A stretch of DNA of 64,000 nucleotides from Candidatus Binatia bacterium (GTDB taxonomy: Bacteria; Desulfobacterota; Binatia; UBA9968; JAJDTQ01), in contig OX638375.1 of assembly GCA_951813575.1 (NCBI GenBank), positions 558,001 to 622,000 of the forward strand, in the 5' to 3' direction. Positions within the stretch are counted from its first letter, which is position 1, and each line of letters opens with the position of its first letter. The notes under the pieces are model-generated. The model did not search any database. It had not been told where the DNA came from and saw nothing but the letters and a program-made list of their open reading frames with translations. This document shows, one piece after another, positions 1 through 64,000 of this stretch. The position numbers were made by a program, and so were the translations under genes.

Positions 1-637
1 CCTCCCGGCCGTTGCTCTCCACGGAGGCGCCGAACCCCCGCGCCATGATCTCGGTGTGGTCCCGGGAGCGGTACGGCTCCTCGAACCGGGTCGCCCCTTG
101 CGCCTGCAGGCCCGCCAGCAGCACGGCCGACTTGACCTGGGCGCTGGCCACCGGCGAGCTGTAGTCGACGCCGTGGAGCGGCTGGCCGTGAATCTCCAGC
201 GGCGCGCGGCCGTCGTTGCCGGTCACCCGCGCCCCCATACGCGTCAACGGCTCGACCACCCGCTTCATGGGCCGGCTACGGAGTGAGCCGTCGCCGTCCA
301 GCGTGACGTCGAAGGGTCTTCCCGCCAGCAGTCCCGTAAGCAACCGCATGGTGGTGCCGGAGTTTCCGCAGTCGACCGTCTCCGGCGGCGCCTGCAGCCC
401 GTCCCAGCCCTTGCCCTCGATGCACAGGGTGCCGGCCTCGCGCCGGAACCGCACGCCCATGCTCCTGAAGGCCGCCACGGTGCTGGAGTTGTCGGCGCCG
501 GCCGACATGTTGTCTATGCGCGTCTCGCCCCGGGCCACCGACCCCATGATCACGGCGCGGTGTCCGACGGACTTGTCCCCCGGCACTTCCAACTCGCCCC
601 GGAGGGGCCCCGATACCTGTTCCACTCTGACCGTCAT
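1..637 (-). CDS. aroA: 3-phosphoshikimate 1-carboxyvinyltransferase (EPSP synthase), 5' part only
   Basis: Transfers enolpyruvate from PEP to shikimate-3-phosphate, the sixth step of the shikimate pathway. About 212 codons are present and the gene runs off the left edge. The family signature is clear: GDKSVGHR with Lys22, which by the family binds both substrates, and NSGTTMRL near residue 95. The ATG at 637 lies four bases after the tyrA stop, so it is the last visible gene of the pheA-hisC-tyrA-aroA operon. I see no frameshift in the part present. The C-terminal half cannot be judged. Confidence 0.93.
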   Translation of the reverse strand, partial: MTVRVEQVSGPLRGELEVPGDKSVGHRAVIMGSVARGETRIDNMSAGADNSSTVAAFRSMGVRFRREAGTLCIEGKGWDGLQAPPETVDCGNSGTTMRLLTGLLAGRPFDVTLDGDGSLRSRPMKRVVEPLTRMGARVTGNDGRAPLEIHGQPLHGVDYSSPVASAQVKSAVLLAGLQAQGATRFEEPYRSRDHTEIMARGFGASVESNGRE

Positions 638-640
638 CCC

Positions 641-1495
641 CTACTCGATCCTCTTCCGGGTCGCCAGGGCCCGCTCGAACTCCCGCTCCAGCCGCGGCCC
701 GTCGTTCCGGCGTATGCAGTCCATGAAGCGCTCGATCCCCCGGGCGTGTTCCTGAAGGCCCTTCAGCACGGCTTCGCGGTTGAGCAGGCAGATGTCGCGC
801 CACAGTTCCGGGCGCCCGGCGGCGATGCGGGTGGTGTCCTTGAACCCCGAGCCGCAGTATCCGGCCAGGTCCAACGAGCCGACCCGCGTGCTTTCCAGGG
901 CGTTCACCAGGGCCGACGCCGCCACGTGGGGAAGATGGCTGACCACGCCCAGAACGCGGTCGTGGAGCGCCGCGTCCATCAACTCGACCTTGGCGCCCGC
1001 GCGGCGCCAGAACGTCCGCAACCTCTTCACCGCGCCGGGATCGCTCTTCCTGGTGGGCGTAATGATGCAGCGGCGGCGGACGAACAGGTCGGCCCGGGCC
1101 GCATCGGGGCCCCACTGGTCGCTGCCGGCTATGGGATGAGCGCCCACGAAAGGAGGCCCTCCCTTCAACAGCCGCTCCATGTCCGCCACCACCCGGCGTT
1201 TCACGCTGCCGACGTCGCTGATGAGACACCCCGGGTGGAGGCGAGGCAGGAAGGAACGGGTCAGCGGCGCGATGGCGCTCACCGGCGTGGCCAGCACCAG
1301 GAAGTCCGTGTCCTCGGGAAAGTCCTCCGCCCGCAGGAAGTATCGGTCCAGAATGCCGATCTTCTTCCCCCGCCGCAGCGTCTTCTCGTTCCGCCCGTAA
1401 CCCACCACCCGCTCCACCAGCCCCCGCTCCCTGGCGGCCAGTGCCAGGGAGCCGCCGATGAGGCCCACCCCCGCGATGACCATGGTCCGGAACAT
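641..1495 (-). CDS. tyrA: Prephenate dehydrogenase (TyrA)
   Basis: NAD(P)-dependent oxidative decarboxylation of prephenate towards tyrosine. The 284-residue protein opens with a Rossmann fold, GVGLIGGS at residues 9-16, and has the family's catalytic-region motif VGAHPIAGS near residue 120 and a second His-containing helix, VSHLPHVAAS. It has no chorismate mutase part, fitting with the mutase being carried by the pheA product upstream. Its ATG overlaps the hisC stop (TGATG), which implies translational coupling. An ATG four codons further in is possible. An arogenate-specific enzyme cannot be ruled out from sequence alone. Confidence 0.92.
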   Translation of the reverse strand: MFRTMVIAGVGLIGGSLALAARERGLVERVVGYGRNEKTLRRGKKIGILDRYFLRAEDFPEDTDFLVLATPVSAIAPLTRSFLPRLHPGCLISDVGSVKRRVVADMERLLKGGPPFVGAHPIAGSDQWGPDAARADLFVRRRCIITPTRKSDPGAVKRLRTFWRRAGAKVELMDAALHDRVLGVVSHLPHVAASALVNALESTRVGSLDLAGYCGSGFKDTTRIAAGRPELWRDICLLNREAVLKGLQEHARGIERFMDCIRRNDGPRLEREFERALATRKRIE

Positions 1496-2598
1496 CAGAC
1501 GGCCGCGCCTCCTTCAAGGATCTGCGAGAGGCCATCCAGGAACTTGCGGTTCTCGTCCGGGGTCCCCACGGTCACCCGCACGTGGTCGGGAAACTCCGGG
1601 CCCACCGGCCGCACGATGACTCCCCGGCGCAGCAGCTCCTCGAAGACGTGGCCGGCCCGGCCCGCCCGCACCAGGATGAAGTTGGCCTGGCTCGGCACCC
1701 ACTGGACTCCGAGGGCCGTCAGGCGTTCCGTCAGGAAAGCCAGCCCCTCGCGGTTGAGATCCAGGCTCCGGCGGAGGTGCTCGGCGTCTTCCACCGCCGC
1801 CGCCGCCGCCCACTGGGCCGCGGCGTTGACGTTGAAGGGTTCCCTCACCTGGTTCATCATCGCCACCACCTCGGTCGGGGCGATGCCGTAGCCGACGCGG
1901 AGACCCGCGAGTCCGTAGACCTTGGAGAAAGTCCTGATGGTCAGCACCGTCCGGTCCTCCCGGCGGTCGTCGAGGGAATCGGGATAGTCCGGGTCGGTGG
2001 CATACTCGAAGTAAGCCTCGTCCGCCACCACCAGCACCTCGGGACCCACTCGTTCGAGGAACTCCTCCCACTCCGGCCGCCGGTAGATGGTGCCGGTAGG
2101 GTTGTTGGGGTTGGCCAGGAAGACCAGGCGGGTCCTGGGAGTCAGCGCACGGGCCATGGCTTCCAGATCGTAGCCGTAGTCCTTCAGGGGCACCTTGCGG
2201 ACCGCCGCGCCCATGGCATCCAGCGCAAGGCCGTAGGCCACGAAGGAGCCTTGGGAGATCAGCGCTTCATCCCCCGGGCGCAGGAACGTCCGCACCGCCA
2301 GCTCGATGAGCTCATTGGAGCCGTTGCCGAAGATCAGCCGCTTGGGCTCGACGCCCAGCCCGGCCGCCAGGGCGTTCCGCAGGTGGAAGCAGCCGCCGTC
2401 CGGATAGAGGTGCAACTCCTCCAGCCGGTCCCGCAACGCGGCCACGGCCTTGGGGGACGGACCCAGGGAGTTCTCGTTGGACGCCAGCTTGGCCGACCCC
2501 TGAATGCCGTATTCCCGTTCCACCTCGTCGATGGGCTTGCCGGGCACGTACGGCACGATGCGGCGAATATAGTCCGGAACCTTTTCGACGATGCTCAT
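1495..2598 (-). CDS. hisC: Histidinol-phosphate aminotransferase family (HisC/aromatic aminotransferase)
   Basis: Class I/II PLP aminotransferase of 367 residues. Visible family motifs are SNENSLGPSP near the N-terminus, FGNGSNELI, ANPNNPTGT, ADEAYFEYA and the PLP lysine in TFSKVYGLAGLRVGYG. Its position between pheA and tyrA suggests that here it may transaminate phenylpyruvate or prephenate as well as, or instead of, imidazole acetol phosphate; that is inference. The frame is open back to 2724, but the ATG at 2598 was chosen because it overlaps the pheA stop as ATGA and begins the normal family N-terminus. Confidence 0.88.
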   Translation of the reverse strand: MSIVEKVPDYIRRIVPYVPGKPIDEVEREYGIQGSAKLASNENSLGPSPKAVAALRDRLEELHLYPDGGCFHLRNALAAGLGVEPKRLIFGNGSNELIELAVRTFLRPGDEALISQGSFVAYGLALDAMGAAVRKVPLKDYGYDLEAMARALTPRTRLVFLANPNNPTGTIYRRPEWEEFLERVGPEVLVVADEAYFEYATDPDYPDSLDDRREDRTVLTIRTFSKVYGLAGLRVGYGIAPTEVVAMMNQVREPFNVNAAAQWAAAAAVEDAEHLRRSLDLNREGLAFLTERLTALGVQWVPSQANFILVRAGRAGHVFEELLRRGVIVRPVGPEFPDHVRVTVGTPDENRKFLDGLSQILEGGAAV

Positions 2599-3671
2599 AG
2601 GCTGCAGGGATAGGATCCGAGGACCTTCAGGAAGACACAGCTCTCGGCGAGCTGGTCCAGGGCGCGCTTGACCCGCGGTTCCTGCCGATGGCCCCTGAAA
2701 TCGATGAAGAAAACATACTCCCACGCCTTCTGGCGGGACGGCCGCGACTCGATCTTGGTGAGGTTGATGTTGTGCTTCGCGAAGGGCGCCAGCATGTCGT
2801 GAAGCACGCCGACGCGGTCCTTGGCCGCGAAGACGATGCTGGTCTTATCGTGTCCCGTGGCCGACGGCAGATCGTTGCCGATGACGAAGAAGCGCGTGAT
2901 GTTGTCGTGATTGTCGGCGATGTTGGCCTGGACGATCTTGAGCCCGTACACCTCGCCGGCCAGGCGGCTGGAGACGGCCGCCACCTCCCGGTCCGAACGT
3001 GCCTCCTTGGCGGCCTGGGCCGTGCTGGACACCTCCTCCACCACGGCGCCGGCGTAGTGGGCGGCGATCCAACGCCGGCACTGGCCCAACGCATGCGAGT
3101 GGGAGAGGATACGCTTGACGTCCTTCGCCCGGCCGGACCGGGACAGCAGGCAGAGCTCGATGTCGACGCTGACCTCGCCGCAGATCTGAACGTCCGCGTC
3201 CTGGAGCAGATCGAGGGTGTGGGTCACCACGCCTTCGGTGGAGTTCTCGATGGGCACCACCCCGTAGTCCACGTTGCCCGCGCTCGCCTCGCGGAAGACG
3301 TCGTCGATGGTGGGCTCGGGAGAGTACTGGACGGTGCTGCCGAAATGGCGCTGCGCGGCCATGTGGGTGAAGGTCGCCTCTGGGCCGAAGAACGCCACCT
3401 TCATCTCCCCCTCGATGCCGCGGCAGGCGGACAGGATCTCCCGGTAGACGGCGCGAATCGACGCCGCCGGCAAAGGCCCTCCGTTGGCGGCGGACACCCG
3501 CCGGTAAATGGCCTGCTCGCGACTCGCTACGTAGACGGGCCTTCCCGCGCGGTTCTTCTGTTGTCCGATTTTCAGGGCAAGGGATGCCCTCTCGTTGAGG
3601 AGCGCTACGATCCTGGAGTCAACTTCGTCGATCTTTTTCCGGAAGGCATCTACCGATTCTCTGCGGCGCAA
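2595..3671 (-). CDS. pheA: Bifunctional chorismate mutase / prephenate dehydratase (P-protein)
   Basis: Converts chorismate to prephenate and then phenylpyruvate. Domains in order: an AroQ-type mutase helix bundle (about residues 5-90, with the family pattern R-K-I-D-E-V-D), prephenate dehydratase (about 95-275, with NITRFFVIG and SSTAQAAKE), and a C-terminal ACT domain carrying the Phe-binding ESRP motif, so feedback inhibition by phenylalanine is expected. About 358 residues, the usual P-protein size. I chose the TTG at 3671: GAGG lies 6 bases upstream and a promoter-like pair sits at 3709-3737. The in-frame ATG at 3737 would lie inside that promoter. Confidence 0.9.
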   Translation of the reverse strand: MRRRESVDAFRKKIDEVDSRIVALLNERASLALKIGQQKNRAGRPVYVASREQAIYRRVSAANGGPLPAASIRAVYREILSACRGIEGEMKVAFFGPEATFTHMAAQRHFGSTVQYSPEPTIDDVFREASAGNVDYGVVPIENSTEGVVTHTLDLLQDADVQICGEVSVDIELCLLSRSGRAKDVKRILSHSHALGQCRRWIAAHYAGAVVEEVSSTAQAAKEARSDREVAAVSSRLAGEVYGLKIVQANIADNHDNITRFFVIGNDLPSATGHDKTSIVFAAKDRVGVLHDMLAPFAKHNINLTKIESRPSRQKAWEYVFFIDFRGHRQEPRVKRALDQLAESCVFLKVLGSYPCSL

Positions 3672-3708
3672 TGAAAACCTCGAGGGGATGGACTGCGAAC
3701 GAAAGGCT

Positions 3709-3737
3709 ACGTTAGCTGAACTCCCGTGCAATTGCAA
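3709..3737 (-). promoter_or_regulatory. Candidate sigma-70 promoter for the pheA operon
   Basis: Reading the minus strand, TTGCAA (3737-3732), a 17-base spacer, then TAACGT (3714-3709). Each box matches consensus at about four of six positions. Transcription would begin near 3702, about 30 bases before the TTG start of pheA. Seen by eye only. Confidence 0.35.
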
Positions 3738-3848
3738 CTCCGCGTCACCACAGGCTTTTGCTCCTCACCCGGAGCCCGACGCCAGGCCTCCGGGGCATGT
3801 CGATGCCGGAGAGCGAACATGATACCTTGCGGTAGCGGCGGACCGTCC

Positions 3849-4724
3849 ATGCAAACCCAGACCCAGGCCTACCTGTACGCCGCCGTCACGGTGCTCTTCT
3901 GGTCCACGGTGGCGACGGCCTTCAAGCTCTCCCTGCGCCATGTCGGCCCCGACGTACTGGTGTTCTACTCCTCGGCGGTATCCGTCGCCGTCCTGTTCTC
4001 CATCACCCTGGCCACCGGACGGCTCGGGCAGCTCCGGGCATGGAACATCGGCGACATCCGCACGTCGTTTTGCCTCGGTCTCCTGAACCCCTTCCTCTAC
4101 TACCTCGTCCTCTTCAAGGCCTATGACCTCCTGCCCGCGCAGGAGGCGCTGACGCTGAACTTCACCTGGCCCATGGTGCTGGCGCTGTTCTCCATCCTCT
4201 TGCTCCGCCAGCCCATCGGCTCGCGCGGCATCGCCGCCATGGCCATCAGCTTTGCCGGCGTGGCCTTCATCGCCACCCGGGGACACCCTCTCGCGCTCGA
4301 CCTGGCGAATCCGCTTGGGGTGGCGCTGGCGCTGGGAAGCACGGTGATCTGGACGCTCTACTGGATCTACGGGGTCAAGGACGGCCGCGACCCGGTCACG
4401 CGCCTGCTGGTCAACTTCGTGTTCGGATGCGGCTTCTCGGCCGGTTTCCTGTGGCTCGCGGGCACCCTCGAGGTGCCGAGCCCGGCGGGGCTGGCCGGAG
4501 CCCTTTACATCGGCACGTTCGAGATGGGCATCGCCTTCGTCGCCTGGCTCCGGGCCCTCAAGCTGTCCCGCACCACGGCCCAGGTGGGCCAACTGATCTA
4601 CCTGACACCGTTCCTGTCGCTGCTGGTGATCGCGCTGTGGGTGGGAGAGCCCATCTACCCCAGCACCGTGGCCGGGCTGGCGTTGATTGTCGGAGGGATC
4701 GTGCTTCAGCGCCGGTCCGGTTGA
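3849..4724 (+). CDS. DMT-superfamily (EamA) permease
   Basis: Inner-membrane protein of 291 residues with about ten hydrophobic segments and the two repeated EamA halves typical of drug/metabolite transporters. The first half begins YLYAAVTVLFWSTVATAFK and the second near LGVALALGSTVIWTLYWIYG. The substrate is not readable. The ATG at 3849 starts the family N-terminus directly; the frame is open back to 3726 but that part does not look membrane-like. It is divergent from the pheA operon, sharing a 177-base gap, and convergent with the amidohydrolase gene downstream with 18 bases between stops. A second EamA protein is at 51384-52241. Confidence 0.85.
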   Translation: MQTQTQAYLYAAVTVLFWSTVATAFKLSLRHVGPDVLVFYSSAVSVAVLFSITLATGRLGQLRAWNIGDIRTSFCLGLLNPFLYYLVLFKAYDLLPAQEALTLNFTWPMVLALFSILLLRQPIGSRGIAAMAISFAGVAFIATRGHPLALDLANPLGVALALGSTVIWTLYWIYGVKDGRDPVTRLLVNFVFGCGFSAGFLWLAGTLEVPSPAGLAGALYIGTFEMGIAFVAWLRALKLSRTTAQVGQLIYLTPFLSLLVIALWVGEPIYPSTVAGLALIVGGIVLQRRSG

Positions 4725-4742
4725 CCCGTACGGCTCCGCCTT

Positions 4743-6230
4743 TCACTTCAGAAGCGGGAAAGACCAGGGGCTCATCTCCTCCGCGGTCCGACCCAGCGCG
4801 TCCCAGTCCTGGAGGCGGTCCCAAGCGGACTCCGCCGCCTCCTGGGCCTGCCGCCGCAGGGACTCGATGTCCACTCCGGGTATCCGCCCCTCCTCCATCC
4901 GCACCTCGCCGTCGACGATGACCGTCCGGACGTCGTCGCCGATGCCGCATTCCACCAAGCTCTTGATAGGATCACGCACCGGCCCGTACCTCAGCGTGCC
5001 CCTTCCGGAAATGTCCACGATGATGATGTCGGCACGGGCACCCGGCGCCAGCCGGCCGAGATCGTCGCGCCCGAGCGCACGGGCGCCGCCCAGAGTGGCG
5101 GCCTCGAACACGTCGGCGGCGGTGGCCGCGCGCAGGTTGCGCCCGATGACCTTGCCGAAGTACGACGCCACCCGCATCTGCATCATGAAGTCCCGCGGGT
5201 AGGTGTCGCTCCCCAGGGCGATGTTGACGCCGGCCTTGCGGTACCGTTCCCAGGAGTCGAGGCACCGGCCCCGGCGGGCGATGTTGACCGGGCAGTGGGA
5301 GATGGACGCGCCGTATTCGCCCATGAGCTCCACGTCCCGGCCGCCCGCGAAGTTCAACTGGGGGTTCTCGGCCACCAGGTTTCCGTGGCCGATGGTGAGG
5401 TCGGGGCCCAGAAGGCCCACGGACTCCAGCAGCTCCACCGGGGTCATGCGGTGCTCCGTCACCAGTTCGTAGAACTCGATGACGTTGTAGGCCGCGTGGG
5501 TCGATATCGGCACCTTGAGCTCGTCCGCCGCCTTCCGCGTCGCCCGCAGCAGGTCCGGCGTGCAGGTCTCGGCTTCCCGCGGTATCAGGATGCCCCGGAC
5601 CCGGTCGCCGCAACTGCCCTCCACCCTCTTGATGAAGTCCACGGCGCCCTCGAACTCCCGCCAGCCCGCGGCCTCGTCCAGCGCGCGCTTGAGCCGCCCC
5701 TTGTCGTCGGCCACCCAGCGGCCGGAGTCGAAGCCGGGGCCCAGGTAGGCCCGGGCGCCGAGCCGGTCCACTTCCTTGAGCAGCCCTTCCTGCACCCGGA
5801 GCTGGCTGCCGATCTCCATGAACGTGGTGACGCCGTTGCGCAGCAACTCGGCCACGGTGAAGGTGGCGTGCAGGTCCGTGCCCTCGGTGGCGCCGGCCTG
5901 GTCCGGCCTCGTGTAGCGGGGATCGCCCGCCGGCCGTGTCCCCTCCCGGGGCACGCTGATCTCCAGGAACGGCTGGCCGAAATAGTCCGGCCGCCCGGTG
6001 TCCGTGATCAGCCGGTGCGAGGCCCGGTGGCCGCCGTGGACGTGCATGTCGATGAAACCCGGCGCCACCAGCATGCCGCCGGCGTCGATCTCACGGTCCA
6101 CGTCCCCGTCGAAGCCGGCGCCCACGTGCAGGATGACCCCGTCCTCGAACACCACCACGCCGTCGCGCAGCAGCGCGTGGGTTTCGCCCTGAAAACCGAC
6201 GATCCAGCCGCCGCGAATCAATGTGCGCAT
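4743..6230 (-). CDS. Amidohydrolase superfamily, TrzN/AtzA or guanine-deaminase-like
   Basis: Metal-dependent hydrolase of 495 residues. The HVH metal motif (FIDMHVHGG) is near residue 62, further ligand histidines are in PISTHAAYN and TIGHGN, and the catalytic Asp is in ALGSDTYPRD. The small N- and C-terminal beta segments wrap round the barrel as in the cytosine-deaminase-like group (subtype III, one metal expected). Family members deaminate or dechlorinate N-heterocycles; the substrate here is unknown. It is the last gene of the long minus-strand catabolic array, 36 bases after the ornithine-cyclodeaminase-like gene. Confidence 0.82.
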   Translation of the reverse strand: MRTLIRGGWIVGFQGETHALLRDGVVVFEDGVILHVGAGFDGDVDREIDAGGMLVAPGFIDMHVHGGHRASHRLITDTGRPDYFGQPFLEISVPREGTRPAGDPRYTRPDQAGATEGTDLHATFTVAELLRNGVTTFMEIGSQLRVQEGLLKEVDRLGARAYLGPGFDSGRWVADDKGRLKRALDEAAGWREFEGAVDFIKRVEGSCGDRVRGILIPREAETCTPDLLRATRKAADELKVPISTHAAYNVIEFYELVTEHRMTPVELLESVGLLGPDLTIGHGNLVAENPQLNFAGGRDVELMGEYGASISHCPVNIARRGRCLDSWERYRKAGVNIALGSDTYPRDFMMQMRVASYFGKVIGRNLRAATAADVFEAATLGGARALGRDDLGRLAPGARADIIIVDISGRGTLRYGPVRDPIKSLVECGIGDDVRTVIVDGEVRMEEGRIPGVDIESLRRQAQEAAESAWDRLQDWDALGRTAEEMSPWSFPLLK

Positions 6231-6266
6231 TTCACCTCACCGTCGGGGGAGACCTTGAGCCCGTCC

Positions 6267-7259
6267 CTAACCCGGTTCCTCCCCGAAGGGCAGCTCGGTT
6301 CCCAAACCCTTTTCCCGGGCCAAGCGGTAGACCCAGCTGGCGATGCCTACGTCGAGGATGCCCATGCCGGGAGACTCGTAGAGGATGATCTCGTCGTCGC
6401 TCCCGCGTCCGGGCTTCTTTCCGGACACCACGTCGCAGAACTCCGCCACCACGTCGTCCTTCGAGAACTTGCCGCTGGCCAGCAGCGAAGGAAACGGCTT
6501 TCGCGGCGGGCTGTCACCCAGCACCTGGTCGGTGCCGGAGAGAAACACACGCGAGCCTAGCGCCGTGGCTTCGTCGAACTCGCCGGGGGCGAGGGACATG
6601 ACCAGGGTCCCCGGCTCCAGCCATTCGCCCTCGAACACGATGGTGTTGCCGGAGGTCGCCAGCAGCATGATGTCCGTGTCCCGGACCGCTTCCCGGCCGG
6701 ACTCTACCGCCACCACCTCGATGCCCAGAACCTCCGTCATCTCTTCACGGAACCGCCGCCGGTTCTCCGCGCTGCGGCTGTAGGCCTTGACGCGCCGGAT
6801 GTCGCGCACCGCGCAGCAGGCCTGGACGAAGCCCTTGGCGTAGCGTCCGGTGCCGATGACCCCCAGGGTCTGCGCATCCGCGCGCGACAGGTACTTGGCC
6901 GCCACGCCGTAAGGAGACGCGGTGCGGATGGCATGCAGATAATAGTCCGAGATGATGGCCGACATCTCCATGTCTTCCCAGTTGAACAGGCAGATGACCT
7001 CGGACCGGTTGGTTCCCTGGTATCCCGAGTAGACACGCACCGCCGCGTAACCCAGTTCCGGCGCCATGCCCGGAAGGATGCGGATGTTGTGCCAGAGATG
7101 CCCCGGGTGATCGGGGTGTTCCATGGTCAGGCGCTTGAGATGAAACGTGCTGCCCTCGGACTGCTGGCGCAGCACTTCCTCGATGACCGCCACCGCCTCT
7201 CCGTACGAGTGCCGGCCCTCGATGGCCTTGAGAACGTCTTGTTCGGTGAGAAACAGCAT
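6267..7259 (-). CDS. Ornithine cyclodeaminase / mu-crystallin family dehydrogenase
   Basis: NAD(P)-binding protein of 330 residues in the ornithine cyclodeaminase/mu-crystallin family. The nucleotide motif is TLGVIGTGRYAKG near the middle, and the family's SGTDQVLGDSPPRKP region follows. Members include ornithine and lysine cyclodeaminases, alanine dehydrogenase, ketimine reductases and the SbnB-type enzymes, so the reaction cannot be named. The frame is open far upstream (to 7493), but ATG 7259 starts the recognised N-terminus MLFLTEQDVLKA. It lies 29 bases after the amidohydrolase-2 gene in the same direction. Confidence 0.85.
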   Translation of the reverse strand: MLFLTEQDVLKAIEGRHSYGEAVAVIEEVLRQQSEGSTFHLKRLTMEHPDHPGHLWHNIRILPGMAPELGYAAVRVYSGYQGTNRSEVICLFNWEDMEMSAIISDYYLHAIRTASPYGVAAKYLSRADAQTLGVIGTGRYAKGFVQACCAVRDIRRVKAYSRSAENRRRFREEMTEVLGIEVVAVESGREAVRDTDIMLLATSGNTIVFEGEWLEPGTLVMSLAPGEFDEATALGSRVFLSGTDQVLGDSPPRKPFPSLLASGKFSKDDVVAEFCDVVSGKKPGRGSDDEIILYESPGMGILDVGIASWVYRLAREKGLGTELPFGEEPG

Positions 7260-7288
7260 GATGGAGTGGTGGGTGGGCGCGCGGATCG

Positions 7289-8377
7289 TCAGTCGAGGCC
7301 GTAGAGCCGCGCCGCGTTCCCGCCCAGCACCGCCTCCTTCTGCTCTTGCGTCAGGTCGTCCCGCTTCAACAGTTCGTCGATCTCGTGCCGGCAGGTGGCG
7401 GCGTCGAAGATCTCGTGGGGGAAGTCGCTGGCGAACAGGAAGGGCTCGGCGCCGGCCTGCTGCACCGCGAAGGCAAGCCCGGCGTCGTCGCAATCGAAGC
7501 CTACGAAGATCCGCCCCTCCCGGACATGGCGCTTGAAATGCTCACTGGCCTTTTCGCCCGGCGCCGGGCCGGGTACGGGGTTCCCCGCCAGGTCGATCTG
7601 GAGGTGCCCCTCGTTATACGAGCGGTCGAGCCGGTCCATGAAGAACGGCACCCAGGTGGCGCCCCCTTCCAGAAAACCCACCCGCAGCCCCGGGAAGCGC
7701 TCGAAGATACCGTGGCTCAGCATCGCCGCGGCCTGCACCATGACCCCGAACGGATGGCCGAGGGCGTGCACCGGATAGTAGACGCTGAAGCCGTCGAGCC
7801 CCAGGTGATGGTGCGCCCCGCCATGCACGGTGAGACAGCAGCCGAGCTTCTCCGCTTCTTCGTAGATCGGCCAGTAGGCCTTGGCGCCCAGGTGGCCCTT
7901 GATGCCCTCGCCGTTGGACGGCAGCATGGCGCCCACCATGCCCAGTTCCCGGACACAGCGGCGCAGCTCCGCTACCGCCGCCTCTTCGTCCTGTATCGGA
8001 ATCAGGCCCACGCCCTTGAGGCGCGGGGTGGTGCTGGTGAAACGGTCATGCAGCCAGTTGTTGTAGGCCCGGCAGGCGGCGATGGCCCACTCCACCGACA
8101 CCATGCGCCCGACCCCCAGCCCGGCGCTGGGGTAGAGCACGCTCCAGGCGATGCCGGTCTCTTCGATGAACTCCAGCCACTCCTTGGGGCCCGGCGCGGT
8201 CTTCATGCTTCCGCCGACGTACTTGGGTACCCGGTTCTTCATCAGGTAGCGGAAGTGGAGGTGGTCGAACACCGGAAACAACTGGCTGAACTGGTTCCCC
8301 TCGGGCATGTACCTGGCGATCTCCTCGCCGAAGAAATAGTCGTTGATGTGGCCGTCCGCGTCGTTGATGGTTGGCAT
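7289..8377 (-). CDS. Amidohydrolase-2 family (ACMSD/decarboxylase-like) metal-dependent hydrolase
   Basis: TIM-barrel protein of 362 residues in the amidohydrolase-2 family, which includes 2-amino-3-carboxymuconate semialdehyde decarboxylase and gamma-resorcylate decarboxylase. Likely metal ligands are in DADGH at the N-terminus, the cluster TVHGGAHHHLG, and FASDFPHEIFD near the C-terminus. A hydrolytic or non-oxidative decarboxylation role is expected. The ATG at 8377 has AGGAG 8 bases upstream. Another ATG 8 codons earlier lacks this spacing. Two related proteins of the same length are at 48264-50460. Confidence 0.84.
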   Translation of the reverse strand: MPTINDADGHINDYFFGEEIARYMPEGNQFSQLFPVFDHLHFRYLMKNRVPKYVGGSMKTAPGPKEWLEFIEETGIAWSVLYPSAGLGVGRMVSVEWAIAACRAYNNWLHDRFTSTTPRLKGVGLIPIQDEEAAVAELRRCVRELGMVGAMLPSNGEGIKGHLGAKAYWPIYEEAEKLGCCLTVHGGAHHHLGLDGFSVYYPVHALGHPFGVMVQAAAMLSHGIFERFPGLRVGFLEGGATWVPFFMDRLDRSYNEGHLQIDLAGNPVPGPAPGEKASEHFKRHVREGRIFVGFDCDDAGLAFAVQQAGAEPFLFASDFPHEIFDAATCRHEIDELLKRDDLTQEQKEAVLGGNAARLYGLD

Positions 8378-8407
8378 CAGCCCTTCTCCTTTCGACCCCA
8401 CAGGCTG

Positions 8408-9985
8408 TTATCGCAGCCCTCGATGGCTGTCAACGAGCCGGTAGCGCCCCTCCGCGTCCTGGTCGATGTCCCCGGCCGCGTGCAGCTCGCCCATGGCCCG
8501 GGCCACCGACTGGAGACCAGCTCCCGGAACGCTGTCCGCGATCTCGCTGAAGTACAGGGAGCGGCCGGCCAGCAATCCGCGTATGGCCGCCGCGGCATCC
8601 TCGACGCCGACGTTGCTCCCGTCCTCGGGCGCCCCCTCGCCAGCCTCCGCTTCGCCCAGGTAGGCGCCCAGGTCCAGCTCATCCGCGTGGGGATAGGTGA
8701 TGCGCTGGTACCGCGCCTTGGGGACGCCGTCGGGAATGGTGGCGTCGATGCCGCACTTGGCGGTGGTGGGGATGCCTTCCGACAGCGGCAGGCTCGGGTC
8801 CAGTGGCTTGGAGCGGGCGTCCGAGAGGATGGTGATGTCGCGGTCGGCCTGCACCCGGGTGGCCATGGCCCATTCCACCTCCATGGGGTCGTAGACGTCG
8901 ATCTCGTCATCCACGATCACCACGTGCTTGAGGTCCGCCACCGACAGCGCCGCCATGATGGCGTTCTGGGGATCGCCGGGCTGCTTCCGGATGGCGATCA
9001 CGGCGTGCCAGTGACAGCAGCCTCCCGGCGTGACGTTCACCGCGGTCACCGTCACCCCGGCCGCGTCGAGGACCCGCTTGAGCACCGCCTGGAAACCGTG
9101 CTCCTTGATCCAGATGTTCTCCCAGGGCATGTGCAGCGCGTAGTAGATGGCGTCCTCGCGGCGCGAGACGGCCTTCACCCGCACGTGGGGGTTGTAGTGC
9201 ACGTCGCCCATGAGGCGCGTCATCTCGCCAAACCGCCCCTCCTGCCGGGTCCAGCCCGTGGGCAGGATCTCCGCCTCCAGCACGATCTCCGCGTCGGCCA
9301 GGCAGGGCGCGTCGATGGTCCGGCAGGCGCCCAGGCGCACCGGTCGTCCCAGCATGCCGCCGGCGATGGCCAGCTCGTTTCGCCCCAGGGGCGCCTTGTA
9401 GAGGGACGCCATCAGCTCCACCGGGTGGGTGCCGATGTTGATGGAGATGGGCAGCGGCGCGTTGGCCGCCAGGGCCTTCTCCGCCAGTCTGCGCAGGTTG
9501 TTCGGCGTGACGATGTCGATGCCGGTGAGGGCACGTTCCTTTATCTGGAAACGGTACGTGCCGGCGTTCAGGCCGTATTCGGGATCGTGGGCCAGGGTGA
9601 CGCCGGCCGTAATCGTCGGGCCGCCGTCGAACTCGGAGAAGACCGGCACCGGCAGGTCGAAGAGGTCCACCGCGGCCCCTTCCCGATGCCAACTCCTCGC
9701 GCCGCCATCGCCGACTTCGATGGGATCGATGGGATGATCGAGGGCGTGGCCGAGCCGCCGCTCCATCTGCGCGTAGTCGCAACCGGCCGACAGGGCGATG
9801 CGCCCGCGGTCGTTCAACAGCCCCGAAACCACCGGCATCTCGTAGCCGCGCACCGTGTGGAACAACAGCGCCGTGGACGCCTGGTCCACCAGCGCGGCGA
9901 TGTGCCGGACGTCCACGGGCTTGTGGATGTCGACGAGTTGGCCGGCGTCCCGCAGATCGTCCAGGAAAGTCCGGAAAGTCTCCAT
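8408..9985 (-). CDS. UbiD-family prenylated-FMN decarboxylase (first of a pair)
   Basis: UbiD-like protein of 525 residues. UbiD enzymes use prenylated FMN to add or remove CO2 on aromatic or alpha,beta-unsaturated acids. The two catalytic glutamates of the family (E277/E282 in Fdc1) are kept, although the usual EGPFGE reads EGRFGE here. The candidate conserved Arg is in AGTYRFQI. The C-terminus carries about 80 extra residues beyond a typical short UbiD. It starts 4 bases after the stop of the other UbiD gene (9990-11357), so the two are surely co-translated and may form a complex. No UbiX gene is in the window. Confidence 0.88.
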   Translation of the reverse strand: METFRTFLDDLRDAGQLVDIHKPVDVRHIAALVDQASTALLFHTVRGYEMPVVSGLLNDRGRIALSAGCDYAQMERRLGHALDHPIDPIEVGDGGARSWHREGAAVDLFDLPVPVFSEFDGGPTITAGVTLAHDPEYGLNAGTYRFQIKERALTGIDIVTPNNLRRLAEKALAANAPLPISINIGTHPVELMASLYKAPLGRNELAIAGGMLGRPVRLGACRTIDAPCLADAEIVLEAEILPTGWTRQEGRFGEMTRLMGDVHYNPHVRVKAVSRREDAIYYALHMPWENIWIKEHGFQAVLKRVLDAAGVTVTAVNVTPGGCCHWHAVIAIRKQPGDPQNAIMAALSVADLKHVVIVDDEIDVYDPMEVEWAMATRVQADRDITILSDARSKPLDPSLPLSEGIPTTAKCGIDATIPDGVPKARYQRITYPHADELDLGAYLGEAEAGEGAPEDGSNVGVEDAAAAIRGLLAGRSLYFSEIADSVPGAGLQSVARAMGELHAAGDIDQDAEGRYRLVDSHRGLR

Positions 9986-9989
9986 CCGC

Positions 9990-11357
9990 TCACCCGGTCA
10001 ACTTGCTCATGAGCCGGCGCGCGCGCTCCACCGCGCCGGGCTCGATGGAGAGGGTCGAGGCGAAGTCGCCCAGCGGCTTGGTGGCGTCGATGCCCATCTT
10101 CGCGGTGACGGCGTCGGTGGCCGACGGGTCCAGCAATGTCCCCATGGCCTCGTCGATGATGAAGACGTCCCTGTTGGCCTGCATCCGGGTGGCGATGGCC
10201 CACAACACCTGTTCCTCGTCGAAGATGTCGACGTCGTCATCCACCACCACCACCAGCTTGACGTAGTGGTCGGCGCCCATGACGCTGAAGATGGCCTGCT
10301 TCCCCTGCCCCTCGGCGGTCTTGCGCAGGGACACGTAGCAGTGGAAGCTGCCGATGCCGGACCGCACCGGCACGTGCACCGCCTTGAGGTTGGGAATGGT
10401 CTTCCCCAGCACGTTGGTGAACTCCACCTCCCGGGGCATGGACAGGCAGCGGCAATGCTCCATGCTGTCGCCGCCGTTGATGTCCTGGTAGACGGCGCCG
10501 TTGCGGTAGTGCAGCGCGGTGGCCTCGAAGACGTTCTCGGTGCTCCGGCTCGAAGCGTACCCCGTGAACTCCCCGAACGGCCCTTCCTTCTCTCGAACGT
10601 CCTTGAGGATCCGCCCCTCGATGACGATCTCCGACCACCGGGGCACGTTGACGTCCACGGTGGCGCAAGGCGTCAACTCCAGGGGTTCGCCCAGCAACCC
10701 TCCCTGCAGCGCGAACTTCTCCGTTCCCGCCGGCGGCAAGGTCAAGGCGCCCAGGGAGATCAGCGGGTGCACGCCGATGCAGACCGCGGCTTCCAGGGAC
10801 TCGCCCTTCTCCTCCGCGCGCCGGAAGTACTCGAACATGCGCCGCCGGGAGTGCAGGCTCACGCCCAGCTTGCGCGGCCCCTTGAGCTGCATGCGATGGA
10901 ACCCCACCGTGCTCATGTCCGACTGCGGGTCCCGCGCCACTACCAGCCCGGCGGTGACATAGGGGCCGCCGTCCTGCTCGAAATGGGTCAGAATGGGGAG
11001 CTGTCCCAGGTCCACCGACTCGCCCAGCCGGCTGTTCTCCCGGAAGGGAGCATCCTTCAATACCTTGGGTGGCACGGGTCGCTGGATCCGCTCCTTGAAC
11101 TCGTGCACCAACCCTTCTTCCGAAGCGCCGAAGGCCCAGGCCAGCCGCGGACGGTGGGCCAGCACGTTGGCCGCCATGGTGAACTCGCTCCCGGTGATGT
11201 TCCGGAACATCACCGCCGGACACGACGGCAGCCGCTCCGCCTCCATGGTCAGGGCCGTGGCCTCGAACTCCCTGGACACCGGCTCCTCGACCTCGAGGAA
11301 CTGCTCGGGGCATTCGTTCTTCAATCGCTTCAAGAAACTCTGTAGATCCTGTGGCAC
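9990..11357 (-). CDS. UbiD-family prenylated-FMN decarboxylase (second of a pair)
   Basis: UbiD-like protein of 455 residues with the intact EGPFGEFTGY motif (both catalytic Glu) and the candidate conserved Arg in VGFHRMQLKG. It begins at a GTG with AAGGAG six bases upstream. It precedes the 8408-9985 gene in the transcript and is clearly diverged from it, so the pair is not a recent duplication. The 116-base gap before it holds a dRS3-like palindrome. The substrate is unknown; neighbours point to an aromatic or heteroaromatic acid. Confidence 0.9.
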   Translation of the reverse strand: MPQDLQSFLKRLKNECPEQFLEVEEPVSREFEATALTMEAERLPSCPAVMFRNITGSEFTMAANVLAHRPRLAWAFGASEEGLVHEFKERIQRPVPPKVLKDAPFRENSRLGESVDLGQLPILTHFEQDGGPYVTAGLVVARDPQSDMSTVGFHRMQLKGPRKLGVSLHSRRRMFEYFRRAEEKGESLEAAVCIGVHPLISLGALTLPPAGTEKFALQGGLLGEPLELTPCATVDVNVPRWSEIVIEGRILKDVREKEGPFGEFTGYASSRSTENVFEATALHYRNGAVYQDINGGDSMEHCRCLSMPREVEFTNVLGKTIPNLKAVHVPVRSGIGSFHCYVSLRKTAEGQGKQAIFSVMGADHYVKLVVVVDDDVDIFDEEQVLWAIATRMQANRDVFIIDEAMGTLLDPSATDAVTAKMGIDATKPLGDFASTLSIEPGAVERARRLMSKLTG

Positions 11358-11414
11358 TCCATTCTCCTTACCTGACCGTCACCACGCGGCATTTCCCCGC
11401 TCCACCCCTCCTGG

Positions 11415-11434
11415 ATTCCCGCTTTCGCGGGAAT
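11415..11434. repeat. dRS3-like palindrome ATTCCC-N8-GGGAAT
   Basis: The bases read ATTCCC, eight bases, GGGAAT, flanked by CTGG on the left and GACG on the right. This is the core of a very widespread extragenic repeat (the neisserial dRS3 has the same 6-8-6 form). It sits between the threonine-synthase-like gene and the UbiD pair, both on the minus strand, and could fold as a weak hairpin in that transcript. Confidence 0.7.
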
Positions 11435-11473
11435 GACGATGTTAGGGGTTCCGTCTGGCTCCTGGGGCACGGT

Positions 11474-12703
11474 TCACGACACCCTTCTCGCTACCGCGTC
11501 GATAGAGCATTCGAGCGGCTCCGGCGGATCGACGGCCTGCAACGCCGCGTCGACGTCCTTGAGACCGTGGCCCGTGGAGAGGACCACGACGCGCTCGCCG
11601 GACGGGACCTCGCCCTGGTCCGCCAGCTTCACGAGCGCCGCCACCGCCGACGCCGCGGCCGGCTCCGCGAACAGTCCGGCGGTCTTGCCCAGCAGCGCCA
11701 TGGCCTCGAGGATCTCGCCGTCGGACACGCTTACCGCGCACCCGCCGGAAGCCTTCAGGTCCTGCACCGCCATCACCCCGTTCCGCGGCAACGCGACGCT
11801 GATGCTGTCCGCCAGGGTGTCTTCCACCACGGCACGGATGGTGCCGTCGCCGTCGAAGGCCTGCTTGATGGATTGGGAGCCCTCGGCCTGGGCCGCCACC
11901 AGCCGCGGCAGGCGGGAGATCCACCCCACCCGGTAGAGATCGGTGAACCCTTTCCATACGCCGCTCAGGATACAGCCGTCGCCGGTGGCGACGATGACCG
12001 TGTCCGGCGGCTCCCAGCCGAGCTGCTCGGCGATCTCCAGCGCCACGGTCTTCTTCCCCTCCACCGTGTAGGGATTGTAGCCGGTGTTGCGGTTGTACCA
12101 CCCGAAACGGTCGCTGGCCTCGACGCAGAGGCTGAAGGCTTCGGAATAGGTGCCACGGACGGAGAGCACGTCCGCCCCGAAGATCAGAAGCTGCGCGACC
12201 TTGGCCCGGGGCGCGGTTTCGGGCACGAAGATATGGCACGGCAGCTCCAGGGCCGCGGAAAGGCACGCCAGCGACGCGCCGGCGTTGCCGGTGGATGCGG
12301 CGGCGAACTCCCGGCGCCCCAGCTCCCGCCCCTTGAGCAGCACCAGGGAACTGGCCCGGTCCTTCAGCGAGGCGGACGGGTTGGCGGTATCATCCTTGAT
12401 CCAGAGGCGCTCCAGGCCCAGGGCCTTTCTCAGGCCGGGCACCGGATAGAGCGGCGTCCCTCCCACCGCCAGCGGGAACTCGACCCGGCCGGCGGCCAGC
12501 GGCAGCAGCGGCAGATAGCGCCAGTGGTCCCGGAACGGCAGGTTGGCCATGCCGTCGCGGCCGGCCGACGCCCGGATCCGGTCATAGTCGTACGACACCC
12601 GCAGGGTGCCGAGCTCGCCGCATTGGGGGCAACTGTATTGGCTGGGACCTTCCCGGTACACGGCGCTGCAGAGGACGCAGGTCAGGCTTTCGGGAAGAGG
12701 CAT
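11474..12703 (-). CDS. Threonine-synthase-like PLP enzyme with N-terminal zinc ribbon
   Basis: Fold-type II PLP enzyme of 409 residues. A CxxC pair at residues 9/12 and another at 25/28 make a rubredoxin-like zinc ribbon. The PLP lysine is probably Lys114 in SASLKDRASS, with the glycine-rich phosphate loop later (ATGDGCILSG). This architecture is called threonine synthase in many genomes, but relatives act on other beta- or gamma-substituted amino acids. The setting, next to a cysteine-synthase-like gene in a catabolic array and away from thrA/thrB, makes a degradative lyase as likely. It follows the 12722-13756 gene by 18 bases. Confidence 0.8.
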   Translation of the reverse strand: MPLPESLTCVLCSAVYREGPSQYSCPQCGELGTLRVSYDYDRIRASAGRDGMANLPFRDHWRYLPLLPLAAGRVEFPLAVGGTPLYPVPGLRKALGLERLWIKDDTANPSASLKDRASSLVLLKGRELGRREFAAASTGNAGASLACLSAALELPCHIFVPETAPRAKVAQLLIFGADVLSVRGTYSEAFSLCVEASDRFGWYNRNTGYNPYTVEGKKTVALEIAEQLGWEPPDTVIVATGDGCILSGVWKGFTDLYRVGWISRLPRLVAAQAEGSQSIKQAFDGDGTIRAVVEDTLADSISVALPRNGVMAVQDLKASGGCAVSVSDGEILEAMALLGKTAGLFAEPAAASAVAALVKLADQGEVPSGERVVVLSTGHGLKDVDAALQAVDPPEPLECSIDAVARRVS

Positions 12704-12721
12704 CGCGAGGGCATTGCGACG

Positions 12722-13756
12722 TCACCGCACGATGTGCAGGTTCCGGCGCGCCAGATTGGCCTTGTCTTCTTCACGAATGGGGTGCTCCCGGTCGGGGATC
12801 TCGGTGGTCTGGTCCTTTCCGAACAGCGGCGTGGAGAAGTAGCGCATGCCGGTGTCGTTGATCATGGTGACGATCATCTTCGTGGACGGCAACGCCGCCG
12901 ACAGCTTGTTGGCCGCGGCCACGTTGCAGCCGGACGAGATGCCGCACAAGACCCCCTCTTCCCGGGCCAGGCGCCGGGCCATGGCGATGGAGTCCTCGGA
13001 GGAGACGGTCACCACGCCGTCCACGTAGTCCAGGTCCAGGTTCTCCGGGATGAAGCCGTCGCCGATGCCCTCGATGGCGTGGGGCCCCCAGGTGCCGCCC
13101 GACAGGATCGGACACTCCGCCGGCTCCACGGCGTAAATCTTCGCGTCCGGGTTTTGCTCCTTCAGGTACTTGCCGACGCCGGACACGGTGCCGCCGCTGC
13201 CCTGGGAGGCCACGAACACGTCCACCTGCCCCTCGGTCTGGTGCCAGATCTCGGGCCCGGTGGTCTCGTAGTGGGCGGCGATGTTGTCCCGGTTGGCGAA
13301 CTGGCCGGGTTCCCAGTAGCGGTCCGGCTCGGCGTGCTTCAATTCCTCCACCTTCTCCAGGCACAGGTCCACGTCGCTCTCCGCCCCGGGGGTCAGCACC
13401 AGCTCCGCGCCGTAGGCGCGCATGGAGGCCTTGCGCTCCTCGCTCATGCCCTCGGGCATCACCACCACCACCGGGTAGCCGCACACCGCGCCGATCATGG
13501 AGGTGGCGATGCCGGTGCTGCCGGTGGAGGCTTCCAGGATGGTCATGCCGGGCTTGAGGTCTCCCCGCTCCTCCGCGCTCCGCACCATGCGCCGCAGGAT
13601 CCGGTCCTTGAGGCTCGACGACGGGTTCATGAACTCGAGCTTGCCGCACAACCCCTGCGGTCCCGCTGCCACCTTGCGCAGCCGGAGCAGCGGCGTCAGG
13701 CCCGCCGCCTCGGTGATGTCTTCCGCGATCCGTCCCCGGGATGCCCAGTCCGTCAT
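12722..13756 (-). CDS. Cysteine synthase / cystathionine beta-synthase family PLP enzyme
   Basis: PLP enzyme of 344 residues with the CysK-type motifs: PSSSLKDR (Lys50 as Schiff base), EASTGSTG near residue 76, and the phosphate loop SQGSGGTVSG. It may make cysteine from O-acetylserine, or act on another beta-substituted serine as SbnA and related enzymes do. No cysE lies nearby. The frame is open to 13879, but the ATG at 13756 begins the family N-terminus. Co-directional with the threonine-synthase-like gene (18-base gap) and the DUF6282 gene upstream. Confidence 0.83.
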   Translation of the reverse strand: MTDWASRGRIAEDITEAAGLTPLLRLRKVAAGPQGLCGKLEFMNPSSSLKDRILRRMVRSAEERGDLKPGMTILEASTGSTGIATSMIGAVCGYPVVVVMPEGMSEERKASMRAYGAELVLTPGAESDVDLCLEKVEELKHAEPDRYWEPGQFANRDNIAAHYETTGPEIWHQTEGQVDVFVASQGSGGTVSGVGKYLKEQNPDAKIYAVEPAECPILSGGTWGPHAIEGIGDGFIPENLDLDYVDGVVTVSSEDSIAMARRLAREEGVLCGISSGCNVAAANKLSAALPSTKMIVTMINDTGMRYFSTPLFGKDQTTEIPDREHPIREEDKANLARRNLHIVR

Positions 13757-13790
13757 GGTTGTGCTCTCTCCTGTCCGGGCCGATGCCGCG

Positions 13791-14663
13791 TCAGAGGCCC
13801 AGCATCGCCCGGGGGTTGTCGACGATGAGCTTCTCCACGTTCCTGGGAGAGACTCCCTTTTCGTAGAGCCCCTGAGCATAGAGCCACAACGCCTCCGGGG
13901 GCAGCGGGTTGTGGGACTGGCCGGTGTCGCTCATGACCAGGCAGTTGTCGAAGCCCATGGAGTCCATGATGCCCTTGGTGAACTCCAGGTTCACGTACGC
14001 CCACATGGGCGAGATGGTGCAGTAGCCGAACTCGCCGATGGCGCCGTAGCGCATCATCTGCTTCAGGAAGTCCAGGTTCATGCCCGCGGGTACCCGGAAG
14101 TAGGGGTGGGTGATGAGGATCTTCTTCACCCCGCGCTCGTGGGCCGCCTTCACCAGCAGCTCGATCTCGGCGAGGGAGAGGTGCGCGGTGCCGAGGATGG
14201 CGTCGTGCTTGGCGATGAGCTCCAGCACCACCAGGGCCTCGTTCACCACCTTGCCGTCCTTGACCGCGGAGATGGGGTCGCCCCACACGAAGTCCGAGCC
14301 GCTGGTCTGGGTGTCGTAGCTGCCCCGGGCGCCGTGGATATCCACGTGATGGGCGGCGTCGATGGTGGGCATCCAGACCTCCTTGGCGCCCAGCCGGAGG
14401 GCCACCTCGGCCGCGGCCGGGTTGATGCCGCCGACGAACTGGTTCATCACCACGCCGCCGAACACCTTGATGTCCGGGAACTCCTTCTGGATCAGGTAGG
14501 CCCGGCTCACCGTGCTCTCGTGGTGGCACTTCAGCACGATGGCCGCCATCCCCGCCTCCGAGGCGGCCTTCACGGCCTCCCGGTCATCCACCCGCCGCTG
14601 GAACACGCACGGATACGAGTGTACGTGCAGGTCCACGGCGCCGTCGAGCTTCATGAATTCCAT
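13791..14663 (-). CDS. DUF6282 family, PHP/amidohydrolase-like metal protein
   Basis: Protein of 290 residues that I recognise as DUF6282, of unknown function. It has a metallo-hydrolase look: DLHVHSYP at residues 10-17, LKCHHEST, AAHHVDIHG, ITHPYFRVP and SDTGQSHNP each supply histidines or acids that could bind metal, in the order seen in TIM-barrel hydrolases. The start ATG has GAGGAGG about 7 bases upstream. It sits 12 bases after the maleate-isomerase-like gene in the same direction. Confidence 0.75.
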   Translation of the reverse strand: MEFMKLDGAVDLHVHSYPCVFQRRVDDREAVKAASEAGMAAIVLKCHHESTVSRAYLIQKEFPDIKVFGGVVMNQFVGGINPAAAEVALRLGAKEVWMPTIDAAHHVDIHGARGSYDTQTSGSDFVWGDPISAVKDGKVVNEALVVLELIAKHDAILGTAHLSLAEIELLVKAAHERGVKKILITHPYFRVPAGMNLDFLKQMMRYGAIGEFGYCTISPMWAYVNLEFTKGIMDSMGFDNCLVMSDTGQSHNPLPPEALWLYAQGLYEKGVSPRNVEKLIVDNPRAMLGL

Positions 14664-14675
14664 CGGGTTTCCTCC

Positions 14676-15365
14676 TCAACCCATGCCCACCAGCTCCACG
14701 TCCAGTTGCCGGCCCACGGCTTCGAGGGCGGCCTGGTTGCTGGTGACGATGGGCATGTCGTACAGCCTCTTCAGATCCGGCAGCGTCGCCACCGCCTGGT
14801 AGTTGGTGCAGGAGATGAACAGGGCGTCCACCGGTGGCCGGGCGCCCAGCTTCTCCCGGGCGAAGGCCAGGATCTCCGGCGGCTCCACCAGCGCCAGGTT
14901 GAAGTTGACGCTGATCCCCATGCCGTGGATCGAAGCCACCTCGATGCCGTCGTCCTCCACGCTGGCCTTGATTCGGACGTTGAGATCCTCGATATAGGGC
15001 GTGAGCACGGCCACCCGCCGGGCATTGAGCGACATGAGCTTGCGCCGCACCGACTCGATGACGCTGACGGTGGGCTTGCCGGCGACGTCCGAGATGCGGC
15101 GGCACAGCTCGGCGTCGTAGGCATTGCCCCGCAGCGCACCGGCGCTGGTGCAGCCGAACACCATCAGGTCCGGCTTGGCGGTGGCCACGTCGGCGGCCGC
15201 CGGCACGCAGTGCTCGTCGAGCATCTCCTCCTCGCCCTTGACCGTGGTGGCCTCCATATACATCCGGCCGGTGTGGACGGTGGCCGACGCCGGCAGGTGA
15301 CGGTAGAAATCCACCTCCATGACCGTGTTCGACGAAGGGACGAGCAGTCCTACGCGTTGACCCAA
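14676..15365 (-). CDS. Maleate isomerase / arylmalonate decarboxylase-like Asp/Glu racemase family protein
   Basis: Protein of 229 residues in the Asp/Glu racemase superfamily. The two catalytic cysteines are in place, Cys72 (VFGCTSAG) and Cys186 (FISCTNYQA), and the N-terminus VGLLVPSSNTVMEVDF matches maleate isomerases, with the conserved Asn near residue 13. Maleate cis-trans isomerase (NicE in nicotinate degradation) is the best guess; arylmalonate decarboxylase or a related enzyme is the alternative. The TTG start has GGGAGG seven bases upstream. It lies 16 bases after the molybdenum hydroxylase genes. Confidence 0.8.
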   Translation of the reverse strand: MGQRVGLLVPSSNTVMEVDFYRHLPASATVHTGRMYMEATTVKGEEEMLDEHCVPAAADVATAKPDLMVFGCTSAGALRGNAYDAELCRRISDVAGKPTVSVIESVRRKLMSLNARRVAVLTPYIEDLNVRIKASVEDDGIEVASIHGMGISVNFNLALVEPPEILAFAREKLGARPPVDALFISCTNYQAVATLPDLKRLYDMPIVTSNQAALEAVGRQLDVELVGMG

Positions 15366-15381
15366 TTCGTTGCCTCCCGTT

Positions 15382-16395
15382 TCAGTCTTCTTCGAACTCG
15401 CCGCGGGCCCTGGCCTCCTGGATGGCGAAGAAGACCCGTTCCGGCGTGATGGGAGTCTCGGTGATGCGAATGCCGATGGCGTCGTAGATGGCGTTGAGGA
15501 TGGCCGGCGTCGTGGGGATGGTGGCCGGCTCGGCCACGCCCTTGGCGCCGAACGGACCCCTGGGATCGGGCACCTCCACGATCTCGCACTCGATGTCGGG
15601 CACGTCCATGGACGTGGGCACGAGATAGAACGCCAGTGATGCCGTGCGCGGCACGCCGTTCTCCAGGATGTGCTGTTCGTAGAGGGCGTAGCCCAGGCCC
15701 ATGGTGGCGCCGCCCTCGATCTGCCCCTCCACCGCCACCGGGTTGATGGCCTTGCCGGCGTCGGTGGCCGACACCAGCTTGGTCAACCGGATGCGGCCGG
15801 TCTCGGTGTCCACTTCCACCTCGGCCAACTGGGTCGCCCAGCCGTAGGTGGCGTAGGCGTCGCCCTGGGAGGTCTCCGGGTCCACGTCCTGGGTCGTGTT
15901 GTCGTGCCAGCCCCAGGCGGCCGCCCGGCGTCCGTGGAAGTGGAGCTGATGCGCCACCTTGCCCACCGAAACCAGCGGCCGGTCGGTGCCGGTTTCGCAC
16001 ACCTCGCCCCGGCGCACGTGCAGGTTCTCCTTCGGACATTCCAGCATGCGCGAGGCCATGTCCAGGATCTGCCCGCGCAGCTCCTGGGCCGCGTTCTGCA
16101 CCGCCACGCCCTGGACGAAGGTGGCGCGGCTGCCCGACGTGGGCCCCGCGTCCGGCGTGCTGCCGGTATCGGCGGCCACCACGCGGATCTGGTCGGGCTC
16201 GATGCCGAGCTCCTCCGCGGCCACCTGGGTCACCACGGTCATGACCCCCTGGCCCATGTCGCACGCGCCCGAGTAGACCGTGGTGGTGCCGTCCTCGGCC
16301 ATCTCGATCTCGGCCGAGCCGATGTCGGCCCGGCTGAAACCGTAGCCGATGCCGTAGTACATGGAGCCGATGCCCAAGCCTTTTCTTGTTGCCAT
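15382..16395 (-). CDS. Molybdenum hydroxylase large subunit, C-terminal half (separate gene)
   Basis: Xanthine-dehydrogenase family Mo-binding subunit, second Mo-cofactor domain only, 337 residues. It starts RKGLGIGSMYYGIGYG, where the fused family enters this domain, and ends with GAKGVAEPA; Glu289 there matches the catalytic base of the family. The first half is the gene at 16416-17723. The two are in different frames, 20 bases apart, with an in-frame TGA at 16404-16402 just before this ATG. Together they make about 772 residues, a normal full large subunit, so nothing seems lost. A sequencing frameshift is the alternative explanation. Confidence 0.85.
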   Translation of the reverse strand: MATRKGLGIGSMYYGIGYGFSRADIGSAEIEMAEDGTTTVYSGACDMGQGVMTVVTQVAAEELGIEPDQIRVVAADTGSTPDAGPTSGSRATFVQGVAVQNAAQELRGQILDMASRMLECPKENLHVRRGEVCETGTDRPLVSVGKVAHQLHFHGRRAAAWGWHDNTTQDVDPETSQGDAYATYGWATQLAEVEVDTETGRIRLTKLVSATDAGKAINPVAVEGQIEGGATMGLGYALYEQHILENGVPRTASLAFYLVPTSMDVPDIECEIVEVPDPRGPFGAKGVAEPATIPTTPAILNAIYDAIGIRITETPITPERVFFAIQEARARGEFEED

Positions 16396-16415
16396 GGCCG
16401 TTCAGCTCACAAGCC

Positions 16416-17723
16416 TCACGCGTGAGGCCGGTTGAAGCGCAGGTCGTGGGCGCTCATGTAGTCCTTGATCCGCTGCAGCGTCGCCTCGATGCCGCAGCCC
16501 TCGTTCATCAACTGTCCGGTGGAGGAGGCGAGCCCCGGCTTGAGGCAGTTCTTGATCCGGAACTCCAGCGGCGACATGCCGAGCCGGTGGGCCAACTGGT
16601 CCATCTGCGACTCGTGGGCCACCGCCGCCTGCATCACCCCGAAGCCTCTCATGGCACCGGAGACGAGATTGTTGGTGTAGAGCGTGTAGGTGTCCACCCG
16701 GATGTTGGGCACGTCATAGGGGCCGGTGGCGTGGATGCCCGCCTTCTTGATCACGTAGGCGCCGAGGGAGACGCCCGCGCCGGTGTCGCCGTAGATGTCC
16801 CCGTCCAGGAACGTCAGCAGTCCGTCCTTGCGGGCGCCGGTGCGGAAGTTCATGGCCATGGGGTGGCGCTTGGTGTTGGCGATGAGGGACTCTTCCCGGG
16901 TGTAGACCAGGCGCACGGGCCGGCGCGTCTTCAGCGCCAGCAGGCCCACGTGGATCTCCGCCGTGATGTCGTCCTTGCGTCCGAAGCCGCCGCCGATGGG
17001 GGCCTGGATCACCCGTACCTTGTTCATGGCCAGATCCAGGGCCGGGGCGATCTGACGCCGGTCCCGATAGGGGTACTGGGTCCCCACCAGGATGTTCAGC
17101 ACGCCGGAGGGATCGACATAGGCCAGGCCCGCCTCCGGCTCCATGGGGACGTGATCCATGCGATGGGTGTGGTAGGCGTTCTCCACGATTACGTCCGACT
17201 CCTCGATACCCTTCTCCAGGTCGCCCTTGCGCACGGTCGTGTGCTGGAACACGTTGCCGCCCTCGTGGATCGCCGGCGCCATCGGGTCCAGGGCGTCCTC
17301 GTAGGTCAGAATGGGGCGCAGGGGCTCGAGATCCACCTTGATCTTCGCCACCGCCTCCTCGGCGGCTTCCTCGTCCTCGGCCGCCACCAGCGCCAGGGCG
17401 TCGCCCGCGGACCGCACCTTGTCGTCGGCCAGCGCCCGCTGGTCCGGCACGGCCAAACCGTAACGGTTGGTTCCGGGCACGTCCGACGCGGTGAGCACCG
17501 CCGCCACCCCCGGCACCCGGGCGGCATCCTTGGTGTCGATGTTCCGGATCACCCCGTGGGGCGCTCCCGCCCACAGGATCTTGGCATGGAGCATGCCGGG
17601 CACCACCATGTCGCCCACGTATTCGGTGGCCCCCAGCGCCTTCTCCAGCGCGTCGGGCTTGGTGACGTTCTTGCCGATCCAGTGATATGCGCCGGTCGTC
17701 TCCGGGGACGTGTCTTCGCTCAT
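16416..17723 (-). CDS. Molybdenum hydroxylase large subunit, N-terminal half (separate gene)
   Basis: 435 residues holding the aldehyde-oxidase a/b hammerhead domain (about 20-130) and the first Mo-cofactor domain (about 150-425). GGGFGRKDD at 244-252 and SGAMRGFGVMQ near 360 are the molybdopterin-contact motifs of the family. It ends in the linker after RIKDYMSAHDLRF, exactly between the two Mo-cofactor domains. The ATG overlaps the 2Fe-2S subunit stop as ATGA. Works with the C-half, 2Fe-2S and FAD subunits to hydroxylate a ring or aldehyde carbon with water, electrons going out through iron-sulphur clusters to FAD. Confidence 0.87.
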   Translation of the reverse strand: MSEDTSPETTGAYHWIGKNVTKPDALEKALGATEYVGDMVVPGMLHAKILWAGAPHGVIRNIDTKDAARVPGVAAVLTASDVPGTNRYGLAVPDQRALADDKVRSAGDALALVAAEDEEAAEEAVAKIKVDLEPLRPILTYEDALDPMAPAIHEGGNVFQHTTVRKGDLEKGIEESDVIVENAYHTHRMDHVPMEPEAGLAYVDPSGVLNILVGTQYPYRDRRQIAPALDLAMNKVRVIQAPIGGGFGRKDDITAEIHVGLLALKTRRPVRLVYTREESLIANTKRHPMAMNFRTGARKDGLLTFLDGDIYGDTGAGVSLGAYVIKKAGIHATGPYDVPNIRVDTYTLYTNNLVSGAMRGFGVMQAAVAHESQMDQLAHRLGMSPLEFRIKNCLKPGLASSTGQLMNEGCGIEATLQRIKDYMSAHDLRFNRPHA

Positions 17724-18199
17724 GACGCCGCCCTCCCAACCTCTTCCGCGGCCGCTCGGACCGCCTTGACGATCTTGCCGTATCCCGTGCAGCGGCAGAT
17801 GTTTCCGGAAATGGCGAAGCGGATCTCCTCGTCGGTGGGATGCGGATTCTCCTGGAGCAGCGCGTAGGCGCTCATGATCATTCCGGGAGTGCAGTAGCCG
17901 CACTGGACGCCGCCCTGCTCCACCATCTGTCGTTGCACCGGGTGGGGAGTCCCGTCTCCGGCCAACGCTTCGATGGTGACGATATCCCGGCCCACGGCGT
18001 CCGGAACCAGCACCAGGCAGGACACCACCGGCCGGCCGTTCAGCAACACCGTGCACGAGCCACATTCGGCCTCGTTGCAGCCCTTCTTGCTGCCGGTGAG
18101 CCGGAGGTTCTCCCGCAGCACGTCCAGCAACGACTCGTGGGGCTCGGCCTCGGTTTCCCTGGTTTCCCCGTTCACCCGTAGTGCGTAGCGTTGTCTCAT
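17720..18199 (-). CDS. Molybdenum hydroxylase 2Fe-2S subunit
   Basis: Small subunit of a xanthine-dehydrogenase-type enzyme, 159 residues. It binds two 2Fe-2S clusters: the plant-ferredoxin type at Cys41, Cys46, Cys49 and Cys61, and the helical type at Cys100, Cys103, Cys135 and Cys137. All eight cysteines are present. It overlaps both neighbours by four bases, giving the order FAD subunit, 2Fe-2S subunit, Mo subunit. The frame extends upstream to 18325 but ATG 18199 starts the normal ferredoxin domain. Confidence 0.93.
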   Translation of the reverse strand: MRQRYALRVNGETRETEAEPHESLLDVLRENLRLTGSKKGCNEAECGSCTVLLNGRPVVSCLVLVPDAVGRDIVTIEALAGDGTPHPVQRQMVEQGGVQCGYCTPGMIMSAYALLQENPHPTDEEIRFAISGNICRCTGYGKIVKAVRAAAEEVGRAAS

Positions 18200-19089
18200 A
18201 CCGTTTCCGTCTCGGAGCGGGCCCGGGCCCGCTCCATTGCCTGCCGCAGCACGCGTCTCACCAGAATCCCCACCAGTTCCCTGCGGTAGGCCGCCGACCC
18301 GCGGATGTCGTCGATGGGTTGGCATTCGTCCATGGCCGCACGGCCCGCCCGCGCCACCACATCGGGCGTCAACTCCTTCTCCAGCACGAACTCCTCGGCC
18401 CTGAGAGCCCGCACGGGCGTGGGCGCCACCGCGCCCAGCGCGATCCGCGCCGCCGCCACCCTTTCGCCGGCCGCATCCAGCGTCACCGCCGCCGCCGCGC
18501 TGGCGATGGCGATGTCCATGGCCGACCGCGGCGTGAAGCGCTCGAAGGCGTCGCCGGTGCAGGGGGCCGGCTCCGGCACCTCCACCGCGAGAAGCAGTCC
18601 GCCCGTACCCAGCACCGACGCGCCAGGCCCTTCGAAGAAATTCTCCACCGGCACCGTTTCCAGCCGGGACTCAGGGGTACGCACGCTGGCCGTCGCTCCC
18701 AACGCCACCAGCGGCGGCGCCGTGTCCGCCGACGGCGAGGCGTTGCACAGGTTGCCGCCCACGCTGGCGATGTTCCTCAACTGCAGCGACCCCACCACCC
18801 GAAGCGCCTCGGTGATGGAGGGGAAACGCTCGCCCACGGCGGCCGCGGTCTCAAGGTCGCGCATGGGCGTGCAGGCCCCGAGCCGAAGCCCCTCGCCGGG
18901 CTCGCGCGCCCAGCCCCAAAGCTCCGGGATCCGCTTCAGGTTCACCAGGCCCTGGGTGCGGACCACCCGACGGCGCAACTGTATGACGATGTCGGTGCCG
19001 CCGGCAAGCGGTTTACGGGCGCCCTTTCCCTCCCGCAGCAACTCGCCCGCTTCTTCCAGCGTGGCCGGCTCGAAATAGTCAAACCGCAT
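18196..19089 (-). CDS. Molybdenum hydroxylase FAD-binding subunit
   Basis: Medium subunit of 297 residues in the CoxM/XdhB family. The FAD contacts are in PLAGGTDIVIQ near residue 30 and IASVGGNLCNASPSAD near 110. No 4Fe-4S insert is seen, which argues against a 4-hydroxybenzoyl-CoA reductase type and for an ordinary hydroxylase or dehydrogenase. First gene of the three-subunit block, 19 bases after the LLM oxidoreductase gene. Confidence 0.92.
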   Translation of the reverse strand: MRFDYFEPATLEEAGELLREGKGARKPLAGGTDIVIQLRRRVVRTQGLVNLKRIPELWGWAREPGEGLRLGACTPMRDLETAAAVGERFPSITEALRVVGSLQLRNIASVGGNLCNASPSADTAPPLVALGATASVRTPESRLETVPVENFFEGPGASVLGTGGLLLAVEVPEPAPCTGDAFERFTPRSAMDIAIASAAAAVTLDAAGERVAAARIALGAVAPTPVRALRAEEFVLEKELTPDVVARAGRAAMDECQPIDDIRGSAAYRRELVGILVRRVLRQAMERARARSETETV

Positions 19090-19108
19090 GTGCTCCCCTT
19101 GGCGTCCT

Positions 19109-20050
19109 TCAGGTCAACTTGGGAATCACGTCGGAGGCGATCCTCTCCAACTGCTCCGGCTGGTAGCGGTAGGGGATCAGGATGATCCGGTCAACGCCGG
19201 CGTCCACATGGGCCTGGAGCTGCTCCGCGCACTCGTCGGCGGTGCCGCGGATGGCGTGGTCGATGGTGGAGTCGCTCCACTTGGCGATGTCCCACTCGGT
19301 GGTGAGCCAGTGGCGCATGGGTTCGTCCGCCGCCTCCCTGGAGGGGCCCACGTAGATGGCGAGCTGGTTGGTGGCGGTCAGCTTCGACGGGTCGCGGCCG
19401 GCCTTCTCCGCCGCGTCCAGGACCTTGGCCCAGCTCTTGGAGAAGCCCTCCGGCGTGTAGAAGTAGGTGAGCCAGCCGTCCCCCTTGCGGCCCGCCCGGC
19501 GCAGCACCCGGTCGATGTAGCCGCCGATGAGGATGGGCGGATGGGGCTTCTGGACCGGCTTGGGCAGAAGCACCGCCGACCGGAGATTCAGCTCGTCCAC
19601 CTGCTCGGTCACCATTTCCTCGGTCCAGAGCCGCACCAGCAGGTCGAGGTTGCGCTCGAAGATGCGGCCGCGGTCCTTGAAGGAGATGCCGACGGCGTCG
19701 AACTCCCGGGCGTACCAGCCCGAGGCCGCCCCAAGCAGCAGGCGCCCGCCCGAGATCTGGTCCAGACTGGCCAGGACCTTGGCGGTCACCACCGGGTTGC
19801 GGAGCGGCAGCACCATCACCCCGGTGCCCAGCCGGATGCGCTCCGTGCGGACGGCGATGGCGGTGAGGATGGTCAGCGAGTCCAGCACCGGGAAGCTCGG
19901 GTCCACCCCCAACAGGACGTGGTCCCAGGCCCAGAGCGACTCGAAGCCCAACTCCTCGGCGCGCTGGGAATAACGTATCAACCCGTCCACGTCCGGGGTC
20001 TCCCCCGGACCGACGAAATTGCGAATGGCGACTCCAAACTGTACCGGCAT
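19109..20050 (-). CDS. LLM-class flavin-dependent oxidoreductase
   Basis: Luciferase-like TIM-barrel enzyme of 313 residues, dependent on F420 or FMN. Motifs seen include EELGFESLWAWDH near residue 30, RIRLGTGVMVLPLRNP, GRLLLGAASGW and KPHPPILIGGY, typical of the TIGR03619-like F420 group. The reaction is unknown; members oxidise alcohols, sulphonates or ring carbons. The frame extends to 20110, but ATG 20050 opens the canonical first strand. It stands between the CoA-transferase and the molybdenum hydroxylase in the array. Confidence 0.85.
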   Translation of the reverse strand: MPVQFGVAIRNFVGPGETPDVDGLIRYSQRAEELGFESLWAWDHVLLGVDPSFPVLDSLTILTAIAVRTERIRLGTGVMVLPLRNPVVTAKVLASLDQISGGRLLLGAASGWYAREFDAVGISFKDRGRIFERNLDLLVRLWTEEMVTEQVDELNLRSAVLLPKPVQKPHPPILIGGYIDRVLRRAGRKGDGWLTYFYTPEGFSKSWAKVLDAAEKAGRDPSKLTATNQLAIYVGPSREAADEPMRHWLTTEWDIAKWSDSTIDHAIRGTADECAEQLQAHVDAGVDRIILIPYRYQPEQLERIASDVIPKLT

Positions 20051-20080
20051 GAATGATGGCTCCGTCAATGTTTCGGACAC

Positions 20081-20101
20081 GGGCGGGATTGAAACCCGCC
20101 C
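20081..20101. repeat. Extragenic GGGCGGG/CCCGCCC palindrome
   Basis: A 7-base perfect stem around a 7-base loop that contains ATTGAAA, followed at 20103-20125 by a second small hairpin with arms CACGGC and GCCGTG. This resembles the common extragenic repeat based on GGGCGGGTTTCAAACCCGCCC. It lies between the CoA-transferase beta gene and the LLM gene on the same strand and may mark the end or slow-down of that transcript. Confidence 0.5.
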
Positions 20102-20136
20102 CCACGGCACCCTGTTCGCCGTGCCACGAGTCCGGA

Positions 20137-20898
20137 CTACCCGAGAAAGTTCCTCTCCGGGTCGATGCGGCGCAAGGTCTCCAACTCCTCTTCACTGGGC
20201 GGCTCGGTGACCGGCAGGCGGTCCGGCACCGGCAACTCGAACCCGGTATTGTCCAGCACCTCCCGGACGGTGACGCCCGGGTGGAGGCTTTCCAGCCGCA
20301 GGCGCCGGGTCTCGTCGTCGAACGCCAGCGTGCCCAGATGGGTCACGATGCGGCTGACGGTGCCGAACAGCAGCCCCGCCTTGCGGCGCGAGTCTCCGCC
20401 CGCCAGGAATCCCGGACTGGTGACGAAATCCACCCGGGGCACGAACCGGCGCCGTTCGTGCATGGTCACCACCATGACCTTGCGGCACAGCGAGATGATG
20501 TCGTTGGCGCCGCCACTCCCGGGCAGCCGCACCTTGGGACGCTCGTAGGCGCCGATGACGCTCGAGTTGAGGTTCCCGTGACAGTCGATCTGCGCGCCGC
20601 CGACGAATCCCACGTCGAGAAAACCCCGCTGCGCGAACAGGAACGTGTCGGTGATGCCCGGCAGCATCTGCGCCCTGGGCGCGGTGCGCATCTCGTTGGT
20701 GGAGTACGGCAACCGTCCCGGCACCATCTGCGGCCCCATGCTGCCGCCTTCCACCACGATGACGAGCTCGGGGGCGCGGGTCTTCTGCGCCAGCACCGCG
20801 GACACCAGCGGTACGCCCACCCCGGCGAACACGGAGGTCACGCCCGCGAGCTGGCGGGCGGCGACCACGGCCAACAGCTCCGTGGCGGAGTAGCTCAT
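20137..20898 (-). CDS. CoA-transferase family I, beta subunit (GctB/IpdB-like)
   Basis: 253 residues, family I CoA-transferase beta subunit. Glu50 in VVEGGSMGPQ fits the position of the glutamate that forms the acyl-CoA intermediate in glutaconate CoA-transferase; some relatives such as the IpdAB hydrolases lack it, so a true transferase is favoured here. The motif LPGSGGANDI is also typical of the family. ATG at 20898 overlaps the alpha-subunit stop by four bases. Likely role: activating the acid substrate of the array as a CoA thioester, or breaking down a ring-cleaved CoA ester. Confidence 0.86.
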   Translation of the reverse strand: MSYSATELLAVVAARQLAGVTSVFAGVGVPLVSAVLAQKTRAPELVIVVEGGSMGPQMVPGRLPYSTNEMRTAPRAQMLPGITDTFLFAQRGFLDVGFVGGAQIDCHGNLNSSVIGAYERPKVRLPGSGGANDIISLCRKVMVVTMHERRRFVPRVDFVTSPGFLAGGDSRRKAGLLFGTVSRIVTHLGTLAFDDETRRLRLESLHPGVTVREVLDNTGFELPVPDRLPVTEPPSEEELETLRRIDPERNFLG

Positions 20899-21851
20899 CG
20901 CGGCCCCAGCAGCTCTTCGGCGCAACGTCTCTGCCGCGCCAGCGCCTCTTCGCCGAACAGCGCCAGGTACTCCTCGTGACCCGAGACCCCGTAGACGTAG
21001 CGGTCGAGATAGTCGTTGATGGCGCCGGTGCCTTGGGCCTTGACGGCGTCGGTGTAGGCCTCGAAGTGGGCGAAGTCGGCTTCGTACAAGCCGTAGCACT
21101 CGTGCGGGAAGGAGCCGTAGGGCATCTCCACCACCGCGTCCACCACGAGCCCCGGAATCACCGTGCGGTCCGGCCGGTTGCGCACCTCCTCCTCGTCGAT
21201 GATCTCTTCGGCGGTGACGATGACCGTGGCGGCGGCCTTGGCGATATCCGTGTCCATGTGCGGGTAGCCGTCGATCTGACAGTTACCGAAGCGGTCGGCC
21301 CGGTGCACGTGGATCAGCGCCACCTCGGGGAACAGGGCGGGCACGAGACACAGCGTCTCCCCCGTGAACGGGCACTCCATGGTCCTGGTGTCGGTGACCC
21401 CCATCAGATCCGAGCCGAGCATCGTCAGGGTGGGCAGGAACGGGACGCCCATGGCGCCGGCGCGGTAACGGAGGCCGAGGCCCAGGTGGCTCCACTCCTC
21501 GAACCGGATGCGTCCGCCTTCCACTTCCTCGCGGAGCTTGATGGAGAGGCCCCAGGGCAGCGCGATGTCGAACCAGCTCGTCATCAGCCCATCCACCGCC
21601 TTGGCGGCCATGAACAACTCGCCCTCGTAGCACATCAGGTTGCGCGACAGGGTCAGGCCGCGTCTGTGCTGGCGCAGCACCTCCATCAACGCCGCCAGCG
21701 GACTGCGCGAGAAGAGACACCCTCCGATGGCGATATGATCGCCATCCCGGACCCTTTGTACGGCCTGTGCCAGGGTGGTGAGCTTTTCACCGGTGGATTG
21801 GGGCTTGGCCTCGAGCCTCCGCCGGGCCTCGACGAAATCGGCGGATTTCAT
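20895..21851 (-). CDS. CoA-transferase family I, alpha subunit (GctA/IpdA-like)
   Basis: About 318 residues, alpha subunit partner of the preceding entry. It shows the family's DGDHIAIGGCLFSRSP near residue 35, the region LIHVHRADRFGNCQI, and VIVTAEEIID. An in-frame TTG at 21860 would add three residues; I prefer the ATG at 21851, though neither has a strong ribosome site. It begins about 30 bases after miaA ends, on the same strand, with no terminator visible, so the catabolic array could be read through from mutL-miaA or from a promoter inside miaA. Confidence 0.86.
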   Translation of the reverse strand: MKSADFVEARRRLEAKPQSTGEKLTTLAQAVQRVRDGDHIAIGGCLFSRSPLAALMEVLRQHRRGLTLSRNLMCYEGELFMAAKAVDGLMTSWFDIALPWGLSIKLREEVEGGRIRFEEWSHLGLGLRYRAGAMGVPFLPTLTMLGSDLMGVTDTRTMECPFTGETLCLVPALFPEVALIHVHRADRFGNCQIDGYPHMDTDIAKAAATVIVTAEEIIDEEEVRNRPDRTVIPGLVVDAVVEMPYGSFPHECYGLYEADFAHFEAYTDAVKAQGTGAINDYLDRYVYGVSGHEEYLALFGEEALARQRRCAEELLGPR

Positions 21852-21880
21852 GATGTCCAAAGGCTGCTAACACTAAACCC

Positions 21881-22816
21881 CTATCCAGTCAACTCCGCCC
21901 CGGTGACGAAGCGGAGGCACATCTTGCCGATGGCGTCGGTCCGGGCCGCGTGCATCCAATGGAGGCTCGGGTCGGCGCGAAACCAGGTCAACTGGCGTTT
22001 GGCCAGCCGGCGGGTCGCCTGCTGCATGGACGACAGCGCGTCGCTCCGGCTCAGCTCTCCCGCCAGGCATTGCACCGCCTGCCGGTAGCCGACGCTCTGA
22101 AGGCTGCGGAGACCCGGCCCATAGCCCCTGTCCAGGAGCCCCCGGACCTCGTCCAGCAGCCCGGTCCCCATCATTTCCGCGCACCGGCGGTCGATCCGTT
22201 CGTACAGCTCCGAGCGGGGCCGTTCCAGTCCCACCCCCAGCACCTCGAAGGGCCGGTCGCCGAACCCGTGCTCCCGCTGCCATTGGCTCAGCGGCTTTCC
22301 GGTGCCCTCGAAGACCTCCAGCGCGCGTATGATCCGGACCTTGTCGTGGCCGTGGATCCGTCCGGCCGCGTCGGGGTCCACGCGCCGCAGACGCTCGAAG
22401 AGATGCCCCGGCCCCTGCTCCGCCGCGGCCTGCTCCAGGGCGGCCCGGAGATCCGCGTCCCGCGGCGGGCCGGCGAAGAGGCCCCGGGCCAGGGCCTTGA
22501 CGTACAGGCCGGTGCCGCCCGCCACCAGCACGTTCCGGCCGCGGGCCCGAATGCCCTCCATGGCCGTCAGCGCGCGCTCCCGGAACTGCGAGGCATCGAA
22601 GTCCTCGTCCGGGTCCACCACGTCCAGCAGGTGATGCGGCCGCTCCCGCCGCTGGGCCGGCGTCGGCTTGGCGGTGCCGATGTCCATGTAGCGATGGACC
22701 TGCATGGAGTCGGCGCTGACGATCTCCGCGTCGAGTCGGGACGCGAGGGCCAGCGCCACGTCGGTCTTGCCGACGCCGGTGGGACCCACGATGAAGACGA
22801 CCCTGGGCCTGCTCAC
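21881..22816 (-). CDS. miaA: tRNA dimethylallyltransferase
   Basis: Adds a dimethylallyl group to A37 of tRNAs that read codons starting with U. 311 residues, normal length. The P-loop GPTGVGKT is at 11-18 and the substrate motif DSMQVHRYMDIGTAKPT follows, then VAGGTGLYVKAL. It is placed directly after mutL (10-base gap), an arrangement known in many bacteria. The last residues run to a TAG at 21881-21883. Confidence 0.95.
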   Translation of the reverse strand: MSRPRVVFIVGPTGVGKTDVALALASRLDAEIVSADSMQVHRYMDIGTAKPTPAQRRERPHHLLDVVDPDEDFDASQFRERALTAMEGIRARGRNVLVAGGTGLYVKALARGLFAGPPRDADLRAALEQAAAEQGPGHLFERLRRVDPDAAGRIHGHDKVRIIRALEVFEGTGKPLSQWQREHGFGDRPFEVLGVGLERPRSELYERIDRRCAEMMGTGLLDEVRGLLDRGYGPGLRSLQSVGYRQAVQCLAGELSRSDALSSMQQATRRLAKRQLTWFRADPSLHWMHAARTDAIGKMCLRFVTGAELTG

Positions 22817-22826
22817 GGGACACCCG

Positions 22827-24605
22827 TCAGGCGCGCCGGAACATCCGCTCCAACTGCGAGCGGCTGAACCGGACCATCACGGGGCGTCCGTGGGGGCACT
22901 GTGTGGCGAATTCGGTCTCGTCGAGATTCCGGAGGAGCGCCTCCATCTCTTCCTTCTCCAGTGTCCGGTTGGCCCGGATCACGCCGTGGCACGCGATGGA
23001 CATGAGACGCTCGTGGAAGCCATGGTGCAGCTCCCCCGACCGGCCCGTCTCCGCCAGCTCACTGATCATCGCGCGCACCGCGTCCCGGTAGTCGCCCTCG
23101 GCCAGGAGGGCCGGCACCGCTCTCAGCGAAAAAGTGTTGCGTCCGAACGGCTCCAAGGTGAATCCCGCCCGCTCCAGCGCGCCGAGCTGCTCTTCGAGCA
23201 CCAACGCCTCGGTGACCGGAAGCTCCAGGACCTGCGGCATCAGCAGTTCCTGCCTCTCGATCCTGCCTTGTTCGAGGTCCCGGCGCATGCGCTCGAAGGC
23301 GACGCGCTCGTGCGCGGCGTGCTGATCGATGAGCACCATGCCCGGGGCGCCGTGGCAGAGGATGTAGCATCCCAGCACCTGTCCCACGACCGTGAGCGAG
23401 GAGAACGTCCCCGGCCCTTCGGACACCTGGACGTCGGCGGCCGGAGGTCCGGCAAGAGGCAAACCCGGCGCGGGGCCGCCGGCGCCGGGGCGGGCATGAG
23501 GCGGCAGGCCCGGGTGCATGCCCGGGACGCCGTACCCCGGCAACGGCTCACGGACTCCCGCCCCTTCATCCGCGGTCGCGCGCCCCGAAGCGGAGTCGGA
23601 CGCGAACGGCGTGTTTCCCTGGGCGGCGGCCTTCAGACTTCCCCGCACGGCTGCCAGAACCGTCTCGTAGACTTCGTTCTGGCGGCGGAAGCGCACCTCC
23701 GTCTTGGCCGGATGGACATTGACGTCCACGTAATCCGAAGGCATCTCCAGGTAGAGTAGCACCGCCGGGAACCGTCCCTTCATCAGCAAGGTATCGTAGG
23801 CCTGGAGCATGGCGTGGTTCAGCAGCCTGTCCCGTACGAACCGGCGGTTGACGAACGTCAGCATGTACCGGGAGTTGCCGAAGGACTTGGGCGCCTGGCT
23901 CGCGAAACCGGTGCACCGGAGCGATTCGCGGTTGAGAGCGAGCGGCGCCAGGTCGCTGCCGGCGTCGCCGAACACCTGCCGCACCCGGTCCTCGAGCCGG
24001 GGCGTGGCCAGGTATTCCGCCAGTCTCTTGCCCCCGTGGTGCAGGCGGAAATGCACCGACGGATGCGCCAGCGCCGCGCGGTTCACCACGTCGCTGACAT
24101 ACCGGATCTCGGTGCGTGGAGACTTCATGAACTTCAGCCTGGCCGGTACGTGGTAGAAAAGGTCTCGCACCTCGACGGTGGTGCCCCCGGGACAGCCCGC
24201 GGCCACGGGAGTTCCCCTGCGACCGTTCTCGACACGGTACCGGCACCCGGTCTCCCGAGACCCCGGGCGCGACACCATCTCCACCACCGCAACCGAAGCG
24301 ATGCTGGGGAGCGCCTCGCCCCGAAAGCCCATGCTGGCGATGTTCGCGAGGTCCGCCTCGCTTCGGATCTTGCTGGTGGAATGCCGCTCGAAGGCCAGCG
24401 CAACGTCCTCGAACGGCACTCCTTCGCCGTCGTCGCTCACCCTGATGAGCGCGGTGCCGTTGCCCTCCACCAGCACGGATATCTCGCCGGCCCCGGCATC
24501 GAGCGCATTGTCCAACAGCTCCTTGACGACGGACGCCGGCCGCTCCACCACCTCGCCGGCGGCGATTCGATCGATCAGGTTGTCCGGGAGCAGCGCGATC
24601 TTCAT
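22827..24605 (-). CDS. mutL: DNA mismatch repair protein MutL with endonuclease motif
   Basis: 592 residues. The GHKL ATPase N-domain has IAAGEVVERPASVVKEL, DDGEGVP and GFRGEAL. After a Pro/Gly/Ala-rich linker comes the dimerisation domain with DQHAAHERVAFE from residue 427, which is the DQHA(X)2E(X)4E metal-binding endonuclease motif, plus the supporting ACHGVIRAN and CPHGRP motifs. So this is the nicking MutL of organisms without MutH; it works with MutS and the sliding clamp. The ATG at 24605 gives the standard N-terminus. Confidence 0.95.
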   Translation of the reverse strand: MKIALLPDNLIDRIAAGEVVERPASVVKELLDNALDAGAGEISVLVEGNGTALIRVSDDGEGVPFEDVALAFERHSTSKIRSEADLANIASMGFRGEALPSIASVAVVEMVSRPGSRETGCRYRVENGRRGTPVAAGCPGGTTVEVRDLFYHVPARLKFMKSPRTEIRYVSDVVNRAALAHPSVHFRLHHGGKRLAEYLATPRLEDRVRQVFGDAGSDLAPLALNRESLRCTGFASQAPKSFGNSRYMLTFVNRRFVRDRLLNHAMLQAYDTLLMKGRFPAVLLYLEMPSDYVDVNVHPAKTEVRFRRQNEVYETVLAAVRGSLKAAAQGNTPFASDSASGRATADEGAGVREPLPGYGVPGMHPGLPPHARPGAGGPAPGLPLAGPPAADVQVSEGPGTFSSLTVVGQVLGCYILCHGAPGMVLIDQHAAHERVAFERMRRDLEQGRIERQELLMPQVLELPVTEALVLEEQLGALERAGFTLEPFGRNTFSLRAVPALLAEGDYRDAVRAMISELAETGRSGELHHGFHERLMSIACHGVIRANRTLEKEEMEALLRNLDETEFATQCPHGRPVMVRFSRSQLERMFRRA

Positions 24606-24721
24606 GGAACTTCCTGACGGCCCTCCGTAGGATTCCCGCGGGCGGCGATACCCGCCGCGAAGCCCTTCGACATTAACCGGTGCGCTCCATGACCGTCAAC
24701 ACGCCGCACGCGGTTCTTCTG

Positions 24722-24749
24722 TTGACACCCCGAACCCGCCGTGGATAAG
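24722..24749 (+). promoter_or_regulatory. Candidate sigma-70 promoter for the BFN-PDZ gene
   Basis: Perfect TTGACA at 24722-24727, 16-base spacer, GATAAG at 24744-24749 (four of six). Transcription would begin at about 24756, almost at the ATG at 24759, so the message may be leaderless or nearly so. This would also exclude the in-frame GTG at 24741 as start. Confidence 0.35.
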
Positions 24750-24758
24750 CTCCCGCCC

Positions 24759-25610
24759 ATGGAAAAGCCGCCCGCGGCGCACGGAGTCCCCGGACACCCC
24801 TACCCTTCGGGCCCCAATCGGAGCCTTCGATGGGCGCTGTTCGGGATCTTCCTGCTGCTACCCGTCCAGGGCCTCGCCGCCTCCGAGCCGGCGGTCCGCA
24901 TGGAGGTGCGGCATGTCGTGGTGGACCCCACGCACCGCACCCCCGTGGTGATACTGACCGGTGCCGGCCGGGTGTTGCCCATATGGATCGGCGCGGCGGA
25001 AGCGAGAGCCATCAGCCGCGCGCTTGAGGGCGTGCCTCTTTCCAGGCCGGATACCCACGACCTGATCGGCAACTTGCTGGACGGACTGGACGCCGAACCG
25101 GAGCGGGTCACCATAACGGAAATCCGGGACAACACCTATTTCGCCGTCATCACCGTCAAGGCGGGCGACCGCGCCATCACCGTGGACTCGCGCCCGAGCG
25201 ACGCCATCGCGGTGGCGTTGCGTACCGGCACGCCCATCTACGCGACAACCGAGGTCCTGGAACGGGCTGTCAAACTCGAAGAACGGGAGTTTCCGGCGCG
25301 TGACGGAGTTACACGGCTGTTGGGCATGCACCTGCAGGACCTGACGGAGGAACTGGCCCGGCTGTTCGACACCCGACGGCACGAAGGGGTCCTGGTCGCC
25401 CATGTGGAACGCGACGGCGCCGCTTCACGGCTTGGTTTCCGGCGCGGCGACGTCATCACCGGGGTGGATCGGGAAAACGTGAGGAACACGCGCGAGTTGA
25501 AGCGAATACTCCACTCGGGCTCGGGGACCCGGCCACGGATGCTCCACATACAAAGAGACGGCGAGCCCGTCACCATTGTGGTGGACCCGCCGTCTCGGGA
25601 GAAACGCTAG
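24759..25610 (+). CDS. Exported or membrane-anchored bifunctional-nuclease (DUF151) domain fused to PDZ domain
   Basis: 283 residues. A hydrophobic stretch about 23-40 (WALFGIFLLLPVQGLAA) ending in an AxA-like site suggests export. Then comes a BFN/DUF151 domain (about 45-165; VVILTGAGRVLPIWIGAAEA and VDSRPSDAIAVALRTGTPIY are its hallmark motifs) and a PDZ domain (about 185-275; GVLVAHVERDGAASRLGFRRGDVI). BFN domains are described mostly as cytoplasmic nucleases, so a secreted fusion with a PDZ module is unusual; the function is unknown. An alternative GTG start lies at 24741. Confidence 0.8.
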   Translation: MEKPPAAHGVPGHPYPSGPNRSLRWALFGIFLLLPVQGLAASEPAVRMEVRHVVVDPTHRTPVVILTGAGRVLPIWIGAAEARAISRALEGVPLSRPDTHDLIGNLLDGLDAEPERVTITEIRDNTYFAVITVKAGDRAITVDSRPSDAIAVALRTGTPIYATTEVLERAVKLEEREFPARDGVTRLLGMHLQDLTEELARLFDTRRHEGVLVAHVERDGAASRLGFRRGDVITGVDRENVRNTRELKRILHSGSGTRPRMLHIQRDGEPVTIVVDPPSREKR

Positions 25611-25620
25611 CGGCGCGCGG

Positions 25621-27063
25621 CTATGAACCGGCCCCGTTGCTGCTGAACAGCACCTTGCCCCACTTCTTCGCGGTGGCATCCAGCACTTCCGGACTCGATT
25701 CCGCCACCGGCGGGAACTCGCTCATCCACTCGTAGGGGCGGCACGCGTCGATAATCGCGCGGGAATTGAAACCCTTCTTCGTAGGATGCACGATCGGATC
25801 GAGGGGTCCGCTCCAGGCCCGCCGGATGATGTCGATATCCGCGTCCGGGTCCGAGCGCGTGGCCATGGCCCAGATCACGTCGTCGGTGTTGGAAGGATCG
25901 ATATCGTCGTCCACCACGATGACGTAGCGTCCGAGGTACGCCCCCGCGTGGCACTGAGAGGCCACCACGGCGGCCTGACGCGCGTGTCCGGGATAGCGCT
26001 GCTTGATGGAGACCACCATGACGAGGCGGCTGCCTCCGGCCACCATCAACCAGACGCCCTTCACGTCCGGCACCCCCGCCTTCTCCATCTCGTCCCAGAT
26101 CAGCGCGGAGCGCAGATACGACCGGTACCAGCCGAGCTCGGCGGGCGGCCTCCCCGGCGGCGAGCCGAGGATGATGGGATCGTTCCTGTGGTACATCCGC
26201 TTGATCTTCACGATGGGCTCGTTCCGCTCCGCGCTGGCGTAGTAGCCGGTCCACTCACCGAACGGCCCCTCCACGCGATCCTCGCCGAAGACCACGTCGC
26301 CTTCCACGACGATCTCGGCGTTGGCGGGAACCATCAGCCCGGAATACGGCGCCTTGACGACTTCCAGGGGCTCCCCTCGAAGACCGCCGATGAAGTCATA
26401 CTCAGGCACGCCGTAAGGCACTTCGATGCTGCCGCCGAGAAAAACCAGCGGGTCGTGGCCGAAGGACATGGCCATCTTGAAGGATTCTCCGGTGGACTGG
26501 TACTTGTCCCGGTGTATCCGCCCGTGCTTGCCCGGAGAGATGTAGAAACCCACCGTGTCGGAGTCGTGGACCATGACCCGATACGTGCCCCAGTTGGTCC
26601 AGCCTTCGTCACGGTCGGCGGTGATGTCGATGCTTCCGGTACCGATGTAACGGCCGCCGTCCCGCTCATGCCACCTGGGCGTGGGGAACTTGAGGAGATC
26701 GATGTTGCCCTCCTCGAAGACGTTCTCGAACACGGGACCGTCCTTCAGCACCTTCGCGGGAATGGGCTTGATCTTCTTGTAGTGTTCGCGCCACGTATTG
26801 ACGAACTCCATCTTGCTGTCGCCGGGCGGCAGGTTGAGCGTCAAACCGATACGTTTCCGTGAACTGAGCGAGTTGGACAGGACACGGTAGCCCTTGGGGT
26901 GGTCCTTGATCTCGTCGAACAGAACCGCCGGGCCGTCTTCCTTGCGCATGACCATCTCGGTAATGGCGCCGATCTCGAGATCCCAGTCACAGCCCTTCAG
27001 CGTCTTGAGCTCGCCCAACGCGTCCGCTTTCTCGATCCACTCGCGGCAATCATTGAATTGCAT
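25621..27063 (-). CDS. UbiD-family decarboxylase (third copy)
   Basis: 480 residues with a complete VEGPFGEWTGYY motif (both catalytic Glu) and the candidate Arg in WGTYRVMVHD, so an active prenylated-FMN enzyme is expected. The C-terminus ends just 10 bases from the stop of the convergent BFN-PDZ gene. It stands alone, with no UbiX or accessory gene beside it. Among the four UbiD proteins in the window it is closest by eye to the vanillate/hydroxyarylic-acid type in length, but the substrate cannot be assigned. Confidence 0.9.
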   Translation of the reverse strand: MQFNDCREWIEKADALGELKTLKGCDWDLEIGAITEMVMRKEDGPAVLFDEIKDHPKGYRVLSNSLSSRKRIGLTLNLPPGDSKMEFVNTWREHYKKIKPIPAKVLKDGPVFENVFEEGNIDLLKFPTPRWHERDGGRYIGTGSIDITADRDEGWTNWGTYRVMVHDSDTVGFYISPGKHGRIHRDKYQSTGESFKMAMSFGHDPLVFLGGSIEVPYGVPEYDFIGGLRGEPLEVVKAPYSGLMVPANAEIVVEGDVVFGEDRVEGPFGEWTGYYASAERNEPIVKIKRMYHRNDPIILGSPPGRPPAELGWYRSYLRSALIWDEMEKAGVPDVKGVWLMVAGGSRLVMVVSIKQRYPGHARQAAVVASQCHAGAYLGRYVIVVDDDIDPSNTDDVIWAMATRSDPDADIDIIRRAWSGPLDPIVHPTKKGFNSRAIIDACRPYEWMSEFPPVAESSPEVLDATAKKWGKVLFSSNGAGS

Positions 27064-27102
27064 CGTTAACCTCCACTTACTGGCTTGTATTGACTTGTAT
27101 CG

Positions 27103-27131
27103 ACCGGGTGGAACTGGTCCATCGACCCGGT
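27103..27131 (-). repeat. Small inverted repeat ACCGGGT/ACCCGGT after the coiled-coil gene
   Basis: A 7-base perfect stem with a 15-base loop lies 2 bases downstream of the stop of the 27133-27522 gene. No run of T follows it, so a rho-independent terminator is doubtful; it may still protect the 3' end. Confidence 0.3.
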
Positions 27132-27132
27132 T

Positions 27133-27522
27133 TCACGCCTTCTGGTACCGGCCCCTGCCGGTGCGCTGGATCCGGCCTTCCCTGGACCACCGCACGACCA
27201 CCTGCCGAAGGTAGGCCCGGGGCTTCTCCTGGGCGGTCTTGTCGGCGCCCAGGGTGTCCAGCGTGAACTCGGCGGGCAGGCTCTCGAAGATCCCGTTCCA
27301 GTCGATCATCGAACCCCGCGGCCCCCGTTTCTGGCCGCCGCGAGGACCGCGCGGCCGCCCGGCACGCCCGCCCCTCTGGGGACTTCCCTCCAGCATCCCG
27401 TAAATCTGTTCATGACGCTTGATTTCGTCGCGCAACGCGGCGACGCGATCCGTGGCCGCGGCCAGATCCTTCTTCAAACGATCGATCTGCCGCTTGACGC
27501 TGACTCTCAAGTCCAGGACCAT
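27133..27522 (-). CDS. Small basic protein: coiled coil, Arg-Gly-rich linker, winged-helix-like tail; function unknown
   Basis: 129 residues, not recognised as a named family. Residues about 1-45 form a heptad-patterned coiled coil (VKRQIDRLKKDLAAATDRVA). Residues about 55-78 are rich in Arg, Gly and Pro. The C-terminal 55 residues look like a small helix-turn-helix or winged-helix unit (FTLDTLGADKTAQEKPRAYL then RWSREGRIQRTGRGRYQKA, the last part reading like a wing). A nucleic-acid-binding role is an inference. The ATG has GGAGGAG five bases upstream. Divergent from rfaE2, with 112 bases between. Confidence 0.65.
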   Translation of the reverse strand: MVLDLRVSVKRQIDRLKKDLAAATDRVAALRDEIKRHEQIYGMLEGSPQRGGRAGRPRGPRGGQKRGPRGSMIDWNGIFESLPAEFTLDTLGADKTAQEKPRAYLRQVVVRWSREGRIQRTGRGRYQKA

Positions 27523-27634
27523 TTTGCTCCTCCCTGAATGATTGGGTATCGTTAGCATGGTACCATTCAAAAGACAATTGGACACGTCGTAGAGACCTGG
27601 CGCGTCACTGCATGCGGATCGTACGAACCAACTC

Positions 27635-28111
27635 ATGGCCGGCACCAAGATAAAGACCTCGTACGAACTCGAAGCCATCGTCGGCGAGGCACGTTCGACG
27701 GGACGGCGCGTGGTCTTCACCAACGGTTGCTTCGACGTGTTCCACCGGGGCCATCTCGCGCTTCTTCGGGAGGCCCGGGGGCTCGGAGACCTCCTGATCG
27801 TGGCCGTCAACAGCGACGCGTCGGTACGGGCCCTCAAGGGCCCCGACCGCCCCATCCATCCCCGGGACGACCGCATGGAGCTGCTTGCCGCCCTGGAGAT
27901 GGTGGACTACGTAACCTGCTTCGCAAACGCGGATCCCTGTGATATCATTTGCCGATTGAAACCGGACGTGCTCGTGAAGGGCGACGACTGGAGCCGGGAG
28001 GCACTGGCGGAAGGAGACGCGGTGGAGCGAAACGGCGGCAAGGTCGTGATCGTGCCACGCGTACCGGACTATTCCTCCACCGAACTCATTGAAAGGATAC
28101 GAAGACAGTAG
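27635..28111 (+). CDS. rfaE2: D-glycero-beta-D-manno-heptose 1-phosphate adenylyltransferase (RfaE2/HldE C-domain)
   Basis: 158 residues, a stand-alone version of the C-terminal nucleotidyltransferase domain of HldE. It activates heptose-1-phosphate with ATP for lipopolysaccharide core synthesis. The active-site motif is [14 protein letters not shown] (HxGH) and [11 protein letters not shown] is also diagnostic. The matching kinase domain is a separate gene on the other strand at 31967-32995. rpmB follows after two bases. An ethanolamine-phosphate or glycerol-3-phosphate cytidylyltransferase is less likely. Confidence 0.88.
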
Positions 28112-28113
28112 CC

Positions 28114-28305
28114 ATGGCTAGAAAATGCACCATTTGCGGCAAGGGGCCCTCGGTCGGCAACAACGTCAGTCACGCGAACAACAAGACCAGACGCCGCTGG
28201 CTCCCGAATCTCCAGCAGGTCCGGGCACGCGTGAAGGGCGCGGTGCGGCACATTCGTGTCTGTACGCGTTGCATACGGTCGGGAAAGGTCGAGAAGGTCG
28301 CCTGA
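28114..28305 (+). CDS. rpmB: Ribosomal protein L28 (bL28), zinc-ribbon form
   Basis: 63 residues, complete. Begins [12 protein letters not shown] with the first CxxC at residues 5-8, and has the second in [11 protein letters not shown], so it is the zinc-binding C+ form. The motif [17 protein letters not shown] is characteristic of L28. It starts two bases after the rfaE2 stop and so is probably on the same transcript, an odd partner for a heptose gene. It converges on relA, 34 bases away. Confidence 0.96.
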
Positions 28306-28339
28306 ATCCCGCCCGGGCGCACGCCGACGGTTTCCCCGG

Positions 28340-30544
28340 CTAACCCTGAACCCGATTCGCCTTGTAGACCCCCTTCACCCTGGAAATATCCTGCAACACC
28401 TGACGGAGTTGATCGGAACTTGCGATCATGATCTCGAAGGTGTTGACGGCCTTGTCGTCGAACGTTCTTATATGCGCACGAGCGATATTCACACCCGCCT
28501 CGGAGATCGCCGAGCTGATGGCCGCCAACAGGCCCGGCTCGTCGGCGCAGCCCACTTCGATCTTCACGGCCCGGGGCATTTGCGCATCCTCTGACCAGTT
28601 CACCTCCACCTTTCGCTCGGGATCGTTGTCCAGCCCCGTGGGACAACTCGCCACGTGCACGGTGACGCCTCGCCCTCGGGTGATGAATCCGGCGATGTCC
28701 TCGCCGGGCAACGGATGGCAGCAACGTGCGAACCGGACCAGCACGTCCTCGATGCCCTTCACCCGGACGCCGCGGTCCCTGGAGCCCACCAGCCGGAAGA
28801 GGCGCTCCAGTCCGCCCTCGAGCTGCTTCTTGTCGCCCTCGATCCTGTCCGCCGGAACCAGCTTGGCCAGGACCTGCCGCGACATCACCTTGCCGTAACC
28901 GAGGCCGGCCAGCAATCCTTCCTCGTTCTTGACCCCGAGCTCCCGTCCCAGGGTCTCGAGCGTCCCCTCCTCCTGAAGGTCCTGAAAATCCAGCCCGTGG
29001 CGGCCGAAATCCGCTTCCAGGAGCTCACGTCCCAGGGCCACGCTCCGCTCCCGCTGCTGCGACGCCATCCAGGCCCGTATCCGGGACCGGGCGCGGGGGG
29101 TCTTGACCACCTTCAGCCAGTCGCGGCTCGGCGTCTGCTCCTGGGTGGTGATGATCTCCACGGTATCGCCGCTCCGCAGGATGTACTTGAAGGGCATCAG
29201 CCTTCCGTTCACCCGCGCGCCCGAGCAATGCTGGCCGATGTCGGAATGGATCCGGTAGGCGAAATCGATGACCGTGGCCCCCTTGGGAAAGCTTTGCAGA
29301 TCGCCGTTGGGCGTGAACGCGTATACCTCGTCGGGGAAAAGGTCCTCCTTGATGCTGTGCAGGAACTCCTGGGGGTCCGAGAGGTTCTGTTGCCATTCGA
29401 GGAGCTGCCGGAGCCATGCGAAGCGCTGCATGTCCGTCACCTGCAGGTCCTTCTCCTTCTTGTAGCGCCAGTGCGAAGCGATGCCCTCCTCCGCCACCCG
29501 ATGCATGTCCTGGGTGCGGATCTGGATCTCGATGCGCTGGGCATTGGGGCCGATGACGGTGGTGTGCAGGGACTGGTACATGTTGGGCTTGGCCAGCGCA
29601 ATGTAATCCTTGAACCGGCCCGGCACCGGCCGCCACTTCGCGTGAACGACGCCGAGGGACTCGTAGCACTCCCGCACGGTGTCCACGACAATGCGAAAAC
29701 CCACCAGGTCGTAAACCTGGCTGAAGTCCAGGCTCTGGTTCTCCATCTTGCGGAAGATGCTGTAGAAATGCTTGGGCCTGCCGCCCACCTCGGCGTCGAT
29801 GCCCTCTTCCGCCAGCGCCTTGCTCAGACGGGAGATCACGTCATTGGTGTACTTCTCGCGGTGCTTTCGCTTCTGCGCCACGTTGCTCTTCAACTGCGCG
29901 TAGATCTCCGGGCGGATGTGCTTGAGGGCCAGGTCCTCGAGCTCGCTCTTGATCCAGTATATTCCCAGCCTGTGGGCGATGGGCGCGTAGATGTCCAGCG
30001 TTTCCTGGGCGATGCGCCGCTGCTTCTCCGAGGAAAGATACTGCAGCGTGCGCATGTTGTGGGTACGGTCGGCCAGCTTGATGAGGACCACGCGGATGTC
30101 CTTGGCCATGGCCATGATCATCTTGCGGAAATTCTCGGCCTGCTTTTCCTCGTGGCTGGTGAAGTCCACGCGGCTCAGCTTGGTCACTCCGTCCACCAGC
30201 GCCGCGACTTCTTCGCCGAACGCCGACTCGATCTCCGGCAGCGTGGCCAGCGTGTCCTCCACCGTATCGTGGAGCATCCCGCCGATGATGCTTGGAAGGT
30301 CGAGCTTCAAGTCCGTCAGCAGGCCCGCCACGGCCAGGGGATGGGTCAGGTAAGGCTCGCCGGACAGGCGCTTCTGTCCTTCGTGCACGCGCGACGAGAA
30401 CTCGTAGGCATGACGCAACGGCTCCACGTCGGCCCCGGGCTGGTATTGCAGCACCTTGTCCACCAGTTCGCCGATGGCGCTGCCCGCGCCCGCGCGTTTC
30501 GGCCGGCGCCGGGGCCTTACTTCTGTTTCGGAATGTACCTGCAC
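28340..30544 (-). CDS. relA: Bifunctional (p)ppGpp synthetase/hydrolase (RelA/SpoT)
   Basis: 734 residues. Order of domains: HD hydrolase (MLHDTVEDT, the HDxxED motif), synthetase (YSIFRKM; RFKDYIALAKPNMYQSLHT, where RFKD is the RXKD form of bifunctional enzymes rather than the EXDD of E. coli RelA), TGS (DEVYAFTPNGDLQSFPKGAT), a helical/zinc-finger-like part, and a C-terminal ACT domain. It makes and degrades the stringent alarmone. The GTG start lies inside the end of gmk (28-base overlap). The first 20 residues are very basic and not conserved, so a start a little further in is possible. Confidence 0.95.
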   Translation of the reverse strand: MQVHSETEVRPRRRPKRAGAGSAIGELVDKVLQYQPGADVEPLRHAYEFSSRVHEGQKRLSGEPYLTHPLAVAGLLTDLKLDLPSIIGGMLHDTVEDTLATLPEIESAFGEEVAALVDGVTKLSRVDFTSHEEKQAENFRKMIMAMAKDIRVVLIKLADRTHNMRTLQYLSSEKQRRIAQETLDIYAPIAHRLGIYWIKSELEDLALKHIRPEIYAQLKSNVAQKRKHREKYTNDVISRLSKALAEEGIDAEVGGRPKHFYSIFRKMENQSLDFSQVYDLVGFRIVVDTVRECYESLGVVHAKWRPVPGRFKDYIALAKPNMYQSLHTTVIGPNAQRIEIQIRTQDMHRVAEEGIASHWRYKKEKDLQVTDMQRFAWLRQLLEWQQNLSDPQEFLHSIKEDLFPDEVYAFTPNGDLQSFPKGATVIDFAYRIHSDIGQHCSGARVNGRLMPFKYILRSGDTVEIITTQEQTPSRDWLKVVKTPRARSRIRAWMASQQRERSVALGRELLEADFGRHGLDFQDLQEEGTLETLGRELGVKNEEGLLAGLGYGKVMSRQVLAKLVPADRIEGDKKQLEGGLERLFRLVGSRDRGVRVKGIEDVLVRFARCCHPLPGEDIAGFITRGRGVTVHVASCPTGLDNDPERKVEVNWSEDAQMPRAVKIEVGCADEPGLLAAISSAISEAGVNIARAHIRTFDDKAVNTFEIMIASSDQLRQVLQDISRVKGVYKANRVQG

Positions 30545-31137
30545 ACCTTGAGCCTTTCAGCCGCGATGATGGCGGCGAGCCGCCTCACCGCCTCTTTCAC
30601 GTCACGGTTGAGGATAAAGTAATCATACCCCTGAATTTCCTGAATTTCATGCCTGGCGTTACGCCAGCGCTGCTCGATCGTCTTCCGCGCGTCCGTGCCC
30701 CGGGCCGCCAGGCGCCGGCGCAACTCGTCGAGAGACGGCGGCAGCACGAATATGGACACGGCGCTGAGGAAGTGTTGCTTGATCTGACGCGCCCCCTGGA
30801 CATCGATGTCCAGCAGCACGTCCCGGCCGCGTCGAAGCTGACGTTCAAGCAGCCGCCGGGGGGTGCCGTACAGCTTCCCGTGGACCTCCGCCCATTCGGC
30901 GAACTCTCCCGCCGCGAGCATTCGTTTGAACACCGCCTCCGACACGAAGTGATAGTCCTTGCCGGGAATCTCCCCGGCCCGCGGCGCCCGTGTCGTGCAG
31001 GACACCGACAGGCTCATGTCCGGACAGTTGCTCAGGACCTTCCGGGTCAACGTCGTCTTGCCCGCCCCGGACGGCGCCGATACGATGAACACGATCCCGG
31101 GGCCGCGTTTGGTAAAGCTTCGAATCGAGACCGTCAT
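30517..31137 (-). CDS. gmk: Guanylate kinase
   Basis: Phosphorylates GMP to GDP. 206 residues. P-loop SAPSGAGKTT at 20-29, and the GMP-binding region RAPRAGEIPGKDYHFVS follows. The ATG at 31137 overlaps the yicC stop as ATGA; the frame is open upstream to 31449 within yicC but that is not part of the enzyme. In many proteobacteria rpoZ lies between gmk and relA/spoT; here relA begins inside gmk and rpoZ is absent. Confidence 0.95.
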   Translation of the reverse strand: MTVSIRSFTKRGPGIVFIVSAPSGAGKTTLTRKVLSNCPDMSLSVSCTTRAPRAGEIPGKDYHFVSEAVFKRMLAAGEFAEWAEVHGKLYGTPRRLLERQLRRGRDVLLDIDVQGARQIKQHFLSAVSIFVLPPSLDELRRRLAARGTDARKTIEQRWRNARHEIQEIQGYDYFILNRDVKEAVRRLAAIIAAERLKVCRYIPKQK

Positions 31138-31970
31138 TCTACGTTCTGGACCTGTTCCCGGATCTTCTCCACGCCTTCCTTGCCCCCGAGCACCAGCCGG
31201 ACCACTTCCAGCTGCGGCGCCTTGGCGCCGATGGTGGTGAGCTCCCGCTGAACTTCCTGGAGCAGGAAGTCGATCTTCTTGCCCACGGGCTCCCGCTCCC
31301 GCATCAGGCCGGAGAGCATCTCCACGTGGCTCCTCAACCTCACCACTTCCTCGTTGATGCTGCCCTTGAAGGTGCCGCTCCCCGCCTCGCCCACGGGATT
31401 GGCGGCCGCGCCCTGTTCCTGCAGCCGCTGATCGATGGCCCCGGCGCACCGTCCCAGGCTACGGGCCAGCCGGCCCAACTGGCGGGCCTCGGCCCCCATG
31501 TCATGCTTGAGGTTACGTCCCTCCCGGTCCCGGGATCGTGTCAGGTTCTTCAGGGCCGCCTCGAACGCCCGCAGCACCAGCCGCTTCTCGCTGCCCTCGA
31601 CATGGTCCGGCTCCTTGAACTGGAAGAGATCGGGCAACCGTGGCACCAGTTGAAGGTCGATGTCGCCCTGGAGCCGAAACCGCTTCTTGATACGTTGCAG
31701 GGCTTCACAGTACTGCTCCATGAGGGCGTCGTCCACCTCCAGACGGTAGCCCCGCCCCTTGAGCGGCGTCCGGTCGACATAGACATCCGCGCGGCCGCGG
31801 TGGATCTTCGTCCGCGCCTGCTCGCGCAACTCGTCCTCAAGGCCCAGATAGAGCTTCGGCACGCGCAGATGAATGTCCGCGTGCCGGTGATTGACGCTGC
31901 GGATCTGCACGGAGACCTTGACCTGCCTATCCTGGAGGATCGCCTGACCAAAGCCGGTCATGCTTCTCAT
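31134..31970 (-). CDS. yicC: YicC family endoribonuclease-like protein
   Basis: 278 residues. The family's N-terminal MTGFG (here MRSMTGFGQ) and C-terminal KKIDFLLQEVQRELTTIGAK motif are both intact. E. coli YicC has been reported as an endoribonuclease that aids decay of small RNA; here it is joined to gmk by an ATGA overlap, the usual partner. The start overlaps the rfaE1 stop in the same manner. Confidence 0.92.
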   Translation of the reverse strand: MRSMTGFGQAILQDRQVKVSVQIRSVNHRHADIHLRVPKLYLGLEDELREQARTKIHRGRADVYVDRTPLKGRGYRLEVDDALMEQYCEALQRIKKRFRLQGDIDLQLVPRLPDLFQFKEPDHVEGSEKRLVLRAFEAALKNLTRSRDREGRNLKHDMGAEARQLGRLARSLGRCAGAIDQRLQEQGAAANPVGEAGSGTFKGSINEEVVRLRSHVEMLSGLMREREPVGKKIDFLLQEVQRELTTIGAKAPQLEVVRLVLGGKEGVEKIREQVQNVE

Positions 31971-32995
31971 ACGCCCCCCTCGCCCAAGAGCCCGCGTATC
32001 GCCGATCGAAGTTGCCTCAGGTCGGCGGGCACCGTGCCTCGCCGGCCAACCACCGTGCCGGCAGCCAGATTCCCCAGTATCGCCGTCTCCTCGTAGGAGC
32101 CGCCGCCCGCCAACGCCAACGCGCACGTCGCCGCCACCGTGTCTCCGGCGCCGGTCACGTCGAACACCTGACGCGCCGCCGTGGGAAAACTGCGGGTCGC
32201 GCCGTCCCGGCGAAAGAGGCTCATGCCGTCCTGACCGAGCGTAACCAGAATCGCCTCGCAACGCCACTTCTCCAGCAGCCTGTCGGCAGCCCTTCGCAAC
32301 GATGCCGTGCTGCCGATGACGATGCCGGACGCCTCCGCCGCTTCCGCCTTGTTGGGCGTGATCAGCGTGACGTCCCGGTAGCGTTCGTAATTTTCCCGCC
32401 TGGGATCCACCACCGCGAGGACCCCCTGACTCCTTGCCAGGCGGCCGACCATATCCAGCAACCGGGGGCCTATATTCCCCTGGCCGTAGTCCGACACCAC
32501 GATGCCGTCCACCCGGGAGGCGTGTTGTTCCACGAAACGGCGCAACCGCCCCGCCGCCGGACGGGGAAGCGTCTTCGGGTTGTCGTAGTCGAGACGCAGC
32601 AACTGCTGGAGGCCCGGGCGGCCCATGATTCGGTTCTTTTCGGTGGTACGCACCCCCGGATCGGGGAAGATTCCTTGCGCGAGAGCCCCGGCGCCGCTCA
32701 GACCGGCGGCAAGCCACCGTCCCGCGTCGTCGTCTCCCACCACGGAACAGACCACCGCCTGTCCGCCGAGGCTCCGGATGTTGGCCGCCACGTTCGCCGC
32801 TCCCCCGAGGCGGAGTTCTTCGGACGCCACCCGGACCACCGGCACCGGCGCCTCCCGGGAGATCCTGTCGACGTCGCCCCAGACGAAGCGATCGAGGATC
32901 ACGTCGCCCACCACCAACAACCGGCGTTTGGAAAAACCCCGGACCAGACCGGCGAGGCGCCTTGCGGATACCGGCGGAGCCCCCCTCACAGCCAT
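31967..32995 (-). CDS. rfaE1: D-glycero-beta-D-manno-heptose-7-phosphate kinase (RfaE1/HldE N-domain)
   Basis: 342 residues, ribokinase (PfkB) fold. It phosphorylates heptose-7-phosphate at C1 for lipopolysaccharide core. The N-terminal signature VVGDVILDRFVWGDVDRIS and EAPVPV, and the catalytic DVTGAGDTVAA, are present. The adenylyltransferase half is separate at 27635-28111 on the opposite strand. The frame continues upstream into the UPF0182 gene, but ATG 32995 begins the enzyme. First of a chain of overlapping genes rfaE1-yicC-gmk-relA. Confidence 0.9.
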   Translation of the reverse strand: MAVRGAPPVSARRLAGLVRGFSKRRLLVVGDVILDRFVWGDVDRISREAPVPVVRVASEELRLGGAANVAANIRSLGGQAVVCSVVGDDDAGRWLAAGLSGAGALAQGIFPDPGVRTTEKNRIMGRPGLQQLLRLDYDNPKTLPRPAAGRLRRFVEQHASRVDGIVVSDYGQGNIGPRLLDMVGRLARSQGVLAVVDPRRENYERYRDVTLITPNKAEAAEASGIVIGSTASLRRAADRLLEKWRCEAILVTLGQDGMSLFRRDGATRSFPTAARQVFDVTGAGDTVAATCALALAGGGSYEETAILGNLAAGTVVGRRGTVPADLRQLRSAIRGLLGEGGV

Positions 32996-33005
32996 GGCCG
33001 GGGGT

Positions 33006-35723
33006 TCAGGGCGCCTGTGTGGCCGGCGGCTGTGTGGCCGGCGGCTGCAGGGCCTGTAGCGACCGCTCGAGCTGGCGCAGCGACTCGCCGAAAGCGGCCC
33101 AGTCCCCGGCCCGAAGGGACTCCACGGAACGCCGATAATGCTCCAGCGCCCGCCCGGCCGGATCTCCCGTGTCTTCTCCGGCGGCCGCGGCCTGAACCGC
33201 CGGCGACGCCGCCGCCGTGTCCTCCACGGTGTCGCCGAACAGCTCATGCAGCGCGTCCTCGAGATTCTCTCTCATGGCAATGCGGTTGCCGAACACCGCC
33301 ACCACCCGCTTGAGCTCCGGCAGGGAGCCCTGATCCGCCGCCAGGTAGAGCGACTGCACGTAAAGCAGCGAGTCCTGGATGGGAATCGCCAGCAGGCTGC
33401 CGCGGATCACGTGGGAACCGCGCTGGCCCCAGAGGCTCAACTGCTGCGAGATGAACGCGTCCTGGTCGATACGGGCGTCCACCTGCTTGGGGCCGTAGAC
33501 GAGCCTGGCCTTGGGGAAGTTGAGCGCCAGCAGCTTGCCGTAGTGGGTCCCGTCGCTCCGGGCGGCGAGCCATGCGCGCATGTTGTCGCGATTGTTGGGG
33601 GTGAAGGGCAGGAGCAGGACGAACTCCTCCTTGTCCTCTCCGGGCAGGCGCATGATGGTGTAGTAGGGCTCCACCTCCTGCTCTTCCTCGTCCACCTGGC
33701 GCGTGGGAATGCTCAGCAGGTCCTCCTTGTTGTAGAAGACCTGCGGATCCTGCATGTGGTAGGTGGCGTACATCCGCGCCTGCACCTTGAACAGGTCCTG
33801 GGGGTAGCGGACGTGGGAGCGCAACGCCTCCGGCATCGCCTCCATGGACTTGAACAGGCCCGGAAACCCCTTGGAATAGGCCTGCACCACCGGGTCGCCG
33901 GCGTCGGCGATGTAGAAATCCACGCTGCCGTTGTAGGCGTCCACCACCGTCTTCACCGAGTTCCGGATGTAGTTGCCGACTCCCTCCCTGGGCTCGGAAT
34001 ACGGATAGCGGTCCGAGGTGGTGTAGCCGTCGATGATCCAGAACAGCCGGCCCTCCGGGGTGACCACCAGGTACGGATCCTCGTCGAAGGTCAGGAACGG
34101 CGCCAGCTTCTGCACCCGGTCCTGTATCTTGCGGTAGTAGAGAATGCGGCTTTCCGGCGTGATGTCGTTGGACAGGGAGATCCGCAGGGTCGCGAAACGG
34201 GCCGAATACAAGAGCTTGCGCCAGAACGACCCCAACAGCACGCCGCCCTCGCCCTCGTAGGTGGTGTAGATGTTCTGGTCGCCGGACGGATAGTCCAGCT
34301 CCTGCGCCAGCGTCTTCACGAACACGTAGTCGTTGGCCACCTCGCCGAAGTAGATCTCCGGCCGGGTCACCTTGATGAAACCCTCGGACACCGGCGGGAT
34401 GTCCTTGACGAAGAACTCGGGCAGCCCCTCCTTGCTGATCTGGTTCACGGGGCTGTACACCACCCCGTAGCCGTGGGTGTACACCAGGTGCTCGTTGATC
34501 CAGATGCGGCTCGGCAATTGCTCGTGGGACAGCTCACGGGCCGAGAGCATCACCTGGCGGTAGTTGCCGTCGATCTCGTAGCGGTCGTTGTCCACGTCGA
34601 CGAACTCGTAGTAGGTGCGGATCTGCTGGAGTTGGGCGTAGGTGGACAACAGCGGCATGTAGTTCCACAGCCGGATGTTCTTCACCGTGGCGTCATTCTT
34701 CTGAAGGTCCTCCGCCGTCAACACCTCGTTGACCGGAAACTCCTGGGCCTCCACCCGGTCCAGGCCGTAGGCGTGGCGCGTGGAGCGGATGTTGCGCTGG
34801 ATGTAGGGCGTCTCGGCCACCAGCTCGTTGGGGACCACGTGGAACTGCTGCAGGAAGGAGGGATAGGCGAACATGCCGACGGCGTGGACCACCGCCAGCG
34901 CCCCGAGGCCGATGAAGAGATACCTGAGGCCCGGCCGGCGCATCTGAAAAAGACACACCGCGGCCGCCACCACCGCCAGCACGGCCAGCACCCGGAGCGC
35001 CGGAAGCCGGGCGTGGATGTCCGTGTAGCCGGCGCCGAACACCACCCCATTGTGCGAGTACATCAGCTTGTAGGCGTCCAGCAGGTAACCCCCGCTCTGG
35101 ACCAGCAACAGCAACGCCAGCAGTATCGACAGGTGGATCTTGGCGGCGCCGTGGACGGAAAGTCCCTCCTCCCCGTACTGGATGCCGCCGTACAGCAGAT
35201 AGATGAAAGCCGTGGCCACGAGCACGAGCCCGAGGGACACCAGAAACCACCGGTAGATCGCATCGAGACCCGGAAGCCGGAAGAGATAGAAGCCGATGTC
35301 CTTGCCCAGCAGCGGGTCCTGGATGCCGAAGGGGGTGCCGTTGAAGTACAGCAGCGCCGACTCCCAGTGCATCGCCGCCTGCGGCGCGGCCAGAAATCCC
35401 AGCACCAGGGCCACCGGCAGCAGCAGCCGCCGGATCAGGGGATCCAGCTCCTCGGGTCCGGGCACCTCCGGGTTCGTGCTCTTGAGCGGTAGCACGCCTT
35501 CGCGGATGCGCGCCGCGAGCTTGATGTTGACGTAGACGAGCGCAAAGAACAGCACGCCCGAGATCACTCCCAGCAGGACCTTGATCCAGAGGGTCTTGGT
35601 GAACACGCCCGAATAGCCGATCTCACCGAACCAGAGATAGTCCGTGTAGAGATAGATGGCCTCGCCGAAGAGCGAGAACAGGAGAAACGCGCCGAGCAGG
35701 ATCAGGCCGATGGATTTTCGCAT
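33006..35723 (-). CDS. UPF0182 (COG1615) integral membrane protein
   Basis: 905 residues, conserved membrane family of unknown function. About seven hydrophobic segments fill the first 300 residues (the first is SIGLILLGAFLLFSLFGEAI). A long soluble, probably periplasmic part follows, with family motifs such as NIRLWNYMPLLSTYAQLQQI and VYTHGYGVVYSP. The very end has a PPATQ duplication encoded by two copies of a 15-base unit (33015-33044). ATG 35723 has AGAGG five bases upstream. It ends 10 bases before rfaE1 and could lead that operon. Confidence 0.9.
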   Translation of the reverse strand: MRKSIGLILLGAFLLFSLFGEAIYLYTDYLWFGEIGYSGVFTKTLWIKVLLGVISGVLFFALVYVNIKLAARIREGVLPLKSTNPEVPGPEELDPLIRRLLLPVALVLGFLAAPQAAMHWESALLYFNGTPFGIQDPLLGKDIGFYLFRLPGLDAIYRWFLVSLGLVLVATAFIYLLYGGIQYGEEGLSVHGAAKIHLSILLALLLLVQSGGYLLDAYKLMYSHNGVVFGAGYTDIHARLPALRVLAVLAVVAAAVCLFQMRRPGLRYLFIGLGALAVVHAVGMFAYPSFLQQFHVVPNELVAETPYIQRNIRSTRHAYGLDRVEAQEFPVNEVLTAEDLQKNDATVKNIRLWNYMPLLSTYAQLQQIRTYYEFVDVDNDRYEIDGNYRQVMLSARELSHEQLPSRIWINEHLVYTHGYGVVYSPVNQISKEGLPEFFVKDIPPVSEGFIKVTRPEIYFGEVANDYVFVKTLAQELDYPSGDQNIYTTYEGEGGVLLGSFWRKLLYSARFATLRISLSNDITPESRILYYRKIQDRVQKLAPFLTFDEDPYLVVTPEGRLFWIIDGYTTSDRYPYSEPREGVGNYIRNSVKTVVDAYNGSVDFYIADAGDPVVQAYSKGFPGLFKSMEAMPEALRSHVRYPQDLFKVQARMYATYHMQDPQVFYNKEDLLSIPTRQVDEEEQEVEPYYTIMRLPGEDKEEFVLLLPFTPNNRDNMRAWLAARSDGTHYGKLLALNFPKARLVYGPKQVDARIDQDAFISQQLSLWGQRGSHVIRGSLLAIPIQDSLLYVQSLYLAADQGSLPELKRVVAVFGNRIAMRENLEDALHELFGDTVEDTAAASPAVQAAAAGEDTGDPAGRALEHYRRSVESLRAGDWAAFGESLRQLERSLQALQPPATQPPATQAP
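33015..33044. repeat. Two tandem 15-base copies at the end of the UPF0182 gene
   Basis: CTGTGTGGCCGGCGG occurs twice in a row and encodes the repeated QPPAT residues at the C-terminus. Being a multiple of three, copy number could change without shifting frame. Confidence 0.8.
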
Positions 35724-35789
35724 GGAATCCTCTTCACGTCCGGGCGGACCATGCATCCGCGCATGACCCGCCGGCTTTGATGCAAACCG

Positions 35790-37436
35790 TTAAAACGCAC
35801 CCTTGTGGGAGTACTCGATCTCCGGACCGGTGATGAACTCCAGCAAGGCCGCCTTGCCCTCCTCCGTCGCCCGCCGTGCCCGGACGATGGCGGGGCCCAC
35901 GGCCGCGGGGTCCTCCACCCGCTCCGCCCAGCCGCCCATGGCCCGGGCCATATCGGCGTAGTTGCCGCCGAGATCCCTGGTGCCGTAACGCTCGTGGGAC
36001 AGCGCCATGTGGCGGGTCTCCACCGCCATGGTGGAGTTGTTGAGCACGATGGTCAATATGGGCAGGTTCGAACGCACCGCGGTCTCGAAGTCCAGGCCCG
36101 TCATGCCGAAGGCGGCGTCCCCCATGAAGTTGACCACGAATTTCCCGGGCGCCGCCAGCTTGGCCCCCAGGTTCAAACCCAGTCCGGTGCCCAGACCGTG
36201 GGACTTGCCCCATCCCAGGTAGGACCGCGGCCCGGCCGACCGGTAGAACGGCATGAGCTGGTCCCTCGGGCTTCCGGAATCGTGGGTGACGATGGCTTCC
36301 GCCGGGTCCACCGCGTCCATGAACTCGCGAATCACCCGGTAGGGGTTGATGGGCACCTCGTCGGAAGTCAGTTTCGGGTTCCATTCCCGCAGCCATTCCC
36401 CCCTCATGTCGGCGATCTTCGCCGCGGGAGACCGCCCGGCGCGCGAGCCGCCGTCCAGCAACTCCGTGACGGCTTCCACGAACTGCCGCAGCACGAGCCT
36501 GGCGTCGCCGACGATGGGATGGTCGACGTGGTAGTTCTTGCCGATGTCGATGGGATCATCCGTGGCCTGTATGAACGTCTTCCCCGGCGGCATGGGGGTG
36601 GTCATGGGGTGGCGGGTCAGACTCGTGCCCACTCCGAAGACCAGGTCGGCCTGCTTGAGGAAGTGGTACACCGGCCGGTTCATGACGCCCGAGGCGCTGC
36701 CCAGTGACAGCGGATGTGTTTCCGGAAAAGCGCTCTTGCCGCCCATGGTGGTCATGACGGGGATGCCCGTGAGCTCGGCCAGCTCCAGCAGCTCAGGCGC
36801 CGCCTCGGCGTACAGCACGCCCTGGCCGGCATGAATCACCGGATCCCGCGCCTCGAGCAACGCCCCGGCCGCGGCCATGACGTCCCGTGGATCGGCCTCC
36901 GAGACCGTGGCCTTGACCGGCCGGTAGCCGTCGAGCACGGCGGGGTCGAGTTGCTCGCCGGCCACGTCGGCCGGGATCTCCACCATTACCGGCCCCGGGC
37001 GCCCCATCTTGAGCCTGGCGAAGGCGCGCCTCATGGTGTCGACGACCCGGTCGGCCGTGGTGACCTGCTCCACGAACTTGGTGATGGGAGCGTAGTTCTT
37101 CAACGAGCTGAACTGGGGGAACACGCCTTCACGCTCCCGCGTATGTCCCAGGGGAAGGAGCAGCACCGGCACCGCGTCGGAGTATGCCGTGGCCACGCCG
37201 GCATAGGCGTTCTCCGCGCCGGGCCCGAACTGCATGGCGAAAACGCCCGGGGGCCGGCCGTTGTTGACCCTGCTGTAACCGTCGGCGATGCCCACGCCCA
37301 CCCGCTCCTGGCGGCAGATGACGGGGCGGATGCCGCTCTCCGCCGCCGCCTCGATCAGGGTCGAGGTGGGGAACGAGCTCAAGTAGTCAACTCCCTCACG
37401 CCTAAGGATATGGGCGATCACGTCCACCGTTCTCAT
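35790..37436 (-). CDS. Thiamine-diphosphate enzyme, acetolactate synthase-like (three domains)
   Basis: 548 residues. Pyr domain with catalytic Glu44 (ICRQERVGVGIADGYSR), a central domain, and PP domain with the ThDP-binding GDAAFGMTGLDFETAV ending in LNNS. It could be acetolactate synthase, oxalyl-CoA decarboxylase-like, sulphopyruvate or benzoylformate decarboxylase-like. The low similarity to IlvB-type motifs and lack of an ilvN neighbour argue against branched-chain synthesis. The ATG at 37436 starts the family N-terminus; the frame continues upstream through a repeat. The nearest genes do not suggest a substrate. Confidence 0.8.
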   Translation of the reverse strand: MRTVDVIAHILRREGVDYLSSFPTSTLIEAAAESGIRPVICRQERVGVGIADGYSRVNNGRPPGVFAMQFGPGAENAYAGVATAYSDAVPVLLLPLGHTREREGVFPQFSSLKNYAPITKFVEQVTTADRVVDTMRRAFARLKMGRPGPVMVEIPADVAGEQLDPAVLDGYRPVKATVSEADPRDVMAAAGALLEARDPVIHAGQGVLYAEAAPELLELAELTGIPVMTTMGGKSAFPETHPLSLGSASGVMNRPVYHFLKQADLVFGVGTSLTRHPMTTPMPPGKTFIQATDDPIDIGKNYHVDHPIVGDARLVLRQFVEAVTELLDGGSRAGRSPAAKIADMRGEWLREWNPKLTSDEVPINPYRVIREFMDAVDPAEAIVTHDSGSPRDQLMPFYRSAGPRSYLGWGKSHGLGTGLGLNLGAKLAAPGKFVVNFMGDAAFGMTGLDFETAVRSNLPILTIVLNNSTMAVETRHMALSHERYGTRDLGGNYADMARAMGGWAERVEDPAAVGPAIVRARRATEEGKAALLEFITGPEIEYSHKGAF

Positions 37437-37530
37437 GGTCTCGACTGCTCCCTCCCGCCGTGTCCGGGAACCGGCCCCGGCGGTTTCATGCTCTTGCTCA
37501 AACGAAAATCCGGACGGCGCGCACAGGTCA

Positions 37531-37695
37531 CTAGTGGCCTGTAACATGCAATTGTGTACCAAGATGCGCAGGATTTTTTGTTGTCGGCAAGGCGCGACGA
37601 CGAGCAGTGGCGGGCACCACGCGAGGAGGAGCAACGCAGCCTACAGCAAAAAGGACAAGCAGATTGGTACGCAATTGCATTTTACAGGCCACTAG
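37531..37695. repeat. 165-base MITE-like palindromic element with CTAG ends
   Basis: The outer 32 bases at 37531-37562 match the reverse complement of 37664-37695 at 30 of 32 positions, both starting CTAGTGGCCTGTAA. The inside is also partly self-complementary (a T-rich run with TTGTCGGC on one side and GCCTACAGCAAAAA on the other). It has no coding capacity. The palindromic CTAG at both ends might be a target duplication. The right CTAG provides the TAG stop of the NUDIX gene at 37692. Confidence 0.8.
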
Positions 37696-38408
37696 AGTGT
37701 GCGCAGGGCGAACTCACGGCACAGGGCTTCCCACGTACCGAGCTCGCCCAGGGTCCGCAGGGTCGCCAAGGTCGGCGGAATCACGGCCATACGCCCCCGC
37801 TCGGCGCGCAGGAGCGCCTCCTCCGGGGTGATCCAGAGGCTTTCCGTCACCTCCTCGGAAACGTCCAACGGCACCTGGCCTTCCGGGATGGGGGCCAGGA
37901 AGAACCGCGTATCGAACCGCATGGCATACCGCTCCGGGGTGGTCCGGTGGTAGAAGTAGACCGGGCTGCCGACGTCGCAGCAAAGCCCCTCCGACGCCAG
38001 CAGTTCGGCAAAGCCCACGTCGCCGCTCAGCAGGGCGGTGCGCCTGGCCGCCACCCTTTCCTGCGTGTCCGCTCCCACCGCCACGCCGCCGTCCTGGCCC
38101 ACGCACAGCAGCACTCCCACCTCCTCGTACAGCTCCCGGATGGCCGCCACCCAATGCGCCATCGCATCCTCGGCGCTCATCTCATCCCCCAGCCGGCTCC
38201 TGGCCTCGTCGGGAGAGAGGCCCTGGCAGCGCTCCAGCATGGCGGGAGAGGCATCGGCGCGCTTGACGCTGCCGCCGGGAAAGACGAAGAACCCCCCCAG
38301 GAAACGCATCTCCCGGGGCCGGCGCGTCATGAAGATCTCGAATGCGTCGCTCGCCGGCCGTGCCAGGACGATGGTGGACGCCTTTCTGGGAACGACCTTA
38401 TCCGGCAT
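37692..38408 (-). CDS. NUDIX hydrolase, NUDT19-like with interrupted Nudix box
   Basis: 238 residues. The Nudix box is split: GG at 45-46 (FVFPGGSV) and RELYEEVG at 91-98, with about 44 residues between instead of the usual dozen. This long insert is known from the NUDT19 (RP2) group, some of which cleave CoA and acyl-CoA. Hydrolysis of a CoA-type pyrophosphate is therefore plausible but unproven. Its TAG stop is formed by the CTAG end of the 37531-37695 repeat. Confidence 0.85.
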   Translation of the reverse strand: MPDKVVPRKASTIVLARPASDAFEIFMTRRPREMRFLGGFFVFPGGSVKRADASPAMLERCQGLSPDEARSRLGDEMSAEDAMAHWVAAIRELYEEVGVLLCVGQDGGVAVGADTQERVAARRTALLSGDVGFAELLASEGLCCDVGSPVYFYHRTTPERYAMRFDTRFFLAPIPEGQVPLDVSEEVTESLWITPEEALLRAERGRMAVIPPTLATLRTLGELGTWEALCREFALRTL

Positions 38409-38455
38409 GGACCCTCAGCATGATTCTCGGGGACGGAACCCGCGCGCGGACCGCG

Positions 38456-39082
38456 TCAGCCTGCTTGCCCCCGCAGCCTTTCCAGCAGGTCTTCGAAGGA
38501 TCTCCGGTTGATGACCCGGTTGAACTGGGCGCGATAGTTGTTGACCAGGCTGATGTCCTCGATGACGACGTCGTAGATGCGCCATTTGGCGGGTTCCCCA
38601 ACGCGGTGCATGCGGTAGTCCACCTTGAACCGGCGTCCGTCTCGGTCCGCGATCTCGGTTTCGACCCGGGCGAAACGGTCATCGATCTCCTCCCCCACCA
38701 CCTTCGTCCGCTGCCCGTTGTAGGCGGAAATACGGTTCGTGTAGGTCCGTTCCAGCAGTCCGGTGAAGAGGCGCGTGAACTCCTCCCGGTGCTCGGGAGT
38801 ACGGCGGCGCCAGTGGGAGCCCAGTGAACGGCGGGCCATCTCGGCGAAGTCGAAGACCGGCAGGACGACGGCCCGAAGGCGTTCCACCTTCGCCTCCTCT
38901 CCCAGATTCGCGTCGCCGAGAATCGCAACGCTTTGCCGCAACACCGCGTCGACTTCCCGTCCGGGGCCCTCCGCGGCCGAAACCGTCCCCGCCAGCCAGC
39001 CGATGACCACCACGATCACACCGAGCCACGCGCGGCCGGAGCGGAGGGACGGGTTCTTCCTCTTCCTGGATGTCTGGTTCAT
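38456..39082 (-). CDS. mlaC: MlaC/Ttg2D-type phospholipid-binding periplasmic protein
   Basis: 208 residues. A signal peptide is apparent: a basic N-terminus, the hydrophobic run WLGVIVVVIGWLAGTVSA, and cleavage near AEG. The mature part has the family's FDFAEMARRSLGSHW and the NYRAQFNRVI C-terminal region. In the Mla system it ferries phospholipid between the outer-membrane MlaA and the inner-membrane MlaFEDB complex. No other mla gene is in the window. It supports an organism with an outer membrane. Confidence 0.88.
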   Translation of the reverse strand: MNQTSRKRKNPSLRSGRAWLGVIVVVIGWLAGTVSAAEGPGREVDAVLRQSVAILGDANLGEEAKVERLRAVVLPVFDFAEMARRSLGSHWRRRTPEHREEFTRLFTGLLERTYTNRISAYNGQRTKVVGEEIDDRFARVETEIADRDGRRFKVDYRMHRVGEPAKWRIYDVVIEDISLVNNYRAQFNRVINRRSFEDLLERLRGQAG

Positions 39083-39158
39083 GGCAGCTGGTTTCCTGTC
39101 TCACTAACCCAATCAATCTAGCCTAATCATCCTCAGGAATCCAAACCGCCGGCGCGGA

Positions 39159-39956
39159 TCACGCAAGACGCACGGCCTTGGAGAAATCGTAGTCCGCGGG
39201 GACATCGCCCTCGAACTCCCACGCCACGCGCGTGCCGGCCCGATCCGGGCCCATGTGCCGCTCCAGGAACCGGAACAACAGCGTCCACGCCGCTTCAGCC
39301 GATTCCGGGCGGTAGCGTCCGGGCATGGTGTCGTTGAGCCAGCCGTGCGGCGCGTCCCTGAAAATACGGATGGAATAGCTCTTCCAGGAGTCCTCCAGCG
39401 CCCGCCGGAACCGCAGCACGTCATCCACCGAGATGATGTGGTCGCTGTCGCCGAACACCCCCAGCACCGGGCACGACAACCGCTGGATGAACTCGCCCAC
39501 CGGCGTCGGGCGCTCCTCGTGAGGCTCCCAATCACGCTGGTAGATGCCGCCGTAGAACACCAACGCGCACCGGAGGTCGTCCCGGTGGGCCGCGGCCAGC
39601 AGCGGCTGCCTCCCGGTCTGGCACACCCCCATCACCGCGATGCGGTCGCCGTCCACATGGTCCAGGCTCCGCAGATAGGCGATGCACTCGTCCAGGTCCA
39701 CCAACGCCTCGTCGTCGCGGATGCCCACGCCCACGTCTCCGCGGGCCAGCGCCTCCCTATCCCCGGTGAACCGTGAAAACATGTCGGGAGCCAGGGCCAC
39801 GTACCCGTTGGCGGCCAGGCGCTCGGCGATGTCCGTCGTGTGCTCCACGACGCCGTAACGCTCGTGAAGCTGAACCACCGCCGGGTAGCGGCCGTCTTCG
39901 GGGGCTCTCGCCAGATAGCCCTTCTTCCCCGGAGCGAACTCCACTTCCGAAATCAT
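39159..39956 (-). CDS. Dienelactone hydrolase family protein
   Basis: 265 residues, alpha/beta hydrolase of the dienelactone hydrolase family. The Cys nucleophile is Cys112 (VMGVCQTG), with Asp172 (GDSDHIIS) and His204 (APHGW) as the other triad members and Glu32 (QLHERYG) as the gating residue, so the complete DLH set is present. It may open lactones made during aromatic ring breakdown. ATG 39956 has GGAGG seven bases upstream. Divergent from the dipeptide epimerase gene. Confidence 0.87.
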   Translation of the reverse strand: MISEVEFAPGKKGYLARAPEDGRYPAVVQLHERYGVVEHTTDIAERLAANGYVALAPDMFSRFTGDREALARGDVGVGIRDDEALVDLDECIAYLRSLDHVDGDRIAVMGVCQTGRQPLLAAAHRDDLRCALVFYGGIYQRDWEPHEERPTPVGEFIQRLSCPVLGVFGDSDHIISVDDVLRFRRALEDSWKSYSIRIFRDAPHGWLNDTMPGRYRPESAEAAWTLLFRFLERHMGPDRAGTRVAWEFEGDVPADYDFSKAVRLA

Positions 39957-40121
39957 GTCCGACCCTCCTTCAGGACCCTGCGACAAGCGGCTCAAGCACT
40001 TTGCCGGAAACGTAACAGATCGAGCCGGATGAAGCGACGACAGCGCCACTGGTCCGCCCCCGGAATTTGCGGTAGTTTCCTGTGAGGCCCGCAACGCCGG
40101 CGCACATTTCAGGAGGCACCC

Positions 40122-41195
40122 TTGACGCATATCACCCGCATCGAAGCGCGCGTCCTGAACGCGTCACTCAAGGCTCCGTTCACCATCGCCGGGGCGCGGC
40201 TGGACACGGTGCGCAACGTCGCCGTCCGGCTCGACCTCGCCGGGGGCGCAAGCGGCTGGGGGGAGATTCCCATCCTGCCCACGGTCACCCCGGAAGACCA
40301 GACAACGGCGCTGGAAGCCTCCCGGCGGGCGGCACGGGAATGGACCGGCCGGGACGCCCTGCGCTGGCGTCCGCTGGTGGACGCCCTTTCCGGCGCCCTC
40401 CCGGGAGCGCCGACGGTACGAGCCGGCCTGGAGATGGCGCTCTTCGACGCCCTGGCGCGCCACTGGGACATCCCGCTGTTCGCATTCTTCGGGGGCGCCG
40501 CCGACCGCATCGTCACCGACATCACGATCCCCATCTGCGGGCCGGAGGACGCCCGCCGGCTTGCGGCCGAGTACCGCGGCCTCGGATTCACGACCCTCAA
40601 GACCAAGGTCGGCGCCGACGTTGACGCCGATGTCGAGCGCGTCAGGGCCATCCGCGAGGGCCATCCCACGAGCGACCTCATCCTCGACGGCAACGAGGGT
40701 TATGACGTGGCGCAGACCCTCGCGTTCCTGAAGACCCTCCGCCGCAAGGGTCTCGAACCGGCCCTCCTGGAGCAGCCCGTGCCGCGGGAGGACCGTGACG
40801 GCCAGGCCCGCCTGGTGCGCGAAGCGGGCGTTCCCGTGGCCGCGGACGAATCCTGCCGCTCGTCCGAGGACGCCGCCCGCATCGCCCGGGACCGTCTCGC
40901 CCACGTCGTCAACATCAAGCTGGCCAAGTGCGGCGTGGCCCAGGCCCTGGAGATCATCGCCATCGCCCGCGCCTCCGGCCTCGGACTCATGATCGGCGGC
41001 ATGGTGGAAACCCGGCTGGCCATGGGGTTCAGCGCGCATCTGGCGGCGGGCACGGGCGCCTTCCAGTGGATCGACCTCGACACCCCCATGCTGCTGGCCG
41101 ACGACCCGGTGCTCCACGGGTACACGGTCGACGGACCCCGCTACCACCTCGGGCACATCACCGCCGGCCACGGCGGCGAGCTCGCGGCATGGTAG
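40122..41195 (+). CDS. Dipeptide epimerase (enolase superfamily, MR/MLE-like)
   Basis: 357 residues. KTK at 160-162, Asp189-x-Asn191, Glu217, Asp242 and Lys266 supply the two base lysines and the three metal ligands of the muconate-lactonising subgroup. That geometry fits L-Ala-D/L-Glu epimerases and related dipeptide epimerases. Starts at a TTG with AGGAGG five bases upstream. Its last seven bases overlap the isoaspartyl peptidase start, so the two are translationally coupled and probably act on one peptide pool, for example murein-derived peptides. Confidence 0.85.
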   Translation: MTHITRIEARVLNASLKAPFTIAGARLDTVRNVAVRLDLAGGASGWGEIPILPTVTPEDQTTALEASRRAAREWTGRDALRWRPLVDALSGALPGAPTVRAGLEMALFDALARHWDIPLFAFFGGAADRIVTDITIPICGPEDARRLAAEYRGLGFTTLKTKVGADVDADVERVRAIREGHPTSDLILDGNEGYDVAQTLAFLKTLRRKGLEPALLEQPVPREDRDGQARLVREAGVPVAADESCRSSEDAARIARDRLAHVVNIKLAKCGVAQALEIIAIARASGLGLMIGGMVETRLAMGFSAHLAAGTGAFQWIDLDTPMLLADDPVLHGYTVDGPRYHLGHITAGHGGELAAW

Positions 41196-42043
41196 CACCC
41201 CGGCCAGCCATCATCGTTCACGGCGGCGCCGGCCGCGGCTCCGGCGAGTGGCGCGAGGCGCGGCTCGCCGGATGCCTGAAGGCCGCCGCCATCGGCTGGA
41301 CGGCCCTCGAATCCGGACGGACGGCGCTGGACGCGGTCGGAGAGGCGGTGGCGGCGCTGGAGGACGATCCTCTGTTCAACGCCGGCACCGGGTCTTCGCT
41401 GAACCGGGCCGGCGAGGTGGAGATGGATGCGGCACTGATGTCGGACACCCTGGAGGCCGGAGCGGTGGCCTCGGTCGCCGGCATCAGGAATCCCATACGG
41501 CTGGCGCGGAAGATTCTGGAGGACGGGCGTCACGTGCTGCTGACGGGCCGGGGAGCATGCGACTTCGCACGGCAGGCCGGTATACCGTTGGTACCGCCCG
41601 AAACCCTGGTGACCCAGGCCCAGCACGAACGCTGGAAGCAAGACCATGGCACGGTGGGCTGCGTGGCGGTGGACCGCGAGGGCCACCTGGCCGCCGGCAC
41701 CTCCACCGGGGGCACGCCGCGGAAGCTCCCCGGCCGGGTCGGCGACACGCCGCTGATCGGCTGCGGCACCTACGGCAACGGCGACGGGGCGGCTTCGTGC
41801 ACCGGCCAGGGAGAGGCGATCATCAAGGTGGTGCTGGCCAAGACCTCGGTGGACCAGTTGACCTCGGGACTGGCCCCCATGGAGGCGGCCCGACAGGCCG
41901 TCGCACTGCTGGCGCGGCGGACCGGCGGACAGGCCGGGGTCATTCTGGTGGACCGCCTGGGCGTCGTCGGCTACGCCCACAACACGGAAGAGATGCCCCT
42001 CTGCCACATCATCGGGGGAGAAGAGCCAGTCACGGTGTTCTAG
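41189..42043 (+). CDS. Isoaspartyl peptidase / L-asparaginase (Ntn hydrolase)
   Basis: 284 residues, plant-type asparaginase family. Self-cleavage is expected before Thr155 (QDHGTVGCVAVD), leaving Thr as N-terminal nucleophile of the small subunit. Other motifs are IIVHGGAG at the N-terminus and NAGTGSSLNRAG near residue 64. Members cut beta-aspartyl dipeptides and asparagine. The ATG lies inside the end of the dipeptide epimerase gene (ATGGTAG). Convergent with the 42058 gene, 14 bases between stops. Confidence 0.9.
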   Translation: MVAPRPAIIVHGGAGRGSGEWREARLAGCLKAAAIGWTALESGRTALDAVGEAVAALEDDPLFNAGTGSSLNRAGEVEMDAALMSDTLEAGAVASVAGIRNPIRLARKILEDGRHVLLTGRGACDFARQAGIPLVPPETLVTQAQHERWKQDHGTVGCVAVDREGHLAAGTSTGGTPRKLPGRVGDTPLIGCGTYGNGDGAASCTGQGEAIIKVVLAKTSVDQLTSGLAPMEAARQAVALLARRTGGQAGVILVDRLGVVGYAHNTEEMPLCHIIGGEEPVTVF

Positions 42044-42057
42044 GTTTCCGGTAAGGT

Positions 42058-42912
42058 TCAACGACGGGAACGCGTCAGCCCCAGACTTCGAAGCCGGGCC
42101 AGGAGGAACTCGGGCGTGATCGGCTTGCTCAACACTTCACGCACCGCCGCTCCGGCCTCGCCGGGTTCCGCGGCCCGGGCCAGGAGGGACTCCAACTCCA
42201 CCTCGGTTTCCGCCCATTGCCTGATGGGATAGAGCACGTCCATGGCCGCCGCCCGCAGCTCATACCGGTCCCGGAACGCGCCCGTGGCGGCGACGAAGTT
42301 CCGCGCCACCTCGGGAAGCGCGTCCTCCCAGGACGATTCGCTTCCGACGCCGCTCCGCACGGCGCTGGACGACTGGTCCTTGAGATGGGCGGGAAGCACC
42401 AGCGGGCGGACCCGGTCCCGGTAGGGACGATTCTCGGGCTGTTCCAGCAAGGCCGCCAGGTCCTCGCCGCCCCAGTCCTCCCGATTGGCGCCGATCAGCC
42501 GCGCGCGGGCGAACAGTGCGTCCAGCGCGCGGTCACGGTCCTGGTAGTACCTGGGGTCGAAGATCTGGAGCACCTTGTCCATGCCGACGATGAACCAGAG
42601 CTCCACGCCGCGGCCGCAACAGGCCTGGAACGCCGGCGCCTGCTCGGCGTAAAGGCCGCGGTTGACGACCGCGACGGCCGACCAGGGGCGACCCCGCCCC
42701 ATCAGAGACAGCAACAGCAACCGATCCTCGCGGATCAGGCCTTCCAGCCGTTCCTTGTCGACGATGACGCTACTCAGGGAGAATACGACGTGGTCCAGGT
42801 CGAACCGCCGCCGGGCCTCGACCGCCAGTTCCAGATGGGCAATGGTGGGCGGATTGAAGGAGCCCGGCAGTATGCCTACCCGGCCGCCGTCGATGCGCTC
42901 CGGCCCGCCCAC
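42058..42912 (-). CDS. Nicotinamide/nicotinate mononucleotide adenylyltransferase-like protein
   Basis: 284 residues. The first half is a nucleotidyltransferase: GILPGSFNPPTIAHLEL carries the (H/T)xGH-like site (TIAH here, so the Gly is replaced) and QSSSAVRSGV matches the ISSTxxR motif. About 80 extra residues follow at the C-terminus. The altered site means NAD synthesis is not certain. GTG 42912 has GAGG eight bases upstream. The frame stays open, without a standard start codon, back to the stop of the zinc-ribbon gene at 43015. Confidence 0.72.
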   Translation of the reverse strand: MGGPERIDGGRVGILPGSFNPPTIAHLELAVEARRRFDLDHVVFSLSSVIVDKERLEGLIREDRLLLLSLMGRGRPWSAVAVVNRGLYAEQAPAFQACCGRGVELWFIVGMDKVLQIFDPRYYQDRDRALDALFARARLIGANREDWGGEDLAALLEQPENRPYRDRVRPLVLPAHLKDQSSSAVRSGVGSESSWEDALPEVARNFVAATGAFRDRYELRAAAMDVLYPIRQWAETEVELESLLARAAEPGEAGAAVREVLSKPITPEFLLARLRSLGLTRSRR

Positions 42913-43014
42913 CAGGACGGCCTCGGGCGCATCGGCGGCCTCGATGCTCTCAAGCGCCTGCCGGAACCGGAACAGACGCGTCAGATCGAAAAAGTCCTGC
43001 TGCGACAGGCTCTC

Positions 43015-43161
43015 CTATTTCCAGATATTGGGGCTCTCTTCCTCGGGAAAATACACGTCGCAAAAAGGACAGTGAAACTCCATTCCGGACCCCAGCATGT
43101 GCGGGTTCACGACGAACTTTTCACTGCATTTCGGACACGTCACTTCAACAGCCTGACCCAT
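43015..43161 (-). CDS. 48-residue zinc-ribbon protein (MJ0042-like)
   Basis: Short complete gene: ATG 43161, TAG 43015-43017, with AAAGGAAAG as ribosome site about 7 bases upstream. The product has CPKC at residues 9-12 and CPFC at 31-34 spaced by 18 residues, the MJ0042 finger layout (VTCPKCSEKFVVNP), and an acidic tail ending in NIWK. It probably binds one zinc. Function unknown. It lies between the palindromic repeat at 43177 and the NMN-adenylyltransferase-like gene, and its TAG is in frame with the latter. Confidence 0.75.
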   Translation of the reverse strand: MGQAVEVTCPKCSEKFVVNPHMLGSGMEFHCPFCDVYFPEEESPNIWK

Positions 43162-43176
43162 GAAGCTTTCCTTTCA

Positions 43177-43224
43177 CCAGTGGCCTGTAACTTGCGACTC
43201 GACAACAACCTTACAGTCCACTAG
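43177..43224. repeat. 48-base short member of the CTAG palindrome family
   Basis: Starts CCAGTGGCCTGTAA and ends with the complement of CTAGTGGACTGTAA, so the outer 14 bases pair with two mismatches. The same 14-base end opens the 165-base element at 37531. The terminal CTAG gives the TAG stop of the UbiD gene at 43221-43223. Confidence 0.65.
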
Positions 43225-44666
43225 GACCAATAAGTGGTGCGGTCTATGGGAATGTGGGAGAGGATCTCTCCCGGTATGAAATCCTCGATCTTGATCCTTT
43301 GCATGGCCTCGTCCGGCACCTTCGACACCGGGGAGAACGGCCGGTCCAGCGGCCGCGTGGCATCCACGATCATGCCGGACGTCTTGATCTCGTCCACCAG
43401 CGACGGGTCCAGGAAGTTGCCGCGGAAGAGCGGCTTCAGGATCGACACCTGACGGTGCGGCTGCACCCGTGTCGCCAGGGCCCACAGGATATCCGTGGAG
43501 TCATAGACGTTGATGTCGTCGTCGAAGACGAAGACGTTCTTGGTATGGTCGAAGGTCAGTGCCGCGGCCGCCGCCCGGCCGGGATCGCCTTCGGACATCT
43601 TCTTCATGGAGATGAACACGTTGTAGTGGGCGTGCCGGCCCATCTTGCACACCGCCGTCACCCCCGGCACCGCCTCGCGGCAACGCCGCAGGTACGCGCC
43701 CTCCCGCGGCAGGTCCATCCAGGGCTTGTCGCCTTCCGGCGTGATGATGGACTGGAACATGGCGCCCTTGCGCCAGTTCATGGCCGTGACCTTGTAGTCC
43801 ACGCAAGTGGTGTAGCGCTGCGGCCCGAGATAGCCCGGAGCCTCACCGAAGGGACCTTCCACGACGCGCTTGTTGGGTTGCAGCAGGCCTTCGATGACCA
43901 GCTCGGCGTCCGCGGGTATGAGGAAGTTGTCGCCCCAGGTGGAGGACGGCGTGAGCCGCAGGGGCTCCTGCATGTAGCCGCCGATAATCTCGAACTCACT
44001 CACCTCGAAGGGGCCGCTGTAGCAGGCACCCATGTGGTAGGCCGGGTGGTGCCCCAGGACCGTGGCCACGGGACACTCCATGTTGTTGTCCTCGTAGTCC
44101 CTGAAGATCTTCCACAGGTGGCGCGGCGAGGCGTACAACGCCGTGCTCTGGGGCGACTTGATCTCCATCCGATGGTACGAGCAGTTGTAGATTCCGGAGG
44201 TCCGTTCCTTGGTGATGGTGGACATGACGATGTAGGGGCCGCCGTCCATGTAGTGATGCCGCATGATGGGAATCTGATAGATATCCACGTCCTTGCCGCT
44301 CTGGACGTTCTCCATGACGGGAGCCTGGTCGCGTTCGATGACCACCGGGGCGATGCGGTGCTCCTCGAGCTCCAGACAGCGGTCGGTCATGGCCTCCCGG
44401 CTCATGCTCCTGTCCATCCCGAGAGCGACCTGGGTCTTGCCCTGCGAGATCTCGCAGTTCATGGTCAGCTTGATGTCGGACGGCTTCCCGTGAAGGTCCA
44501 ACGGGTTGTCGAAAACCAGGATGGGAAACTTTCTCTCCGCATCGAGGTGCTTGATGAGCGCGCTCACGTCGTAATGAGCCGGATCCACCTGCTTGGTCAC
44601 GTGGACCACCTCGTTGGGAATCTCTCGCCGGCAGTCTTCCAGAAACGATCCCAGGCTCTTGGGCAT
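43221..44666 (-). CDS. UbiD-family decarboxylase (fourth copy)
   Basis: 481 residues. VEGPFGEAPGYLG keeps both catalytic glutamates, and SYHRMEIKSP holds the candidate Arg. It belongs to the larger UbiD branch with decarboxylases of (hydroxy)aryl acids, but the substrate is unknown. It is divergent from a complete tripartite tricarboxylate transporter (TctC at 44841), sharing a 174-base gap, which suggests that transporter brings in its acid substrate. The TAG stop comes from a palindromic repeat. Confidence 0.9.
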   Translation of the reverse strand: MPKSLGSFLEDCRREIPNEVVHVTKQVDPAHYDVSALIKHLDAERKFPILVFDNPLDLHGKPSDIKLTMNCEISQGKTQVALGMDRSMSREAMTDRCLELEEHRIAPVVIERDQAPVMENVQSGKDVDIYQIPIMRHHYMDGGPYIVMSTITKERTSGIYNCSYHRMEIKSPQSTALYASPRHLWKIFRDYEDNNMECPVATVLGHHPAYHMGACYSGPFEVSEFEIIGGYMQEPLRLTPSSTWGDNFLIPADAELVIEGLLQPNKRVVEGPFGEAPGYLGPQRYTTCVDYKVTAMNWRKGAMFQSIITPEGDKPWMDLPREGAYLRRCREAVPGVTAVCKMGRHAHYNVFISMKKMSEGDPGRAAAAALTFDHTKNVFVFDDDINVYDSTDILWALATRVQPHRQVSILKPLFRGNFLDPSLVDEIKTSGMIVDATRPLDRPFSPVSKVPDEAMQRIKIEDFIPGEILSHIPIDRTTYWS

Positions 44667-44779
44667 GTATCACCTCTCTCCTAAAGTGTTGGATTCTCGG
44701 TGCTGGATTTCCGAAGATTCCGGGTTCTTAACCGAAGCACCGGAGGTTGTCAAATCGGCACCCGGGCCGGCATTTGTGG

Positions 44780-44809
44780 TTGACATGCGGAGTGCCCCCG
44801 AAATAGAAG
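44780..44809 (+). promoter_or_regulatory. Candidate sigma-70 promoter for the tripartite transporter operon
   Basis: Perfect TTGACA at 44780-44785, 18-base spacer, TAGAAG at 44804-44809 (four of six). Transcription would start near 44816, about 25 bases before the tctC ATG, leaving room for its AAGGAG ribosome site. Confidence 0.4.
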
Positions 44810-44840
44810 AACAGTGGACCAACCCAGGAAGGAGCACCCA

Positions 44841-45920
44841 ATGAACCAACGTTACGCATCCCTTGCGGCCGTAGTCGCGGCCCTGTGCATCATTCTCGGC
44901 GCCGCAACCCAGGGAGCCGCCGAGACCTCTTTCAAAGGCAAGACCGTCGCCATCCTGATCCCCTACTCCGTGGGCGGCGCCGCGGACATCATGGCGCGCC
45001 AGATGCTTCCGTTCATCGGCAAGCAGATTCCGGGCAACCCCACCACCATCATCAAGAACATGCCCGGCGGCGGCGGCATCGTGGGCGAGAACTGGGTGTA
45101 CAACTCCGCGCCCGCCGACGGCACCATCATCGGGCAGTTTTCCACCTCGGTGACCGACACCATCTTCAAGCCCGGTAAGGTCAAGTTCGAGCTCGCCAAG
45201 CTCCAGTGGCTGGGCGGCGTGCGGGAGACCACCGTCACCTTCGTCAGCAAGGAGCTGGGCATCACCAAGGGCACCGAGCTGGGCGCGGTCAAGAAGAAGC
45301 TCTTCTTCGGCACCACGTCGATCCAGAGCCCGCGCTCCATGATCCCGCGGCTGCTCCTGAAGATCCTGGGCAAGGACCACAAGCTGGTGACGGGCTATGG
45401 CAGCAGCGGCGACATGCGCGCGGCCATCCGCCGGGGCGAGCTGAACATGACCAATGACAGCCAGAGCGGCTACTTCGCCGCGGTGCTGCCGATGGTGGAG
45501 GAGGGCGCGGTGGTGCCCATCGCCCAGGAAGGCACCGTGCAGGACGGCAAGATCGTCCGCGACCCGCGCCTGCCGGACCTGCCGACCTATTACGAGATCG
45601 TCCTGGAGCTCAAGGGCGAGTCCATCCGGAAGGACCCCAATTACCGGGCCATGGAGCTGCTGGCCTACCTCGGCGGCGTCCGCCGCGGCTGGGTCTACGC
45701 GGCCCGGGTCCCCAAGGACGTCTTCAACACCATGGCGGCCAGCTTCGACCGGTTCCTGAAGGACAAGGAGATGATCGCCCACTTCAAGAAGGCCATCGGC
45801 TTCCAGCTCGTGTCGCTGAACGCGTCCGCGGCCCAGTCCATCATCGACAAGGTGGTGGAGATCCAGAAGCGCGATCCCGAAGCCCTGGAGATCCTGAAGG
45901 CCATGGCCAAGAAGCCCTGA
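44841..45920 (+). CDS. TctC-type periplasmic substrate-binding protein of a tripartite tricarboxylate transporter
   Basis: 359 residues. Signal peptide: hydrophobic stretch LAAVVAALCIILGAA with cleavage expected after QGAA near residue 28. The mature part has VAILIPYSVGGAADIMARQM and NMPGGGGIVGENWVYNSAPADGT, the family's ligand-binding loops. It captures a carboxylic acid in the periplasm for TctA/TctB. ATG 44841 has AAGGAG seven bases upstream. The C-terminus is about 30 residues longer than usual. Confidence 0.9.
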   Translation: MNQRYASLAAVVAALCIILGAATQGAAETSFKGKTVAILIPYSVGGAADIMARQMLPFIGKQIPGNPTTIIKNMPGGGGIVGENWVYNSAPADGTIIGQFSTSVTDTIFKPGKVKFELAKLQWLGGVRETTVTFVSKELGITKGTELGAVKKKLFFGTTSIQSPRSMIPRLLLKILGKDHKLVTGYGSSGDMRAAIRRGELNMTNDSQSGYFAAVLPMVEEGAVVPIAQEGTVQDGKIVRDPRLPDLPTYYEIVLELKGESIRKDPNYRAMELLAYLGGVRRGWVYAARVPKDVFNTMAASFDRFLKDKEMIAHFKKAIGFQLVSLNASAAQSIIDKVVEIQKRDPEALEILKAMAKKP

Positions 45921-46025
45921 ACCGGGTCGCGGCCCTCGGCCGGGTGCTGCCCGCCCCGCGGGGATCCTTCGTTGCCGGCAAGGCGCGACCATCCCTAGGG
46001 GCGGGCATCACCGGATCCCCTTATC
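45921..46025. repeat. tctC-tctA intergenic gap containing a diverged repeat fragment
   Basis: 105 bases. Bases 45971-46012 match the inside of the 165-base repeat (from 37580) at about 32 of 42 positions by eye, starting GTTGCCGGCAAGGCGCGAC and ending GGCGGGCATCAC. It has no outer CTAG arms here. I see no strong terminator, so tctA is probably still in the tctC transcript at a lower level. Confidence 0.45.
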
Positions 46026-47627
46026 GTGAACCTCAAACGTAGCCTGAGCTGGCTCGTCTTTCTGGCGGTCCTCGCGGTGTGGATCTTCCTGGCCCAAGGC
46101 ATGGCCGGAAAGATCGGCGCCGCCTCGCTGGAAGGGTTCGTCCGGGTCTTCTCCTGGCCCGCGTTCGGCTACCTGCTGCTGGGCAACCTCATCGGATTCG
46201 CGGTGGGCATGCTGCCGGGTCTCGGCGGACCCGTCACCATGGCCCTCATGCTGGGATTCGCGTTCCAGCTCAAGATGGACGCGGTGGAAGCGTTTTCCTT
46301 CCTGCTCGGAATGATGGCCGTCACCGCCACCACCGGCGACATCACCTCCATCCTCTTCGGCATCCCGGGCGAAGGGTCGACAGCCTCCACCATCGTGGAA
46401 GGCCACCCCATGGCCAAGAAAGGCGAAGCCGGCCGGGCCCTGGGCGCCTCGCTCATGAGCTCGCTCATGGGGGCGCTCATCGGCGCCGGCGCCATCGCCG
46501 TGGCCATCCCCGTCGTGACGCCCCTGGTGCTGGCCCTGGGCACCCCGGAGTTCTTCATGCTCACGGTGGCCGGGGTGACCTTCGTGGGCGCCCTGAGCGG
46601 CGGCAGCGTGATCAAGGGGCTGGCCGCCGGGGGCCTGGGCTTCATCTTCTCGCTGGTGGGGCTGGACATGCAGACCGCCACCGAACGCTTTACCTTCGGC
46701 ACCATGTACCTGTGGGGGGGCGGCGAAACCGGCGGCGCCGGCATCGGACTGGTGCCGGCCACGGTGGGGCTGTTCGCCATCCCCGAGATCATCGACCTGG
46801 CCACCAAGGGCGGCAGCATCGCCCAGGCTCACGTCGGACGCCTGGGCGGCGTGCTCCAGGGCGTCAAGGACGCGCTGCGGCACTGGTGGCTGGTGGCCCG
46901 GTGCAGCGCCATGGGCACCTACATCGGCATCATCCCGGGCATGGGCGGGCCCGTGTCCCAGTGGGTGGCCTACGCCCACGCCATGCAGTCCTCGGGCAAG
47001 CACGACCAGGTGGGCACCGGCGTCATCGAAGGCGTCGTGGGCCCCGGCGCGGCCAACAACTCGACCCTCGGGGGCGCGCTCATCCCCACCATCGCCTTCG
47101 GCATCCCCGGCAACGTCACCACGGCCATCCTGCTGGGAGCCTTCCTTGTCCTGGGCCTCCGTCCGGGCACTTCCATGCTGACCAAGGACCTGGACGTCAC
47201 CTTCTCGCTGGTATGGGTGCTGGTGGTGTCCAACGTCATCACGGTGTCGGTCTGTTTCCTGTTCCTGAACCAGTTGGCGCGGCTCACGCGCATCAAGGGA
47301 ACGCTGCTGATCCCGCCGCTGTTGCTGTTCATCTACCTGGGCTCCTACACCCACACCAACAGCTTCGGCGACATCATCATCACCCTGATCTTCGGCGCCC
47401 TGGGCTGGCTCATGGTGGTGTTCGACTGGTCCAGGCCGGCGCTGTTGCTGGGGCTGGTGCTGGGGCGGCTGGCGGACAACTACCTGTGGATCACCTACTC
47501 CCGCTACGACTTCGGCTTCCTCGCGCGCCCGGGGGTGCTGATCATCCTGTGCGTGATTCTGGCCAGCATCGCCTTTCCGGTGATACGCGACCGCCGCCGC
47601 CAGCGGGCGGCCGGGAACGCGCCATGA
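46026..47627 (+). CDS. TctA-type large membrane subunit of the tripartite tricarboxylate transporter
   Basis: 533 residues, about 11-12 membrane segments. The two inverted family motifs are present: GMLPGLGGPVTMALML near residue 62, with LFGIPGEGSTASTIVEGH after it, and IGIIPGMGGPVSQWVAYAHA near 300. It forms the sodium- or proton-driven channel for a (di/tri)carboxylate. The GTG start has only a weak ribosome site. It overlaps tctB by four bases (ATGA). Confidence 0.92.
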   Translation: MNLKRSLSWLVFLAVLAVWIFLAQGMAGKIGAASLEGFVRVFSWPAFGYLLLGNLIGFAVGMLPGLGGPVTMALMLGFAFQLKMDAVEAFSFLLGMMAVTATTGDITSILFGIPGEGSTASTIVEGHPMAKKGEAGRALGASLMSSLMGALIGAGAIAVAIPVVTPLVLALGTPEFFMLTVAGVTFVGALSGGSVIKGLAAGGLGFIFSLVGLDMQTATERFTFGTMYLWGGGETGGAGIGLVPATVGLFAIPEIIDLATKGGSIAQAHVGRLGGVLQGVKDALRHWWLVARCSAMGTYIGIIPGMGGPVSQWVAYAHAMQSSGKHDQVGTGVIEGVVGPGAANNSTLGGALIPTIAFGIPGNVTTAILLGAFLVLGLRPGTSMLTKDLDVTFSLVWVLVVSNVITVSVCFLFLNQLARLTRIKGTLLIPPLLLFIYLGSYTHTNSFGDIIITLIFGALGWLMVVFDWSRPALLLGLVLGRLADNYLWITYSRYDFGFLARPGVLIILCVILASIAFPVIRDRRRQRAAGNAP

Positions 47628-48190
47628 GCTCCCGGCGACTCTCCATCGCCTTCACCGGCGGATTGTTCGTGATGATGGCCTGGGCGCTGTGGGAAGCCGC
47701 TGGATGGGAGCTGCAGGCCAGCCTCATGGCCTGGCTCATCGGCCTGCCCACGGCGGCGCTGCTGGCGGTCCAGCTTGGGCGGGAGCTCCTGGGGCGGGCG
47801 GAGCGGGCGGTCCCGGCCGGAGAAGACGAGCCAGGACTCCTGGACCCCTCGCTGGTGGAGCGGGAGGTCGAGCCGCTGGACCCGGCCGAGGAACGGCGCC
47901 GCACCGCCAATATCATCGCCTGGATCCTCGGCTTCGCCGCCGCCATCTGGCTGGTGGGCTTCCAGTTGGGGATCGGGCTGGCGACGCTGCTCTATCTCAA
48001 GAGCGCCGGCGAGAGGTGGCCCACCGTCATCGGCATCACCGTGGGGGTCCTGGCCGGGGTCGTGCTGGTGTTCGACTGCGGCATGCACATCTTCTTTGCC
48101 GAAGGCAAGCTCTTCACCTGGACCGGCCTGACCGCCACCCCGCTTTTCAACAGCTTCTGCTACCAGGTCACGAGCCCCTTCAAGGGCTGA
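47624..48190 (+). CDS. TctB-like small membrane subunit of the tripartite tricarboxylate transporter
   Basis: 188 residues with four predicted membrane helices: about 8-25, 32-52, 95-120 and 130-150. Between the second and third is an acidic loop (EDEPGLLDPSLVEREVEPL). Size, topology and position directly after tctA support the TctB role even though sequence similarity within the family is low. It is followed by a strong terminator at 48212-48244. Confidence 0.82.
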   Translation: MSSRRLSIAFTGGLFVMMAWALWEAAGWELQASLMAWLIGLPTAALLAVQLGRELLGRAERAVPAGEDEPGLLDPSLVEREVEPLDPAEERRRTANIIAWILGFAAAIWLVGFQLGIGLATLLYLKSAGERWPTVIGITVGVLAGVVLVFDCGMHIFFAEGKLFTWTGLTATPLFNSFCYQVTSPFKG

Positions 48191-48211
48191 GTCTCGTCCA
48201 CGCCGCCAAAC

Positions 48212-48244
48212 GCAAAAGGCCGGGACACCGTCCCGGCCTTTTGC
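48212..48244. terminator. Two-way rho-independent terminator
   Basis: A perfect 15-base stem, GCAAAAGGCCGGGAC and its complement, closes a 3-base ACC loop; the stem itself gives a run of T on either strand. It lies between tctB (plus) and the convergent amidohydrolase gene (minus), so it can end both transcripts. Confidence 0.9.
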
Positions 48245-48263
48245 CCTCGACCCCGTCGCGTCC

Positions 48264-49352
48264 CTACAGCCCGTAGAGCGCCCGGCCGTTGTCGCTCAGG
48301 ATCTTCCGCTTCTGTTCCTCGGAAATGGTGTCGTTGCCGTTGAAGATCGTGAACGCGTCCACCTCGCTGGAGGCGTCGGTGTGGCCGTAGTCCGTGCCGA
48401 TGACGATGTTGTCGTCTCCCGCGTACTTGAGGACGTAGGGGAAGTCGTCGTCGGTCTGGGCCGACACGTAGATGTTGAACGCCTTCATGGGGTCCCTGGG
48501 ATATTCCGCCGTCCCGGACCTGCGGATGGTCTCGTTCACCACCCACGGCACCCACTGGGCCGAGGACTCGATGAATCCCCAGCGCAGGTCCGGAAACACC
48601 TTGGGCACCTCGCTCATCATCACCGTGAAGCACTGGGAGACCGTGGGAATGCGGAACACCGGCAGCCCGCCGCCGCTGTCGTAGCGGGGCCGGAACTGCG
48701 TCGCCATCCGCGGGCTGCCGATGGCGATATGGATGCCCATCATCATGTCGAGGCGCTGGGCCTCGTCGAAGATCGGGTAGAAATATGGATCCACCAGGTG
48801 CCGGTCGCCTTCGAAGGGACGGAGGCACACTCCCACGGCGCCGTTCTCCCGGGCGAAGCGGATCTGCTCGAGCGCTTCGTTCATGGTCATGGCCGGCACC
48901 ACGCAGATCCACCGGAGGCGTCCGCCGCCCTGCTTCCACACGTCCGCCATCCAGCGATTCCAGCTCCCGCACAGGGCGATCTCCGCGTCGGCGTGGTCCG
49001 TCACCTGCTCGATCCACATGGTGTTGTACAGGATCTGGACGTCGATGCCGAGCTCGTCCAGGTGATCGAGGCGCAACTGCACGTCGCGGAGCTCCCGGGC
49101 GTCCTGGGGCGTCTGCATCTGCCGGCCGGCCTTGGCCGACACCTCGTCGAGCTGCTGCTCGCTCAGGCTCTGGAACCGGAAACCCAGCACCCTGCCGTCC
49201 AGCACCCAGTACTGCGTGGTCAAGTCCTCGGGGTTGCCGAAAAGCCGGGGACGAAACTTCTTCTCCGAAGCATCCAGATAGTCCCACGTGGATTCGGTCT
49301 CCACCACGTGGGCGTCCGAGTCCACTACCATGTGCGTTCCGTTGCCGGACAT
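48264..49352 (-). CDS. Amidohydrolase-2 family protein (tandem copy 2)
   Basis: 362 residues, amidohydrolase-2 TIM barrel. N-terminal VVDSDAHVVET supplies the first metal His, MMGIHIAIGSP another, and IGTDYGHTDASSEVD the late catalytic Asp/His. Highly similar over the full length to the next gene upstream, e.g. FIESSAQWVPW and the QTDDDFP region are shared. Either a hydrolase or a non-oxidative decarboxylase. Lies 19 bases after its paralogue. Confidence 0.85.
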   Translation of the reverse strand: MSGNGTHMVVDSDAHVVETESTWDYLDASEKKFRPRLFGNPEDLTTQYWVLDGRVLGFRFQSLSEQQLDEVSAKAGRQMQTPQDARELRDVQLRLDHLDELGIDVQILYNTMWIEQVTDHADAEIALCGSWNRWMADVWKQGGGRLRWICVVPAMTMNEALEQIRFARENGAVGVCLRPFEGDRHLVDPYFYPIFDEAQRLDMMMGIHIAIGSPRMATQFRPRYDSGGGLPVFRIPTVSQCFTVMMSEVPKVFPDLRWGFIESSAQWVPWVVNETIRRSGTAEYPRDPMKAFNIYVSAQTDDDFPYVLKYAGDDNIVIGTDYGHTDASSEVDAFTIFNGNDTISEEQKRKILSDNGRALYGL

Positions 49353-49371
49353 TGCCGTTCTCCTTTTCGGG

Positions 49372-50460
49372 TTATTGGATGCCGTAAAGCTCCATCGGAT
49401 TGTCGCTCAGAATCTTCCGCTTGGCCTCGTCTTCCACCGTGGGGTCGGCCTTGAACTTGGTGATGGCATCCACCTCGCTGGACGAATCGGTGTGGCCGTA
49501 GTCGGTGCCGATGACGAGGTTGTCCTCCCCCGCGTACTTGAGCACGAACGGGAAATCGTCATCGGTCTGGGCGGTGACGTACACCTTGTACTCCTTGAAG
49601 GGATTGTCGGGATACTCCGCCTTGCCGGAGCGGCGTTTCGCTTCGTTGACGATCCAGGGCACCCACTGGGCCGACGACTCGATGAAGCCCCAGCGAAGGT
49701 CCGGGAAGACCCGCGGCACCTCGCTCATGATCAGCGACAGGCAGGTGACCACCGTGGGGACCCGGAACGGCGCGAAGCCGCCGGTCTTGTCGTACCGGGG
49801 CCGGAAATGCGAGATCAGCCCGGAGCTGCCGTTGGCGATGTGCACGCCGATGGCCATGTCCAGCTCCGAGGCCAGCTCGAAAACCGGATAGAAGTAAGGG
49901 TCCACCAGGTGCCGGTCGCCTTCGTAGGGCCGCATGCACACCGCCACCGCGCCGTGCTCCCGCGCGAAACGGATCTGCGGCAACGCCTCGTTCAGATCCA
50001 TGGCGGGTATGACGCAGGACCACCGCAGCCTCCCCTGCCCCGCCTTCCAGACGTCGGCCATCCAGCGGTTCCAGGCCAGGCAAAGCGCGGCCTCGGCGTC
50101 CGCGCGATCCGCCACCCGCTCGATCCAGAGGGTGTTGTGCATGACCTGGACGTCCACCCCCAGCTCGTCGAGCTGGGCCAGGCGCAGGCCCACGTCATCG
50201 AGCTCGCGGGAGGCCTGGGGCGTGGTGAACCGGCGGCCGGCCTTGTCCGACAGATCGTCGAGCTGCTGTTCGCTCAGGGTGGCGAAACGCGCTCCCCGTA
50301 TCTTTCCGTCCAGCACCCAGTACTGCTTGTCCATGTCGGCGGCGCCGAACAACACCGGCCTGAACTTCCTGTCGGCGCCTTCGAGGTAGTCCCAGGTGCG
50401 TTCCGTCTCGATCACGTGGGCGTCGGCGTCCACCACCAAGGGGTGCCCGTTCTCTGCCAT
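49372..50460 (-). CDS. Amidohydrolase-2 family protein (tandem copy 1)
   Basis: 362 residues, same length and layout as 48264-49352 (by eye roughly two thirds identical), with VVDADAHVIET, IGVHIANGSS and IGTDYGHTDSSSEVD at the metal site. First gene of the pair: ATG 50460 has GAGGAG six bases upstream. Their divergence is greatest in the barrel loops around residues 200-230, which might reflect two related substrates. Confidence 0.85.
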   Translation of the reverse strand: MAENGHPLVVDADAHVIETERTWDYLEGADRKFRPVLFGAADMDKQYWVLDGKIRGARFATLSEQQLDDLSDKAGRRFTTPQASRELDDVGLRLAQLDELGVDVQVMHNTLWIERVADRADAEAALCLAWNRWMADVWKAGQGRLRWSCVIPAMDLNEALPQIRFAREHGAVAVCMRPYEGDRHLVDPYFYPVFELASELDMAIGVHIANGSSGLISHFRPRYDKTGGFAPFRVPTVVTCLSLIMSEVPRVFPDLRWGFIESSAQWVPWIVNEAKRRSGKAEYPDNPFKEYKVYVTAQTDDDFPFVLKYAGEDNLVIGTDYGHTDSSSEVDAITKFKADPTVEDEAKRKILSDNPMELYGIQ

Positions 50461-50527
50461 GTTTGTCTCCTCGGCCGATTTCACCTAGACTCGTGGACGG
50501 TATCTTTACTATCCCGCACAAACAGCA

Positions 50528-50557
50528 CTAGTAACCGGCCCGGGGATTCGGTGTCAA
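50528..50557 (-). promoter_or_regulatory. Candidate promoter for the tandem amidohydrolases
   Basis: On the minus strand TTGACA (50557-50552), 18-base spacer, TACTAG (50533-50528, three of six). Start would be near 50521, leaving a leader of about 60 bases before the ATG at 50460. Confidence 0.28.
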
Positions 50558-50601
50558 GAAGTGCGGGGCCGCGCCGGCGTCGGCGCGCATGCGGCAACCC
50601 G

Positions 50602-51360
50602 GTGCGAAATATCCTGATCATCACCCTCATCGTCCTCTTGCTCGCGCTCGTCTCGGCGTTCGTCGTCAGCGCATCCGGAGCGTGGAACAAGGACTGGCGC
50701 ACCGCCAGCCGCGAGAGCTCGGGCATCGCCCCGGACCCCGCCCGCACGCCGGAGGCCGTGGTGCAGCTCTATGCCGCGCGGGCGTTCAACTGGCGCGGCA
50801 TCTTCGGCGTGCACACGTGGATCGCCACGAAGGAACCCGAGGCGTCCGCTTACGTGGTCTACCAGGTGGTGGGCTGGCGCTTGTACCGCGGACTGCCCGT
50901 GGTGGTGGTGCAGGAAGACATTCCCGACCGGCTGTGGTTCGACAGCCGTCCCAAGATCATGGCGGATCTCCGGGGAGCGGCGGCCGAGCGCGCGATTCCG
51001 GGCATACGCGCGGCCGCCCGGAGCTACCCGTATCCGAATTCCTACCGGCTGTGGCCCGGCCCCAACAGCAACACCTTCACCGCCTACGTGGCCCGCCACG
51101 TCCCGGAGCTCGCGGCGGCGCTTCCGTCCAACGCCGTCGGCAAGGACTACCTCGACGAGGGGCAGTTCGTTGCCCGGACCCCGAGCGGCACCGGATGGCA
51201 GTTCTCCCTCTACGGCCTGCTGGGCGCGGCGGTGGGGATCCAGGAGGGGGTTGAGATCAATCTGCTCGGGCTGGTGTTCGGGCTCGACGTGGCCCGGCCC
51301 GCGCTCAAGCTTCCCCTGGTGGACCGTATCGGGGTCAGCAGGGACCTGGCGGAAGAATAG
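50602..51360 (+). CDS. DUF3750 domain protein, membrane-anchored
   Basis: 252 residues. An N-terminal hydrophobic helix (NILIITLIVLLLALVSAFVV, residues about 3-22) anchors or exports it. The rest matches DUF3750: GIAPDPARTPEAVVQLYAAR, FGVHTWIATKEP, NSYRLWPGPNSNTFTAYV and NAVGKDYLDEG. The function is unknown; the run of conserved His, Trp, Pro and Asn suggests an enzyme. GTG 50602 begins right before the helix. The EamA permease gene follows by 23 bases. Confidence 0.82.
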   Translation: MRNILIITLIVLLLALVSAFVVSASGAWNKDWRTASRESSGIAPDPARTPEAVVQLYAARAFNWRGIFGVHTWIATKEPEASAYVVYQVVGWRLYRGLPVVVVQEDIPDRLWFDSRPKIMADLRGAAAERAIPGIRAAARSYPYPNSYRLWPGPNSNTFTAYVARHVPELAAALPSNAVGKDYLDEGQFVARTPSGTGWQFSLYGLLGAAVGIQEGVEINLLGLVFGLDVARPALKLPLVDRIGVSRDLAEE

Positions 51361-51383
51361 GCGAACCCGCAGCGTCCACGTTC

Positions 51384-52241
51384 ATGTCGCCCCAATTCCT
51401 CGCCCTGGTGACCTCGTTCTTCTACGCCGGCTGCTTTCTGGCCACCCGGCGGGGACTGGTGTACTCGACGCCGAGCACCGCCGCCTACGTGGCGCTGGCC
51501 GTCAACACCACCATCCTGTGGACGATCGTCTTCCTCACCGGCGGCATTCCCGACATCCCCTGGGTGGCGACCCTCTGCTTCGTGGCCGGCGGCTGGATCC
51601 AGCTCGGCACGCGCCTGTTCGCCTATCACGGCGTGGCCCGCCTCGGCGCCAGCGTCACCAGCACCGTGCAGTCCACCAATCCCCTCTTCGGCACCGCGCT
51701 GGCCGTGCTCTTCCTGCACGAGACGGTCACACCCTTGCTGCTTTCCGGGACCGGAGCCGTGGTGCTGGGCATCGTCCTGCTTTCGTGGCACCCGCAGCAG
51801 CAGAAGACCTACCGGACGTGGGAGCTGCTCTTCCCGCTGGCCGCCGCCCTGACGGCGGGAGTGAACCACCCGATCCGCCGCTACGGGCTGACCATCGCCA
51901 ACGAGCCGCTGTTTCTCAGCGCGGTGATGGGCGCGGCCGCGCTGAGCCCGTTGCTGCTCAACCTGTTCAGCCGCCGGGCCAGGGAAAGCATCGTGTTCGA
52001 CCGGCGGGCCATGCCCTATTTCCTGGTCACGGGAGTGTTCGAGGCGGTGGGCATCTGGGCGCTGGTGGCGGCGCTGGGCATCGGCAACGTGGTGGTGGTG
52101 GGCCCCATCGTGTGCGTCGCGCCCCTGTGGGTGCTGCTGGGCACCGTGCTGTTCTCCCGGGACATCGAGCAGGTGACGCTCCGTACCGGCATCGCCACGC
52201 TGTTCGTGATCGCTGGCATCGTGGTCATCTACCTGGCGTGA
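51384..52241 (+). CDS. DMT-superfamily (EamA) permease, second copy
   Basis: 285 residues, about ten membrane helices in two EamA repeats, beginning FLALVTSFFYAGCFLATRRG. The ATG at 51384 follows the DUF3750 gene by 23 bases in the same direction. Distant from the other permease at 3849; here the second repeat starts near residue 150 (LLFPLAAALTAGVNHPIRR). Substrate unknown. Confidence 0.84.
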   Translation: MSPQFLALVTSFFYAGCFLATRRGLVYSTPSTAAYVALAVNTTILWTIVFLTGGIPDIPWVATLCFVAGGWIQLGTRLFAYHGVARLGASVTSTVQSTNPLFGTALAVLFLHETVTPLLLSGTGAVVLGIVLLSWHPQQQKTYRTWELLFPLAAALTAGVNHPIRRYGLTIANEPLFLSAVMGAAALSPLLLNLFSRRARESIVFDRRAMPYFLVTGVFEAVGIWALVAALGIGNVVVVGPIVCVAPLWVLLGTVLFSRDIEQVTLRTGIATLFVIAGIVVIYLA

Positions 52242-52289
52242 ACCGACGCGGTTTGCGCGCTCCGGTTACAGGCAGGAGCCACCGGCCGA

Positions 52290-52946
52290 CTACGCCAGCA
52301 CCTTCTCCCGGAGCCAGCCGGACAGGTCGGCGAGGCTCCGGGAGGTGATCTCGTGCCCCATGTCGTATTCGGTGTAGTCCACCGGGACCTGCAGCTTCTC
52401 GAGCAGCGTGATGGAGTGCTGGGCGCGCGCCAGCTCGATGAGCTCGTCGCGGTTGCCGTGATGCACCAGGGTCGGCAGCGAGTCCACCCGGTCGGCCACG
52501 CCCAGAGCGCTCAGCGTGCCCTCCCGCAGCCACGAGCTCAGGATGCACATGCCCGCGAAACGGTCCGGTTCGGGAAGTCCGAGGCTGTAGGCCATGCCGC
52601 CGCCCTGGCTGAAACCCAGCAGGGCGAGCTTGCGGACTCCCAGGGGATAGCGCTCGGCGCACTGGTCCACGAACGTCCGGAGCCGGTCGCGTGCGGAGAG
52701 GAAGGCGGCGGTGTCGATGTCGCCGCCCAGGGACATGGGGAACCAGGCGTAGCCGGTCATGCCCGGACCCAATTCCACTTCCAGCGGCGCCTGCGGACAG
52801 ATGACCCGGAACACGCCGCCGCACAGATGTGGCGCCAGGCCCAGCAGGTCCATGGCGTTGGCGCCCCGGCCGTGCAGCGCCAGGATCGTCGGATGAGGCC
52901 CCTCTCCCTCGGGTTCGTACACGCAGTGAAGCAGTTCCATGCTCAC
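52290..52946 (-). CDS. Alpha/beta hydrolase, carboxylesterase/phospholipase type
   Basis: 218 residues. Ser nucleophile in LGFSQGGGMA, Asp in HHGNRDELI and His in DMGHEITSR make a full triad, in the layout of the small acyl-protein-thioesterase/YpfH-like esterases, with the oxyanion loop LALHGRGAN. GTG 52946 overlaps the stop of the epimerase gene by four bases; an ATG two codons in is possible. Probably cleaves small esters. Confidence 0.82.
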   Translation of the reverse strand: MSMELLHCVYEPEGEGPHPTILALHGRGANAMDLLGLAPHLCGGVFRVICPQAPLEVELGPGMTGYAWFPMSLGGDIDTAAFLSARDRLRTFVDQCAERYPLGVRKLALLGFSQGGGMAYSLGLPEPDRFAGMCILSSWLREGTLSALGVADRVDSLPTLVHHGNRDELIELARAQHSITLLEKLQVPVDYTEYDMGHEITSRSLADLSGWLREKVLA

Positions 52947-53890
52947 TCCATGACCGCCCGCAGGTCCTGGACGTAGTCCTCGAACGCCGCGTCCATGGTG
53001 TATTGCGGCTCCCAGCCCAGGTATTGCTTGGCCCTGGATATATCCAGCGGCGAGCTGGCGGACACCGCCGGCGGGCTGCCGGGAATCACTTCCACCTCCA
53101 GCTTGGGGAACTGCCGCTCCGCCGCGGCCACGAGGTCGTCGAAGGTCGTCACTGCGCCGACGCCGATGTTGAAGGTGGTCTTCTCGGGCATCGCCACCGT
53201 GGCCGCCAGATCCACGGCCCGTCCCATGTCCTTGGCGTAGACGTACTCGAAGGTCATGGTCTGGGCCTGGGGGATCCTCGCCACCTCGCCGCGGATGCCC
53301 GCCTCCAGCAGCATCTGCACCTTCTCGCCGCCGCCGGAGCCGCCCCAGAAGTGCCCGAGCCCGTAGGCGTTGGCCAGCCGCAGCGTCAGCAGCTCGAAGC
53401 CGTAAAGCCGCTGGTACGCCTCGGCCATCAACTCCTTGGTGGCCTTGGAGTTGCCGTAGCCGGCGCCCGGGCCCCGGGGCATATCCTCGTGGGTGGGTTC
53501 ATTGGTGGCACGCCGCCGGTCATAGGCGCCGAAGGTGCTGATCAGCACGAAACGCTTGACCCCGGTGAGCCGCGCGGCCTCCAGCACGTTGATGGTCCCC
53601 ATCACGTTGATCTGGAGGCCGCTGTAGAGCGACTCCTCCACCCGCCCGCCGATGAGCCCGGCGGTGTGGACCACGGTCTCCGGCCGGTAGCGCTGCATCG
53701 CCTCGGTCAGCGCCGGCAGGTCCCGGATGTCCTTCTGCACCACCTCCACGTCCGCCGTCCCGAGCTTCCGGTGCAAATACTCCGTGCGCGGCATGAAGTC
53801 GTAGAAGACCAGCTTCTCGCCGCGCTTCAGAGCGTGTTGCGCGTACGATGTGCCGACGAGGCCCACTCCGGTCACCAGTGTTGTTCCCAT
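52943..53890 (-). CDS. NAD-dependent epimerase/dehydratase (extended SDR)
   Basis: 315 residues. NAD loop VTGVGLVGTSYA at residues 6-17 and the YxxxK pair in GYGNSKATKE. The usual TGGAGFIG is changed to TGVGLVG. Family members act on nucleotide sugars or other alcohols; without a sugar cluster nearby the role is open. ATG 53890 has GGGAG ten bases upstream. Coupled to the esterase by a GTGA overlap. Confidence 0.82.
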   Translation of the reverse strand: MGTTLVTGVGLVGTSYAQHALKRGEKLVFYDFMPRTEYLHRKLGTADVEVVQKDIRDLPALTEAMQRYRPETVVHTAGLIGGRVEESLYSGLQINVMGTINVLEAARLTGVKRFVLISTFGAYDRRRATNEPTHEDMPRGPGAGYGNSKATKELMAEAYQRLYGFELLTLRLANAYGLGHFWGGSGGGEKVQMLLEAGIRGEVARIPQAQTMTFEYVYAKDMGRAVDLAATVAMPEKTTFNIGVGAVTTFDDLVAAAERQFPKLEVEVIPGSPPAVSASSPLDISRAKQYLGWEPQYTMDAAFEDYVQDLRAVME

Positions 53891-54042
53891 GATCGCCTGT
53901 CTCCCTTGAATGAATTCCCGGATTGTGCGGCTATCCGGCTACCGGTGAACATCCATAGCCGACTTGGGTTTCATCGGCAACCGGGGCCGGCGCCGTCCGC
54001 CCCATATTGACTCGCCCGGACCCAAGCCGGTATTGTCGAACG

Positions 54043-54594
54043 GTGAGAATCACCGAAGCGATATTCATCACGTTTCTGTTGATTTCACCCGCAAACCTCA
54101 TGGCCGATCAGACAGACCCACGGCTGGATGTCCTCTTCAACCGGCTACAGACCACCGACGACGCCAGCGATGCGGCCGCGGCGTCCCAACTGATATGGGC
54201 CATCTGGCATCAGTCCGACGACGACCGGCTGAACGAGCTCATGCGGCGGGGCCTGGCGCAGATGTCCACCGGCGAGTACGCCGATGCCGTGGCCACCTTC
54301 AGCGAAATGATCCAGCTCGACGCCGGATTCGCCGAAGCGTGGAACAAACGGGCCACGGTCTACTATCTGATGGGGGAATACGGCTCGTCGGTGAAAGACA
54401 TCGATCGCACCCTCGAGCTGGAGCCGCGCCACTTCGGCGCGCTCTCCGGCCTGGGCCTGATCATGATGGCGCTGGAGAACGAGGAAGCCGCCATCGCGGC
54501 CTTCGAGGCAACCCTGGCCGTCAACCCCTTCGCCGCCGGCGCGGAGCAGAACCTCGAGGCGCTGCGGGCGCTACAGAAAAAGCGTTCGCTTTAG
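54043..54594 (+). CDS. TPR-repeat protein, probably exported
   Basis: 183 residues. An N-terminal hydrophobic run (AIFITFLLISPANLMA) looks like a signal peptide. Then come about three tetratricopeptide repeats: RLNELMRRGLAQMSTGEYAD, AGFAEAWNKRATVYYLMGEY, and a third at RHFGALSGLGLIMMALEN. TPR arrays hold protein partners. GTG 54043 was chosen over the TTG at 54007 since it gives a normal signal sequence. Convergent with the next gene, only three bases between stops. Confidence 0.78.
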   Translation: MRITEAIFITFLLISPANLMADQTDPRLDVLFNRLQTTDDASDAAAASQLIWAIWHQSDDDRLNELMRRGLAQMSTGEYADAVATFSEMIQLDAGFAEAWNKRATVYYLMGEYGSSVKDIDRTLELEPRHFGALSGLGLIMMALENEEAAIAAFEATLAVNPFAAGAEQNLEALRALQKKRSL

Positions 54595-54597
54595 AGT

Positions 54598-55677
54598 CTA
54601 CCCCCTGAGCCGCGGCATCACGCTCTCCGCCAGCATTTCGATGGCTTCTTCGTAGTCCGGGCCGAGCTTGGCGAAGGCGATCTCGTCGAACCCCATCTCC
54701 CGGGCCTGCCCGGCCAGTTCCACCACCTGCTCGGCCACCTCGACCGGGGTGCCGGCGACGTAGTAGGACAGCACCATCTGCTCGGTCACGAGGCTCGCGG
54801 CTTCCTCGATGGTGGCGCCCTGGGCGAAGGCGTCCTTCAGGTCGAGCACCTTCCGCCGTTCCACGCCGAGCCGGGCGTACTCCTCGGGGGTGAACCCGAG
54901 GGACTCCCACTGGGGAATCGAGTGGGCCACCTGGCGTTTGGGAAACTCGAGGGCCGCGTCCCGGTCGCGGGAAACCGAGACGTTGAGCTCCACCATCTTG
55001 CGCAGGGTCTTGTCGGGATCGACGCTGCGGGCGCCGGCCTCGGCCATTTCGTGCATTCCCTTGAGCCGGCCCGCCCGCAGCATGGGAATGAAGGTCCCCG
55101 AGCTGATCAGGCCGTCCATCACCTGGCCGCCCATGCGCAGCGAACGGGGGCCGTTGCCGCCCGAATAGATCACCACCGGAGACCCGGGCGAGAACGCCAG
55201 CTCGAACTTGCCGGCGGGATTGAAGTGGAAGTGCTCGCACAGCACCGGGAAGTCCCGGTAAACAACGCGCTCGCCGGCCAGCGCCCGCGACACGAACACG
55301 GCCAGCTCCCGGACCAGCGCCAGGGGCCTGTGCATGGCCACGTGCTGCGGGGTCTGGGTGAGAGAGCCGCGCGCCAGCCCGAAGCCTACCTCGCGCCCTT
55401 CGCTCAGCTCGGACAGGGTCGCCAGCGAGTCCACCACCTCCACCGGGTGGTGGAAATAGGGCACCAGCACGGCCGTGCCGACGCCGATGGGGACGCGCGC
55501 GGCGATGGCCGAGAGCACCACCACCTGGCTCCGGTAGCGCGCGTTGTCGTTCAGCCAGATCCGCTGGAAGCCGCGTTCGTGGGCGAGCGCGGCCAGCTCC
55601 ACGAACTGGTTGACCGTGTAGTGGTTCGCCAGATGGGTGACGAACTGGAGGCTCAGCCTGCCGTCAAATGACGCCAT
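54598..55677 (-). CDS. LLM-class flavin-dependent oxidoreductase (tandem copy 2)
   Basis: 359 residues, luciferase-like barrel. Motifs include HERGFQRIWLNDNARYRSQVVVL, GREVGFGLARG and IYSGGNGPRSLRMGG; the last part, EIAFAKLGPDYEEAI, is shared with the neighbour. By eye about three quarters identical to 55703-56782 and the same length, so a fairly recent tandem duplication. Substrate and cofactor (F420 or FMN) are unknown. Confidence 0.85.
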   Translation of the reverse strand: MASFDGRLSLQFVTHLANHYTVNQFVELAALAHERGFQRIWLNDNARYRSQVVVLSAIAARVPIGVGTAVLVPYFHHPVEVVDSLATLSELSEGREVGFGLARGSLTQTPQHVAMHRPLALVRELAVFVSRALAGERVVYRDFPVLCEHFHFNPAGKFELAFSPGSPVVIYSGGNGPRSLRMGGQVMDGLISSGTFIPMLRAGRLKGMHEMAEAGARSVDPDKTLRKMVELNVSVSRDRDAALEFPKRQVAHSIPQWESLGFTPEEYARLGVERRKVLDLKDAFAQGATIEEAASLVTEQMVLSYYVAGTPVEVAEQVVELAGQAREMGFDEIAFAKLGPDYEEAIEMLAESVMPRLRG

Positions 55678-55702
55678 GGGGATGCGTTCTCTCCGCCGTG
55701 TC

Positions 55703-56782
55703 CTACCCCTTCAACCGCGGCATCACGCTGTCCGCGAGCATGTTGATGGCTTCTTCGTAGTCCGGGCCGAGCTTGGCGAAAGCGATCTCGTCGTAGCCCA
55801 GGTCCTGGGCCTGTTGCGAGAGCTCGACGATCTGGTCCGCCACCTCCTCCGGGCGCCCGGCGACGTAGTAGTTCAGCACCATCTCCTCGGTCACCATCTT
55901 GGCGGCCTCCTCGATGGTGATCCCTTGTGCGAACGCCTCCTTGAGCTCCAGCACCTTCTCCCGCTCCACCCCCAGGCGGTCGTACTCCTCCGGGGTGAAC
56001 TTCAACGCTTCCCATTGCAGGATCGAATGGGACACCTGGCGCTTGGGGAACTCGATGGCCGCGTCACGGTCCCGGGAAACCGAGACGTTGAGCTCCACCA
56101 TCTTGCGCAGTTTCTTCTTGGGATCCGCGCTGCGGGCGCCGGCCTCGGCCATCTCGTGCATCTCCTTCAACCGGCCCGCCCGCAGCATGGGGATGAACGT
56201 CCCGGAGCTGATGAGCCCATCCATGACCCTGCCGCCCATGCGCAGCGACTGGGGACCGTTGCCCCCGGTATAGATCACCACCGGGGACCTGGGCTTGAAC
56301 GCCAGCTCGAAGCTGTTCGCGGAGTTGAGGTGGAAGTACTCGCAGAGCACGGGGAAGTCGCCGTACGGGACGCGCGCGCCGGCCAGCGCCCGCTTTGCGA
56401 ACACGGCCAGCTCCCGCACCAGCGCAATGGGCCGGTGCACCTCCACGTTCTGGGGGGTTTGCGCCAGATCGCCCCGGGCCAGCCCGAAACCGATCTCTCG
56501 CCCTTCGGTCAACTCGGACAGGGCCGCCAGCGAGTCCACCACCTCGATGGGATGGTGAAGATACGGCACCAGGATCGCCGTGCCGATGCCGATGGGTACG
56601 CGGGCCGCGATGGCGGAAAGCACCACCACCTGACTGCGGTACCGTGCGTTGTCGTTGACCCAGATGCGCTCGAACCCGCGCCGGTGCGCCAGGCCGGCCA
56701 GATCCACGAGCTGGTTCACCGTGTACTGGTTCGCCAGGTGGATAACGAATTGAAGCCCGAGCTTGCCCTTGAATGCCGCCAT
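55703..56782 (-). CDS. LLM-class flavin-dependent oxidoreductase (tandem copy 1)
   Basis: 359 residues, paralogue of the previous entry and the promoter-proximal one. GREIGFGLARGD, GGNGPQSLRMGG and EIAFAKLGPDYEEAI match it closely. ATG 56782 follows GGGAGGGTT, a strong but close ribosome site; the frame is open to 56824. The pair is divergent from uppP with 245 bases between, where transcription of both directions must start. Confidence 0.85.
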   Translation of the reverse strand: MAAFKGKLGLQFVIHLANQYTVNQLVDLAGLAHRRGFERIWVNDNARYRSQVVVLSAIAARVPIGIGTAILVPYLHHPIEVVDSLAALSELTEGREIGFGLARGDLAQTPQNVEVHRPIALVRELAVFAKRALAGARVPYGDFPVLCEYFHLNSANSFELAFKPRSPVVIYTGGNGPQSLRMGGRVMDGLISSGTFIPMLRAGRLKEMHEMAEAGARSADPKKKLRKMVELNVSVSRDRDAAIEFPKRQVSHSILQWEALKFTPEEYDRLGVEREKVLELKEAFAQGITIEEAAKMVTEEMVLNYYVAGRPEEVADQIVELSQQAQDLGYDEIAFAKLGPDYEEAINMLADSVMPRLKG

Positions 56783-57027
56783 AACCCTCCCCCGTGAGTC
56801 GTCCCGGTGTTCAAACCCATCCATTGTTGTTCTTCTTCACGAGTCACGTCAAACAGGTGTCTTGTCCGCGGCCGCGGTGCCGGAAGGGAAGGAAGGCGGC
56901 CGGGGACGCGGGAGGAGGGGTCCGTCCCCGACCGTGTTGAGGGGTTGCTGGCAGCAATTTCGTCGCTATCATCCGAGAATTTCATTTGTGTTAAGTTGGC
57001 TTGAACGTCCAGAGAAAGTGAGGAATC

Positions 57028-57828
57028 GTGACCCCTACCCTGACGCTCGCGGCTCTCGGACTGCTGCAGGGGCTTACCGAGTTTCTCCCGGTCAGCAGCT
57101 CCGGCCATCTGGTCATCCTCCAGGCCTGGCTTCCGGGGTTCCAGGAACCGGGGGTGCTGTTCCATTCCACCGTGCACCTGGCGACCCTCGGCGCCGTGCT
57201 CGTGTACTTCCGGCGGGACGTGACCGCGCTCGGCCAGGCCACGGTCCGGCCGTCGCGAGCAGACCCCGCCACGGTCCGTCTCCTGTGGCTTGTCATCATC
57301 GGCACGGTTCCCACGGCGCTGATCGGCTTCTTCCTCAAGGAGTTGCTCGAAGACCTCTTCACCAGCGTTCCCACCGCCGCGAGCATGCTCCTGGTGACCG
57401 GAGCCCTGCTCCTCGCCACGGACCGTGCCGGCGAACGGACCGGCGGCATCGAGAGGATGAGCCTCACTCGAGCCGTGATCATCGGGGTCGTCCAGGGCGC
57501 GGCCATCATCCCTGGCATCTCCCGGTCGGGCGCCACCGTGGCCGCCGGCGTGTTCTGCGGGCTCGAGCGCGGGCTCGCCCTGCGCTATTCCTTCCTGCTC
57601 TCGATCCCCGCCATTCTGGGAGCCTTCGTGTTGCAGTTGGCCACACACGGGCTCGACGGCGCGCTGGCGGTGAACAAGCTCGGCTACGGGTCGGCTTTCG
57701 TCGCCGCCTTCGCGCTGGGCTACGTCAGCATCGGCGTGCTGTTGAAGGTGCTGCTCTCACGCAGGCTCACATGGTTCGCCTGCTACTGCTGGGGCCTGGG
57801 ACTGGCGGTGCTGGCGGCTACGTACTAG
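57028..57828 (+). CDS. uppP: Undecaprenyl-diphosphatase (BacA family)
   Basis: Removes a phosphate from undecaprenyl diphosphate to recycle the lipid carrier for wall and polysaccharide synthesis. 266 residues, about eight membrane helices. The active-site motifs are QGLTEFLPVSSSGHL near residue 15 and IIPGISRSGATVA near 165. The GTG start has GAGGAA five bases upstream. A large inverted repeat lies just after the stop. Confidence 0.95.
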   Translation: MTPTLTLAALGLLQGLTEFLPVSSSGHLVILQAWLPGFQEPGVLFHSTVHLATLGAVLVYFRRDVTALGQATVRPSRADPATVRLLWLVIIGTVPTALIGFFLKELLEDLFTSVPTAASMLLVTGALLLATDRAGERTGGIERMSLTRAVIIGVVQGAAIIPGISRSGATVAAGVFCGLERGLALRYSFLLSIPAILGAFVLQLATHGLDGALAVNKLGYGSAFVAAFALGYVSIGVLLKVLLSRRLTWFACYCWGLGLAVLAATY

Positions 57829-57831
57829 GTA

Positions 57832-57922
57832 GCGCCCTTCGACTTCGCGACGCCACGCTCAGGACGAACGGAGAAAGGCTATCACAACCGTTCGTCCTGA
57901 GCGTAGCGAAGTCGAAGGGCGC
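57832..57922. repeat. Large inverted repeat, TTCGTCCTGAGC family
   Basis: Arms at 57832-57871 and 57888-57922 pair over about 34 of 35 bases, apart from a 5-base insert in the left arm. The unit GTTCGTCCTGAGCGTAGCG and its complement CCTTCGACTTCGC make up a repeat that is very widespread in environmental bacteria. Placed between the convergent uppP and LLM genes, the hairpin could end both transcripts. It does not encode a protein although open frames cross it. Confidence 0.88.
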
Positions 57923-57956
57923 CGTTTGAATTCTCGGACAGGCTCCTGGAGCCCTC

Positions 57957-58829
57957 CTAGAGCCCTTTGGCCTGCTCCAGGAAGGGCTCGAGCCGCTGGA
58001 CGGCGGTGACGCCGTTTCCGGTGACCGCATCCAACCGCAACACGATGCGCCGCATCCCCGCGGCCCGGTACCGGCCCATGTCGTCCAGCGTGGGGAAACC
58101 GCCGGCGTTCGGCGTCAGCAGTACGGAGAACTCGATCTTTTCGGGGTTCCGTCCAATTTCGCGCGCGGCGCGGCGCACGCTGGCCACGGCGTCGGCGGCC
58201 TGGTCCACCGGAAGATCGCCCGGGCACCAGCCGTTGGCGTAGCGGGCCACCCGGGCCGGCGCGTAGCGGGGATCGTGAATCCCCAGGTACACCGGGGGAT
58301 GGGGCTTCTGCACCGGCTTGGGGAACACCCGGACGGGCGGGAAACGGACGAATTCGCCGTCATAGGCGGCTTCATCCCGGGTCCACAGCGCCTTCAGCGC
58401 CTCGACCCCCTCGCGCAGCATCCGCCAACGGCGCTTGAACGGTACGCCCAGGATCTCGGCTTCTTCCGGGAACCAGCCGGCGCCCACGCCCATGATGAAC
58501 CGGCCGCCGCTGTGGAGATCCAGTGTGGCGGCCGCCTTGGCCGTGGCGATGACGTTGCGTTGCGGCAGGATGCAGATGCCGGTGGCCACGCGCAGGCGCT
58601 CCGTGGCCTGGGCGGCCATGGCCGCGCCGATGAAGGGATCGGGCAGGTGGGCGAAGGACTCGGGGACGCTCCCGTCGGGCGTGCGCTTGTACCGGGATTC
58701 GTAGTGCACCGGAATGAGCATGTGCTCCGGGAACCACAGGGACTCGAAGCCCAGCCCCTCCGCCTCCCTGGCGATGTCGCCTACCGGACCCGACTGCTCC
58801 GTCGAAAAGAGGGAAAGACCCAGCTCCAT
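57957..58829 (-). CDS. LLM-class oxidoreductase, probably F420-dependent
   Basis: 290 residues, luciferase-like TIM barrel of the TIGR03619 F420 type: LGFESLWFPEHMLIPV, RLRVATGICILPQRNV, GRFIMGVGAGWFPEEAEI and KPHPPVYLGIHD. It differs from the tandem LLM pair and is nearer to the 19109-20050 gene. No F420 synthesis gene is in the window. Divergent from the 58943 hydrolase with 113 bases between. Confidence 0.84.
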   Translation of the reverse strand: MELGLSLFSTEQSGPVGDIAREAEGLGFESLWFPEHMLIPVHYESRYKRTPDGSVPESFAHLPDPFIGAAMAAQATERLRVATGICILPQRNVIATAKAAATLDLHSGGRFIMGVGAGWFPEEAEILGVPFKRRWRMLREGVEALKALWTRDEAAYDGEFVRFPPVRVFPKPVQKPHPPVYLGIHDPRYAPARVARYANGWCPGDLPVDQAADAVASVRRAAREIGRNPEKIEFSVLLTPNAGGFPTLDDMGRYRAAGMRRIVLRLDAVTGNGVTAVQRLEPFLEQAKGL

Positions 58830-58942
58830 GATGCATCCCGCCTCTACGTTCGTTGTCTTCCGTTGCCGTAACCGCTATATCGCAGCCTGACCGAAGCGGC
58901 CCCACGGGCCGCGCGGACCGTATTCCGTCACAGGAGAATAAC

Positions 58943-60124
58943 ATGCCCGAACCGCCCGCCGGAACCCAGGCCTTCACCCGCGGGCTCGGGGGTGAAGAAA
59001 CCCTCGTGCCCATCGGTTGGAATGACTGGCTCGCCATGCCGTCGCCCGATGACGACGGCGCCTACTCCGTCACCGAGGTGGTGGAGCGCTACCGGCGCAA
59101 CGGCTACGAGTGGGACATGCACGGCTCGCTCTACAGGCCCGCGCGGGAGCGGGACGACCGGCCGGCCTTCGTGGTGTTCCACGGCGGCGGCGCCAACGAG
59201 AAGGTCATGGACGTGACCCCGGACGGCCGCCCGGGACTCGCCCGCAGGCTGGCGGCCCAGGGCTTCACGGTCCTGGCCCTGAGCTATCCGGGCCTCTGGC
59301 CCCGGGGCGGAGAATGGGACAAGCCCATCGGCGAGCGGGTACCCGTCTATCTGCTCGACACGGACACCGGCGAGGAAGAGCTCCAGGACCGCCTGCTCAA
59401 GTGCACGTTCAACGTCATCCTCCAGGGGGCCGGACAACTGACGGACCGGCATCTTCGCGGGCGGCGCCTCATCACCTTCGGCCACTCCACCGGGGGGCCC
59501 ATGGCGGCGCACCTCACCCGGTTCACCGAGGAAGCGGAGGTCATCGGCGTGGTCGGCTGGGGCAGCGGCGGTCCCGACGGCTGGCGCAGGGAGTGGCGGG
59601 AGGCAACCGGCATGGAATCTCCCAAGCCCTACGGGCTCGCGCAGATATCCCGGCGCACGGTGGAGGCGTACCGGAAGTCCCACTACGAGGATCTGCCGGA
59701 GTTGACCCCCTGGGGCCGTATGGAGGATTTCTTCCGCCTCACGGAGAAGACCCGCCCCCAGATCAAGATCGGGCTGCGGGACAACCAGCACAACGTCTTC
59801 CCCGAACGGCTGGAGGAATACGTCCGGGTCACCGGCCTGCCGCGGGAGGAGTACTTCGACCACCTGCAGGACCCGCCCCCGGAATGGCTCGCCAACCTCA
59901 GCGTGCTGCTCATGGTCGGCGAGAACGACCACGGCCACTGGATCGGCGGGCAAAGCCTCGGTGACAAGCGCGAGATGTTCATGGCCGGCAAGTACGGGGC
60001 CGCCGGGGCGAAAATTCACGTGGGGCTGGTGCCCAAGTACACCCACATGGGCCACTGGGCGCTCTACAACGAGAAGATCGCCTACGCTTGGCTCTGGGCG
60101 CTGAAGACCGGGTACTTCGACTAG
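58943..60124 (+). CDS. Alpha/beta hydrolase, large type, substrate unknown
   Basis: 393 residues. Ser nucleophile in TFGHSTGGPMAAH, oxyanion region VVFHGGGANE, and a candidate acid-His pair in GENDHGHW and HMGHWALYNE. About 60 residues precede the core and an unusual helical insert lies around residues 200-280. Not a lipase or haloalkane type by eye. ATG 58943 has AGGAG seven bases upstream. The next hydrolase starts 35 bases on, so they form an operon. Confidence 0.78.
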   Translation: MPEPPAGTQAFTRGLGGEETLVPIGWNDWLAMPSPDDDGAYSVTEVVERYRRNGYEWDMHGSLYRPARERDDRPAFVVFHGGGANEKVMDVTPDGRPGLARRLAAQGFTVLALSYPGLWPRGGEWDKPIGERVPVYLLDTDTGEEELQDRLLKCTFNVILQGAGQLTDRHLRGRRLITFGHSTGGPMAAHLTRFTEEAEVIGVVGWGSGGPDGWRREWREATGMESPKPYGLAQISRRTVEAYRKSHYEDLPELTPWGRMEDFFRLTEKTRPQIKIGLRDNQHNVFPERLEEYVRVTGLPREEYFDHLQDPPPEWLANLSVLLMVGENDHGHWIGGQSLGDKREMFMAGKYGAAGAKIHVGLVPKYTHMGHWALYNEKIAYAWLWALKTGYFD

Positions 60125-60159
60125 CCGCCGCCTGCCACGCCGGAACTTCGGGAGGTCCC

Positions 60160-60975
60160 ATGCCCTTGCTTCGCGTCAACGACACCGAACTGTACTACGA
60201 GGTCCACGGTCAGGGAGAGCCCTTTCTCTTTCTCAGCGAGACCCACTGCGACGGAGAGGTGTGGAAGATCCACCAGGTGCCGGAATTCTCCAGGGACCAC
60301 CGGGTCATCGTCATGGACTACCGCGGCACCGGCCGGTCCGGAAAGCCGTCTGTCCCCTATTCCACGCAGATGTTCGCGGACGACGCCATGGCGTTGCTGG
60401 ACCATCTGAAGGCCCCCGCGGCCATCGTCTGCGGCCACTCCATGGGAGGCCGGGTGGCTCAGATCATGGCCCTGGACCATCCCTCACGGGTCAAGGCCTT
60501 GATACTGGCCTCCACGGGGGCATCGTTTCCCGACACCAAGGGCATCCCGCTGAAAATCGCCACCGAGATGGTAGAATGGGGCTATGAGAAGTACGTCCGC
60601 GACCACTCCATCCTGGTGGGCTTCACGGACGAGTTCGCCGCGCGGCATCCCGACCGGGTCGAGAACTACCTGCGTGTCCGCATGGCCAACATGGGACCGG
60701 TGGAGTTCTACTTCCGCCATCTGCTGGCAAGGCAGGGCCACGACACCAGCGGCCGTCTCGGCGAGATCCGGACCCCTGCCCTGATTCTCGTGGGAGAGGA
60801 CGACCGCAACGTCACCAGCGACATGAACCACCGCACCTCCTCGGAGATCCTGGGAAACGGCATACCGGGGGCCGAGCTCGTGGTGCTGCCGGGAGAACGG
60901 CACAGCTACTTCTTCGCGAATCCGGACGCCGCCCACGCCGCCGTAAGGACCTTTCTGAGGCGGGTCGACCGCTAG
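60160..60975 (+). CDS. Alpha/beta hydrolase (3-oxoadipate enol-lactonase/MhpC-like)
   Basis: 271 residues. Triad: Ser in CGHSMGGRVAQ, Asp in LVGEDDRNV, His in PGERHSYF. The length and the N-terminus VNDTELYYEVHGQGEPFLFL fit the MhpC/PcaD branch, whose members split ring-cleavage products or enol lactones. ATG 60160 has GGGAGG four bases upstream. A role in breakdown of the aromatic compounds handled elsewhere in the window is inference. Confidence 0.8.
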   Translation: MPLLRVNDTELYYEVHGQGEPFLFLSETHCDGEVWKIHQVPEFSRDHRVIVMDYRGTGRSGKPSVPYSTQMFADDAMALLDHLKAPAAIVCGHSMGGRVAQIMALDHPSRVKALILASTGASFPDTKGIPLKIATEMVEWGYEKYVRDHSILVGFTDEFAARHPDRVENYLRVRMANMGPVEFYFRHLLARQGHDTSGRLGEIRTPALILVGEDDRNVTSDMNHRTSSEILGNGIPGAELVVLPGERHSYFFANPDAAHAAVRTFLRRVDR

Positions 60976-61136
60976 TCACTGAAAAGTCGGCCGCGAAATT
61001 TCCCCACCCCAGGTCTTGACACGACATTGGCAAATGCGGCATGCGGTTCCGTGGAAAACGAAAACCGTGGGATTTGCGAAGATTCGAGACAGTTCCAACC
61101 GGAGGCGGTCCCCGGTACGGTCACCGTGAGGAGCCA

Positions 61137-61616
61137 ATGGGACGAAGCGTACGACCCAGGATTCTGATAGCGGACAGCTATGTCAGTCACGCGAAGACGC
61201 TGTCACGGCATCTGCGTGAGCTGTCGTCCGCCATCGAGGTGCTCAACGTCGCCGACGGCCGCGAGGCGCTGGCGATCACCGCGGAACAGGACGTGCACCT
61301 CTTCCTCGTAAACGGCTTTCTGAAGGGCCCCCTCAACGGCTTCGAGCTCTGCCGCGCGGTTCGAAGACTGGACGCGCACCAGCATACGCCGGTCATCCTG
61401 ATGATGTCGGGCCACCTCATCCATGACCACAGCAGAGGCCTGGCCGCGGGGGTGGACCTCTTCCTCCACGCTCCGGTGGAGAAACAGGAGTTGTGGCGGA
61501 TGGTTGTGCTCTTGCTCAACGAAGCCTCCCAGAAAAGAAAACGCGACGCGACGGCTGAGGACGAGGTTGAAGTGGAAGTCATCGAGTTCAAACCGGCCGT
61601 ACGGATCCTGCACTGA
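61137..61616 (+). CDS. Response-regulator receiver-like protein lacking the phosphorylation Asp
   Basis: 159 residues, stand-alone receiver fold with a short acidic tail and no output domain. Asp13 (ILIADSY) and Ser91 (LMMSGH) match receiver positions, but the phospho-acceptor site reads LVNGFL (Asn59 or Gly60 instead of Asp) and the conserved Lys-Pro reads Ala112-Pro113. So it is unlikely to be phosphorylated in the usual way and may act as a pseudo-receiver. ATG 61137 has GAGGAG five bases upstream. No histidine kinase lies near. Confidence 0.75.
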   Translation: MGRSVRPRILIADSYVSHAKTLSRHLRELSSAIEVLNVADGREALAITAEQDVHLFLVNGFLKGPLNGFELCRAVRRLDAHQHTPVILMMSGHLIHDHSRGLAAGVDLFLHAPVEKQELWRMVVLLLNEASQKRKRDATAEDEVEVEVIEFKPAVRILH

Positions 61617-61637
61617 CGAGAGACGGCACGACCGTCC

Positions 61638-62576
61638 CTACACTCCCAACAGCTCGTTGATCTCGGCCAGTTCCGTGGACGTCAGCTCCCATTCGGGCGC
61701 CTTGGCGTTGTCCTGGACTTGCGTCAGCCGGGTGGCGCCGGAAATGACCGAGCAGACCCGCGGCTGGGCCAGCAGCCAGCACTGCGCCAGCTCGTTCATC
61801 CCTCGTCCCCGGGCCTCGGCCCACGCCGTCAGGCGCTCCACGATGTCGTAGTTGGAGCCGGTCATGTACCTCTGCACGTAAGGTGCGCTCTCGCCGCGTG
61901 AACCGGGCGGCGGTTTCTCGCCCCTGACGTACTTGCCGGTGAGGAAGCCGCCGGCCAGCGGGAAATAGGGAACGAACCCCACGCCGTGCGCCCGGCAATA
62001 GGGAAGCACCTCCCGCTCCACGTCTCTTTCCAGCATGTGGTAGTGGGACTGCATCACGGCGAAGGCCGTCCAGCCCCGGAACTCCGCCAGGACGTTGGCG
62101 TGGGCCAGTTGCCACGATGCGAAGTCCGACCCGCCGATGTACCGCACCTTCCCCTGCCGGATCAGGTCGTCCAGCGCCCGCAGGGTCTCCTCGATGGGAG
62201 TCGCGTCGTCCCACCGGTGGATGTAGTAGACGTCGATGTGGTCGGTCCGGAGCCGGCGGAGACTCCCCTCCACGGCGTTCATGAGATGGTAACGCGACGT
62301 GCCGCGGTCGTTGGCGCCCTCGCCCGTCGGGAAAAAGAACTTGGTGGCCACCACGAAACGGTCCCGGCGGCCCTTCAGGGCGTTGCCCAGCGTTTCCTCG
62401 GAACGGCCTCCCTGATAGCTGTTGGACGTGTCGATGAAATTGACGCCGAGGTCCACGGCCGCGTCGATGATGGCGGACACCGCATCCTGTGGCACAGCCG
62501 GCGAGCCGAACCGATTGGTCCCTAGGCCGATGGCGGAAACGCGGACCCCCGACGTTCCGAGCTGTCGATACTCCAC
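61638..62576 (-). CDS. Aldo/keto reductase
   Basis: 312 residues, NADP-dependent carbonyl reductase. The catalytic tetrad is Asp49 (FIDTSNSY), Tyr54, Lys79 (VATKFF) and His120 (YYIHRWDD). The YajO/voltage-channel-beta-like group fits best. The GTG start at 62576 has GGGAGG six bases upstream. Convergent with the receiver gene (21 bases between) and divergent from the SDR gene. Confidence 0.88.
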   Translation of the reverse strand: MEYRQLGTSGVRVSAIGLGTNRFGSPAVPQDAVSAIIDAAVDLGVNFIDTSNSYQGGRSEETLGNALKGRRDRFVVATKFFFPTGEGANDRGTSRYHLMNAVEGSLRRLRTDHIDVYYIHRWDDATPIEETLRALDDLIRQGKVRYIGGSDFASWQLAHANVLAEFRGWTAFAVMQSHYHMLERDVEREVLPYCRAHGVGFVPYFPLAGGFLTGKYVRGEKPPPGSRGESAPYVQRYMTGSNYDIVERLTAWAEARGRGMNELAQCWLLAQPRVCSVISGATRLTQVQDNAKAPEWELTSTELAEINELLGV

Positions 62577-62737
62577 TGGGAACCTCCCTTTGAAATTGGG
62601 TGACGTGAGGTTTACCAGATCGGTCCGGGAGGCGCGACCGAGCCCATGGGAATGGTACGTTCGACCGCCTCGTTTGACCGCCTCTTCGGCGAGGTGCTAG
62701 TTTCCACGCCTCAACCAAACGAACCCGGGAGGCAATC

Positions 62738-63502
62738 ATGCAGTGGGACATGGAAGGCGACAGCGCATTCGTAACCGGCGGCGGCAGCGGCATCGGCCAA
62801 GCCATCGCGCTCAAGCTGGGGGAGCAGGGAGTCAAGGTCGCCGTGGCCGACGTCGACCCGGCCAAGGCGGAGGGGACGGCCTCGAGGATCAAGGCAGGCG
62901 GCGGCGCCGCCCTGCCCCTGGAGCTGGACGTCACCCGCTCGGATCAGGTCAATGACGCCGTCGCCAGGGCCCACGCCGAGTTCGGCAGCCTTGCCTACCT
63001 CATGAACGTGGCCGGAATCTCACAGCAGAAACCCGTGCACGAGATCACCGACGCGGACTGGGCCCGCATGATCGACGTCCACCTGAACGGCACCTTCTAC
63101 TGCATACGCGCGGCGCTGCCGCTGATGATGGAGGCGCGCTTCGGCGTCATCGCCAGCCTGTCCTCCATGCATGGGCTGAAGGGCCAGGAGTGGGCGTCCC
63201 ACTACTCCGCGGCCAAAGCCGGCATCGCCGCCCTCACCAAGGCGGTGGCCCGCGAGGTGTCCGAGTACGGCATCCGCATCAACGCGCTGGCGCCGGGGCC
63301 CATCGACACGCCCATGTGGCGCCGCGGCCTCACCGGTGAAGCCCTGGAGAAGCGCAAGTCGGACCGCTCCAAGCTCGTCCCCATGGGTCGGCTGGGCGAG
63401 CCGAGCGAAGTAGCCGATCTGGCGGTCTTCCTGCTGAGCCCGGCCAGCAGCTACATGACCGGACAGGTGGTGGGAGTGAACGGCGGCGAATTGATGCCGT
63501 GA
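62738..63502 (+). CDS. Short-chain dehydrogenase/reductase (classical SDR)
   Basis: 254 residues. Cofactor loop VTGGGSGIGQ at residues 12-21, NVAG at 90-93, catalytic Ser142-Ser143 (SLSSMHG), Tyr156 and Lys160 (YSAAK). The Asp at the end of strand 2 (VAVADVDP) favours NAD over NADP. Oxidises or reduces a small alcohol, not identifiable. ATG 62738 has GGGAGG five bases upstream. Its 161-base upstream gap is shared with the aldo/keto reductase. Confidence 0.9.
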   Translation: MQWDMEGDSAFVTGGGSGIGQAIALKLGEQGVKVAVADVDPAKAEGTASRIKAGGGAALPLELDVTRSDQVNDAVARAHAEFGSLAYLMNVAGISQQKPVHEITDADWARMIDVHLNGTFYCIRAALPLMMEARFGVIASLSSMHGLKGQEWASHYSAAKAGIAALTKAVAREVSEYGIRINALAPGPIDTPMWRRGLTGEALEKRKSDRSKLVPMGRLGEPSEVADLAVFLLSPASSYMTGQVVGVNGGELMP

Positions 63503-63522
63503 GGCGGCGTCTACGCCGCCCG

Positions 63523-64000
63523 TCAGCCATCGCCGAACAGCGACAACTGATCGGTTCGGACCCGGAACGAAGCCGTCGACAGATTCCATGACCGGCGAGT
63601 CAGGCCCAGCTTCCGGCAACTGGCCTGGAACAGCGAATCCACCTGCTCGGCGAAGATCCCCTGCCCCTTCATGCGGGTCTTGAAGCCGGAGTCGTTGAGC
63701 CTCCCGCCGCGGACCTCCCTGATGCGGTTCAGCACCTTCTCCTTGCGGTCGGGGAAGTGCTCTTCCAGCCATTGCTCGAACAGGTCCTTGACGGCGAACG
63801 GAAGGCGGAGGAGCGAGTAGCCGGCGCATTTCGCGCCGGCTTCCGCCGCGGCGGCCAGGATCGCCGGCATCTCATGGTCCGTCAAGGCGGGAATCACCGG
63901 CGCCACCAGAACGCCCACCGGGATGCCCGCCTCGACCAAGGCGCGGATGGCGTCGAGGCGCAAGCGAGGCTGGGAGGTCCGGGGCTCCATGCGGCCGCAG
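63523..64000 (-). CDS. Radical SAM protein, PA0069 family (C-terminal part)
   Basis: At least 158 codons, open to the right edge of the window. The part seen, CGRMEPRTSQPRLRLDAIRA then GIPVGVLVAPVIPALTDHEM and GYSLLRLP, matches the C-terminal half of PA0069/SplB-like radical SAM proteins; the CxxxCxxC cluster lies beyond the edge. The family is of uncertain function, possibly linked to DNA photoproduct lyase-type chemistry. The ATG at 63990 inside the sequence is not the real start. Confidence 0.8.
   Translation of the reverse strand, partial: CGRMEPRTSQPRLRLDAIRALVEAGIPVGVLVAPVIPALTDHEMPAILAAAAEAGAKCAGYSLLRLPFAVKDLFEQWLEEHFPDRKEKVLNRIREVRGGRLNDSGFKTRMKGQGIFAEQVDSLFQASCRKLGLTRRSWNLSTASFRVRTDQLSLFGDG

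Follow-up and report, generated by a model that had tools for sequence, protein, structure and literature searches.

A predicted four-subunit molybdenum hydroxylase with a large subunit split into two genes in a Candidatus Binatia bacterium, compared with nicotinate dehydrogenase of Eubacterium barkeri

Nicotinate dehydrogenase (NDH) of Eubacterium barkeri is encoded by four genes, with products of 23, 33, 37, and 50 kD, and has two Mo-binding proteins, i.e., NdhL and NdhM (PMC10331938). In its solved structure, 3HRD, chains A and B are named the large (NdhL) and medium (NdhM) molybdopterin subunits. The xxRGFG loop and a base glutamate were described as active-site features (PMC8305194), and YqeB was described as a marker of selenium-dependent molybdenum hydroxylases (PMC11448449).

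A stretch of 64,000 nucleotides from a Candidatus Binatia genome, hereafter the window, was analyzed. Four genes were found on its minus strand in the order F, S, L, M (Table 1), and this order, with F as the first gene, is kept in relatives. S and L overlap by 4 nt (ATGA), from the stop of S to the start of L. The Ald_Xan_dh_C, MoCoBD_1, MoCoBD_2, Fer2/Fer2_2, and FAD_binding_5/CO_deh_flav_C domains of the xanthine oxidase family were found within this one cluster, all above the Pfam gathering score. L contains Ald_Xan_dh_C and a complete MoCoBD_1 (profile 2-244 of 244), and M contains MoCoBD_2 (profile 24-283 of 283). The active-site features of the family were located in both genes, i.e., Gln216 and AMRGFG (residues 357-362) in the first Mo domain, in L, and Tyr14 and the catalytic Glu289 in M, the latter in the second Mo domain. 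The motif GGGFGRKDD is at residue 244 of L, and GAKGVAEP, which includes Glu289, is in M. NCBIfam equivalog cut-offs were reached by neither L nor M.

Table 1. Features of the split molybdenum hydroxylase cluster, in positions of the window
Feature	Position	Strand	Remarks
F, FAD-binding subunit	18196..19089	-	297 aa; Pfam FAD_binding_5 E 1e-43, CO_deh_flav_C E 2e-26
S, 2x[2Fe-2S] subunit	17720..18205	-	161 aa, from ATG at 18205; Pfam Fer2_2 2e-34, Fer2 7e-9
L, N-terminal half of Mo subunit	17723-16416	-	435 aa; NdhL-like; a/b hammerhead and MoCoBD_1
L/M intergenic stretch, 20 nt	16396..16415	-	holds M-frame stop at 16404-16402
M, C-terminal half of Mo subunit	16395-15382	-	337 aa; NdhM-like; MoCoBD_2
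Arylmalonate-decarboxylase/Asp-Glu-racemase-like protein	14676..15365	-	Pfam Amdase 4e-24; next in cluster after M
DUF6282 protein	13791..14663	-	Pfam 5e-67; conserved neighbour
Cysteine-synthase-like PLP protein	12722..13762	-	conserved neighbour, also at two Chloroflexi loci
Threonine-synthase-like PLP protein	11474..12703	-	conserved neighbour

L ends with TGA at 16418-16416, within the interdomain linker, and M lies in a different frame, which has its own in-frame TGA ahead of the M start. Together, L and M comprise 772 aa. An earlier sequence-only reading had given the L and M coordinates and frames, the 20-base gap, the separate stop of M, the motifs, and the total length, and all of these were exact to the base. 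It had also placed the cut between the two Mo-cofactor domains, which agrees with the Pfam result, i.e., MoCoBD_1 whole in L and MoCoBD_2 in M.

A comparison with all solved structures placed 3HRD chain A first for L (E 1.9e-112; runner-up 3.5e-57) and 3HRD chain B first for M (E 2.8e-71; runner-up 3.7e-54), with a wide margin in both cases. The matches are nearly full length, with identities of 43.8% for L and 41.9% for M. Residues of NDH map one to one to the window: Gln208 and Tyr13, active-site residues of NDH, correspond to Gln216 of L and Tyr14 of M, AFRGFG corresponds to AMRGFG in L, and Glu289 to Glu289 in M. Because each half best matches a separate 3HRD subunit and the E. barkeri enzyme has four genes, the window layout is, judged by homology, the already known four-subunit layout of NDH, in which a natural split was known before. 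The earlier claim that large subunits of this family are normally one chain holds for most of the family, with 3HRD as a solved exception. In relatives, too, the large subunit is encoded by two genes divided between MoCoBD_1 and MoCoBD_2, as in the NdhFSLM layout.

The products of F, S, L, and M almost certainly assemble into a single molybdenum hydroxylase of four subunits that belongs to the xanthine oxidase family, with L and M as separate polypeptides and the Mo-cofactor between them. By homology, we infer the assembly, cofactor, and electron path as follows. L and M would form jointly what most relatives have as one chain, with L supplying the hammerhead and the first Mo-cofactor domain and M supplying the second, which carries the catalytic glutamate. 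The Mo-cofactor would sit between L and M as it does between NdhL and NdhM. The substrate would receive a hydroxyl from water at Mo, and the electrons would pass to the two 2Fe-2S clusters of S and then to the FAD of F. Translation of M probably occurs by termination-reinitiation, in which ribosomes ending L would restart 20 nt downstream; this agrees with the short L/M gap in the window and with the ATGA overlaps of relatives. A point against the four-subunit reading is that no obvious Shine-Dalgarno sequence was found ahead of M at the usual distance in the L/M junction of the window.

The source genome is one contig of 4.2 Mb with 40 MoCoBD_2 genes, 39 of which lie in open frames of at least 742 aa; only M lies in a frame of 339, so the short frame is not a matter of chance. 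This number of MoCoBD_2 genes is a very large xanthine-dehydrogenase-family set for 4.2 Mb, and most congeners carry approximately 30 or more. A search for the same split in relatives, which had been suggested as a check, recovered it both within the genus and in phyla far from it, and the close relatives are not fused. A separate L precedes M in all other genomes of the genus (8/8), with M identities of 92-96%. The L/M junctions among these genomes are +20, +15, +7, and -10 nt, i.e., a 20-nt gap in several congeners, as in the window, a 15-nt gap in locus L035, where L and M share a frame with a stop between them, a 7-nt gap in L037 and L065, and a 10-nt overlap in L032, L039, L061, and L064. 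The relative frames of L and M also vary between congeners.

At 74-78% identity, the same split was found in a groundwater deltaproteobacterial MAG (L067/L040; 77-78%) and in three Chloroflexi records. The MAG and two of the Chloroflexi loci (L068, L069; 74-75%) have a 4-nt ATGA overlap. In a Dehalococcoidia chromosome (L070, 6294-7333), 1,037 nt lie between L and M and hold two unrelated ORFs (181 and 119 aa), neither of which matched a Pfam family. The split was also found in Desulfosporosinus and a Clostridiales genome, with L identities of 48-49%; Desulfosporosinus and its class have many split copies, nearly all with an ATGA or GTGA L/M overlap. Across the genus and beyond, dN/dS was 0.12-0.16 for L and 0.09-0.18 for M. 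Both genes are therefore maintained, since synonymous change exceeds amino-acid change approximately six- to eleven-fold in each. Errors would not recur so independently with differing junctions among congeners, so these comparisons identify the L/M split as a real, old, and selected gene split rather than an assembly error. The sequence-only reading had left a choice between a natural four-gene enzyme and an assembly error; the occurrence in all genus genomes examined and in distant phyla bears out the former and not the latter.

A single gene broken by an error of assembly or sequencing would agree with the halves summing to one normal subunit and with the other 39 paralogues of the genome being unbroken. 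This explanation is nevertheless extremely improbable. No single indel joins the two frames, because the L-frame stop (16418) is upstream of the M-frame stop (16404): a reading shifted ahead of 16418 would be ended by the stop at 16404, and a shift after 16418 is too late. A joining indel of one or two bases, considered in the sequence-only reading, is thus impossible. Independent assemblies of the eight congeners and of other phyla also show separate genes with differing junctions. A recent disruption that left a decaying pseudogene has nothing in its favor beyond the split itself, and the strong purifying selection on L and M across the genus and beyond and the retention of all catalytic residues make it hardly credible. 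Programmed frameshifting or readthrough, which would yield a fused chain alongside the separate ones, could join the frames at the 10-nt overlaps of some relatives (L032, L039). In the window, however, the junction has stops in both frames and both must be passed, a kilobase separates L and M in L070, and gap lengths and relative frames vary among congeners; this explanation is very unlikely.

A true nicotinate dehydrogenase with a Mo-Se cofactor would fit the nearest solved relative, 3HRD, with its same subunit layout, and the presence of SelD in the genome. However, no enamidase or other nicotinate-pathway gene was found beside the split enzyme of the window, whereas L072 of Desulfosporosinus has an enamidase (2VUN, E 1.5e-161) as well as a transporter next to it, which makes a nicotinate operon likely there. 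In the Binatia genome, only a more distant enamidase homologue (42%) was found; it lies approximately 1.6 Mb away and approximately 5 kb from a fused Mo-hydroxylase. YqeB was not found in the genome, a result that makes a labile selenium ligand less likely, and the window enzyme and 3HRD lie in separate clades of the tree described below. Nicotinate as the substrate and selenium as a ligand are thus not supported, and this identity is improbable. The SelD gene (L150, G000:C1:2675632-2676558) has one in-frame TGA, probably for selenocysteine.

The conserved neighbours of the split enzyme, i.e., the Amdase-like protein, the DUF6282 protein, the two PLP proteins, a CoA transferase, and an LLM oxidoreductase, suggest a breakdown pathway. 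The Amdase-like gene is kept across the genus and in L067. A UbiD-type decarboxylase gene is also near the cluster (window 9990-11357, minus strand). In the 77% relative, two such genes are in tandem near the cluster (L147:11139-14171), and GrdB-like and glycine-reductase-B-like genes precede its F gene.

A quick tree of 62 rows was made and the split or fused label was mapped on it. At least four changes of this label, in whichever direction, are required on the tree. L076 and L141 join the clade of the window, and 3HRD lies elsewhere. Two fused large subunits, L138 and L143, are within a split clade; they have a longer linker that still carries the M start motif MK(R/K)RG, and they are likely products of refusion. 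As these two fused members lie inside a split clade, the split is dispensable for the fold. A single clade of all split rows with L138 and L143 was rejected under the model (p-AU 0.005, with long branches present and a short search). In another genome of the phylum (L146:3311-5050 and 5040-6059), a single chain of 579 aa joins the 2Fe-2S subunit and the L half and M is separate, which divides the same enzyme in another way. The chances seem evenly balanced for the following combined reading: the split enzymes from the genus, the groundwater bacterium, and marine Chloroflexi, whose Amdase-like, DUF6282, and PLP neighbours are conserved, form a clade that is an enzyme in its own right and acts on a new substrate in a breakdown pathway not yet described, and the L/M split arose or was reversed more than once in the family.

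Since the split is real, annotators should neither merge L and M nor flag them as frameshifted. The four-subunit layout, structurally known from one clostridial enzyme, is thereby widened to Binatia-type bacteria and Chloroflexi. About thirty distinct split relatives and as many fused ones provide a set for studying how the genes of a well-understood enzyme divide and fuse again, and the uncharacterised conserved gene cluster around the split enzyme has some value of its own.

The window enzyme is alike to E. barkeri NDH (NdhF, NdhS, NdhL, NdhM) in its four subunits, in a Mo subunit cut at the same interdomain linker, in halves of 42-44% identity, and in the same Gln, Tyr, Glu, and xxRGFG active-site residues. 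In E. barkeri, the genes are likewise ordered F-S-L-M, which agrees with their sequence of mention in PMC10331938. The window enzyme differs from NDH in its clade, in lacking YqeB and nicotinate-pathway neighbours, and in having Amdase-like, DUF6282, and PLP proteins, a CoA transferase, an LLM oxidoreductase, and UbiD as neighbours instead. The split Mo-hydroxylases of the Desulfosporosinus class, e.g., L072, share the F-S-L-M order and separate L and M, but mostly have a 4-nt ATGA/GTGA L/M overlap and are approximately 47-48% identical to the window enzyme, and L072 differs further in its likely nicotinate operon, beside an enamidase and a transporter. Three-subunit enzymes of the xanthine dehydrogenase, 4-hydroxybenzoyl-CoA reductase, and PucD type have the same domains and cofactor chain, whereas their large subunit is one chain.

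Follow-up and report, generated by a model that had tools for sequence, protein, structure and literature searches.

Results

Two repeat copies share their borders with the stop codons of neighboring genes

The window analyzed here, a stretch of 64,000 nucleotides, corresponds to positions 558001-622000 of a single 4.21-Mb contig, and it contains two copies of an inverted repeat that each abut the 3' end of a gene. Copy A, a MITE with CTAG borders (inverted repeat I1, 165 nt, no strand assigned), lies at 37531-37695. The whole 165-nt repeat starts with CTAGTGGCCTGTAAC, finishes with TTTACAGGCCACTAG and has 37-nt arms that are 89% complementary. Its TA duplications are at 37532-37533 and 37693-37694, and the element proper is at 37534-37692. 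Its core, at 37571-37664 on the plus strand (GGATTTTTTGTTGTCGGCAAGGCGCGACGACGAGCAGTGGCGG...CAGCAAAAAGGACAAGCAGAT), is common to copies with differing terminal arms. A NUDIX-domain gene occupies 37692-38408 on the minus strand (an open reading frame matching Pfam NUDIX with 28.6 bits; cut-off, 21.1). Its stop codon, TAG at 37692-37694, is at the same time the border of copy A, which reads C-TA-G on the gene side; the CTAG at the far border is intact.

Copy B, a short, core-less MITE at 43177-43224 (again with no strand assigned), consists of a 42-nt element at 43180-43221. Its TA duplication is intact at 43222-43223 and decayed to CA at 43178-43179, changing the far CTAG to CCAG on the plus strand, so that only the gene-side border, C-TA-G, survives. 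This border coincides with the TAG stop codon, at 43221-43223, of a UbiD-family decarboxylase gene on the minus strand (43221-44666; an open reading frame with Pfam UbiD and UbiD_C). The observation with which the initial annotation began, that both genes end in the CTAG border of the repeat, is therefore confirmed from the open reading frames. A degenerate palindrome at 45960-46019 is partly core-like and was not counted as a copy. In an Rfam scan of the window, no family reached its gathering score.

The repeats are a family of MITEs that target CTAG

A search with the 165 nt of copy A matched the genome at 45 or more places (of 71 initial candidates, 40 were scored), and the core pattern occurs at 50 places. 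The strict CTAG-plus-terminal-repeat end, CTAGTGKNNTGTM, occurs 101 times, compared with 3 for a reversed control. Ends lying no more than 400 nt apart were paired if they matched at 13 or more of 18 end positions. This gave 52 copies of 37-253 nt with terminal inverted repeats, 47 of which match 16-18 of the 18 positions; copy B falls below the threshold and was added by hand, making 53. The 21 of the 101 strict ends that have no partner stand outside the 53 and were classed separately. There are several subfamilies, with a common core and different internally complementary arms (CTAGTGTCCTGTC, CTAGTGTCGTGTC, CTAGTGTGGTGTC, CTAGTGTTGTGTC and CTAGTGGCCTGTA). As in MITEs, the copies of 37-253 nt carry no transposase, and most of the 53 are flanked by TA on either side.

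Immediately outside the TA, 48 of 53 copies have C on their left side and 48 of 53 have G on their right; at the next four positions outward, the same 53 copies show no comparable base preference. The outer C and G, together with the duplicated TA, imply that the target is CTAG, as the initial annotation had supposed, and that its TA is duplicated. The element itself has G as its first base and C as its last, so each junction again reads CTAG, and insertion into the C-TAG stop of a gene consequently leaves the protein unchanged. Some copies adjoin further ends at rebuilt CTAGs (at 1792558-1792741, and at L208 in a related genome).

The family extends across the genus. Strict ends are present in all eight other same-genus genomes sampled, at 35 to 155 per genome (controls, 1 to 6). 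Among 30 more distant genomes, most counts lie near those of the controls, and three (G017, G024 and G032) lie above them. Copy A had no match in a plasmid collection.

Related IS630 elements occur in sister species

DDE_3 transposases were found in four of the nine genomes of the genus. At L207 (G005), a 1147-nt insertion sequence with the ends CTAGTGTCCCGTCCCATTTAAT and ATTATATGGGACAGGACACTAG carries a transposase that matches NCBIfam NF033545 (IS630) with 249 bits (cut-off, 100) as well as Pfam DDE_3, and that stops at the border TAG; L213 is a 100% identical match. In all, elements of 1.13-1.19 kb with CTAGTGT... ends are found at L207/L213, at L208 (G008) and at L210 (G001), where the 1193-nt element is inserted in the TAG stop of a 294-codon open reading frame. 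Autonomous IS630 elements with related ends are therefore present in the genus. In the genome of the window itself, the search revealed no DDE_3 transposase with such ends: the termini of the two DDE_3 hits there are of another kind, and a DDE_3 insertion sequence at 1546500-1553000 was rejected as a partner because its ends differ. As no matching insertion sequence was found in the same genome, it is from the sister species that we infer mobilization in trans.

We also compared IS630 relatives more widely (26 of 58 loci together with L208 and L210, from several phyla), and could delimit the ends of 19 of these 28. The outer bases are C...G in 17 of the 19, the transposase stops at the border in 5 and an outside open reading frame of at least 192 codons ends at the border in 4; this comparison was made without a gene caller and some loci share one genome, so these counts are illustrative only.

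Copies lie on stop codons more often than free CTAG sites do

Gene ends were taken from a three-periodic Markov gene caller that we wrote ourselves, rather than a published one; in the window it recovers the NUDIX and UbiD genes with the stops given above. Of the 53 copies, 27 have a called gene next to them that ends in the border TAG, in one case on both sides, which gives 28 stop-type borders (one of the 28 genes is only 38 aa long and has a weak score). This count bears out the proposal that a gene end of the form C-TAG is a natural landing site. Another 20 copies are intergenic, and the last 6 have some other kind of overlap with a called gene.

Two sets of free CTAG sites served as controls, excluding sites inside or within 12 nt of an element or strict terminal repeat and those within 300 nt of the end of a stretch. 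Seventeen random 18-kb stretches contained 81 CTAGs (19 stop, 41 intergenic, 21 coding), and the flanks of the copies plus the window, outside the elements, contained 107 (32 stop, 53 intergenic, 22 coding). Against random CTAG sites, the comparison that the initial annotation had put forward as a way of judging its idea, the excess on stops is clear: 27/53 versus 19/81 (odds ratio [OR] 3.4, p = 0.001; one-sided Fisher tests here and for the flank control). It persists when stop and intergenic sites only are considered (27/47 versus 19/60, OR 2.9, p = 0.007). The flank control gives an OR of 2.4 (p = 0.008), or 2.2 (p = 0.022) for stop and intergenic sites only, for which the pooled figure is 2.5 (p = 0.006).

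In a sister species, G007, 40 stretches around a hand-picked part of its 79 strict terminal-repeat hits yielded 26 paired copies. Of these, 12 are on stops, compared with 4 of 17 flank-control sites, which is the same direction with p = 0.12 on its own and p = 0.31 for harmless sites only. Because 24 of the 26 lack the exact core motif, what G007 replicates is the family of ends. With both genomes pooled, the comparison is 39/79 versus 55/205 (OR 2.7, p = 0.0003) and, for harmless sites only, 39/72 versus 55/157 (OR 2.2, p = 0.005). The two-of-two in the window is by itself weak evidence: it would arise with probability 0.26 if copies fell on stops at the genome rate (27/53), and with probability 0.055-0.10 at that of free CTAGs.

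Most of the apparent stop-codon rule follows from the CTAG target

CTAG is approximately 11-fold depleted in this genome, with 81 free sites in 295.8 kb compared with about 958 predicted per 306 kb from base composition. Coding DNA seldom contains it, and about one in four free CTAGs is a stop. Estimated occupancy is 9.1% for C-TAG stops, 3.3% for intergenic CTAGs and 2.0% for coding CTAGs. Since CTAG is scarce in coding DNA and is often a stop, stops make up a large share of the safe targets, and the target itself thus explains most of the pattern.

Intergenic copies also tend to keep away from divergent spacers. Such sites hold 2 of 19 copies, whereas among control CTAGs the figure is 29 of 83 (p = 0.051; a twentieth intergenic copy has no called gene on its left and was omitted), and their median distance from a stop is 19 nt, versus 72.5 nt for control CTAGs. 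When divergent spacers are excluded, the stop excess shrinks to an OR of 1.7 (p = 0.11), so survivorship may suffice to explain it. The "rule" suggested by the two genes of the window holds as a statistical excess: 26 of the 53 copies lie off stops, and much of the excess comes from where CTAGs survive.

The stop codon predates the element

The initial annotation held that the repeat supplies the stop codon. The data point the other way. In silico excision of the element leaves a stop codon at all 28 stop-type borders (27 TAG, 1 TAA). Given CTAG as the target, TAG is in frame after C only at native stops, and no new stop is needed. Orthologues tell the same story. We queried 13 of the 28 stop borders and read the 30 loci returned, which come from 8 of the 13 sites: 27 of them have their stop at the same codon, and in the other 3 it comes one codon sooner. 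Of these 30 stops, 13 are TAG and 17 TGA.

The UbiD gene provides the most direct comparison. It ends in TGG TC[C/G] TAG in 9/9 sequences, whether or not the element is present; the nine are its own copy, orthologues from seven other genomes and one paralogue from its own (L173, L175 and L176 were left out). The copy B insertion is also found in a sister species, G008, and G002 has a clean empty site, TCG TAG tgaaaggaaagcttc, with a single TA. G000 reads, at the same place, TCC TA, copy B, TG (the decayed TA) and then G tgaaaggaaagcttc, and the empty site of G002, TAG tgaaaggaaagcttcatggg, runs on into the G000 sequence beyond copy B. The copy at 1841248 provides a second clean empty site, a TAG in G008 (L177) preceded by A. 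For the NUDIX gene, relatives of 75-80% identity in eight same-genus genomes (paralogues L162-L164 left out) end in TAG in four cases and TGA in four, within a few codons of the same place. The G001 relative has element-like sequence directly 3' of its TAG, and no clean empty site was found among the eight. Overall, the stop predates the element, and causality is reversed relative to a repeat that supplies it.

Orthologous stops can hold other elements

Among 10 C-TAG orthologous stops, three hold an element whose ends are unlike those of the G000 copy and a fourth holds a decayed one. In G007 (L187) this is an intact, core-bearing copy of 165 nt; in G002 (L180), a short copy with a decayed far end; in G003 (L183), an element of which only the gene-side end was seen; and in G008 (L193), a decayed element of about 170 nt. 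Occupancy exceeds 9.1% with p = 0.055 if three are counted and p = 0.009 if four are, a comparison that is biased upward because these 10 stops were chosen for having a copy in G000. Most simply, the different elements represent independent insertions; alternatively, any of them could be a single old insertion that has diverged. At L189 and L201, where the gene ends in T-TAG, there is an apparent short remnant between the L22 gene and the next.

The 21 unpaired strict ends comprise 10 on stops, 10 at other sites and 1 in coding DNA. Paired copies have 28/106 of their ends on stops, a lower share than the 10/21 of the unpaired (binomial p = 0.03, Fisher p = 0.05). The pattern of decay of these orphan ends recurs in copy B, L180 and L183, and the end next to the gene seems to be preserved by selection on the host stop. 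The three other-ended elements and one decayed element among 10 stops, together with the enrichment of orphan ends on stops, are suggestive of a broader picture, which we offer tentatively and hold to be somewhat less probable than its opposite: C-TAG stops could be standing, reusable landing pads throughout the genus, hit repeatedly by different subfamilies, with the pad regenerated and the gene-side end preserved each time.

Discussion

We propose that the repeats are non-autonomous MITEs of the IS630 (Tc1/mariner-like) family. A transposase acting in trans would insert them at the TA of CTAG, duplicating the TA. After insertion into a C-TAG stop, both junctions read CTAG again and the protein is kept. 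Insertions in coding DNA or in promoters would presumably be lost, and the survivors would accumulate in intergenic DNA 3' of genes and on TAG stops that were already there. As a whole explanation, IS630-type MITEs with a CTAG target, TAG restoration and survival on pre-existing stops has a probability that we put at roughly 0.87. Within it, purifying selection is the probable main cause of the residual excess on stops.

Three other explanations deserve consideration. Insertion might truncate or extend genes, with the element providing a new TAG stop. Physically, the border TAG does consist of the TA duplication plus the element's own G, and the eight NUDIX relatives yielded no clean empty site; the constancy of the UbiD ending with and without the element, the position of the stop in orthologues and its retention after removal in silico (partly expected if the target is CTAG) together make this idea barely tenable. 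A functional role, in which copies are kept as 3'-end hairpins or terminators for the preceding gene, had also been raised in the initial annotation, and we find it hardly more credible. Like inverted repeats in general, the copies fold better than shuffled sequences (z = -2.4 for copy B and -3.2 for copy A, the latter trimmed of its last 15 bases), but neither copy in the window has a terminator-like site: at the 3' end of the gene, both lack a GC stem with a trailing U run, and the region has 3 such sites against a shuffle mean of 3.0. Nor does the genomic arrangement fit. The next gene is on the same strand at 18 of the 28 stop-type borders, the orientation of the core relative to the gene is 15:10 (p = 0.42), and one copy separates an L22 gene, identified by Pfam, from the next ribosomal open reading frame (220 aa, which we take to encode ribosomal protein S3), a position in which a strong terminator would be costly.

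The third alternative has more to recommend it, and we regard it as unlikely rather than implausible. Insertion could be guided to gene ends by something beyond CTAG, for example transcription termination or DNA structure, making stops and 3' ends a true hot spot. This would account for the excess of stops over non-coding CTAGs, for the proximity of intergenic copies to stops and for the presence of other-ended copies in the same orthologous stops of G002, G003 and G007, with a decayed one in G008. Against it, there is no comparable sequence preference outside CTAG, and the excess loses significance once divergent intergenic sites are set aside. We therefore read the residual excess mainly as survivorship, to which a moderate hot spot may contribute.

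The preferred reading, survival of CTAG-targeting MITEs on pre-existing stops, shows how a repeat can adjoin gene ends harmlessly, without having a function there, and corrects the direction of cause, since the stop existed before the element. It also ties the scarcity of CTAG in coding DNA to the sites at which CTAG-targeting elements survive. For annotators, the implication is that overlap with a stop codon should not be taken as a sign that a repeat has a regulatory role. Any CTAG-targeting family can be examined with this test.

Several known systems share parts of this behavior. IS870, an element of the IS5 group, is one parallel. It has been described as having a borrowed stop codon (Fournier 1993, cited in PMC6471742). 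This resembles the 5 of 19 delimited IS630 relatives here whose transposase ends at the border, but in IS870 it is the element's own gene that is concerned, not host genes. A passage of the same article notes that insertion sequences are known to target CTAG and that this sequence is underrepresented in various genomes, those of haloarchaea included (PMC6471742). A published precedent for stop restoration is TnRErm46 / ISRe46 of Rhodococcus equi, of the IS481 family, whose transposase, like some of its target genes, takes its TAG stop from CTAG (PMC6794481). TnRErm46 shares CTAG targeting and stop restoration with the MITEs described here; it differs in its transposase family, in the repetition of an NCTAGN hexamer and in being a resistance transposon rather than a MITE, and the passages of PMC6794481 consulted contain no comparison with random CTAG sites. 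The principle is therefore already published, whereas neither the quantification on stops nor the comparison of orthologous stops was found in print; in the partial texts that our literature search covered, IS630-type MITEs on host stops had nowhere been counted genome-wide.

Among small repeats, RUP of Streptococcus pneumoniae is related to IS630-Spn1 and inserts at TA sites (PMC2229807). By description, it is like the present family in being a small IS630-related repeat at TA-containing sites; it differs in its length, 107 bp, and in its host, Streptococcus, and the passages of PMC2229807 consulted give no host stop-codon rule. IS630 itself inserts preferentially at the TA of 5'-CTAG-3' (Tenzen 1990; Tenzen and Ohtsubo 1991, as cited in PMC2170065). 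As far as these citations go, the elements described here have the same CTAG target, and the transposase of their autonomous relatives matches NF033545 (IS630). Compared with IS630, the present family consists mainly of non-autonomous copies of 37-253 nt, it belongs to an uncultured lineage and its placement on stop codons has been counted genome-wide.

Among the MITE copies in the stretches L031-L092, a single conserved core lies between the arms of several subfamilies. The arms themselves vary in sequence from one subfamily to another, yet those of any one copy remain complementary, a pattern that looks like transfer of the core among different transposon ends. One copy (L064:2961-3122, genome positions 1965460-1965621) separates the gene for ribosomal protein L22 from the ribosomal ORF that follows. 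At this spot, two sister species (L189 and L201) retain only what appears to be a short remnant. A decayed copy may also be represented by an intergenic palindrome, GGGGATCC...GGATCCCC, which lies between two genes at 45960-46019 of the window: one stretch of it shows 76% similarity to a section of the core of copy A (window 37531-37695), and the palindrome also contains a CTAG.

The genome has a GC content of 66%. In the flanks of copies and the window, TAG is used as a stop almost as often as TGA (195 TAG, 216 TGA and 37 TAA); TAG use is lower in random stretches of the same genome (92, 148 and 28, respectively). The UbiD query found 34 matches in this genome and 16 to 40 in eight sister genomes, an unusually large set.

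In 5 of the 19 delimited IS630-family elements, the transposase ends in a stop codon that coincides with the target junction. This stop is TAA in L237 and TAG in the other four, L213 (identical to L207), L215, L216 and L219. A junction-borne transposase stop is likewise reported for IS870 in the title of a published paper.
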